Below are positions 1 to 37,778 of a stretch of 37,778 bases of DNA, one piece after another. Under the pieces are notes generated by a model. The model saw nothing but the letters and a program-made list of their open reading frames with translations, was not told the origin of the DNA and searched no databases. The stretch's first letter is position 1, and every line of letters starts with the position of its first letter. This DNA is from Chthonomonadales bacterium (GTDB lineage: Bacteria > Armatimonadota > Chthonomonadetes > Chthonomonadales > CAJBBX01), in NCBI GenBank assembly GCA_013360745.1, contig JABWBA010000029.1, positions 1 through 37,778 on the forward strand, given 5' to 3'. The translations under genes were made by a program, and so were the position numbers.

Positions 1-1
1 C

Positions 2-3000
2 GGTTCACCGGCCCTTCGGGGCCGGTGCGGATTGAAACCGCGGCGCATGCCTTATACACACAAACCTGAGGCGGTTCACCGGCCCTTCGGGGCCGGTGCG
101 GATTGAAACCCTGCGACGGTACGTGCAGGGATTGGCAGGGCGAGAGGTTCACCGGCCCTTCGGGGCCGGTGCGGATTGAAACGCCGGGCCTAGGCCGGGC
201 CGTTGCCGGGCCCGGGGGTTCACCGGCCCTTCGGGGCCGGTGCGGATTGAAACGGGTTCCCGCGCGCGTCGATTACGCGGGTGGATGGCGGTTCACCGGC
301 CCTTCGGGGCCGGTGCGGATTGAAACCGAACGCCTTTGCCACGTCATTCCGGGACCTCATCGGTTCACCGGCCCTTCGGGGCCGGTGCGGATTGAAACCT
401 GCTAGACGCATACCTGCTGTAAGTCGAAACCGGGTTCACCGGCCCTTCGGGGCCGGTGCGGATTGAAACCCGCGTGCGTCATCCCTCCCGGAAGGCCTCG
501 GACGGGTTCACCGGCCCTTCGGGGCCGGTGCGGATTGAAACCCGTCTAGCGCGTTGGACGACGCGCCCGTGCCGCAGGTTCACCGGCCCTTCGGGGCCGG
601 TGCGGATTGAAACCGATTAATCGCCGCCGGCAATACCTACGGCCTTGGGTTCACCGGCCCTTCGGGGCCGGTGCGGATTGAAACGCGGGAGCATTAGCAT
701 GAGCCGCAGCAGGACGTCGGTTCACCGGCCCTTCGGGGCCGGTGCGGATTGAAACCCGGGTACGGGCATCGGGATACCCGGTACCGGGTACGGTTCACCG
801 GCCCTTCGGGGCCGGTGCGGATTGAAACACGGTCGGTCGCATGACGGTCATCCCCGCGAGCGCGGTTCACCGGCCCTTCGGGGCCGGTGCGGATTGAAAC
901 CGCCCCATCAACGACCAAATCGCGGTTGTCATATGGTTCACCGGCCCTTCGGGGCCGGTGCGGATTGAAACCACTCCGAGCCTGTTGTCCCGCCGGCGGC
1001 CATATCAGGTTCACCGGCCCTTCGGGGCCGGTGCGGATTGAAACGCATGGTTGGACGGCAATGGCCCGAAGTTCCAGAGGGTTCACCGGCCCTTCGGGGC
1101 CGGTGCGGATTGAAACCTGCTAGACGCATACCTGCTGTAAGATGTGTCGAGGTTCACCGGCCCTTCGGGGCCGGTGCGGATTGAAACGGCGATATCGAAG
1201 AGCCCGAGTATGTACCCGGGTTCGGTTCACCGGCCCTTCGGGGCCGGTGCGGATTGAAACCGAAGAGGAATGGACCGAGTTCGCCGCAGGCGTTGGGTTC
1301 ACCGGCCCTTCGGGGCCGGTGCGGATTGAAACTGAAGGGCAAACTGGCACTCGCGAAGAGCACGTTCACGGTTCACCGGCCCTTCGGGGCCGGTGCGGAT
1401 TGAAACAGCCGAATGGATCAGGGTCGCGCTAGCGGACAAGCTGGTTCACCGGCCCTTCGGGGCCGGTGCGGATTGAAACTTGAGGTGCACGCGCCTACGC
1501 GACACGCCGGCACCGGGTTCACCGGCCCTTCGGGGCCGGTGCGGATTGAAACATCGTTGCATGCGCTTGCATGTGGCTGGCCTATCACGGTTCACCGGCC
1601 CTTCGGGGCCGGTGCGGATTGAAACATTGACGTCCGTGGATACTTCGGCGACATCGAAGATCGGTTCACCGGCCCTTCGGGGCCGGTGCGGATTGAAACC
1701 TGCTGTAAGTCGAAACCGGGCGCAAGCCCGGTCCGGTTCACCGGCCCTTCGGGGCCGGTGCGGATTGAAACACACAACTGAATATGCTTGACCCTAACCG
1801 TAAGACGGTTCACCGGCCCTTCGGGGCCGGTGCGGATTGAAACCTCGTATGCCGGCCATACGCGCGAGGAGGGGCGAGGGTTCACCGGCCCTTCGGGGCC
1901 GGTGCGGATTGAAACGTCGTGCAAGGGCAGTACCTCGGCTATAACAGCTGGTTCACCGGCCCTTCGGGGCCGGTGCGGATTGAAACGCTGGCGGCTGGTC
2001 CATGAGGCCGGCGGCTCGTCCGGGTTCACCGGCCCTTCGGGGCCGGTGCGGATTGAAACCTCTTCGGAAGGCGGATCGTAAACGGGCGCCCGCTGGTTCA
2101 CCGGCCCTTCGGGGCCGGTGCGGATTGAAACGACTGTTAGACGTAGATGCCTAGGTGTGCGGCGAGGGTTCACCGGCCCTTCGGGGCCGGTGCGGATTGA
2201 AACCCGCCGAACCATGGAAACGGGGCTTTCAACAACCGGTTCACCGGCCCTTCGGGGCCGGTGCGGATTGAAACAATCATCCGGCATGACGTGCTCGCCC
2301 TCATATCCGCACGGTTCACCGGCCCTTCGGGGCCGGTGCGGATTGAAACGCGTGGGTGGTCTCTCAGGCTGCTCCGCATCCCTGGTTCACCGGCCCTTCG
2401 GGGCCGGTGCGGATTGAAACGTCTCTCTCCTTGGCCAGTCTCGTCAGTCCCGGGGGGGTTCACCGGCCCTTCGGGGCCGGTGCGGATTGAAACGTCCGAT
2501 CTGGAATGCGCCCTGAAGGTAGCCCCTCGGTTCACCGGCCCTTCGGGGCCGGTGCGGATTGAAACGATTGTAGTGACGACCCTGTCGTAGATGTCCGGGT
2601 CCGGTTCACCGGCCCTTCGGGGCCGGTGCGGATTGAAACATCCAGTCGAGCAGCAGGTCCTCGAGAGCCTCCTCCGGTTCACCGGCCCTTCGGGGCCGGT
2701 GCGGATTGAAACAGTGTTACGCCCCGGATCCCCCGTCGGATCGCGATAGGTTCACCGGCCCTTCGGGGCCGGTGCGGATTGAAACGCCGCGCGCGTTGCC
2801 GAGCGTCGCGAGTGGGACAGGTTCACCGGCCCTTCGGGGCCGGTGCGGATTGAAACCAGATCGGGCGCATGACCGTCCTGCCGTCTAGCGGGGTTCACCG
2901 GCCCTTCGGGGCCGGTGCGGATTGAAACCTCCTTGGCCTGTCTCATCAGCCCTGGGCGGCCATGGTTCACCGGCCCTTCGGGGCCGGTGCGGATTGAAAC

Positions 3001-4505
3001 GCCGCGCGCGTCGCCGAACGACTCGCGTGGGACAGGTTCACCGGCCCTTCGGGGCCGGTGCGGATTGAAACTTGCGCATCGTGTCTCATTTCTGCCCATG
3101 CTACGAGGTTCACCGGCCCTTCGGGGCCGGTGCGGATTGAAACGCGACCGCGAGGCCGCTAATCATGGCTGGCGACATCGGTTCACCGGCCCTTCGGGGC
3201 CGGTGCGGATTGAAACTCGTGTCGGCGATACGTAGCCGAGCAGGACACGCTCGGTTCACCGGCCCTTCGGGGCCGGTGCGGATTGAAACGACGACTACGG
3301 GACATGGCACGTCGATTACGACGACGGGTTCACCGGCCCTTCGGGGCCGGTGCGGATTGAAACAGCTGATGGCGCGCACTAGCGCGTCCTGTACAAGATG
3401 GTTCACCGGCCCTTCGGGGCCGGTGCGGATTGAAACCCCCGGTCGACGGACGCCGAGGTGACGCCTACCGGGTTCACCGGCCCTTCGGGGCCGGTGCGGA
3501 TTGAAACGGAATGCTGCGCAGCTGTACGGAACGGGTTGAGCCCGGTTCACCGGCCCTTCGGGGCCGGTGCGGATTGAAACGAGCCAACCGAGGTGCGGCA
3601 ACGCTCTGCTCCCTACGGTTCACCGGCCCTTCGGGGCCGGTGCGGATTGAAACTGCGCAGGCCATGCGAAGTCCGCCCTGTAACGGCGGTTCACCGGCCC
3701 TTCGGGGCCGGTGCGGATTGAAACGCTCACATGCGCTAAGTCGAAACCCGGGGCAACCCGGGTTCACCGGCCCTTCGGGGCCGGTGCGGATTGAAACGTC
3801 CGAGTGGATCCAGCCTTGGCCTGCCGCCGCCCGGGGTTCACCGGCCCTTCGGGGCCGGTGCGGATTGAAACACGTACAACCGGCGCTCTTGGTACCTGGG
3901 CCGCTGGGGTTAACCGGCCCTTCGGGGCCGGTGCGGATTGAAACGACTTACAGCAGAAACGCGTCCATCATGAAGCGGGGTTCACCGGCCCTTCGGGGCC
4001 GGTGCGGATTGAAACCTGGCGGAACCACGTGTTGCCGCGCGTACCGCCGGGTTCACCGGCCCTTCGGGGCCGGTGCGGATTGAAACGTCGAGGAACGGGC
4101 GTCATAACATGGCTGAACAAGGTTCACCGGCCCTTCGGGGCCGGTGCGGATTGAAACCAGCCGCGGAACCGCAACCGAACGCTGCAGGATCGGTTCACCG
4201 GCCCTTCGGGGCCGGTGCGGATTGAAACCTCCGCACTCCAGACGCGGAGGAGGAGGAACCACGAGGTTCACCGGCCCTTCGGGGCCGGTGCGGATTGAAA
4301 CCTGCGGCTCGCGGCGGAGTTCGGCGAGCTGCACGTGGTTCACCGGCCCTTCGGGGCCGGTGCGGATTGTAACGGCACCCATCGCCGGATCCGGTCCGCG
4401 ATCCGGTCGGTTCACCGGCACGACGGGGCCGGTGCGGATTGTAACGGCACCCATCGCCGGATCCGGTCCGCGATCCGGTCGGTTCACCGGCACGACGGGG
4501 CCTTC
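2..4505 (+). CRISPR. CRISPR array 1, trailer part (about 62 repeats)
   Basis: The repeats are 37 bp and begin GGTTCACCGG and end GCGGATTGAAAC. They start at 2, 73, 146, 217, 290, 362 and so on to 4337, with spacers of 34-38 bp. I count 61 intact or near-intact repeats, a degenerate one at 4409-4445 and a truncated one from 4481. Each repeat holds a perfect 9-bp stem (CACCGGCCC pairing with GGGCCGGTG) closed by TTCG, followed by the ATTGAAAC handle expected of Cas6 cleavage. The 3' ATTGAAAC and the decay at the right-hand end show transcription on the plus strand with the leader left of the window. The repeat at 3908 has one change (TTAACC). The repeat at 4337 ends ATTGTAAC. No cas gene separates the array from the convergent Cmr operon. 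Confidence 0.98.
4374..4505 (+). repeat. Decayed, duplicated trailer end of array 1
   Basis: The 35-bp spacer at 4374-4408 is repeated exactly at 4446-4480. Both follow a repeat ending ATTGTAAC rather than ATTGAAAC. The repeat at 4409-4445 has lost the TTCG loop and the inner stem (CACGACGG in place of CCCTTCGG). The copy at 4481 matches it for 22 bp and then diverges. A tandem duplication of one spacer-repeat unit after the terminal repeat had already mutated explains this. Confidence 0.9.
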
Positions 4506-4706
4506 GGCGCCGTGGAGCAGATGCGCCGAGAAGGGCCGAGGCCCCTGGAGGGCGTGAGCCCCGGCGGCGACATCGGCATCGCCCAGCGCCAGCACGGCAT
4601 AGGCGAACGCTCGGAGCGCATCCGGCTTACGCCACCAGCGATCCGAGCGGGGTTCGGGAGTCAGGAAAGCGAGGAGGGGCATGGGCGGGGGGCTGGCCTG
4701 CGTGCG
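4506..4706. other. Junction between array 1 and Cmr operon, with a possible gene remnant
   Basis: This 200-bp stretch has no repeats. On the minus strand an open frame starts with ATG at 4682 and reads about 57 protein-like codons (segment RKPDALRAFAYAVLALGD) before running into the array in the same frame. It lies 24 bp downstream of the membrane-CARF stop codon and has no clear ribosome binding site. I do not recognise the product. It may be the 5' remnant of a further operon gene cut off by the array end, or chance coding. No terminator with a T-tract is visible between the convergent array and operon. Confidence 0.35.
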
Positions 4707-5432
4707 CTACTTGCCGGGCTCGACCACGCCGAGCATGCCGTAGTCGAGAGCGATCTCGATGGGGTCCTTCGCCGCCACGGGCTTCATGTCCTTGTCAAAC
4801 TCGGGTGGCGTGTACTGAATGGGTCTGTCGGCATTGAGGCACGCTAAGACACTTCCTACCGAAGCGACAGCCGTCATACCAGTGAAGTCGAGGATCACGT
4901 CTGACTCGGCCAATCCATCAGGCAAGGCCGCGTATACGGCCGCGATCTTGTTACGCATCTCGACCGGATCATAGACATCGTCGATCGCCACCATGTAAGC
5001 TTGCTTGCCGTTCTGGCGCAGACCCTCGGTGGCAGCTTCTGCTACCTGCGCGCTGCGTCCCGAGATCACCATCCAGCAGTGCTCCAACGCTGATGAGTGG
5101 TACTCGATGGCCTTTGCCAGACTGGTCGAGTTGCTGACCAGCACTATCAGTCCCTTCCGTGGCTTCGGCGGGCGCTTGCCGGGGAGCGGCGGAGCGGGAC
5201 GGTCACGGTTGACCACGAGCGAACACACCCCGGCCGATCCGAGAAGCACAAACCCGGTGACTACTGCGATCGCGCCGCTATGGGTCCCCTTGGTGCCGAG
5301 CATGGAGAGGAGCCAATCGTACGCCGCGTCACCCAGGATCGCCAGGGAGATCGCGCCGACGAGGAACGGAACTAGCGCTTCGGGCGTTAGCATTAGCTGC
5401 AGCCCGCTTTGGACGTGCCTTCTAGCCTTCAC
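4707..5432 (-). CDS. Membrane-anchored CARF protein (Cam1-like candidate effector)
   Basis: Predicted 241 aa. The GTG at 5432 is chosen because AAGGAGGA sits 5 nt upstream; the longer frame from TTG at 5471 would overlap csx15. Two hydrophobic helices lie at about residues 20-42 and 53-75. Basic segments come before the first and after the second (KARRH; GKRPPKPRKG), predicting both ends in the cytosol. After a Pro-rich linker, residues 94-208 look like a CARF Rossmann fold: a first strand ending in SNSTS (100-104) and the signature DFTGMT (182-187) followed by a small-residue helix. CARF domains bind cyclic oligoadenylate made by Cas10. The known membrane-CARF protein Cam1 depolarises the membrane on activation, so a similar role is inferred. 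It is the last gene of the Cmr operon. Family assignment rests on motifs only. Confidence 0.75.
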   Translation of the reverse strand: MKARRHVQSGLQLMLTPEALVPFLVGAISLAILGDAAYDWLLSMLGTKGTHSGAIAVVTGFVLLGSAGVCSLVVNRDRPAPPLPGKRPPKPRKGLIVLVSNSTSLAKAIEYHSSALEHCWMVISGRSAQVAEAATEGLRQNGKQAYMVAIDDVYDPVEMRNKIAAVYAALPDGLAESDVILDFTGMTAVASVGSVLACLNADRPIQYTPPEFDKDMKPVAAKDPIEIALDYGMLGVVEPGK

Positions 5433-5467
5433 GTGAGTCCTCCTTGCGCCAGTAGAGACGACATCAC

Positions 5468-5860
5468 TCAAGCGCGGGGTAACCGCTGTTGCCGCGCTGT
5501 ATCCCTCACCTCTTGCAGGTTGACGATCTCCGCGACTTCAAAGCGAGGCGGGACCGCTCCGACGACGGGCCGAAGACGCAGTACGGCCGGGAAGTAGCCC
5601 GCCCGCCCATGAATCTCGGCGAGCACGAGGCCTGCGATGACACTCAGGCTTGGCAGGTTCACGAGGAGCGGCGCGGTCTGCCACTCCTCCGCGGTCAGGC
5701 CGACCGAATCGATGAGCGCCCCGGCCTGCTCGAGGAACGAGCCAGTCGGATCGAACTGCGCCGGACAGGCGAAGACCCGCTCGACGGCGTGCCCGAGCAG
5801 ATCCTCAACCGCCTGCGCCTGCTCCGGCGTGATTGGATGGGCGAAGTTCAGGAGGGTCAT
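5468..5860 (-). CDS. csx15: Csx15 family protein
   Basis: This 130-aa protein starts MTLLNFAHPITPEQ and contains LLVNLPSLSVIAGLVLAEIH, GYFPAVLRLRPV and PPRFEVAEIVNLQEVRD, which I recognise as the Csx15 pattern found only beside type III systems. It has no CARF-type motif and no obvious catalytic dyad. Csx15 has been proposed as a ring nuclease or cyclic-oligonucleotide-binding protein that dampens signalling; I know this only as a proposal. The start ATG at 5860 overlaps the stop of the CARF-HEPN gene (ATGA), with GAGGA about 10 nt upstream. The next gene starts 35 bp after its stop. Sitting between two CARF effectors suggests a shared controller of their ligand. Confidence 0.85.
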   Translation of the reverse strand: MTLLNFAHPITPEQAQAVEDLLGHAVERVFACPAQFDPTGSFLEQAGALIDSVGLTAEEWQTAPLLVNLPSLSVIAGLVLAEIHGRAGYFPAVLRLRPVVGAVPPRFEVAEIVNLQEVRDTARQQRLPRA

Positions 5861-7020
5861 GGGGTTGGGTCCTCAGGAACGAGGGCGAGAAGCGGCGAGA
5901 GCTCCGCAAGCAACTTGGCAACGTTCTTCAGAACCGTCTCGGCGGACATCGCTGAAGCCCGCATCCCACAATGGAGGACGTCGTTCCGCCATTGGGAGAC
6001 CCGGTCAAAACGGTCAGCGACGTCGGGGGGAACTTCGCGATTGTGGATGTGCCTCTCTGCCTCATCGCGCCGTTCGCGCGACTCCCAATCCAGGTCCCGT
6101 AGGATGCAGACGAGCGTCACCAGCCACTCACGCGATAGCGCCAGCGCATGGAGAGGATGACCATGGTTCACATACCATCGAACCATGGCAAGCTGGGCTT
6201 CCAGCATGATGCGAGGTGACATGCCGCCAGTGTCAACGGCGAGAGCGCCGAGAGCGCCGAGAAGCGTGTTGCGCACGGCGTGGAACGCCGGAGTTCGCTC
6301 CTTGGTCGTCTCAGCGTGCCGGTTGATGGCCTCTCTGGAGCGTCGAGCGGTCTCCGACACCAGCCGAGGCCGGCATGCCAGCAAGTCGGCTGATGCACGT
6401 TCGAGATCGCCTGCCACCTGGCCAAGAGCCGTAAGGTCATCGCGCCTCCCTGCCGAGGCGAGACGCCGACGTTCCAGGCCTATAAGCTTAGCGATGATCG
6501 CTGCATCGCCGTAACGTTGGAATGCTCCGACGGCCGCAGTCCAGTCGAGGACCGAGACAAGGCTCGTCAACTCGATGATCGGGGCCACACCATCGTCATC
6601 GCGTGCCTCATAGGCTCCGTAGTAGATCGCAGCGACGGCCTCAGGGTTGGTCGCACGAGCGAAGCCGGCAACCGACATGGCCACGAACGGTATGGCTCGG
6701 AAGGCGTGCGTCACGTCCAGTGCGACGTTTGGGCCGGTCATCTCGCCCTGAACGGCACGAAACAACGACCACATTCCGGCCTCGTCGTTGGGCAGCTGGA
6801 TCCCGACCGCCCGACAAGTCGCCCCGGACTCGGCAAGCTCAGCCTCGAGCGTGCCAAACCACATCGCACGCGCCTCATCTGTGACGAACACGACAACATC
6901 GGCGATGCGTTCGATGCGCGAAATCGCGACGGGGCAGAGCCGGGTGCGGAACGCCTGGTCGTGAAGGCGGTAGGGAACCTCCTTATACTCGGTTGTGCCC
7001 AGAAAGGTGAGTAACCGCAT
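5857..7020 (-). CDS. CARF-HEPN ribonuclease (Csx1/Csx2, TIGR02221-like)
   Basis: This 387-aa protein begins MRLLTFLGTTEYKEVPYR, typical of the TIGR02221/Csx1 group. The N-terminal CARF half carries the DxTH motif (DVTHAFR, residues 102-108), which contacts cyclic oligoadenylate. The C-terminal half is helical and ends with a HEPN active-site motif, RNDVLH (Arg345, His350; R-x4-H). Members are activated by cyclic oligoadenylate and cut RNA non-specifically, driving dormancy or abortive infection. The start ATG at 7020 has AGAGGAGG 8 nt upstream. It follows an 84-bp gap with a hairpin after cmr6 and overlaps csx15 by 4 bp. The CARF-HEPN class is firm; assignment between Csx1 and Csx2 is less so. 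Confidence 0.9.
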   Translation of the reverse strand: MRLLTFLGTTEYKEVPYRLHDQAFRTRLCPVAISRIERIADVVVFVTDEARAMWFGTLEAELAESGATCRAVGIQLPNDEAGMWSLFRAVQGEMTGPNVALDVTHAFRAIPFVAMSVAGFARATNPEAVAAIYYGAYEARDDDGVAPIIELTSLVSVLDWTAAVGAFQRYGDAAIIAKLIGLERRRLASAGRRDDLTALGQVAGDLERASADLLACRPRLVSETARRSREAINRHAETTKERTPAFHAVRNTLLGALGALAVDTGGMSPRIMLEAQLAMVRWYVNHGHPLHALALSREWLVTLVCILRDLDWESRERRDEAERHIHNREVPPDVADRFDRVSQWRNDVLHCGMRASAMSAETVLKNVAKLLAELSPLLALVPEDPTP

Positions 7021-7055
7021 GACCGGAACCTCCTCTGTTAGGTGCGGAGCCGCCC

Positions 7056-7089
7056 TCCCTCCGGCATCGGAGTGCTCATGCCAGAGGGA
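7056..7089 (-). terminator. Intergenic hairpin between cmr6 and the CARF-HEPN gene
   Basis: In the minus-strand transcript TCCCTCTGGCAT (7089-7078) can pair with ATGCCGGAGGGA (7067-7056): 12 bp including one G-U pair, with a 10-nt loop. No T-tract follows, so it is not a classic intrinsic terminator. It could slow RNA decay, attenuate read-through or mark a processing site, setting the ratio of interference complex to signalling effectors. The pairing is seen; the role is inference. Confidence 0.5.
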
Positions 7090-7104
7090 AGGTAATGGAC
7101 GGGA

Positions 7105-8166
7105 TCAGGACGTGGACAGCCCCGTGATCCGGTAGTGATGACCGCCAATCAGCTCGACCGTCACAGTGACACCGCTGAGCGACTTCTTCTTTTTCAGCCG
7201 CTCCGCCTGTTCTTCAGTCAGCTTGAGATCGGCCCTCTTGCAGGTCGCTTTGCCCGGCCCGGCGGGGTTCGTGCATGACACCTCTCCCGTTTGGGCAAGC
7301 AGCGTTATGGTCACATCGGGCCACGCAAGGGGTGGTGGTGGTGGTGGCGGCGGCGTCCCTTCATCCGGCTCCTTGAACCACCCATACCCCGCGTTGGTCT
7401 TGCCGCCGACGCCGTGCGTGGTCATGGCGTGGACGAGCAGGTCCTTGACGAAGCCGGCCCACTCGGACGAAGGTGGCTTGATCGCGAAGAGGAACTCCGC
7501 CTTAGGCTTGACAACGATGAACGGCACCGGCGTCGGGTCGTCGAAGTCCGTTGGCCAGGCGTCGTTCTTCTGCCGATAGTAGTCCGGATGGTGGACAGTG
7601 ACCACATCGCGATGGAAGGGCTTGCAGTCCCCTTCCGGTACGTACCACGCATCGTAGAACACGCACAGGCCCGCGCTCTTCTGGTCGCCGATGAGGTCGA
7701 GAAACTGCTCAGCGCTCACGTGCCCCTCCTCCTCGCGAGGGAGCTTCGCCAGCTCCTCGGCGACATCACGGCACACGCCCTTGATGGCCGAGCCGGGGAT
7801 GTACGGCATGCCGTAGGTATGGAGAGTCGTGAGTCCAACCTCGATCGGGCTCGACATGCCCAGACCGACCGCCATCGGTCCGCCGAGCGTCAGCGGGATC
7901 TGGACGGCTCCTGGGAGGGAGGCCTTGTAGCGCTGGAACGCTGCCTTGTAGATCTCGGAAGCAGGGCTGGCCTGAACCCTTTCGAGTAAGGTGCGGACGG
8001 GGTCCGGGCGATTCTCGCGCTCTTCCTGGGATTTCCGGCGACCGCTCAGGTACCGTTGGAGCGCCAAGCCAGGGCTGTCTAACGGCGGGACGTTGCTGTT
8101 ACAGCCGGTCAGAGGTAGGGCCGGGACCAAGTCATTGAGTGCGCGCTGACATGCTGGGTTGGGCAT
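7105..8166 (-). CDS. cmr6: Cmr6, type III-B RAMP protein, with a C-terminal extension
   Basis: 353 aa. The RAMP core has the Cmr6 landmarks: LHTYGMPYIPGSAIKGVCRD (residues 115-134) and the Gly-rich GVGGKTNAGYGWF loop (252-264). Cmr6 is a Cas7-like subunit near the target-3' end of the Cmr filament. Normally the protein ends soon after the Gly-rich loop. Here eight consecutive prolines (272-279) lead to a further 74 residues, partly beta-like, with a Lys cluster (KKKK) and two Cys. The poly-Pro is encoded by a GGT/GGC run near 7331-7350 on the plus strand. ATG at 8166 has AAGGAGG 5 nt upstream and lies immediately after cmr5. Confidence 0.93.
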   Translation of the reverse strand: MPNPACQRALNDLVPALPLTGCNSNVPPLDSPGLALQRYLSGRRKSQEERENRPDPVRTLLERVQASPASEIYKAAFQRYKASLPGAVQIPLTLGGPMAVGLGMSSPIEVGLTTLHTYGMPYIPGSAIKGVCRDVAEELAKLPREEEGHVSAEQFLDLIGDQKSAGLCVFYDAWYVPEGDCKPFHRDVVTVHHPDYYRQKNDAWPTDFDDPTPVPFIVVKPKAEFLFAIKPPSSEWAGFVKDLLVHAMTTHGVGGKTNAGYGWFKEPDEGTPPPPPPPPLAWPDVTITLLAQTGEVSCTNPAGPGKATCKRADLKLTEEQAERLKKKKSLSGVTVTVELIGGHHYRITGLSTS

Positions 8167-8167
8167 G

Positions 8168-8575
8168 CTAGCCTCCTTCCTTCGCGGGGCGGGCGTCTTT
8201 CACCTTCAGGATCGAGACGGCGAAGCGCTTGAAGAAGAGCCAGGCCGAGACGATCTTGCGTGTGGCGAGCATGTAGTCTACGGTGGATAGCTCCTGTATG
8301 TGCTCGCCAAGGCCGTTGCGTTCTACACCGAGGATGCAGGCAACGTGCCGGAGGAGCAGCTCGTGAGCCTTCTCACGGGGCTTATCGTTGTTCCCTGCTT
8401 TGTCGAGTGAGAAGGCCACCGCCTGACACAGGCCGCATGTCCGCACCATGACCGGGAACTCGTGGCAGAGGCCGCCGTAAGTCTTTCGGACCTCGTTTTC
8501 TGATCCTGTGTGGGCGTCGTGGACCTCGCGAACCAGCCGCTCGGCCGTCTGCATCAACTGCTGTGATCGTGTCAT
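8168..8575 (-). CDS. cmr5: Cmr5, type III-B small subunit
   Basis: 135 aa from ATG at 8575, chosen over a TTG at 8593 because GAGGGGA lies just upstream and because Cmr5 proteins typically begin MTRSQQ. The predicted all-helical protein contains YGGLCHEFPVMVRTCGLCQA and a C-terminal helix with KIVSAWLFFKRFA, both typical of Cmr5. Cmr5 lines the minor filament beside Cmr4 and stabilises the crRNA-target duplex. It sits between cmr4 and cmr6 with almost no gaps. Confidence 0.93.
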   Translation of the reverse strand: MTRSQQLMQTAERLVREVHDAHTGSENEVRKTYGGLCHEFPVMVRTCGLCQAVAFSLDKAGNNDKPREKAHELLLRHVACILGVERNGLGEHIQELSTVDYMLATRKIVSAWLFFKRFAVSILKVKDARPAKEGG

Positions 8576-8585
8576 GGCAGTCCCC

Positions 8586-9413
8586 TCACCCAACGATCAC
8601 GCGGCAGAGGCCGCGGCCCACGCTGGCGTTGCCGCCTATCTGCACATACGAGATACCGTTCAGCACGGTCTTCGGGTCGCCGCCGTTGGCATGGAGCGCC
8701 GCGCCGGCGAAGATGGTCTCGGAGGGGACGGCTTCCTCGTACCAGAGGTTTCCGCCGTCACCGGTCGTGGTGCCGCGCTCGTTCAGCGCGATCCGCGCGG
8801 CCACCTCGGTCGCCGTCTCGCTCAGGAAGCTGAACAGCTCGTCGGAGACGACGGCGAAGCGCTTTGTGAAGGGCGTCGGCCCTTGCTGATCGTTGGCGAA
8901 GAGCGCCCCGGCGATGCCGTCGGCGATGGGCATTGTCGCGGCAGCGTCCTCGGAGGGGTTCAGGTCCAGGTCTTCGAGGTAGACCTTGTTGCCGTTGACC
9001 AGCGTGCTGCCTGGGCACACCTTGCATGCGTCCTGGTTAGCGACCGAAGGTGTTCCGACGGTGAAGGGCGGGGCAGCGCCGATGGCCTTCATGTCCTTGG
9101 CGAACCGGCCCAGGACCAGTGGGCAGGTGACCCAAGCGAACGTGCCGAAGAAGCTCCGCACAGGCAGGCAGAGGATGCGCTGGTCCGTGAGGACGATCTC
9201 GCCGGCTTTCTCCTGAGAGCCAAAGGCCGCTTCCTTGGCGGTCTCATCGCCGGTACTGGTTGCCCTGACCACCCCCTTGATGCTGCTGCCGGGGATGATG
9301 GGCCAGCCGGTGGCCTTCTCGCGGGCGATCGGCAGGTCAATGACCGCGACGGTCTGGCCGGTTCCGGAATGGACCGGCGTGATGGCGTGCAGATAGACAA
9401 TAGCTGCTTTCAT
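8586..9413 (-). CDS. cmr4: Cmr4, target-RNA-cleaving backbone subunit
   Basis: 275 aa, the normal length. It opens YLHAITPVHSGTGQ and continues VAVIDLPIAREKATGWPIIP; the Asp falls at residue 26, the position of the Cmr4 catalytic Asp that cuts target RNA at 6-nt intervals. PGSSIKGVVR follows, and LPVRSFFGTFAWVTCPLVL marks the family. The C-terminal Gly-rich loop is GGNASVGRGLCRV. It has AGGAGG before ATG 9413 and an 11-bp gap to cmr5. Target cleavage should be intact. Confidence 0.96.
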   Translation of the reverse strand: MKAAIVYLHAITPVHSGTGQTVAVIDLPIAREKATGWPIIPGSSIKGVVRATSTGDETAKEAAFGSQEKAGEIVLTDQRILCLPVRSFFGTFAWVTCPLVLGRFAKDMKAIGAAPPFTVGTPSVANQDACKVCPGSTLVNGNKVYLEDLDLNPSEDAAATMPIADGIAGALFANDQQGPTPFTKRFAVVSDELFSFLSETATEVAARIALNERGTTTGDGGNLWYEEAVPSETIFAGAALHANGGDPKTVLNGISYVQIGGNASVGRGLCRVIVG

Positions 9414-9430
9414 CCGTTACCTCCTGAGTA

Positions 9431-10558
9431 CTACCACATGCCCCAGACGGCCAGTCCGTAGCCGTCGCGGCGGTCTTGATCGTTATCACTCACGGGCGCA
9501 AGCCATGCCGACGAGGCAAGCGCTGATGTGTCGCCCTCAGCTTCGAAGAAGAACACGGACCCGGCCGGCACGAGCCACCGAACGGCCTTGGGTTCGCGCT
9601 TGGCGTAGTCCCATCCGCTCACGGCTTCGCGGCGCGGGACGCACGCCGACACGAGCGTGAGCTTCAAGCCACTGACGCCGGGCGGCGCTCCTCCAGCCCA
9701 GCCCGGCCTCCAACCGCCCGAGAAGATGGCCGGGGTCACGAGGATCATGCGGATCCGTCTGGCTGACGCCAGCTTCTGGTTGAGGTCGTCTGGGCACGCG
9801 GGCCAATCCGTAGGCGTCCCGGTCTCGGCTATGGCAACGCGCCGCTCGCCGCCGAGGAACAGGGGCCCCCTGATGTCGGTATCCGAAGCCACCCTCACAA
9901 CGTAGGACCAGTCGCGCTCGATCTTCTTGCCGTCCTTGTCCCTTCGCCGCTCCAGCGGAACCACCGATGCGGTCGTGAACAGCATGCCGTCCTCGCTGAT
10001 CCCGTTCGGGCCGATCTGGACGTGGGTCCGCTCCTCGACGGCGGGCAGCCCGATGTTGCAGAAGTCCTCGGGCAGGGGGTCGAAGCCCGCTCCCGTCGGT
10101 TCGGCCAGCCACTTCTCGAGATCGCACCAGAGCCACATGCTATAGCCGCGCTCGGGCTTCTCCTCGTTGGTCACCTCAACAGGACGCAATCCGTCGGGCA
10201 TGTTGCAGCCGCTGTCTGTCGGAACCTCCCGGGGTCGCAGGCACATGCACTGCAGAGGATTCTTCTTCTCGTTGTCCTTCTTGTAGATCACCGCGTCGGC
10301 AGGGGCCGCGACAACGGGCTTGCCGTCGCCGATGCACACCACCGGGCCATGCACGTCGAGAGCCAGTGCTTTCGTCGGGCCGTCCGTCTCCCACTTCCAG
10401 CCGGCCGCGGGACCGACGGCGGTGCGGACTGCGCCGGCGATGACGCCCGGGTAGGGCACAGGCAGGCTATCGGCCCGTTGGGCTCCCAGCTCCGCCGCAA
10501 ACGGGCGTCCGTCACGAAAGAGGAGCGGGTCCACGCCCCGCAGTCGTATCGTCTGCAT
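9431..10558 (-). CDS. cmr3: Cmr3, crRNA 5'-handle binding subunit
   Basis: 375 aa. The opening IRLRGVDPLLFRDGRPF and PVPYPGVIAGAVRTAVG are the Cmr3/Cas5-type signature, and the C-terminal HRDGYGLAVWG-type loop is present (RRDGYGLAVWGMW). Cmr3 binds the 8-nt 5' handle of crRNA and contacts Cas10. Two adjacent ATGs (10561 and 10558) overlap the cas10 stop; the second has better spacing from GGAGGT. It lies between cas10 and cmr4, as in many Cmr operons. Confidence 0.93.
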   Translation of the reverse strand: MQTIRLRGVDPLLFRDGRPFAAELGAQRADSLPVPYPGVIAGAVRTAVGPAAGWKWETDGPTKALALDVHGPVVCIGDGKPVVAAPADAVIYKKDNEKKNPLQCMCLRPREVPTDSGCNMPDGLRPVEVTNEEKPERGYSMWLWCDLEKWLAEPTGAGFDPLPEDFCNIGLPAVEERTHVQIGPNGISEDGMLFTTASVVPLERRRDKDGKKIERDWSYVVRVASDTDIRGPLFLGGERRVAIAETGTPTDWPACPDDLNQKLASARRIRMILVTPAIFSGGWRPGWAGGAPPGVSGLKLTLVSACVPRREAVSGWDYAKREPKAVRWLVPAGSVFFFEAEGDTSALASSAWLAPVSDNDQDRRDGYGLAVWGMW

Positions 10559-12222
10559 CATGACACCTCCGGGTACTGAGCGAGGAAGCGGCAGATGATG
10601 AGCTTGGCGACGAGGGCCTCGAGTTTGTCGGCATTACAGCATTTGCCGATCGCTTCTTCCAGACTGGCCAGGTACGGCTGATTGCCCGTGCCCCCTTGCT
10701 TCCGTTTCAGGATGCGGTCGGCCTCGGCCTTGAGCGTGTCGGCGCTCAGGACCACGACGTACGAGGTGCTGGCAACTTCGGAGTGGATCGCCCTGTCGGC
10801 CTCGGCCTTTAGCGTGTCGGCGCTCAGGACCCCCTTGGCCTCACGGGCAAGGTGCCGCAGTTCGTACGGGAAGCCGTGCGACAGGCCGTCCTTGTCGCGG
10901 AATGCCTTCTCCCATTTGTCCCATGTCGTGAGCTTGTAGTCGGATGCCCACTGTTCGGCGACGATCCTCGGTTCGCCGCCCCGGGTATGCAGCGCCACGG
11001 CCAGCGAGTTGCGCTCTTTCTTGGCCTCCCGCTCCGCTTCGCGGGCGCGTTCGAGGCTGATCTGCAGCGGGTCCATGTGGTGCACAATGGCGACACCGAC
11101 AGACAGGTTGCCGCGAACCGCCGCGTGGAACGCCTTCGCCAGCTCCGCGGCGCAATCGAGCGCCTTGTGGGTTGGCAGAAGCGCGACCACATCGTCGCCG
11201 CCCGAATAGACGCAGTGACCGCCATGGCTCGAAACGATGCCATTGGCCGCTTTGGCGAACGCCGAGAGGTTCCGGCTGAACGCGATGTGTTTCGCCGGTG
11301 TCGTCATCTCCCCGAGGAGCTTGCCCATCTTGTCACCGTCAGCGCAGAGGATGGCATAGTAGGAGGCCCAGTCGGGAGGTTCCTTGCCCTCACAGGCCGT
11401 GCGCGCCTTGTCTCCTTGCACCATGGTCAGTTCGCCGCCCTCGACCGCGTCCTTGAGCCTGCCCGGATAGAGCAGGTCGCCGACCGACAGCCTCTTCTTG
11501 GTAGACTCCGCGATCGCTGAGAGGGTATCGAACGCTGCCGGATTGTCCCGGCCGATCTGGGCACGAAGCGCGACCGACGAGAGCTCCGACGTAGACGGGA
11601 CTCCCCCTTCGCCGCGCCCCTGGACCCGCTTGATCAGCGAGACCGCGTCGAGGTGCTCTGCCTTTTTCAGGAACAGCGGCCCTTTTGCCCGAGGCATCGT
11701 ATCGAGGATGACGCTGTCCCGGGCCGGATCCAGGGGGCTCTTGCGAATACCTGCGGTGCTGGTCGGCTGCTCGAAGTCGCGCAGCGCCTTGCGGCCCGCG
11801 AGGAGGAGTTCCACCTGCTTGCGGGCCTCAGGGTAGTTGTCGTCGTTGACCGGGACCCACGCCGCGTAGAACTCGAGGAACGACTTGACCTGGGCGTCGG
11901 CAAGCGCGTCGTCAACATGCGGCTCAACCTCAGCCGTCAGAGCGCTGGCCCAGGCGTCCGCCAGCACCTTCTGCGCCGCAGTCTGTGCCGTCTGGGCGAT
12001 GGCCTTCGGATCGCCCGAGACCTTGGCGAGAATCTTGTTCGGTCCGTCCGTGGCCGGATCGGCCGGGAAGATGAGCTCTCCGCCCTGATCTCTTACACTG
12101 ATCGCCACGGCTGTCGCGATCTTGACGAGCAGGTCGGAGCCTGCGCTCAGGTCCGCCGTCCGCCGCGCCGCCGCGATGAACGGCTGGACGGGTCCAATGG
12201 AGATGGAGAGGAGATGGGTCAT
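10558..12222 (-). CDS. cas10: Cas10 (Cmr2), GGDD cyclase, no HD domain seen
   Basis: 554 aa from ATG at 12222, which overlaps the cmr1 stop (ATGA) and has AGGTG upstream. The N-terminus ISIGPVQPFIAAARRTADL is the classic Cmr2 opening. The palm has CADGDKMGKLL (about 293-303) and the catalytic YSGGDDVV (GGDD at 341-344), so synthesis of cyclic oligoadenylate from ATP should be intact. I find no HD motif and no CxxC zinc pair, so single-strand DNase activity is not expected. Near the C-terminus a 12-residue segment, LSADTLKAEADR, occurs twice (about 466-477 and 492-503), encoded by near-identical 37-bp direct repeats. Confidence 0.95.
   Translation of the reverse strand: MTHLLSISIGPVQPFIAAARRTADLSAGSDLLVKIATAVAISVRDQGGELIFPADPATDGPNKILAKVSGDPKAIAQTAQTAAQKVLADAWASALTAEVEPHVDDALADAQVKSFLEFYAAWVPVNDDNYPEARKQVELLLAGRKALRDFEQPTSTAGIRKSPLDPARDSVILDTMPRAKGPLFLKKAEHLDAVSLIKRVQGRGEGGVPSTSELSSVALRAQIGRDNPAAFDTLSAIAESTKKRLSVGDLLYPGRLKDAVEGGELTMVQGDKARTACEGKEPPDWASYYAILCADGDKMGKLLGEMTTPAKHIAFSRNLSAFAKAANGIVSSHGGHCVYSGGDDVVALLPTHKALDCAAELAKAFHAAVRGNLSVGVAIVHHMDPLQISLERAREAEREAKKERNSLAVALHTRGGEPRIVAEQWASDYKLTTWDKWEKAFRDKDGLSHGFPYELRHLAREAKGVLSADTLKAEADRAIHSEVASTSYVVVLSADTLKAEADRILKRKQGGTGNQPYLASLEEAIGKCCNADKLEALVAKLIICRFLAQYPEVS
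10717..10831 (-). repeat. In-frame 37-bp direct repeat inside cas10
   Basis: Segments 10717-10753 and 10795-10831 are identical except for one base and are 78 bp (26 codons) apart, so the frame is kept. They encode the same 12 residues, LSADTLKAEADR. This is a recent tandem duplication in the C-terminal helical domain of Cas10. The equality with the 37-bp CRISPR repeat length appears coincidental; the sequences are unrelated. Confidence 0.9.
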
Positions 12223-13469
12223 GGGAGCACCTGCACCTTCGAGTTCCATCTCTGTCGGGCATATTCAAGGACGGCGGAGCGGACATCCTGACCATTGAGC
12301 GGGTCACACGCGGCACGATCGGTAGGGCTGAGTTCTATCCATGCTCGTATGACGGGCGTTCCGTTCAGATCGAGGTCGCCGAGCTCCCAGGCATGCGGTG
12401 CCTGGAGTACCGCGACAAGTGGTCGGTACTTGCCGTTCGGCATGGCGATCGCTTTGGTAATGACAGGCGACGCTAGTCGAGTTGCGCCTTGTGAGGCTGC
12501 CTGGAGGGTGTGTTCGTCGGGATCGCCCTGATCCTTGAAGTGGAACACGATGGGTAGGCCCAGATCGGCGCGCGGAAACCCGCATTGTACAGAGTGCCCG
12601 GGTGGATGCGCGTAAGACGGACGGTTCTCGATCCTGCGTATGGAGTCTGGCTCGGGCCACTTTGACCTGCCCGGCATAGGCGGGTGACCAGGGTACCGCA
12701 TCTGTCGGAATGCCGCGTAGGTCTCAACGGCGGTCTTCCAGGCGGATACCGCGCTGTCCATCGGGGCACCGAGCACATATCGCGTGCCCGACAGCAAAGT
12801 GACAGGCGTTCCTTGACTTGCGCTAATGCGTTGTCCCCCATCGGGAAGACCACCAGTCTCTGCCATGAGCGACCCGCAACCGCGCCGTGTACGGGCACCT
12901 ACGCCGCCGAGACATATCCACGCATTTATGGTGTTTTCCAGCTCGATCGCTAGGCCGTGCGCGGGAGCGTAGTGGAGCTTCACCACCATTGCACACGATT
13001 CTAGGGCCCGGTCGGGCTCTATCTCGATGTCGAAGCCGGGCTTCTTGAGGCGGCCTTGGAACGGATGCAGTGCGTACCGGGGCCACTGCGGTATCAGTTG
13101 TGTCGCGAGTGCCTTATACTTCGACGGATATCGAGGGTTCCTCTCGAATCTCGCCCAGATCACGGGATCATCGTACTTCACATCCTCGACCCCAATCCTA
13201 ACCTTCCCCGGCTTCTCCATCGAGCCCCAGATGGCTTCCTCGGCATCGAAGAGCGCGCCGGGGGTCGTGTACTGCGCCCCCGCCGTCGCCCGCCACCAGA
13301 ATCTCAGGTGCCCTCGGATGGCGGCGGGGCGGATGGGCATGAGCGGATCGACACAGCGCGTCTCGTATCCCCCGCCGAACATCGGGGTGATCAGCTTCAG
13401 CTGGAGCGTGATGGTCTCGGGACCCGGCGGAACGTGCCACGTCGGAGGACTGCAGGGAGCGCGACTCAT
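12219..13469 (-). CDS. cmr1: Cmr1, type III-B tip RAMP subunit
   Basis: 416 aa from ATG at 13469 with AGGAGGT about 7 nt upstream; an in-frame GTG at 13493 has no better support. ITLQLKLITPMFGGGYET followed by DPLMPIRPAAIRGHLRFWWR (about residues 41-60) is the Cmr1 signature. GGVGARTRRGCGSL is the RAMP Gly-rich loop. Cmr1 binds the distal end of the Cmr filament and controls target-RNA entry. Its start overlaps the stop of a 29-codon ORF and its stop overlaps the cas10 start, so three reading frames are translationally coupled. Confidence 0.95.
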   Translation of the reverse strand: MSRAPCSPPTWHVPPGPETITLQLKLITPMFGGGYETRCVDPLMPIRPAAIRGHLRFWWRATAGAQYTTPGALFDAEEAIWGSMEKPGKVRIGVEDVKYDDPVIWARFERNPRYPSKYKALATQLIPQWPRYALHPFQGRLKKPGFDIEIEPDRALESCAMVVKLHYAPAHGLAIELENTINAWICLGGVGARTRRGCGSLMAETGGLPDGGQRISASQGTPVTLLSGTRYVLGAPMDSAVSAWKTAVETYAAFRQMRYPGHPPMPGRSKWPEPDSIRRIENRPSYAHPPGHSVQCGFPRADLGLPIVFHFKDQGDPDEHTLQAASQGATRLASPVITKAIAMPNGKYRPLVAVLQAPHAWELGDLDLNGTPVIRAWIELSPTDRAACDPLNGQDVRSAVLEYARQRWNSKVQVLP

Positions 13470-13555
13470 GGGAGAACCTCCTGTAATCGACACACAGACA
13501 TGAAGAGGCGAGGGGCGCTGCGGAACTGGCCCGTCGCACGGCGTCTCAGCGGCAT
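13466..13555 (-). CDS. Possible 29-aa leader peptide coupled to cmr1
   Basis: A short frame starts with ATG at 13555, preceded by AGGAGG with a 5-nt gap, and encodes 29 residues starting MPLRRRATGQFR and ending RLQEVLP. Its TGA overlaps the cmr1 ATG as ATGA, and the cmr1 ribosome binding site lies inside it. The peptide is basic, with no membrane segment and one Cys. It may be a regulatory leader that sets translation of the operon, or a small Cas-associated protein. The start and overlap are seen directly; expression is inferred. Confidence 0.5.
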   Translation of the reverse strand: MPLRRRATGQFRSAPRLFMSVCRLQEVLP

Positions 13556-13825
13556 ACTGTCCTCCTTCGGTTTCGTCCGGTCGCCGGGGAGGCGGCCGAT
13601 CTCAGCGGTCATGGTAACGGTTGCAGGCGGACCCCAAGCGCCGCAGGGTCCGTCGATTGAGGTGTTTCGCTAACTACGAGCCGACATCCTTCCCGGTTTC
13701 GAAAAACCGCTAAACATCCTTCTGTACAGCTCCAGCCCACCCCGCCCACGGCAGGATACGGGCCCCCGATCGTGGAATCGCCGAGCGTACTGGACCATAC
13801 CCGCCCAGAGGAGCCCCAATCCGCC
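13556..13825. promoter_or_regulatory. Divergent control region between the Cmr operon and cas6-cas1-cas2
   Basis: This 270-bp region separates the leftward and rightward operons and should hold both promoters, but I see no convincing -35/-10 pair. A short hairpin lies at 13694-13709 (CGGTTT, loop CGAA, AAACCG). CGCTAAC occurs at 13668-13674, related to the GGTTAGCG/CGCTAACC motif of the array-2 leader. Long frames here on either strand look like shadows. Confidence 0.5.
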
Positions 13826-14665
13826 ATGCCCGTCCGAATCCGCATGATCCTCCATGGACCAGAGATCGGGCCTTCCGCTCTCTACGCCGACCCCCTCCGC
13901 GCCGTCGTCTTTCGCGCGATCAGCGCGGCCCATCCGGCCCCGGGCCAGCTCATTCACGATACGAACGGTCCCAAACCCCTGACGATCGGGCCCCTTCGCC
14001 CCGCAGCGGAACGCAACGCGTCCTGCGCCGTCGAGATCGCCTTCCTCGCCGATCCCCCGCTCGAAGCCTTTCTCGAAGGCATCGGAGCCCCGGGCTCGAC
14101 CGTACGCCTCCGGTCGGACGCGTACGCCCTGGCCGGGCTGGAGACCGCGGCCTCGGCCTCCTATGATGATCTGGCAGCCGCCGCGACCCTGCAGCCCACC
14201 CTCAGCCTCGAGATGCGCACCCCCACAGCCCATCACGCCGTCGGCCCCGTACGCCGAAGCGTCCTACTGCCCGATCCCGCGCTCTATATCGGCAGCTGGC
14301 TGGGCCGCTGGAACCGCTTCGCCGATCGTCCGTTCGAGGACGGCCTCCTGAAGACCGTCGAAGAGTACATCGTCATCAGCGCATTCCAGGGCCGCACCGT
14401 GCGGGTTCAGCTCCAGCGCCCCCGGGTCTTCATCGGCTTCGTCGGCCGCGTCACCTTCACCGTTCTCAGCGAGGCACCGCAGCCCCGCGCCGTCAGCGCC
14501 GCCATCCACACGCTCGCACGCTTCGCCGAATACGCCGGAACCGGAGTCGAAACCATGCGGAGCATGGGCCAGACGCGCATCGTACCGTTCGAGCCCTCGA
14601 CAGCGGACCGACGCCGCCCGGACGGGCGCGAGACTGACGAAGGCAATGATCCTCTATATCGATGA
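13826..14665 (+). CDS. cas6: Cas6 CRISPR-RNA endoribonuclease
   Basis: 279 aa from ATG at 13826 (MPVRIRMILHG), with GAGGAG about 10 nt upstream; a GTG at 13772 is less likely. The C-terminal Gly-rich motif GTGVETMRSMG (about 239-248) matches the Cas6 family end, which grips the repeat hairpin. Cas6 cuts repeats to leave an 8-nt 5' handle, here ATTGAAAC in both arrays. A conserved-looking His lies near the N-terminus (AAHPAPGQLIHD). It overlaps cas1 by 20 bp. It is the only Cas6 in the window, so it probably serves both repeat types. Confidence 0.9.
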   Translation: MPVRIRMILHGPEIGPSALYADPLRAVVFRAISAAHPAPGQLIHDTNGPKPLTIGPLRPAAERNASCAVEIAFLADPPLEAFLEGIGAPGSTVRLRSDAYALAGLETAASASYDDLAAAATLQPTLSLEMRTPTAHHAVGPVRRSVLLPDPALYIGSWLGRWNRFADRPFEDGLLKTVEEYIVISAFQGRTVRVQLQRPRVFIGFVGRVTFTVLSEAPQPRAVSAAIHTLARFAEYAGTGVETMRSMGQTRIVPFEPSTADRRRPDGRETDEGNDPLYR

Positions 14666-15638
14666 ACAGGGAGCCGAGCTCCATAAAACCGGCGAACGCC
14701 TCATCGTCCAGAAGGACGACGTCGAGATCGCCGCCGTCCGCCTGCGGGAGCTGGAGCAGCTCGTCCTCGTCGGCCCCGTCGACCTGACGACACCCGCCAT
14801 GCACACCCTCATCGATCACGGCGTCGACACCTGCTTCCTGACGGCGGGCGGCCGCTATCGAGGCCGGCTGGCGCCCGCCGAAGGCAAGAATGTACTTCTC
14901 CGTCAGGCCCAGTTCCGGCGCATCGACGACGCCCAGTTCCGGCTGACCATGGCGAGGACCATCGTCGGAGCCAAACTCGCCAACTGCCGCTACGTTCTGC
15001 TGCGCTACGCCCGTAATCATCCGACCCCTGCCGTCGATGAGGCCGCCGAGGCCCTGGCTCGCGCCGCCGCCTCTATCGACGATCAGCCCGATATCGATGC
15101 CTGCATGGGCGCGGAAGGCGCCGCCGCCCGCGCCTACTTCGCGGCGTTCGGCCAGATGGTCCGACGCGAGTTCGTCTTCTCCGAGCGGAGCCGGAGACCC
15201 CCGCTCGACCCGGTCAACGCCCTGCTCAGCTTCGGCTACGCCCTGACCACCACAGAGATCATCGGCGCACTCGCCTCGCAGGGCCTCGACCCCGACGCCG
15301 GTTTCATGCACGCCCTCGTCTACGGACGACCCGCGCTCGCTCTCGACCTTCTGGAGGAGTTTCGCCCGCTCATCGCCGACCGAATCGCCCTCAAACTCAT
15401 CAACAACGGAGTCCTCAACGAGAGCCATTTCGAACCCGGCGAAGAAGGGGGCGTCCAGATGACCGAAGATGGGCGGGCCAAATACCTGCGCACCTATCAT
15501 GAAGTCCTCTCCCGGGAGATCAAAGGCGGCGCCGAAGACGACTCCGTCTCCTTCAGGAAGATCTTCCGGACTCAGGCCGCACGCATGCGCGCCGCGATCG
15601 ATGGCGCTGACCCCTACAACCCGCATACACCGAGGTGA
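14646..15638 (+). CDS. cas1: Cas1 spacer integrase
   Basis: 330 aa, starting MILYIDEQGAELHKTGERL. The usual Cas1 features are present: an N-terminal beta domain with LVGPVDLTTPAMHTLI, the metal ligand Glu157 in GAEGAAARAYF, His222 in GFMHALVYGRPALALDLLEEF, and Glu237/238 in the same segment. Cas1 with Cas2 inserts new spacers at the leader-repeat junction. No reverse transcriptase domain is fused, so acquisition from RNA is not indicated. It overlaps cas6 upstream and cas2 downstream (GTGA). Confidence 0.97.
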   Translation: MILYIDEQGAELHKTGERLIVQKDDVEIAAVRLRELEQLVLVGPVDLTTPAMHTLIDHGVDTCFLTAGGRYRGRLAPAEGKNVLLRQAQFRRIDDAQFRLTMARTIVGAKLANCRYVLLRYARNHPTPAVDEAAEALARAAASIDDQPDIDACMGAEGAAARAYFAAFGQMVRREFVFSERSRRPPLDPVNALLSFGYALTTTEIIGALASQGLDPDAGFMHALVYGRPALALDLLEEFRPLIADRIALKLINNGVLNESHFEPGEEGGVQMTEDGRAKYLRTYHEVLSREIKGGAEDDSVSFRKIFRTQAARMRAAIDGADPYNPHTPR

Positions 15639-15928
15639 TCCCATGCCCCAGCGCACCCACTTACATCATCGCCTACGACATCTCCGACGACCGACAGCGC
15701 ACCCGGCTGGCGAAGATGCTGCTCGATTACGGCGACAGGATCCAGCACAGCGTGTTCGAGGCTGACCTTTCCGACAGAGAAGCCGCGACCATCCTCACGG
15801 ACGCCGAACCGTTCATCGGTCCGACCGACAGCCTTCGCCTGTACGCCCTGTGCGCCTCATGTGAGGACCGCGTTCGTTCTCTGGGCCGCACCGGCCCCTG
15901 CGACGCCTCCGACCTTCTTGTGGTATGA
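15635..15928 (+). CDS. cas2: Cas2, adaptation partner of Cas1
   Basis: 97 aa. The frame TYIIAYDISDDRQRTRLAKML is the Cas2 opening with its Asp-rich metal site, followed by LLDYGDRIQHSVFEADL and a final strand ending SDLLVV. The only usable start in frame is GTG at 15635, overlapping the cas1 stop as GTGA, which adds eight residues before the usual start. An ATG at 15643 is in another frame and gives no Cas2. Either the GTG is real or one base was lost near 15650. The array-2 leader begins right after it. Confidence 0.93.
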   Translation: MIPCPSAPTYIIAYDISDDRQRTRLAKMLLDYGDRIQHSVFEADLSDREAATILTDAEPFIGPTDSLRLYALCASCEDRVRSLGRTGPCDASDLLVV

Positions 15929-16105
15929 TCCGCTGAGTTCCCTTCCTGCGGCAGGCAGGCCCGCCTCGGCAGCGCTAACCTCCCGCAAGCCCGAAAACCG
16001 CCGGGGTTAGCGGCGAATATTGAGATCAGACATGCCCGAAGAGTTGACAGAACATGCGCAAGCGTGGTAGGTTAGCGCTGTTGAGCTCGATTTCTGAGCA
16101 CAGGG
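15929..16105 (+). promoter_or_regulatory. Array 2 leader with promoter and inverted repeat
   Basis: The 177 bp between cas2 and the first repeat contain TTGACA at 16044-16049 and a weak -10 TAGGTT at 16068-16073 (18-bp spacing), placing a start about 25 nt before the first repeat. A perfect 12-bp inverted repeat is formed by CAGCGCTAACCT (15970-15981) and AGGTTAGCGCTG (16069-16080); the right arm covers the -10. A third copy, GGTTAGCG, lies at 16005-16012. These may be operator or integration-host sites. The sequences are seen; function is inferred. Confidence 0.6.
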
Positions 16106-17044
16106 GTCGGATCCGACACTAATGCCGATCAGGCATTGAAACACGCATGTCGGTGAGGTCGGCGAATGAAAAGTCGGCTTGTCGGATCCGACACTAATGC
16201 CGATCAGGCATTGAAACGTCAGGATGGACGGAGACGTCGGTCTCGCTTGAAGCTGTCGGATCCGACACTAATGCCGATCAGGCATTGAAACCACGATGGC
16301 CGAGTAGGAGCCATCGTCCGATTCATCGGTCGGATCCGACACTAATGCCGATCAGGCATTGAAACCTCGTCCAGCATCGTGGCCAGCACTTCCTTGCCGC
16401 ACACCGAAGTCGGATCCGACACTAATGCCGATCAGGCATTGAAACTGTGCGGAAGGGATTGAGACCGCGTCTGTCGGTGTCGAGTCGGATCCGACACTAA
16501 TGCCGATCAGGCATTGAAACACCGGCACGCCCTTCTTCGACTTTTTCTTCTCCACGAGTCGGATCCGACACTAATGCCGATCAGGCATTGAAACGTCATT
16601 GTCTTACTCCTATGGCCTGTCTCGTCAGCCGTCGGATCCGACACTAATGCCGATCAGGCATTGAAACCAAGCTCTTTCCGCACCGACGGATGCGCATCGC
16701 GTTCCATGCGTCGGATCCGACACTAATGCCGATCAGGCATTGAAACGTCTTGGACGGAGTGTCGAACATCGGTACCCTTCGCGCGTCGGATCCGACACTA
16801 ATGCCGATCAGGCATTGAAACGGCGGTGATAGCGGCTTTGAACTCCGCGAGCGACAGAGTCGGATCCGACACTAATGCCGATCAGGCATTGAAACGCAGA
16901 GAGGAGAGCGAGTCTCATCAACTGATGTACATCGTCGGATCCGACACTAATGCCGATCAGGCATTGAAACCCGTTACCGCGGCTCCCGCCAACATCGTCG
17001 TCAACTAGTCGGATCCGACACTAATGCCGATCAGGCATGGGAAC
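16106..17044 (+). CRISPR. CRISPR array 2 (13 repeats, 12 spacers)
   Basis: The repeats are 37 bp, beginning GTCGGATCCGAC (a perfect 12-bp palindrome) and ending GGCATTGAAAC. They start at 16106, 16181, 16255, 16329, 16409, 16484, 16558, 16631, 16710, 16785, 16859, 16934 and 17008. AATGCC and GGCATT form a 6-bp stem around GATCA. Spacers are 36-43 bp, longer than in array 1. The last repeat has decayed (CATGGGAAC), confirming the trailer on the right and the leader beside cas2. Only the ATTGAAAC handle is shared with array 1. Confidence 0.98.
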
Positions 17045-17410
17045 CCCGGCTACTTCGACAGGCTCAGCAACCGGGGTTTGCAGCTGGATCTGAGGGATAG
17101 CGTCGATCAGGCGAACCGGCGCCTGAGCGTGTCGAAGGCGCGTCCGGCCATTGGATCCGAGGCCTAGCGCCGATCAGGCGAACCGGCGCCTGAGCCTGTC
17201 GAAGGCGCACCTGCCCATCGGATCGGTAGGCTATCATCGCTCAGGCGTTGAATCGATCCGTCGGACCGGACCGATCAGTCCGATCAGTCGTCGGATCCGA
17301 CACTAATGCCGATCATACAGGGAAACCCCGGCTACTTCGACAGGCTCAGCAACCGGGGTATGCAGCTGGATCCGAGGGGTATATGGCTGGAGCCGATGGG
17401 TAGCATCGAT
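17045..17410. repeat. Fossil tail of array 2 interleaved with dispersed hairpin elements
   Basis: Degraded array-2 repeats recur at about 70-bp intervals: 17086-17116, 17151-17183, 17218-17254, 17290-17326 (well preserved except the last third) and a doubtful one at 17367-17400. Between them lie copies of a palindromic element with core CTTCGACAGGCTCAG: forward at 17044-17076 and 17326-17358 (arms CCCCGG and CCGGGG), reverse at 17118-17141 and 17185-17208 (GGCGCC with GGCGC ends). The segments from 17044 and 17326 are near-identical for about 50 bp, so a module of hairpin plus decayed repeat was duplicated. No coding capacity is seen. Confidence 0.8.
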
Positions 17411-17427
17411 CGGGTCCACGATGTTGC

Positions 17428-17448
17428 GGGCAGGTCCGAGGCCTGCCC
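17428..17448. repeat. Short inverted repeat, GGGCAGG / CCTGCCC
   Basis: GGGCAGG at 17428-17434 pairs with CCTGCCC at 17442-17448 and is followed by CTACGGG. It resembles the dispersed repeat at 17492-17519, which also has a CCCCTAC end. No T-tract is present, so it is not an obvious terminator. Confidence 0.6.
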
Positions 17449-17491
17449 CTACGGGTGCGCCGCTGACCCGCGGCTATCGCCTATCGAAACG

Positions 17492-17519
17492 GTAGGGGCG
17501 ATTCCTGAATCGCCCCTAC
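17492..17519. repeat. Perfect 13-bp inverted repeat
   Basis: GTAGGGGCGATTC at 17492-17504 and GAATCGCCCCTAC at 17507-17519 are perfect complements separated by two bases. This looks like a dispersed palindromic (REP or small MITE-like) element. Confidence 0.85.
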
Positions 17520-17536
17520 GACGACGTGCCCCTTCG

Positions 17537-17571
17537 CTCTCAGCTCTCAGCTCTCAGCTCTCAGCTCTCAG
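17537..17571. repeat. Heptamer tandem repeat, CTCTCAG x5
   Basis: Five exact tandem copies of CTCTCAG lie between the palindromic elements and the tRNA gene. Such heptamer runs are prone to slippage and mark non-coding DNA. Confidence 0.95.
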
Positions 17572-17611
17572 CCCTTCCATCTGGCATGGGGGGCAGGAAT
17601 GGTAAGGTGAG

Positions 17612-17684
17612 CGCGCTCGGAGGGATTCGAACCCCCGACCTTCTGATCCGAAGTCAGATGCTCTATCCACTGAGCCACGAGCGC
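17612..17684 (-). tRNA. tRNA-Arg (anticodon TCG)
   Basis: Reading the minus strand gives a full 73-nt cloverleaf: acceptor GCGCTCG with CGAGCGC and discriminator G; D arm GCTC/GAGC; anticodon stem TCTGA/TCAGA with loop CTTCGGA (anticodon TCG, decoding CGA); and T loop TTCGAAT. CCA is not encoded. The gene lies at the edge of the CRISPR region, after the repeat graveyard. Confidence 0.97.
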
Positions 17685-17761
17685 GTAGCCGTATCATACC
17701 ATAATAGAACGCGGGCGGCCAGCGGCCCGCTATGGGCATCCGGCCCGCCCTTCGCGGCGTC

Positions 17762-17770
17762 TGCTATAAT
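17762..17770 (+). promoter_or_regulatory. Extended -10 promoter for the 17789-20861 operon
   Basis: TGCTATAAT is a perfect extended -10 (TGN followed by TATAAT) 19 bp before the GTG start, with no good -35, as is usual for extended -10 promoters. The ribosome binding site AGAGAGG follows at 17777-17783, giving a very short leader. Confidence 0.65.
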
Positions 17771-17788
17771 CCGGCCAGAGAGGTTGAT

Positions 17789-18949
17789 GTGATACTGACC
17801 GAGATCCGCGAGGCGGAAGCGCTGACGGACGTGCGCGCCGAATGGTCGGCGCTTGCCGAGCGCGCCGCCGGCTCGACTGTGTACCAGACCTGGGAATGGA
17901 ACGAGGCCTGGTGGGGCGCCTTTGGCCCGGGCAAGCAGCTCCGCCTGTTGATGGTGCACGATGGGCCGGACCTCGTCGGGCTGGCGCCGCTCTACCGCGC
18001 CCGGCATCTCGGCACACCGCTACGAAGGCTGGCCTTCCTCGGAACGGGCGCCTCGGATTACCTCGATGTCCTCGCCTTGCCGGGAACCGAGCGGGCAGTC
18101 TGCGCGGCGGTGTGCCGTCGACTGGCCGAATGGCGGGACTACGACCTTGTATCGCTGCAGCAGATGCATGCGAGATCGGCGATCCTGGCGCATGTCGCCG
18201 ATCCTCCCGTGGCCGGGCTGAACGGGCACAGGGTTCAGATCGACCCGCTGGAGGTCTGCCCGTTCGTCCGGTTGCCGTCTTGCTGGGAGGACTACCTGAG
18301 GTCGCTCGGCAAGAAGACCCGGTCCAACGTCACCTACTACGAGCGGCTGACCGCGCGGGAGCTTCCGGAAACGTCGATCGCGATGGTCGATGAGTCGGGG
18401 CTGCAAGACGGCATGTCCGCGTTGTTCGACCTGCACCAGCGGCGCTGGAGGTCCCGATGGATGCCCGGTGCGCTCGGCACGGCCGCGGTCCAGCGGTTCC
18501 ACCGTCTGGTAGCCGAACGGTTCGCAGAGCGGGGCTGGCTTCGGCTCCATGCGGCGCGTTCCGAGGGGCGGATCATCGCCGCTCTCTATTGCTTCGCTTA
18601 TCACAACCGGTACTATTATTACCTTGGCGGCTTCGAGCCGACGCTGAGCCGATACAGCCTCGGCACGACGCTCACGGCCGCCGCGATACGTCAGGCGATT
18701 GCCGAGCAGTGCGCGGAGTTCGATTTCCTGAGGGGCAAGGAGGCGTATAAGCAGCGATGGAAGCCGGACGAGCGGACCAACCTCCATTGTCTGATCGCGA
18801 AACCGGGCGACTGGAGGTCCCATGTCATGCTCCGGTTGAATGCGATGGAACGCCGTATCGAGCGAAAGGCGAAGGAACTATCGGATCGGGGCGTTCGGCC
18901 CGGCAAGCGTTCTGCCCCGAGAAGTGACAACGGGAGGCAGACGACATGA
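17789..18949 (+). CDS. GNAT/FemAB-like acyltransferase (CelD/BcsL type)
   Basis: 386 aa from GTG at 17789, preceded by AGAGAGG. The longer frame to 17732 would start upstream of the -10 element. Landmarks of the CelD/BcsL (Acetyltransf_6) group are YQTWEWNEAWWGAFG near the N-terminus, SLGKKTRSNVTYYERL in the middle, then FDLHQRRWRSR and YYYLGGFEPTLSRYSLGTTL, and finally FDFLRGKEAYKQRWKP. Such proteins transfer acyl or aminoacyl groups, often in exopolysaccharide or cell-envelope synthesis. The stop overlaps the next start (ATGA). The substrate is unknown. Confidence 0.85.
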   Translation: MILTEIREAEALTDVRAEWSALAERAAGSTVYQTWEWNEAWWGAFGPGKQLRLLMVHDGPDLVGLAPLYRARHLGTPLRRLAFLGTGASDYLDVLALPGTERAVCAAVCRRLAEWRDYDLVSLQQMHARSAILAHVADPPVAGLNGHRVQIDPLEVCPFVRLPSCWEDYLRSLGKKTRSNVTYYERLTARELPETSIAMVDESGLQDGMSALFDLHQRRWRSRWMPGALGTAAVQRFHRLVAERFAERGWLRLHAARSEGRIIAALYCFAYHNRYYYYLGGFEPTLSRYSLGTTLTAAAIRQAIAEQCAEFDFLRGKEAYKQRWKPDERTNLHCLIAKPGDWRSHVMLRLNAMERRIERKAKELSDRGVRPGKRSAPRSDNGRQTT

Positions 18950-19302
18950 AAAGCTGTGCTGGCGGAGCGGCCTTCCTGGCGCTCCTGATCATGAACGGCG
19001 TGACCTTCTATCAGGTCGATGCGCTGAAGGCAGAGGTGCGGGATCTCAAGGCGAAAGTGGCGCAGGAACGGAAGAACACGGATCTGATGGCCGAGGCCGT
19101 CCAGACCCTCGACCGTGCGCGCAAGCACCTGGGCAAAACCGATACCTCGGAAGCTCGCAAAGCCCTTGAGGAGACCGTTGACACCCTGTCGAAGACGGCG
19201 AAAAGCGCCGGCGGACGGGCTGAACCTGCCATTCGCTGGCTGCAGGATCAGGCCGATAACCTGAAGAGACAGATCGAGAACGGGGGCGGAACGGGCCGAT
19301 GA
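18946..19302 (+). CDS. Small envelope protein with N-terminal helix and coiled coil
   Basis: 118 aa. A hydrophobic N-terminal segment (AAFLALLIMNGVTFY, about residues 8-22) is followed by a charged, heptad-like helix (VDALKAEVRDLKAKVAQERK) and a Lys/Glu-rich remainder with no Cys beyond residue 4. It looks like a membrane-anchored coiled-coil protein. Its start overlaps the acyltransferase stop and its end overlaps the M48 protease start, so the three are translationally coupled. I do not recognise the family. Confidence 0.7.
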   Translation: MKSCAGGAAFLALLIMNGVTFYQVDALKAEVRDLKAKVAQERKNTDLMAEAVQTLDRARKHLGKTDTSEARKALEETVDTLSKTAKSAGGRAEPAIRWLQDQADNLKRQIENGGGTGR

Positions 19303-20054
19303 AGCGTCGAATCCAACACGTCGTTCGAGCGGCTCTCGGGCTGACAACCGGCGCTCTGATCCTTGGAGTCACCAGCACGACCGGCTGCCGCAGCGCCAAC
19401 TTCATCAGCACGAAGGAGGAGGTGCGGATCGGGAAGGAAACGGCGGCTGAGGTTGAGAAGCGTCACAGGGTCCTCACGGGCACGGCCGATGCGAGGCGCG
19501 TTGCAGCGATCGGGGAACGGCTGATCGCCCATTGCCAGCAGCGTGAAGGGGTTCCCTATACGGTCAAGGCCCTCGATGTGAACGAGGTCAACGCGGTATC
19601 TCTGCCGGGCGGGCCAGTATACGTCTATCGCGGTCTTCTGGACCTGCTCGGCAAGGACGATCAGGCGCTCGCCTGCGTCATCGGCCATGAGCTGGGTCAT
19701 ATCGACGCCCGGCACAGCGCCAAGCAGATGAGCCAGCGCCTCGCGGCGAACGTCGGCATCCTCATTCTGCTCAAAGGCAAGACCGCCCAGGACATCGGCT
19801 CGCTTACTACGGACCTGTTGAGCTTGAGCTACAGCCGTGATGATGAATACGAGGCCGACCATCGCGGGATATCGTACGCACACAAAGCGGGATATCAGGC
19901 CACAGGCCTCCTCTCGTTCTTTCGCAAGCTCAAGGAGCTGGAGAAGGGCTCTCAGCAAGACCCGGAGCTGCTCCGATCCCATCCGTATACCGAGGCGCGG
20001 CTCCGCCGTGCTGAGATGATCATCCAGAAACAGGACTATCGTTATGGGCGGTGA
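19299..20054 (+). CDS. M48-family zinc metalloprotease, likely lipoprotein
   Basis: 251 aa. A signal sequence ends in a loose lipobox, TTGC, with Cys30 as the likely lipidation site. The zinc motif is HELGH (130-134), and the third ligand Glu183 lies in DDEYEADHRGISYA, the M48 hallmark. The order matches periplasmic Loi/BepA/YcaL-type peptidases that act in envelope quality control. No C-terminal TPR is present. It is third in the operon, coupled to the coiled-coil gene, which may be its partner. Confidence 0.9.
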   Translation: MKRRIQHVVRAALGLTTGALILGVTSTTGCRSANFISTKEEVRIGKETAAEVEKRHRVLTGTADARRVAAIGERLIAHCQQREGVPYTVKALDVNEVNAVSLPGGPVYVYRGLLDLLGKDDQALACVIGHELGHIDARHSAKQMSQRLAANVGILILLKGKTAQDIGSLTTDLLSLSYSRDDEYEADHRGISYAHKAGYQATGLLSFFRKLKELEKGSQQDPELLRSHPYTEARLRRAEMIIQKQDYRYGR

Positions 20055-20075
20055 TCCGTCACCGGGCATAAAGGG

Positions 20076-20861
20076 TTGAGTTCACGCCGTCGCAGGGTGG
20101 CAGCGATCCTCTCGGCCTATAACGAGGAAAGCCGCGTGGCGCAGGTGCTCGAGGCAGTCGTCCCCACTCCATGCATCGACCAGGTTCTCGTCGTCAATGA
20201 CGGCTCTACCGATGGAACGGCCGCACGTGTTCTGGAGGTGCCGGGAGCTTATCTCCTCAGCCTCTCCTGCAACGTCGGCAAAGGGGGCGCCATGGCCGCG
20301 GGAGCGCGGTTTGCCGATGCCGATGTCTTGCTGTTTCTGGACGCGGACCTGCAGGGGTTGACGCCGGACCATATCGAGCGCCTGGTCGCGCCCGTCGTCA
20401 ACGGAGAGGCCGGCATGGCCGTGGGCAGGTTCTACGGCGGACGCTATCTGACCGACTTATCCCAGCGGATCGCACCAATGGTCAGCGGCCAGCGGGCTAT
20501 TGCCCGAGCCGTATTCGACCAGATCGGCGGTATCGATGGCGCACGCTACGGCGTTGAGATGCTGATCACGCGCCATTGCCGCCAGCATCGGGTGCGGACG
20601 ATCTCGGTCCCGCTGCCCGGCGTCACGCATCCAATGAAAGAGGAAAAGCTGGGGTTCTGGCCCGGCTGGTCGTCCCGCGCGAGGATGTACGCGCAGATCG
20701 TGCGCATCCTTCTGAGCCCGCCCCCCGCAAGCAACGGCGTTGGCCCTGCTGAATCGAGGCGCCTCTGTACTGCCGGCTCCGGGGAGGCGACCCCCGTTTG
20801 CCAGAACGGCATCGGCGGCGAAGAGACGGGCAGATCGGATCCTGACGCCGATCAGGGTTGA
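20076..20861 (+). CDS. Family 2 glycosyltransferase
   Basis: 261 aa. AAILSAYNEESRVAQVLEAV, VLVVNDGSTDGT and LLFLDADLQGL are the nucleotide-sugar and metal (DAD) motifs of GT2 enzymes. There is no C-terminal transmembrane pair, so it is probably cytosolic or peripheral. The start is uncertain: TTG at 20076 gives the longest frame with AAAGGG directly abutting it, and GTG at 20097 is an alternative. The last 40 residues are low in recognisable structure and run over a CRISPR-repeat-like sequence. The gene overlaps the convergent C25-like gene by 10 bp. Confidence 0.85.
   Translation: MSSRRRRVAAILSAYNEESRVAQVLEAVVPTPCIDQVLVVNDGSTDGTAARVLEVPGAYLLSLSCNVGKGGAMAAGARFADADVLLFLDADLQGLTPDHIERLVAPVVNGEAGMAVGRFYGGRYLTDLSQRIAPMVSGQRAIARAVFDQIGGIDGARYGVEMLITRHCRQHRVRTISVPLPGVTHPMKEEKLGFWPGWSSRARMYAQIVRILLSPPPASNGVGPAESRRLCTAGSGEATPVCQNGIGGEETGRSDPDADQG
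20835..20861. repeat. Fragment resembling the array-2 repeat
   Basis: TCGGATCC (20835-20842) and GCCGATCAGG (20847-20856), then GTTGA, match blocks of the array-2 repeat in the right order, with the space between them shortened by 5 bp. It lies at the convergent gene ends, 3.8 kb from the array. Chance is possible because GATC-rich words are common here. Confidence 0.3.
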
Positions 20862-22732
20862 TCGGCCGGGCCTGATCCTGGTCGGACGAGCTCGACCGGC
20901 AGCTGCAGCGTACAGTCGCCGATGACGCTCCAGAAGTAGGCCCTCTTACGTCCGATGCCATCCTTCGCCAGCTCCGCATCCGCGCCTTCGACGTCGAAGT
21001 ACCGGCGCCAGGCATCGCCAAAGGAGCCCCCGCGCCCCATGACAGCCCAGAACTCCCTCGGTTCGTCGTAGAACACCTTCCCCCGCCCCACAAGCGCGAG
21101 ACCGTCGCCGAACATCAGGAGCGACTCGGCGATCTGCCATACTCCGTGCCGCGGGCTCGTATAGGGCTCGCGTTCGTAGTGCGCGGGCGTCATAGCCTCA
21201 CAGCCGGTATGGAAGTAGAGCGCAGGCACGCCGCTCAGCTTCCCGTTTTCGTACATCGCACGGATCACCCCGTAGTTGATCCAGCCCTTCAGAGGGCCCA
21301 GCGACGGGACCAGCCGCCTGCCGTCCTTTGTCCACCACCACGGCGCTCCGCCCACCGCTGCCGTATAGGCTTCCACAGAAGCGGGCGGATCGAAGCCGAA
21401 GCCGGTTGGACCGGAATGCCCTTTGATCGCCCGGGCGAACGCGGGCCGGGACATCCAGGTCGCGAAGTCCAGGGCGGTGAGGTGGAGGTCCTTGAGATCG
21501 AGATCGCTGGCGTTCTCATCCTTCCAGCCCGCGACGGCGGCCTTCATATCCGGCACGGAGGAGTCCCATTCTGTCGTGATCGAGGCTGGGCGGAACGACG
21601 AGACGTCCCGGGTCAGCCGGTAGGCGTGGTTCCTGCGAAAGTACTCCTGCAGAAGGCGGCGTTCGAGCTGCTCAGATCGGACCCATAGCGCCTCCTGACC
21701 GGGCACGTCCTTCTCGTCGGCGAACTCGAGGGCTTGCGGCCGACCGGCGTCATCGAGAAGCCCGCGGCCCGCCGTATCCTTGATCGATGGGTTCGGCTCG
21801 ACGCCCGCATGGCGCGCGTTGATTCGCCCGATCGAGATCTCGGGCCGCGCGAGAACGTTCACCTGCTGCCGATCCGCAGCGGTGCATTCGGCGTTGAACT
21901 CGCCGGAGAAGGTAAACCGCCGCTTGCCGCCCGGCGCCGACGCCTCGGTCCACATCCCATCCTGCACGAAGAAAAAGTCCTCGAACTGCTCGGCGGTCCG
22001 TTCATAGGTATCCGTCAGCTCGCGGTTGGGGTCGTCAGGAAAGGCCGCAAGGAGGCCGCCCAGCCGCTCCGGATCGCGCCGATAAGCGAGGTCCCAGTTG
22101 CCGTCGAGGTCCGCGAGAACGATGTCGGACGGCGAGGCGACCGGCTCAGCGATGCTCCGGACATGTCGGACGGCTTTCCAGGCTTTCTCTCGCGAGGTCC
22201 CCGCGAACAGGGTCAGGCCATCCTCACGCGGCCAGTAGTACTGGCGCACCAGAAATGGGGTCGGGAAGTCACCGATGAGCATTGCGGCACGAAGGTCCGG
22301 AGCCCGCTCGTAGATGGATCTCAGGACGTCCCGCAACGCGAGCACGATCAAACCATCCTGATGCTGGGGTCCGTCATACAGCCGGACGGAGGCCAGTACA
22401 GCGTTGAGTCCCTGCCGGCCCAGATCCTCGAGATAGGTCCGCACAGCAGGCATAAGATCGAGGGGACGGTCGGAGGCTGACGTCCGGGTAAGCCGCTCCT
22501 CGATGAGAACCAGCACGGAGCCCTGACCGCCCCCCCTGCGGCTCCCCAGCCGTTTCAACGATCGTATCTCGGGCTGTCCATCGCCGTCCCGATCGTAGAT
22601 CGTGTAGCGCCGGAACGCGTTGTCCGACGCTCGGCGGAATCGCGCATAGGTGTCCGGCCCGCCGGCGGCGGCCTGAACCAGGCTCCCTATGGCCAGAAGC
22701 CATACGCCGATCAGCGCCGCACGCGTCCGCAT
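20852..22732 (-). CDS. Secreted C25 (gingipain)-like protein
   Basis: 626 aa from ATG at 22732, with GAGGG upstream; a TTG at 22738 overlaps the aminotransferase stop. It has an N-terminal signal peptide (ALIGVWLLAIGSLVQAAAG). A clan CD-like pair is visible: GHSG with His439 and FHTGCEA with Cys511. The end, SFGDAWRRYF followed by RAYFWSVIGDCTLQLP, follows the C25 pattern (GEA...GDPTL), though with Cys instead of Pro. LIGDFPTPFLV upstream fits the same fold. It is probably a surface or secreted cysteine protease or a relative. Activity is inferred. Confidence 0.6.
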   Translation of the reverse strand: MRTRAALIGVWLLAIGSLVQAAAGGPDTYARFRRASDNAFRRYTIYDRDGDGQPEIRSLKRLGSRRGGGQGSVLVLIEERLTRTSASDRPLDLMPAVRTYLEDLGRQGLNAVLASVRLYDGPQHQDGLIVLALRDVLRSIYERAPDLRAAMLIGDFPTPFLVRQYYWPREDGLTLFAGTSREKAWKAVRHVRSIAEPVASPSDIVLADLDGNWDLAYRRDPERLGGLLAAFPDDPNRELTDTYERTAEQFEDFFFVQDGMWTEASAPGGKRRFTFSGEFNAECTAADRQQVNVLARPEISIGRINARHAGVEPNPSIKDTAGRGLLDDAGRPQALEFADEKDVPGQEALWVRSEQLERRLLQEYFRRNHAYRLTRDVSSFRPASITTEWDSSVPDMKAAVAGWKDENASDLDLKDLHLTALDFATWMSRPAFARAIKGHSGPTGFGFDPPASVEAYTAAVGGAPWWWTKDGRRLVPSLGPLKGWINYGVIRAMYENGKLSGVPALYFHTGCEAMTPAHYEREPYTSPRHGVWQIAESLLMFGDGLALVGRGKVFYDEPREFWAVMGRGGSFGDAWRRYFDVEGADAELAKDGIGRKRAYFWSVIGDCTLQLPVELVRPGSGPADQP

Positions 22733-22734
22733 GG

Positions 22735-23955
22735 TCAACCCTCGATCAGCGTCTTGATCCTTCGGACGCCTTCCACGATATTCTCATCCGAAGTCGCGTA
22801 CGACAGCCGGACGTATTCGCCCTCTTCCATCCTCCTGCCGAAGCAGGTGCGCGGCAGGAGCGCGACGCCCGCCTCGAGCAGCAACCGATCGCACAGGGCG
22901 TTGGCTGTCGGAAGGCCGAGGTTGGCGCAGACCTCGGTGACGTTCGGGAAGACATAGAAGGCCCCGCGCGGCTGGACGCAGCGAACGCCCTTGATCTCAT
23001 TGAGGAGCCGGGTGATGAGCGATGCCCGCCGCCGGAATGCCTCGGCCATCTTCTGGTTGGGCTCCTGGTTTCCGGTGAGGGCGGCATAGGCGGCCCGCTG
23101 GGTCATCATCGCGGTGCACGAATGGAGGTTGGTTTCGATCCGCGAGAGATGGGCGGCAAGATCCGCGCGGCATACCGTGTAGCCGATTCGCCAGCCCGTC
23201 ATCGCGTAGGTCTTGGAGAACCCATCGATGGCCACGACGCGGGGCAGCATCCCGGGGACACTCGCTATGGACGCGAAGGGATGCTCAAAGGTAATCTGCG
23301 AGTAGACTTCATCGGTGATGACCCAGAGATCGCGCTCGATCGCGATCCGAGCGATCGCCTCCATGTCGGACGCCAGCAACATGCCGCCGGTCGGGTTCTG
23401 AGGGCTATTGAGGATGATCGCGCGGGTCCTGGGCGTGATGAGCGTCTCGAGCTCCTTCACATCATAGGACCATTCCCGCTCCTCTCTCAGGCGCGCCGGC
23501 ACCGACACCGCTCCGATCCAATCGGAGACCGACTCGTAGATCGGATAGCCCGGAGACGGGTAGATGACCTCGTCGCCCGGGCTGATGAGCGCCATGGCGG
23601 CGGAGAAGAGCATCGGCTTGGCGCCGGGACCGACGACCACGTTCTCGGCTCCCACCTGTACGCCCCGGGTGCGCGCGTAGTACTCGGCAATGGCGGCGCG
23701 TAGCTCAGGGAGCCCCTGAGACGGGCCGTAATGGGTGTAGTTCTCATCGAGGGCCGTCTTGCAGGCATCCTTGATGTGGTCGGGTGTCTCGAAGTCGGGT
23801 TCGCCCAGGCCGAAGGAGATGATGTCCTTACCCTGAGCCTTCAATGCGTTGACGCGGGCGAGGACGTCAAAGGCGGTCTCTGTGCCGAGACGCTCCATGC
23901 GCTCCGCTAATCGCAGCGGAGTCGCTTCCCAGATGCGCGATGCGCTTCCAGACAT
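22735..23955 (-). CDS. PLP-dependent class I aminotransferase (aspartate aminotransferase-like)
   Basis: 406 aa from ATG at 23955, with AAGGAGG 9 nt upstream; the upstream extension of the frame overlaps the next gene and is not protein-like. Fold type I landmarks: LGEPDFETPDHI, NSPQNPTGG (Asn187), Asp215 in ITDEVYSQ, the PLP lysine Lys248 in GFSKTYAMTGWRIGY, and a C-terminal VRLSYATSDENI with the carboxylate-binding Arg. It converts an amino acid and 2-oxoglutarate to an oxo acid and glutamate; aspartate is the likely substrate. It sits 22 bp after the dehydratase gene. Confidence 0.93.
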   Translation of the reverse strand: MSGSASRIWEATPLRLAERMERLGTETAFDVLARVNALKAQGKDIISFGLGEPDFETPDHIKDACKTALDENYTHYGPSQGLPELRAAIAEYYARTRGVQVGAENVVVGPGAKPMLFSAAMALISPGDEVIYPSPGYPIYESVSDWIGAVSVPARLREEREWSYDVKELETLITPRTRAIILNSPQNPTGGMLLASDMEAIARIAIERDLWVITDEVYSQITFEHPFASIASVPGMLPRVVAIDGFSKTYAMTGWRIGYTVCRADLAAHLSRIETNLHSCTAMMTQRAAYAALTGNQEPNQKMAEAFRRRASLITRLLNEIKGVRCVQPRGAFYVFPNVTEVCANLGLPTANALCDRLLLEAGVALLPRTCFGRRMEEGEYVRLSYATSDENIVEGVRRIKTLIEG

Positions 23956-23977
23956 GGTACGGTTCCTCCTTGTGAGG

Positions 23978-25912
23978 CTAAGCCGCCCTCCAGGGAAGGC
24001 TGGCTGGCACGGAAGCGTCCTCTCGCGTCGTGTCCGCCGGTGCGCCCGGGTCCTGCCTTGCCAGCGCCTCGAGTTGCGGGTCCGATGTGAACCTCGGGAC
24101 CAGGATGCGCAGCGCAGACAACATACGAACCAGATCACCCTCGAACGCGGCAGCGATCATGGCGTCCACGCTCTCATCCACGTCATCCACCGGCGGCGGG
24201 GAGAGGTCCGCATGAAAGATGCGCTCATGCTTGGTCATATTCGTCGCTTCAACGGAGGTGAGAAGCTCCTCTGTCAGCTTCTCGCCCGGACGCAGACCTG
24301 TGATCGCGATTTTGATATCCTTCTCAGGCACGAGGCCGGAAAGGCGGATGATGTTATGGGCGAGCTCCATGATCCGGACGGGCTCACCCATGTCCAGGAC
24401 GTACACGATTCCCTGGCCGCCAAGGGCGCCGGCCTGGATTACAAGCTGCACGGCTTCCGGGATGGTCATGAAGTATCGGGTTACATCCGGGTGAGTGACC
24501 GTGACCGGGCCGCCGCGGGCGATCTGTCCCCTCATGACGGGCACGACGCTGCCCCGGCTGCCGAGGACATTGCCGAAACGGACCGTCGCGAACTGCGTTG
24601 TCGAGCCCTCGGCCTCGCGCTGGATCACCCGTTCCGCCACACGCTTGGACGCGCCCATGATGCTCGTCGGGTTCACGGCCTTGTCGGTCGAGATCATGAC
24701 GAAGCGCTTCACTCCGTGGGCCTTGCTCACACGGGCAAGGTTGCGGGTGCCGAGGACGTTGTTGGTGATCGCCTCCTGAGGGTTCTGCTCCATCAGGGGC
24801 ACGTGCTTATGGGCGGCGGCGTGAAATACCACAGTCGGGTGGTAGGCGCCGAACACCTGCGCCAGACGCTCCGCATCGCGTACGTCCGCGATGACGGTCA
24901 CGATCGGACAGGAGATCCGTTCGCGCAGATCCTCGGCGATCTCGAAGATCGAGTTCTCGCCGTGTCCCAGCAGGATCAGCTTCGCAGGACCCACGGCGCC
25001 GATCTGCCGGGCGAGCTCGCCGCCGATGGAACCGCCGGCTCCCGTTATCAAGACCGCCTCGCCCGCGAGATAGCCCGAGATCTCATCGACATTCACGCGG
25101 ACCGGCTCTCGCTGCAGGAGGTCCTCGACCTGAAGGTCCCGCAGATTTGAGAACAGATCGTGCTCATCCAGCTCCGAAAATCCGGGAGAAATCCGAAGGC
25201 GCGCGGGCACGGCCTCACATCGCTTGGTGATCTCGCGGATCTGGTGGCCCCGAGCCGTCGAGATCGCGATGATCAGCTCATCCACATGGTGCTCATCGAC
25301 CACCTGGAGGGCGTCGTAGGAGGTGCCGAGCACAGGCGCGCTCTGGATCAACTGGTTCTGCTTGCCGGGATCGTCGTCCAGAAAGCCGACGAGTACGAGG
25401 CCGTCCCGGGCCCGCTCCCGTATCTCCCGGGCGATGGCGGCACCCCGTCGTCCCGCGCCGATCACTAGAATCCGGCGTTTGGTCGACCTGGACGACCGAA
25501 CCGGTCCGTTTTCCAGCATCAAGCGATAGGCCAGCCGGCTGCCCGCAAGAGCGAGAAATGCGAGTGCCGCCTCGATGACACATACGGAGAGAGGGATCAT
25601 GGGCCGTCGAACGATCATGACGAAACCCATGAACGCGGTCGTGCCAAGGACGATGGCCCCGGCGATGGACAGGGCGTCCCGAGCGCTGGTGTGGCGCACG
25701 GCGAACCGATAGACCCCGAAGGAAGCCATAGCCCCGATCCGCAGGATGATCAGAACGCCAATGAGATAGACAAAGGCCTTGGTCCAGGCAGGGCCAAGCG
25801 GATACTGGTCGGTCCGGAGGCTGAACGCGGCGTAGAAGGTGATCGCGCTGAGGACTGCGTCAATCGCGACCAGTCTCATCCGATAGGCATTGATGTAGGC
25901 GCCGAAGCTCAT
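23978..25912 (-). CDS. CapD/FlaA1-type membrane nucleotide-sugar dehydratase
   Basis: 644 aa. About four transmembrane helices lie in residues 13-130. A first Rossmann-like domain starts at LVIGAGRRG (149-157). The SDR domain begins with VLITGAGGSIGGELARQI (287-304) and has the family active site STDKAVNPTSIMGASK (408-423), with Met replacing the usual Tyr. PglF/WbpM relatives are 4,6-dehydratases acting on UDP-N-acetylhexosamines for capsule, O-antigen or glycoprotein sugars. The adjacent GT2 and acyltransferase genes fit envelope glycan synthesis. Confidence 0.92.
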   Translation of the reverse strand: MSFGAYINAYRMRLVAIDAVLSAITFYAAFSLRTDQYPLGPAWTKAFVYLIGVLIILRIGAMASFGVYRFAVRHTSARDALSIAGAIVLGTTAFMGFVMIVRRPMIPLSVCVIEAALAFLALAGSRLAYRLMLENGPVRSSRSTKRRILVIGAGRRGAAIAREIRERARDGLVLVGFLDDDPGKQNQLIQSAPVLGTSYDALQVVDEHHVDELIIAISTARGHQIREITKRCEAVPARLRISPGFSELDEHDLFSNLRDLQVEDLLQREPVRVNVDEISGYLAGEAVLITGAGGSIGGELARQIGAVGPAKLILLGHGENSIFEIAEDLRERISCPIVTVIADVRDAERLAQVFGAYHPTVVFHAAAHKHVPLMEQNPQEAITNNVLGTRNLARVSKAHGVKRFVMISTDKAVNPTSIMGASKRVAERVIQREAEGSTTQFATVRFGNVLGSRGSVVPVMRGQIARGGPVTVTHPDVTRYFMTIPEAVQLVIQAGALGGQGIVYVLDMGEPVRIMELAHNIIRLSGLVPEKDIKIAITGLRPGEKLTEELLTSVEATNMTKHERIFHADLSPPPVDDVDESVDAMIAAAFEGDLVRMLSALRILVPRFTSDPQLEALARQDPGAPADTTREDASVPASLPWRAA

Positions 25913-26109
25913 CGCCGATTAGAATCTAAGGAACGGAGTGGCCGACCTTGTATCGGCAGCAGCTGGTGTCGTACCGTCGGTCGATTCGTGCCCTGAAGAT
26001 GTAGTGCGATTCATCACGAATAGGATACCTGTAACGGTGTATGAACGCACCCGCCCGCTGGGCCTCGCCTCGGGGCGGCGATCCACCGGAAGCCTTTCCG
26101 TGCGACACC

Positions 26110-28752
26110 TTACGGCATCGACGGAGCTTCGACCGACACGGTAACGGGCGCATCCGCTGTAAGGGCGACGCTTGTCTGGCGCCCACCGTACCGAATCGTA
26201 ACCGTCTGCGAGACGGCGCTGACCAGCTGCACTTCGACGAGATCCGGTCGCATGGATTGGACCGTCGCACGGACGCGATCCTGCGGGCAACGCACATCGA
26301 TCGGAAAGGGCCCCAATCGCCCTCCGGGCTCCATCATAACGAATGCCGAAGGAAACGCCAGCTGTTCGGCCTTGACCGCTTCACGGTACGCCTCGCTGTA
26401 TCGTCGGGCCGTTGCCAGCCGCCGGGAACGCGCCAGACTCGCCGCAAACGGGGCGTTGGCATAGGGTTCACGATCGAGCCGTTCCACCGCCTGAAGGATA
26501 TCCTCCGCGTCGACGCGAACGCTTACCGCACGGCTCCTCCAACGTTCCCATCGGACGTCTGCGGCGAGGCTGACCTTCGGCGCCTCTGTGAGCGCCGGCT
26601 GCGGTATATCGGTCATGCCTGCGATCTCCACGGTAACCGCATAGTTCGCTCCCGGGCGCAGATGGAACATCGCCGGCAGGTGCGCGAGGACGGGGCCTGA
26701 CGGCGGCTCTTGCAGGCGGACCGCACACGAAGCGCGCCGTTCCGGTTTCTCATCGAGAGTGCGGATCGCAGCTCGGACCACCATGCCGACTTGTCCCGAC
26801 GGCAGGCCGCCCAGAACCACCGTATTGACCCCGAATGCATCTGCGCCTGCGCTCAATCGGTACTCCCACGGCGCTACGACGGCCTCTCCAGGGCCGCTGG
26901 CAGGGGTGGACTCTCGCGGCGGAGGCACATGGGAAGCGGCAATCGGCACGGGCGCGGCGATCGCAGCGGCGATCTTCTCGAGGATCGATCGGATATGGGG
27001 TCGATGCTGCCAGTTGTATAGCGTCGTATAGACGGCCCCGTGGGCATAGGCGGCGAGGACACACGCCATCAGCTGGCCGTCATCGGCGCCGGTGCACTCC
27101 AGGTTCGGCAGCGCGATGCGGCCCCGCTCCCGCTCCTTGATCAGCAAAGGCAGCATCGTCGAACCCGACCAGTATTCCCCGCCGCTCCGGCCCTCGCGGA
27201 CGTAGCCTACCTCCAACCCGGGCCGCAGCGGGTTCACGCCCCGCATCGGAAACACCGGCATCGCATAGGGCTCGGTGAACACGTTACGACGGACCAGATC
27301 CTGCGCATAGTTAGCGAAGCCGTCGGCGACGCGTATCGGTTCCGGCGGCATGGCTTCCAGAATCCAATCCACGATCGCCTGCTGACGGCGGGCCAGGTTC
27401 TGATGGAGCCACCAGCGCTCATTCCGGTCCAGGCCGTCCTTCGGATCCAGGACGATACGATCGGCGAGCGCATCAGCGACGGTGAACGGGTTGAAATCCG
27501 CCAGCAGCGCCGTCCGCGGTTTACCGCCGTTGGCGGCGGTATAGCCGGTGTCGTCCACCCCCTTGGCCCAGTAGACCGTCTCCTCGCCCGTCGAGAGCTG
27601 GCCAGGAAGCAGATAGGATCGGCCCGATCGGGAAAGCCGCTCTCGCTCCCCGTTCCATACCCGGATCGCCTGGATGAGACGGAGCCTCCAGAACTGATTG
27701 AGCCGGGGGTGATTGAGCGTGAGCCACGGCGTATTGCCCCAGATATTGGGCACGGTCAGCCCGAAGCGCACGTCGTACCGTTCCCCGAGAAGGGGTTTCA
27801 GGCCCGGGTCGTCCAGCGAATCGGCCGGGTCCCACGTGATCTGCTGGTAGGGAACGTCGGTGAACAGCCCTCCGGCGCCATCGGGAACGCCGGCAGGGAT
27901 GCCCGCCCAGTGCAGCTGGGGCAGAATGCGCAGCGGAAACCGGGCCGCATCCGCCACACCGACCAGCGCACGAACTGCTGCCGCGGTATCGCCCGGTTGC
28001 TCTCGAGCGAAGTTCAGCAGAGCCGCGGCCTGAGGCGTCCAGTAGGGCGATGGCGGGATCGCCGCACGGATCGCTTCCATCTCCTCCCGCGGCATGGAGA
28101 AGCCATGTCCTTTCGATGTCAGAAGGCCCAGGCCCATCTGGTACGCCCCGCCTCCCAGTGCGGCGCTCTCCGGCAACCGGTATGACGCCAGGTTCTCGAT
28201 CACGACGGGGAAGGTATTGCGCCAGCCGGCGCGGATCCGGAGGGTTGCGGATCCCTTGACAGCAACGTGCTCGAAGAAGAGCGTTCGGGAATCGCCCGCG
28301 CCTGGGTCGACATCGATCGACGATCCGATTTCAAGACTATCAACTTCTACAGAGAGCTCATAGGCCCTGCCGTGCCGCTCCGGCGGCAACGCCGACCGAA
28401 GGCCGAAGACGACCGATCTGCCCGGTTCCGTTTTCAACGTCGCATAAAGAACCCCGCCCGGTTCCAGCGCCACACCTCGTATGGGCAGCTGGAGTCTGCC
28501 GAATGTCGCCAACGCCGAGACCGGTTCCCCGCGAACCCATCGAACGGCGTGGCCGGCAATATCGCGCGCTGATGCGAGCTCGAGCTCGTCGATCGGATCG
28601 GTTACGGGCGGTTCGATACGCGGGACGGCAATGGGCTCGGAACCGGGTTCGGTTTGCGAACGGGCCGGATCGAGGCGACCGCTGATACCCCACACTGCCG
28701 CGAGCGCCATGCCGACGGCCAGCGGGATCCGAACGCCGAGCCACAGGATCAC
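26110..28752 (-). CDS. Large exported protein, possible glycosidase-like
   Basis: 880 aa from GTG at 28752, preceded by AGGGGG and directly followed by a hydrophobic export segment (WLGVRIPLAVGMALAAVWG); upstream codons overlap the previous gene. The body has a middle region rich in Trp, His and acidic residues (NWQHRPHI, YWAKGVDDTGYTAANGG, FNPFTVADALADR, NLECTGADDGQ) and beta-rich ends. This looks like a TIM-barrel or alpha-toroid carbohydrate enzyme flanked by sandwiches, but I cannot name the family. It follows its neighbour by 16 bp, so they are probably co-transcribed. Confidence 0.6.
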   Translation of the reverse strand: MILWLGVRIPLAVGMALAAVWGISGRLDPARSQTEPGSEPIAVPRIEPPVTDPIDELELASARDIAGHAVRWVRGEPVSALATFGRLQLPIRGVALEPGGVLYATLKTEPGRSVVFGLRSALPPERHGRAYELSVEVDSLEIGSSIDVDPGAGDSRTLFFEHVAVKGSATLRIRAGWRNTFPVVIENLASYRLPESAALGGGAYQMGLGLLTSKGHGFSMPREEMEAIRAAIPPSPYWTPQAAALLNFAREQPGDTAAAVRALVGVADAARFPLRILPQLHWAGIPAGVPDGAGGLFTDVPYQQITWDPADSLDDPGLKPLLGERYDVRFGLTVPNIWGNTPWLTLNHPRLNQFWRLRLIQAIRVWNGERERLSRSGRSYLLPGQLSTGEETVYWAKGVDDTGYTAANGGKPRTALLADFNPFTVADALADRIVLDPKDGLDRNERWWLHQNLARRQQAIVDWILEAMPPEPIRVADGFANYAQDLVRRNVFTEPYAMPVFPMRGVNPLRPGLEVGYVREGRSGGEYWSGSTMLPLLIKERERGRIALPNLECTGADDGQLMACVLAAYAHGAVYTTLYNWQHRPHIRSILEKIAAAIAAPVPIAASHVPPPRESTPASGPGEAVVAPWEYRLSAGADAFGVNTVVLGGLPSGQVGMVVRAAIRTLDEKPERRASCAVRLQEPPSGPVLAHLPAMFHLRPGANYAVTVEIAGMTDIPQPALTEAPKVSLAADVRWERWRSRAVSVRVDAEDILQAVERLDREPYANAPFAASLARSRRLATARRYSEAYREAVKAEQLAFPSAFVMMEPGGRLGPFPIDVRCPQDRVRATVQSMRPDLVEVQLVSAVSQTVTIRYGGRQTSVALTADAPVTVSVEAPSMP

Positions 28753-28768
28753 GGAGGACCCCCTGAGG

Positions 28769-31378
28769 TCACGGAAGAACGGCAGCAGGCCGCGCGGTCC
28801 CTCGCGGCGCAAACGGCATCCGGGTGACCAGGAGCGCATCCGCCGCGAAGCTGTACGCGCCGCTCGCGGCGGCACGATTGGTAACGCGCAGGGTGAAGGT
28901 GTGGCTTCCGGCTTTGAGCTCCATACGCCCGAGTTCCAGCCAGACGAGCTGCCCGGCCTGATAGGTTTCGCCCACAGGCCGCGCGGTGGCTGAAGTCTGG
29001 GTCTCTCCCGTATCGACAACCCAGGCGAACGAGGAGGTTGTAGGCGCAGGCGTCGCGCAGGCGAGCCAGACGGTGTACGTATCGTCCGCGGGCACCCTGA
29101 ACGGCAGTTGGAACGAATAGCCGCCCCTCGGTGGCTCTGCGGCCGTATCGAGCGACAGGTACATGCCGCCCGAGGCTCCTGCGGACGGCGCCGCCTCCGT
29201 GAACGTCTGAACCGCCGCGTGTTCGGCCTCCACCCAGAAGTAGGGCCGCATGAGATCGACGATGCCGGCCAACCCCTGCCTGGCCATCTCGAACGCTACG
29301 GAGACGTCCTTTCGCTTCAGCCTGGCCTCGGCCGTGTCCAGCATGTACCGGAAATCCTGCGCCGGCATCTTATCCTGCAGCGCCCGATCGACGAGGGTCT
29401 TGAGCTGCGCGAGCGTGTCCTCGACGGCTTCGATTGGGAATACGTCCTGACCGGCGGTCCGGACTAGCACCGGTTCCGGCCCTATGGACAACCGAGCGAT
29501 ACGATCCTTGACGTTCGCTTTCAGCTCGATCGGCAGGCCATCGTACGTCAGCGCCTGAACCTTGCGCGGATCCGCGACGGACAGTCGCGTATCGCGAACG
29601 CCGTTGACCGACCAGATCACCAGCGTCTCGCCCTCGGGCATGGTGATCGTATACCCCGCGTAGCCGCTCCCGAAATCGAGCGCACGCCCCTGCGCCAGAG
29701 AGGGAACCCACCAGACTCCCCCGTTGCCGATGGGACCCGAGTGCACGTACCCTGCGGCGGCCGCAGGGTACGGAAGCGTGCGCGGGCCAGACCGATCCAA
29801 CGCACCTCCAGCGCTTGCCATTCGGGCTCCGTACGCGGTCAACCAATCCAGCTTCTCCGGTGCGTTCGCCAGCGTAGCGGCGAGAGGATGGTCAGCCCCG
29901 GATCTCCAGCCCCGTACATAGACGCCGCGCAGTCCTGAACTGAACAACCAGTCGAGATCTCGGAACAGGCTCTGCTCAGTGGCATACCCGGCCTTGCCGC
30001 CGTCTCCGGTGGGATCACACGTCTCGCTCGCGAAGAACCAGAGTCGGCGAGCCGAGTCCTGTATCTGGCTATAGGCCGCGGTTGCACTGCCCTGCACGAG
30101 CTGCGCTCCGGAAGCGTAGGCTGCGACGCCCAGGCCATCGAAACCACCGACTGCGGATCGTACGTTGTACATAAGATGGGGAGCGGAATAGGTGTAGACC
30201 ACCGGCACATCGGCGATCTCACGCTTGAGCATGTCCGCGGCGGCGTGAAGATAGTAGGTCATGGATTCGTCACGGCAGGTGCGGAAATCGGACCAGAATC
30301 GGCTCTCGGCTCCCGAGATCTGTCGTCGGAGTCCCGAGGAAGGGTCGAGCATGAAGGGGACGCCCTTGCCGCGGAACCACAGAGGAATCAGCGAAGCGGC
30401 GGTCTTATAGTCCGGCAGATCCCGATCCACCAGCGCCCATGCGGTTGCCAGGGCGGCTGGAGTTTCATACTTTCGGGACAGGAACGCTTCCCACTCCAAC
30501 CGCCAGTTGGGCGAATCCGGGATCAGATAGTCCGATTCGTCCGGTAGACCGATCCTACTGCCGATCGGATCAAGGAGAAACCGGAGTCCCGGCCCGAACC
30601 GGACCTTCCCGAGGACCTGCAGCAGTCGATCTCGATAGGCATCGAATCCTTCCCAGATATCCGGGAGAGAGCCATCCAGGCCCCTGTCCAGCGGCTTGCG
30701 GGGATAGACGATCGCCACGGAGCCCTCGGAGACCCGCATGTCCGCCGTCAGCAGAAGACGGCCATCGCGCACTCGCGCTCGACCTTCCTGGAGGATCTGC
30801 GTACCGTCCCGCGCGTCCGCGATGACAAAATACGCGCTGTCCGCCCCGGCGAGATCCCAGGCGGCTTCGTCGCCCGCCGTGAGGTTGCTGATTCGATAGG
30901 CCGCAGGGTTCACCACGGTGCCGCGGAGTTCGGTGCGGACACCTTCTCCAAAGGCCAGGCCATAGCGGAATCCGGAGGCGTCCAGATGATCGAGCAGGCG
31001 CTGGATCCTCTCCGGCGCCGCCACGGCAAGGCTGACCCCGGGGTCGACGATGATGTCCCGCACGCCATGCTCTTTGATCCGGGCAAGATCCGCCTGGTCC
31101 TCTGTCCACGCCGCCGCGTCATCCGCGGAGTTCGCCAACGAGGCGGGTTTCCAGCGAATGCCCGACGGCACATAGGGCGTGCCGTCCCAGATCAACATGT
31201 GGCTCGGGTTGACGGTCCATCGATGGACGGCGCCCGCCTTATCCGTGAAGGAGCCGGACGCCGAGGATTGCTGGGTCGAACCCGTGCGCTCAGCAAAGAT
31301 AAGCCAGACGAGCGCACAGGCTGTGAGAACACGCCTGATCACTCGTCTGTCGATCGATCCGCATCGTGGACGGATCAC
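28769..31378 (-). CDS. Secreted hydrolase-like protein with C-terminal carbohydrate-binding-like domain
   Basis: 869 aa. GTG at 31378 has AGGAGG upstream. A signal segment (VLTACALVWLIFAERTG) precedes a domain resembling glycoside hydrolase TIM barrels: MLIWDGTPYVPSGIRW, DLARIKEHGVRDIIVDPG, and a long region with RLWFFASETCDP and GLRGVYVRGWR. The C-terminus, WVEAEHAAVQTF to TFTLRVTNRAAASGAY, looks like a CBM6/35 jelly roll. No catalytic pair can be fixed. It lies 24 bp after pnp and may share its transcript. Confidence 0.6.
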   Translation of the reverse strand: MIRPRCGSIDRRVIRRVLTACALVWLIFAERTGSTQQSSASGSFTDKAGAVHRWTVNPSHMLIWDGTPYVPSGIRWKPASLANSADDAAAWTEDQADLARIKEHGVRDIIVDPGVSLAVAAPERIQRLLDHLDASGFRYGLAFGEGVRTELRGTVVNPAAYRISNLTAGDEAAWDLAGADSAYFVIADARDGTQILQEGRARVRDGRLLLTADMRVSEGSVAIVYPRKPLDRGLDGSLPDIWEGFDAYRDRLLQVLGKVRFGPGLRFLLDPIGSRIGLPDESDYLIPDSPNWRLEWEAFLSRKYETPAALATAWALVDRDLPDYKTAASLIPLWFRGKGVPFMLDPSSGLRRQISGAESRFWSDFRTCRDESMTYYLHAAADMLKREIADVPVVYTYSAPHLMYNVRSAVGGFDGLGVAAYASGAQLVQGSATAAYSQIQDSARRLWFFASETCDPTGDGGKAGYATEQSLFRDLDWLFSSGLRGVYVRGWRSGADHPLAATLANAPEKLDWLTAYGARMASAGGALDRSGPRTLPYPAAAAGYVHSGPIGNGGVWWVPSLAQGRALDFGSGYAGYTITMPEGETLVIWSVNGVRDTRLSVADPRKVQALTYDGLPIELKANVKDRIARLSIGPEPVLVRTAGQDVFPIEAVEDTLAQLKTLVDRALQDKMPAQDFRYMLDTAEARLKRKDVSVAFEMARQGLAGIVDLMRPYFWVEAEHAAVQTFTEAAPSAGASGGMYLSLDTAAEPPRGGYSFQLPFRVPADDTYTVWLACATPAPTTSSFAWVVDTGETQTSATARPVGETYQAGQLVWLELGRMELKAGSHTFTLRVTNRAAASGAYSFAADALLVTRMPFAPRGTARPAAVLP

Positions 31379-31402
31379 CGAGATCCTCCTGTGCTGGTAT
31401 CG

Positions 31403-33658
31403 TCAGCGCCGCGGCCGGAACCGCGCTCGCGGCATATCGTCACCGCCGTTGTCGTCGCTCCGTGGTCCCGAACCGCCCGGCCGATCCGAACGATTGGGAC
31501 GTCCACCCCGGTCTCCGCGCGGCGCCCCCCCGGGCCCTCGAGAGCTAGGAGGAAGGGCCGGGATGTTCGCGGGATCAAACGGTTGATCCAGCCCCACGGC
31601 AGTGAGGTTCACCCGGCCCTGGGGATCGACTTCAATGACTCGCACCCGAATCTCGTCGCCGAGCTTCACCGCGTCATCGGGCCGTCGGATCGGCGTCTCC
31701 GAGAGGCGTGCCGTATGGACCAGCCCCTCTTTGCCCGGCGCGAACTCAACGAACGCCCCCATGCCCATAATCCGGGTGACCTTGCCCGTGAAATCGGTGC
31801 CCACCTCGACATCGGATGCGATGGCCTTGATGGCAGCCGCCGCACGATCTCCGGCATCGGCATCGACCGCGGAGATGTAGATCGTACCGTCCTGCTCAAT
31901 GCTGATATCGGCTCCGGTATCCGCCTCGAGCTTCTTGATCGTCTTGCCGCCCGGGCCGATGATCTCTCCGATCCGCTCCGGGTTGATCTTCACCGTGATC
32001 ATCCTGGGCGCGAACCGGCTGAGATCCGCGCGCGGGGCTTCGATCGATGCGAGCATGCGCTCCAGGATATGCTGACGGCCGGACTGGGCCTGACGAAGCG
32101 TCGCTTCGATGATCTCGGCGCTGAGGCCAGCGATCTTCGTATCAAGCTGGATCGCGGTGATGCCGTTGGAGGTGCCCGCGACCTTGAAGTCCATATCGCC
32201 GGAGAAGTCCTCCATACCCTGAATGTCGCTGAGCACGACGTACTGATCATCCCGGGTCATCAATCCCATCGCGATGCCGCTGACCGGAGCTTTGACGGGT
32301 ACACCCGCATCCATCAGGGCCAGTGTCGAACCGCAGGTTGCGCCCATCGATGTGCTGCCGTTCGATTCCAGCACTTCGGAGGTGAGCTGGAGGGTATAGG
32401 GGAAGGTCTCCCTGGGCGGGATGACTCCAACGAGCGCCCGTTCCGCCAGACAGCCGTGGCCGATCTCTCGCCGACCAGGGCCTCGCAGCGGTCGTGTCTC
32501 CCCAACCGAGTACGGCGGGAAGTTGTAGAAGTGCATGTAGCGCTTCTCGAGATCCCCCTCCAGACCGTCGATCTGCTGGGCATCGTCGGTGGAGCCGAGC
32601 GTCACGGTCGTCAGGACCTGGGTCTGGCCGCGGGTAAAGAGGCCGGAACCATGGCATCGGGGCAGAAGCCCGACCTCGCAGGTGATCGTACGGATATCCT
32701 CCGGACTTCGTCCGTCGGGCCGTCGGCGCTCTTCGATGATCAGGCTCCGGATCTGTTCTTTGACGACCTTCTCGACGGCGGCGTCGAGGTCGCTCTCCGC
32801 ATCCGAAAAGTCCGGAAGCAAGCGCGCAACGATCTCCTTCTTGAGCTCGCTGAGGCCGGATTCACGCGACGCTTTGTCGGGGTTCTGGATGGCTGCGCGG
32901 ATTTCGACGCCCGCCTTCGCGCGAACCGCGTCCACGATCGCAGCCGGCAGAACGGAGAGCTGCACCTCCCGCTTGGCCTTGCCGACCTTCTCGGCGAGCC
33001 GCACCTGCATGGCGCACTGCTCTTTGATCACGGTATGGGCCAGCGCAATCGCCTCGATCACCTCCGCTTCATCCACCTCATCAGCGCCAGCCTCGAGCAT
33101 GTTCACCGCCTCAGAGGTTCCAGCGACGATGAGATCGAGGTCGGATTCCTCGATCTGGGCGACGGTCGGATTCACCACCCACTCGCCCCCGATTCGGCCT
33201 ATTCGGACGCAGCCGATCGGACCGTTCCACGGGATATCGCTGATCATCAGCGCGGTTGAGGCAGCGACGACCGCGTAGACGTCCGGCGGATTGTCATGAT
33301 CGACCGAAAGCGACGTGCACACGATCTGCACGTCGTTGCGCATACCCGCTGGAAAGAGCGGACGGACGGGTCGATCGATCAAACGGGAGGTGAGGATGGC
33401 CTTTTCGCTGGGACGGCCGCCTCTCTTAATGAAACCGCCGGGGATCTTACCCACGGCGTACTTCCGCTCTTCATAATCACACGTCAGCGGAAAGAAATCG
33501 AGCCCTTCACGGGCCTCTGCGGCCATGGTCGCTGACGCAAGCAGGACGGTATCACCTGCGCGCAGCCAGCATGCGCCGCCAGCCTGTTTGGCTACCTTAC
33601 CTGTCTCGAGCGACAGGCCGCGCCCTCCAGGCGTACCTTCTTCGATGATTGTCAACAT
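31403..33658 (-). CDS. pnp: Polynucleotide phosphorylase
   Basis: 751 aa, full length. Two RNase PH cores flank a helical domain; the N-terminal core has RLIDRPVRPLFPAGMRNDVQ and the second has GLFTRGQTQVLTTVTLGS and GDMDFKVAGTSNGITAIQLD. A KH domain (ITVKINPERIGEIIGPGGKT) and an S1 domain (GTDFTGKVTRIMGMGAFVEF) follow, ending in an Arg/Gly-rich tail. It degrades RNA 3' to 5' with phosphate. ATG at 33658 has TAGGAGA upstream. It follows rpsO, the classic order in bacteria. Confidence 0.98.
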   Translation of the reverse strand: MLTIIEEGTPGGRGLSLETGKVAKQAGGACWLRAGDTVLLASATMAAEAREGLDFFPLTCDYEERKYAVGKIPGGFIKRGGRPSEKAILTSRLIDRPVRPLFPAGMRNDVQIVCTSLSVDHDNPPDVYAVVAASTALMISDIPWNGPIGCVRIGRIGGEWVVNPTVAQIEESDLDLIVAGTSEAVNMLEAGADEVDEAEVIEAIALAHTVIKEQCAMQVRLAEKVGKAKREVQLSVLPAAIVDAVRAKAGVEIRAAIQNPDKASRESGLSELKKEIVARLLPDFSDAESDLDAAVEKVVKEQIRSLIIEERRRPDGRSPEDIRTITCEVGLLPRCHGSGLFTRGQTQVLTTVTLGSTDDAQQIDGLEGDLEKRYMHFYNFPPYSVGETRPLRGPGRREIGHGCLAERALVGVIPPRETFPYTLQLTSEVLESNGSTSMGATCGSTLALMDAGVPVKAPVSGIAMGLMTRDDQYVVLSDIQGMEDFSGDMDFKVAGTSNGITAIQLDTKIAGLSAEIIEATLRQAQSGRQHILERMLASIEAPRADLSRFAPRMITVKINPERIGEIIGPGGKTIKKLEADTGADISIEQDGTIYISAVDADAGDRAAAAIKAIASDVEVGTDFTGKVTRIMGMGAFVEFAPGKEGLVHTARLSETPIRRPDDAVKLGDEIRVRVIEVDPQGRVNLTAVGLDQPFDPANIPALPPSSRGPGGAPRGDRGGRPNRSDRPGGSGPRSDDNGGDDMPRARFRPRR

Positions 33659-33761
33659 CTTCTCCTACGGGATGCCCGGACCTTCACGCCCCAGAAACGC
33701 CGATAGCCCGGAGGGTTGGACCCATCCGAGCTCGTCGCCGCGGGACACGTTTTCCCGGTTA

Positions 33762-34037
33762 CTAGATTCGGCTCCGAATGCCGAGCCGGCCCACCAGGGC
33801 GCGATAACGCTCGATATCTCGAGCGCTGAGGTAGTTCAGCAGACGGCGCCTCTTGCCCACCATCATCATCAGCCCGCGACGCGAGTGATGATCATGCTTA
33901 TGGACCTTGAGGTGCTCGTTGAGCTGGTTGATGCGCGCTGTCAATAGCGCAACCTGAACCTCGGGCGACCCGGTGTCCGTTTCGTGCGTCTTGTGCTCCT
34001 CGATAATCGAGGTCCTCTGCTCACGAACCAGCGACAC
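33762..34037 (-). CDS. rpsO: 30S ribosomal protein S15
   Basis: 91 aa, close to the usual 89, from GTG at 34037 with AGGAGG 10 nt upstream; the frame extends upstream to 34241 but that part is not S15. [38 protein letters not shown] and [12 protein letters not shown] are hallmark S15 segments that contact 16S rRNA. The 103-bp gap to pnp carries a small 5-bp hairpin near 33747-33763 (CGGGA/TCCCG). Confidence 0.98.
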
Positions 34038-34078
34038 GATCCGGGATCCTCCTCTCCTACTCTCTGTATTCCCAGCAT

Positions 34079-34111
34079 AGTATAGCCCAAAGGACGGCAT
34101 TACCCGGTCAA
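34079..34111 (-). promoter_or_regulatory. Possible rpsO-pnp promoter
   Basis: On the minus strand TATACT (34084-34079) is a good -10 about 41 nt before the rpsO start. TTGACC lies at 34111-34106, but the 21-bp spacing is too long for a standard pair, so the -35 assignment is doubtful. Confidence 0.4.
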
Positions 34112-34218
34112 GAGCCGCCCATAAAACCCCCGATGGGCCGGCCGGATTATCTCCCGAGGGCATTCGCCCGCCGGCGATCCGTCGCACCCGCGGTGGGGCG
34201 ACGTCGATCACCGTACGT

Positions 34219-35397
34219 TTATCGCATCTCCGAGACGTCATCGACGAGATCCCGGAACTCCGTGATCCGATGGAAGGTCATCAGGTTCGCATCGTGGTAG
34301 TTGTGCGCGCCGCCCAGGCCGTCATCACAGGCCGTCCGCACGACCGCGATGAGATCGTCGCCATCGAACAGCCAGTCGACGTACTGGAACCCGTGATGTT
34401 CCGGGTCGGGATGGCGAAGGATGACGCTGCGCACCTCCCACGACTTTAGATCCGAGGATCGAACCAGAGCCAGGGTGTTTCGAGTCGCAGCGGGTTTGCC
34501 CCGACGCTGCGACGGCGGCGTCCAGTTCACGAGCGACCAGTACTGGCCTGAGATCACATCGTAGCGGATCGTGAACTTCTTGGCGCCGCCCGGAAAGGGG
34601 ATAAAGCCTGTGTCAGGATCGAAACTAGCGGTCCGACCGTCGGCGCTGATCTCGATCACGGCGGCCCGTTCCTCGTCGTCGTCGCAGGCCACTCGGAGCA
34701 TATTGACGATGCCGCCGTTCGGGGCAACAACCACGTTCCCCTCCAGCCAGCCCAGGAATCGTCCTCCAAGCCACTTCGGATCGCGGGCCAACCGATTGGT
34801 GCCGGTCCAGTTCGACGCTTTCAGGAGATCGCTGTCCTCCGGCGCCGAGAGGACGAACGATCGAAACGACGTCCCCCATCCTCTGGGGCCCAGCTGGTCC
34901 TCCATCGCCCGCCAGATCCGCCCGCGATGAACGACCACCGGTACCGGGGCACAGTGATACGGCCCATCACCGAGCAGCAGACCGCTGTCGGCATCCCGCG
35001 GTTCCGTCCACGTCGCCCCGCCGTCGTCCGATCGTCGGATCACGGTGTAGCCGTTTTCGCGGCTGGTCCCAATCAGATACAGCGCGGGACCCCGCCGAAA
35101 GAGGGTCGACCACCATTGCCCCGTGATCTCCGCAATCCGCTTCCATCTGGCGCCGCCATCGGAGGAACGGAACACCAGCGTCCGGTCGCCGGTACTGCCC
35201 GGGCCAAACAGATCATGAGAGGCCACCAGGTCGCCGTTGGGCATCTCGGCCAGCGACGGCGATCCGATGTACTGCCTCGAGGATGCGGGGCTGTGGTCGA
35301 TGACGACGCCGGGCACGCGGGACAGGTCAGGCTTCACGCTGGAAGGCCCTTGCAGCAGAGCGTTGTTCAGGCACAGAAGCAGGAGGAAGATTCCCAT
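34219..35397 (-). CDS. Exported sialidase/BNR-repeat-like protein
   Basis: 392 aa. A short N-terminal hydrophobic segment ([17 protein letters not shown]) suggests export. Asp-box-like motifs SSDGGARW and SDDGGATW, each preceded by FR or IRR, are typical of six-bladed sialidase propellers. [20 protein letters not shown] fits the first blade and contains the region of a catalytic Asp. It may be an exo-alpha-sialidase or a non-catalytic propeller. It lies upstream of rpsO, which has its own control region. Confidence 0.75.
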
Positions 35398-35453
35398 GGT
35401 GTTCGATGCTCTCTCCGAACGGCGTCAAGTCGGGTCTGGCTCGGGTCGGGCGT

Positions 35454-36872
35454 CTAGTCGAGATCATCCGGCAGGCGAACTCGGGCGTAGCTGATGCCCG
35501 ATTGCCCCTCGGCCGGTCCCAGGATGTCGAGCGTTCGGGACGGCGCCGTACCCGCCCTTGATGTGGCCGTCATGAAGTTGGCAAAGGGACGCTTTAGAGG
35601 GAGTGTCCAGGATCTCGCGATCGTGCCGTCGTTCTGGAGCAGCAGCAGGCGGTTCTCGGACACGGAGGTCCCATCGCGCTGACCGGAGAAATAGGCCAGC
35701 ACGTACAGCCGCCCCCGATCGTCCACATGCAATCGGCCGTATCCCGGGCTGACCGACTCCGCCCCCTCGCCGCCGATGGCGAGCGTCCGGCGGGACACCA
35801 CGGCGCCCCGTTCGACCACGGCATGTTCCAGGCTGACGGTCATCGGCGTGCCCGGGAAGAACCGATCCCGCATCTCCGATCGGGCGACGCTCCGTTCCAA
35901 CCAGAGGAGGTGGGCGCGATCCTTCCGTTCCAGCGCGATATCGAGGTTCGTGATCCAGCCGCACGTGGCCTCTCTACTTGCGATCTCGACGGTTCCGCCG
36001 AACGTCCCGCGCGTGATGTCCGGTGACCATGCGTAGAACAGACGGCGGAAGTCGTAGTCCCATTCCTGCCCGGTCAGCTGCCTCTTGAACTCCCTCCAGG
36101 CCGGCACCGGCTCGATGATGTCGCTGATCGCGAGAACGTGGGCGGCGCGGTCCTGCAGCGCGAGCGTTGGATAGCATAACCGGATGGGCTCAGGCCTGGC
36201 GTATTCCACACCCATGGGGAACTCCCAGCGCCCCTTTGCCGTCCATTCACCGCGTCGATCCCAGAAGGACCAGTGCTGGGCGATGTGACCGACGACGTTC
36301 ATCAATAGTAGCTCGCCATGTCGGCCGTCAGCCGCTAGCCCCCGATAGGAGTGCTCCGTAAAGGGCGGCGCCCCCTGCCAGCTCGGCAGCAGGGCGCGGG
36401 CCTGACGCGGCGCGTCGGACGCGACATCGAAGAGCAGCATTTCGGGCTGGGCCGGACCCGAGTAGGAATCCAGAGGCGCCAGGGTGGGATTGACCGAGAG
36501 CGCCAGCGTCTTCCCGTCCAACAGCGCGATCGGGCAGGGCTCCCGGGTTCGCCCGACCGGATCGGCGGCGATGCGTTGCCAGCCGGCTGCGTTGCGCCGA
36601 TAGAGCGCCCAGCGGGTGTTGTTCAGCGGTTTGGCGCCGGGGATCGTCTCGAGGGCGCTGACCCAGACGGTCTGCCCGGCTCGTGCGACGCAGCTGCTGC
36701 CATAGCACCACATCGGGCCGGCGCCGTTCCTGGCATCTTCGTAGTCGTATACGTGCTCCTCCGCCTCGACACGGGGAGCCCGGATCCGATCAGCCGCCGC
36801 CGTCGGCAGGGTTCCAGCCCATAGCGTCACCATAATGGCCACCCCTGCCCATACACACGTTGTAGTCCGCAT
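35454..36872 (-). CDS. Exported propeller-like protein of unknown function
   Basis: 472 aa from ATG at 36872, which begins a clear signal peptide (VWAGVAIMVTLWAGTLPTAA); the upstream frame has no signal and no better start. The mature part has repeated beta-blade-like phrases (CYPTLALQDRAAHVLAISDI, LHVDDRGRLYVLAYFSG) and several Trp/Tyr, suggesting a beta-propeller related to sialidase-fold proteins. No Asp boxes or catalytic residues are clear. It is co-oriented with the sialidase-like gene 56 bp downstream, so the pair may be one operon. Confidence 0.6.
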   Translation of the reverse strand: MRTTTCVWAGVAIMVTLWAGTLPTAAADRIRAPRVEAEEHVYDYEDARNGAGPMWCYGSSCVARAGQTVWVSALETIPGAKPLNNTRWALYRRNAAGWQRIAADPVGRTREPCPIALLDGKTLALSVNPTLAPLDSYSGPAQPEMLLFDVASDAPRQARALLPSWQGAPPFTEHSYRGLAADGRHGELLLMNVVGHIAQHWSFWDRRGEWTAKGRWEFPMGVEYARPEPIRLCYPTLALQDRAAHVLAISDIIEPVPAWREFKRQLTGQEWDYDFRRLFYAWSPDITRGTFGGTVEIASREATCGWITNLDIALERKDRAHLLWLERSVARSEMRDRFFPGTPMTVSLEHAVVERGAVVSRRTLAIGGEGAESVSPGYGRLHVDDRGRLYVLAYFSGQRDGTSVSENRLLLLQNDGTIARSWTLPLKRPFANFMTATSRAGTAPSRTLDILGPAEGQSGISYARVRLPDDLD

Positions 36873-36984
36873 AGGGTTCGGTTCGAGAGACGGAGAGGCT
36901 TTTCCTGCCCCGGATACGAGAAGGGAGCCGCGGGGTCCGCATCGAAGTCTTGGATCAACGAGAACTGCCCCAGGGGAGTCAGGC

Positions 36985-37778
36985 ATGCTATCAGGTTTAT
37001 CCAATCTTGCGCTGCTGCGAGATGCGCGGTCGCGCCGTTCCTCCAGCTACGATCGGAGCGGCGGCAACGAGGACTCCGTCCGGTTTGCCCCGGGCGAGAC
37101 CCGAGAGATCCTTCGAACCTCAGGCGCCGGGTGCGTCCGCCACATCTGGATGACGACCAAGGGGCCTGAGGAGGCCCTTCTGCGCCGATGGGTGATCCGC
37201 ATGTACTGGGACGGCGAAGAGCATCCAAGCGTCGAAGCGCCTCTGGGCGATTTTTTCGGCATGGGGTTCGGCATGAACCGCAACTTCGTCTCCGCGCCGC
37301 TTCAGATGAGCCCCGGCGAAGGCCTGGGCATGAACTGCTGGTTCCCGATGCCCTTCGCCGACGGCGCCGTGATCACGATCACCAACGATGGGGAGAGGAC
37401 CAACACGCTCTTCTACTACGTCGATTACGAAGAGTACGACCGCCCTATGGTGGGCGCTGCGACCTTCCATGCGCAATGGCGTCGGGAGAACCCGACGGAC
37501 GGCTGGATGGACCCATCGCGGCGCGCTGAGCTCCAATCCGACGTCTGGAAGGTCTGGAAGCTGCCCGAAGCGATGAACCCGACCGGCGAGGGCAACTACG
37601 TCCTCCTGGAGGCGGAGGGGCGGGGCCACTACGTTGGCTGCAATCTCCATATCGACGTCTTCGAGCGACAGGTCAACGATTGGTACGGCGAAGGCGACGA
37701 TATGATCTTCATCGATGGTGACCCCTATCCGACATTGTCCGGCACCGGCACCGAGGACTATTTCTGCATGGCTTATTG
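36985..37778 (+). CDS. DUF2961/GH172-family protein, 5' part only
   Basis: 264 residues are visible from ATG at 36985, and the frame stays open to the right edge. SSSYDRSGGNEDSVRFAPGE, HIWMTT, RMYWDGEEHPSVEAPLGDFFG, NCWFPMPF and GTGTEDYF are strong DUF2961 (GH172) signatures; this family includes fructan- and arabinofuranose-acting enzymes. No signal peptide is seen at this start, so it may be cytosolic, or translation may begin elsewhere. It is divergent from the propeller-like gene with 112 bp between them. Confidence 0.9.
   Translation, partial: MLSGLSNLALLRDARSRRSSSYDRSGGNEDSVRFAPGETREILRTSGAGCVRHIWMTTKGPEEALLRRWVIRMYWDGEEHPSVEAPLGDFFGMGFGMNRNFVSAPLQMSPGEGLGMNCWFPMPFADGAVITITNDGERTNTLFYYVDYEEYDRPMVGAATFHAQWRRENPTDGWMDPSRRAELQSDVWKVWKLPEAMNPTGEGNYVLLEAEGRGHYVGCNLHIDVFERQVNDWYGEGDDMIFIDGDPYPTLSGTGTEDYFCMAY

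Follow-up and report, generated by a model that had tools for sequence, protein, structure and literature searches.

Seven of the approximately 61 spacers in the CRISPR array analyzed here very probably derive from type II hammerhead ribozymes located between phage genes, or from the gene end adjoining such a ribozyme. The array opens a 37,778-nt stretch of a contig of a Chthonomonadales bacterium; the whole of this stretch is referred to as the window. About 60 copies of a 37-nt repeat (GGTTCACCGGCCCTTCGGGGCCGGTGCGGATTGAAAC, with the 3′ end GATTGAAAC) occupy positions 2–4373 and are followed by a degenerate trailer unit. Spacers were numbered S1 to S62 from the left, with S61 and S62 being one duplicated spacer. 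A preliminary description had recognized the array and had listed six spacers (S6, S16, S24, S30, S52, and S55) as converging on one gene end and its downstream hairpin, and all six were found where it had placed them (Table 1). Ribozyme identity is well supported for five spacers (S6, S24, S34, S41, and S52); S16 and S55 are tied to the group by their overlap with S6 alone. The pair S34 and S41, which carries the opposite half of the RNA element, was absent from the earlier list.

Table 1. Features of the window discussed in the text. Hammerhead positions refer to the ribozyme numbering; coordinates in brackets are those of the ribozyme part.
Feature	Position	Strand	Content
CRISPR array	2..4445	+	37-nt repeat; leader side is the left
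S6	399..432	+	Gene end LLDAYLL-stop, then first 11 hammerhead positions (422-432)
S16	1117..1150	+	Gene end as in S6 (25/25 identical), then diverged, ending GTCGA
S24	1700..1734	+	Gene end, stop codon, hammerhead positions 1-27 (1708-1734)
S30	2132..2166	+	LLDVDA-stop; membership of the group unsupported
S34	2421..2456	- (antisense)	Hammerhead positions 40-66 (2430-2456), then AAGGAG
S41	2929..2963	- (antisense)	Hammerhead positions 35-66 (2932-2963), then AAGGAG
S52	3725..3760	+	Other gene end (AHMR-stop), then hammerhead 5′ half (3739-3760)
S55	3945..3978	- (antisense)	Gene end MMDAFLL-stop and first ribozyme bases AGTC; PAM on GAAA core
Type III-B locus adjoining the array	4707..13493	-	CARF-TM, Csx15, Csx1, Cmr6, Cmr5, RAMP (Cmr4 position), Cmr3, Cas10/Cmr2, Cmr1

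The relatedness of the spacers was evident from an all-against-all comparison (n = 61), in which ten comparisons scored 14 or more (range 14 to 25), against no score above 13 in six shuffled sets. Of these ten comparisons, seven fell within the group of S6, S16, S24, S52, and S55 and the pair S34/S41. Several details of the preliminary description held: S6 and S16 share their first 25 nt, S24 overlaps S6 and has at its end a perfect 7-bp hairpin capped by GCAA, and S52 and the reversed S55 read as described. In register, S55 is identical to S6 at 21 of 27 positions. The diverged end of S16 is consistent with a ribozyme displaced by 5 nt. Five of the six listed spacers are thus related, with scores above those of the shuffles, but S30 is not one of them. 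It was related to no other spacer, matched neither of the ribozyme models described below and resembled only loosely the end of the gene before one phage ribozyme (L095), and was dropped.

In S6, S16, S24, S52, and S55, a stop codon is followed by sequence leading into GTCGAAACC and, where the spacer is long enough, by the GCAA-capped hairpin. Judged from sequence, this shared structure can with high confidence be assigned to the 5′ half of a type II hammerhead, and S34 and S41 to its 3′ half. In the 5′ half, GUC would represent the 3′ strand of stem II, GAAA the core, and the GCAA hairpin stem III, ending at the cleavage site. The 3′-half spacers run from stem I through the CUGANGA core and stem II to a ribosome-binding site, with CUGANGA-GAC forming the opposite side of the core and of stem II. 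Each of the spacers carries at most half a ribozyme, and S6 only 11 ribozyme bases; GAAA is present in S6, S24, and S52, and CUGANGA in S34 and S41. The ribozyme part of S24 comprises the 3′ strand of stem II, the GAAA core, the whole of stem III with its GCAA loop, and the UC of the cleavage site, and matches a phage ribozyme (L086) at 26 of 26 positions. S34 covers the 3′ strand of stem I, the CUGACGA core, the 5′ strand of stem II, and the pseudoknot tail. S41 begins further upstream, with loop I (ATGGCC), and continues with the 3′ strand of stem I, a CUGAUGA core, the 5′ strand of stem II, and a GGCC pseudoknot tail that can pair with the GGCC in loop I. The preliminary description was therefore right that a stop codon and a structured 3′ region had been sampled repeatedly, but the structure is stem III of a hammerhead and not a mere downstream hairpin.

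Complete copies of the ribozyme were found in many phage contigs. Some viral contigs containing TAAGTCGAAACC followed by GCAA go on with CTGATGA-GAC about 20 nt past the hairpin, and on such contigs Rfam reported Hammerhead_II (RF02276). Further contigs fetched by means of the two halves belonged to the same family, with scores of up to 60.2 bits. Against the Rfam gathering cut-off of 37, L097 scored 60.2 bits and L170 43.9 bits, while L078 (35.7) remained just below. Alignment and pair counts (alignment A1) showed the core CUGANGA and GAAA, an open stem II, and closed stems I and III, and core positions were invariant across phages. The covariation check proposed earlier for the hairpin also supported the structure: across 27 phage ribozymes, 95.7% of cells pair and both partners vary in 13 of 19 pairs, values reached by none of 500 shuffles. 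Covariation was seen in stems I and III as well as in the pseudoknot between loop I and the 3′ tail, for which 89.6% of cells were paired and four of five pairs changed on both sides. This pseudoknot (helix 4) is the least independent helix, because part of the set had been picked with GGCC fixed on both of its sides; the selection set no requirement for complementarity in stems I and III.

When Rfam was run over all families, the ribozyme halves in the spacers stayed below significance, and for this reason dedicated covariance models were built. A first model (R1), derived from the set of 27 ribozymes, was run over 60 spacers as separate loci (E ≤ 10). It returned five matches: S41 (33.4 bits, E = 3e-9), S24 (23.8 bits, E = 2.4e-6), S34 (20.1 bits, E = 3e-5), S52 (14.7 bits, E = 0.0012), and S6 (10.9 bits, E = 0.017). 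Since spacer-derived patterns had selected the R1 set, a second model (R2) was built from 17 ribozymes found by Rfam and not by spacer patterns, most of them bystanders on the same contigs. R2 recovered the same five spacers and none else of the 60, namely S41 (30.7 bits, E = 6e-8), S34 (18.4 bits, E = 1.7e-4), and S24 (17.8 bits, E = 2.4e-4), with S52 (10.2 bits, E = 0.032) and S6 (9.1 bits, E = 0.065) being marginal; E-values of such short models are rough. In an unfiltered cmsearch without truncation handling, only S41 was clear.

The position of the phage copies between genes is mirrored in the spacers, where the junction is seen from both ends. By simple frame rules rather than curated genes, 31 of 41 phage copies overlap the stop codon of an upstream frame or begin no more than 5 nt from it. 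Downstream of 37 of the 41, a Shine-Dalgarno-like sequence and a start codon occur within 50 nt. Tandem series of two to four ribozymes were seen on several contigs. Roseobacter phage CRP-212, a cultured phage, has two hammerheads (L270:2239-3064), unannotated in its record, on either side of gp55. The notion of one gene end as the common target is too simple: four spacers carry LLDAYLL-stop or its MMDAFLL variant, S52 follows AHMR-stop, and S34 and S41 lie on the side of the next gene. The target is a recurrent ribozyme junction behind different genes. On one viral contig (L190:5494-5629), we also noted a hammerhead-like sequence with a tRNA gene a few bases downstream.

The source phages have not been seen, as none of the seven spacers gave an exact protospacer. 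In IMG/VR, patterns for S6, S24, and S55 gave chance matches only and a combined pattern of gene end and ribozyme gave none, and the joined S6-S24 sequence had no significant blastn match among named phages. Two candidate sources were rejected, L031 because the match lay inside another gene, and L169, a low-GC contig in which the match was read in a 30-codon frame. With the patterns tried, ribozyme halves were not detected in CRISPR arrays of other genomes; one other match (G258) was without ribozyme and without repeats.

The closest candidate for a related phage is contig C107 (identical to L170; 13.6 kb), which was assigned to the same genome bin and encodes RecT, a RecE-like exonuclease, a replication initiation protein, and sigma-like proteins, in addition to one type II hammerhead. 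S41 matches the interior of this ribozyme at 32 of 35 bases, above all shuffles, and reaches the same count in L096 and L097. S46 (3290-3326) matches the RecE-like exonuclease gene (L170:7531-7567) at 28 of 37 bases, likewise above all shuffles. These two matches speak for a link between C107 and the host; the binning as such could be wrong. The S41 site has no TTC PAM in C107, L096, or L097, and C107 is mismatched at spacer position 4. C107 is thus probably a relative of the phage that gave S41, or an escaper. Its RecT, used as query, retrieved just one distant viral contig.

The array is supplied by a type I-C adaptation module. Only one other contig of the genome (C84) contains the same repeat, a single copy at its end behind a leader, and adjoining this leader is a type I-C operon encoding Cas3, Cas5c, Cas8c, Cas7c, Cas4, and Cas1 (Cas1c), followed by a short Cas2-like frame that was read by eye. 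Given this arrangement, the array most likely begins on C84 and runs on into the window. On its other side it adjoins the type III-B locus (Table 1). Next to the Cmr genes, positions 4707-7020 encode a CARF-TM protein, Csx15, and the CARF-HEPN protein Csx1; the III-B system is of the signalling type, with more than one effector.

Overlapping homologous spacers revealed the PAM for S6, S16, and S55. Reversed, S55 reads CCGCTTC-ATGATGGACGCG..., and S6 and S16 begin exactly after the position of that TTC. At its other end S55 stops at TAAGTC, where S6, S24, and S52 go on with GAA, which belongs to the ribozyme core and is complementary to TTC. TTC is the canonical PAM of type I-C systems (PMC8482600). 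Altogether the seven spacers use at least four PAM positions. Four of them (S6, S16, S24, and S52) are in mRNA sense and three (S34, S41, and S55) are antisense, so that all seven can serve DNA targeting but only three could be of use for RNA targeting by III-B.

Acquisition at hammerhead junctions by the I-C module accounts for these observations and is, as a whole, an explanation we hold with strong confidence. The host lineage would have met, again and again, tailed phages with type II hammerheads between neighbouring genes, each spanning from the stop codon of the upstream gene to just before the ribosome-binding site of the next. The I-C adaptation proteins (Cas4-Cas1-Cas2) would have taken DNA beside TTC PAMs at such junctions on at least seven occasions, using both strands and several PAM positions. 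For the phage, the most likely role of the ribozyme is to divide a polycistronic transcript into shorter mRNAs. The crRNAs of the host most likely direct I-C DNA interference at the junction, and the three antisense spacers could also direct the adjoining III-B complex to RNA.

Phage hammerheads and I-C arrays are each known already. Type II hammerheads in phages, their clusters flanking single genes in prophages, and a suggested processing of long transcripts have been described (RF02276; Perreault et al. 2011, PMC3088659). The ribozymes found here share with those the core, the open stem II, the pseudoknot of loop I and 3′ tail, the gene-flanking clusters, and the suggested transcript processing, but they appear as CRISPR spacers and in halves. 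Type I-C systems sharing repeats with a type III system are on record in three genomes (PMC8482600) and resemble the present one in the Cas4-Cas1 I-C operon, the I-C repeat, and the TTC PAM; unlike them, about one spacer in nine is here directed at one kind of phage RNA element. The theta ribozymes of gut phages (PMC10879173) are likewise self-cleaving RNAs in phage genomes with a proposed role in RNA processing, but have an HDV-like fold and are associated with tRNAs; the text of that paper names neither hammerheads nor CRISPR. Natural spacers against hammerheads were not found described in the open-access literature, which is weak evidence of absence, and a single CRISPR array repeatedly directed at a ribozyme appears to be previously undescribed. 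It links phage ribozymes of a widespread but little understood class to a host lineage with stored immunity against the carrier phages, and it offers a testable case of CRISPR memory concentrated on a functionally constrained RNA element. Phages escaping these spacers would reveal which ribozyme changes are tolerable, which bears on what phage hammerheads are for.

Two further readings of the targets themselves were considered. An ordinary intrinsic terminator behind one phage gene could place a strong GC-rich hairpin right after the stop codon, but the hairpin is not followed by a T run in spacer or homologues, conservation extends beyond it to GTCGAAAC and CTGANGA, a start site lies within 50 nt in 37 of the 41 copies, and the stems covary as in a hammerhead, making this reading very improbable. 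Just as improbable is an adaptation module that reverse-transcribes and captured its spacers from the ends of phage RNA, for which the III-B locus beside the array and the predicted RNA cleavage sites as targets could be cited. Neither a match to the reverse transcriptase family PF00078 nor an RT-Cas1 was found in the genome (97% complete), the array abuts a standard I-C Cas4-Cas1 operon, S6, S16, and S55 have a TTC PAM, and both strands were used.

Within the preferred reading, acquisition of junction DNA by the I-C module, it is unusual that so many spacers fall on a ribozyme. Five to seven spacers at ribozymes were observed; chance would give 0.2-0.4 at the ribozyme density of C107 or CRP-212 and about 2.4 of the 61 at that of L086, under the assumptions that all spacers stem from such phages and that related spacers count as independent. 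Most simply, the site would be repeated within phages and conserved across them. Such a neutral origin, with several junctions per phage, an invariant GAAA that supplies a bottom-strand TTC PAM, and conservation making the spacers alike, has in our view about an even chance. It agrees with the contigs carrying ribozymes in tandem, with the expectation at L086 density, and with the PAM of S55, which comes from GAAA; the expectation at C107 or CRP-212 density falls far short of the observed number, and the core PAM is used by S55 only, with the other spacers using at least three other positions. Somewhat less probable is that ribozyme spacers were kept by selection, or primed acquisition nearby, since a constrained core would match many related phages. 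S6/S16/S55 and S34/S41 are diverged versions of one site, as if related phages had returned, and the core is invariant across phages. Priming, however, usually scatters spacers over kilobases, and the mismatch and missing PAM of C107 indicate that escape next to the core may be possible. The stronger form of this idea, in which the array is a selected memory of a catalytic RNA whose junction spacers were kept or re-acquired because the core cannot freely mutate away, seems to us rather unlikely. If it were true, one spacer would work against many phages, and CRISPR systems would be exploiting self-cleaving RNAs as a vulnerability of phages.

Some other features of the array were noted. S3 (183-216) and S11 (756-791) are GC-rich and internally repetitive or palindromic. 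The distal end (4337-4481) consists of a degenerate duplicated repeat-spacer unit, as expected of the oldest end of an array. Two further diverged spacer pairs, S39/S42 (2786-2819 and 3001-3034) and S12/S40 (829-863 and 2857-2891), each look like one site taken from related phages.
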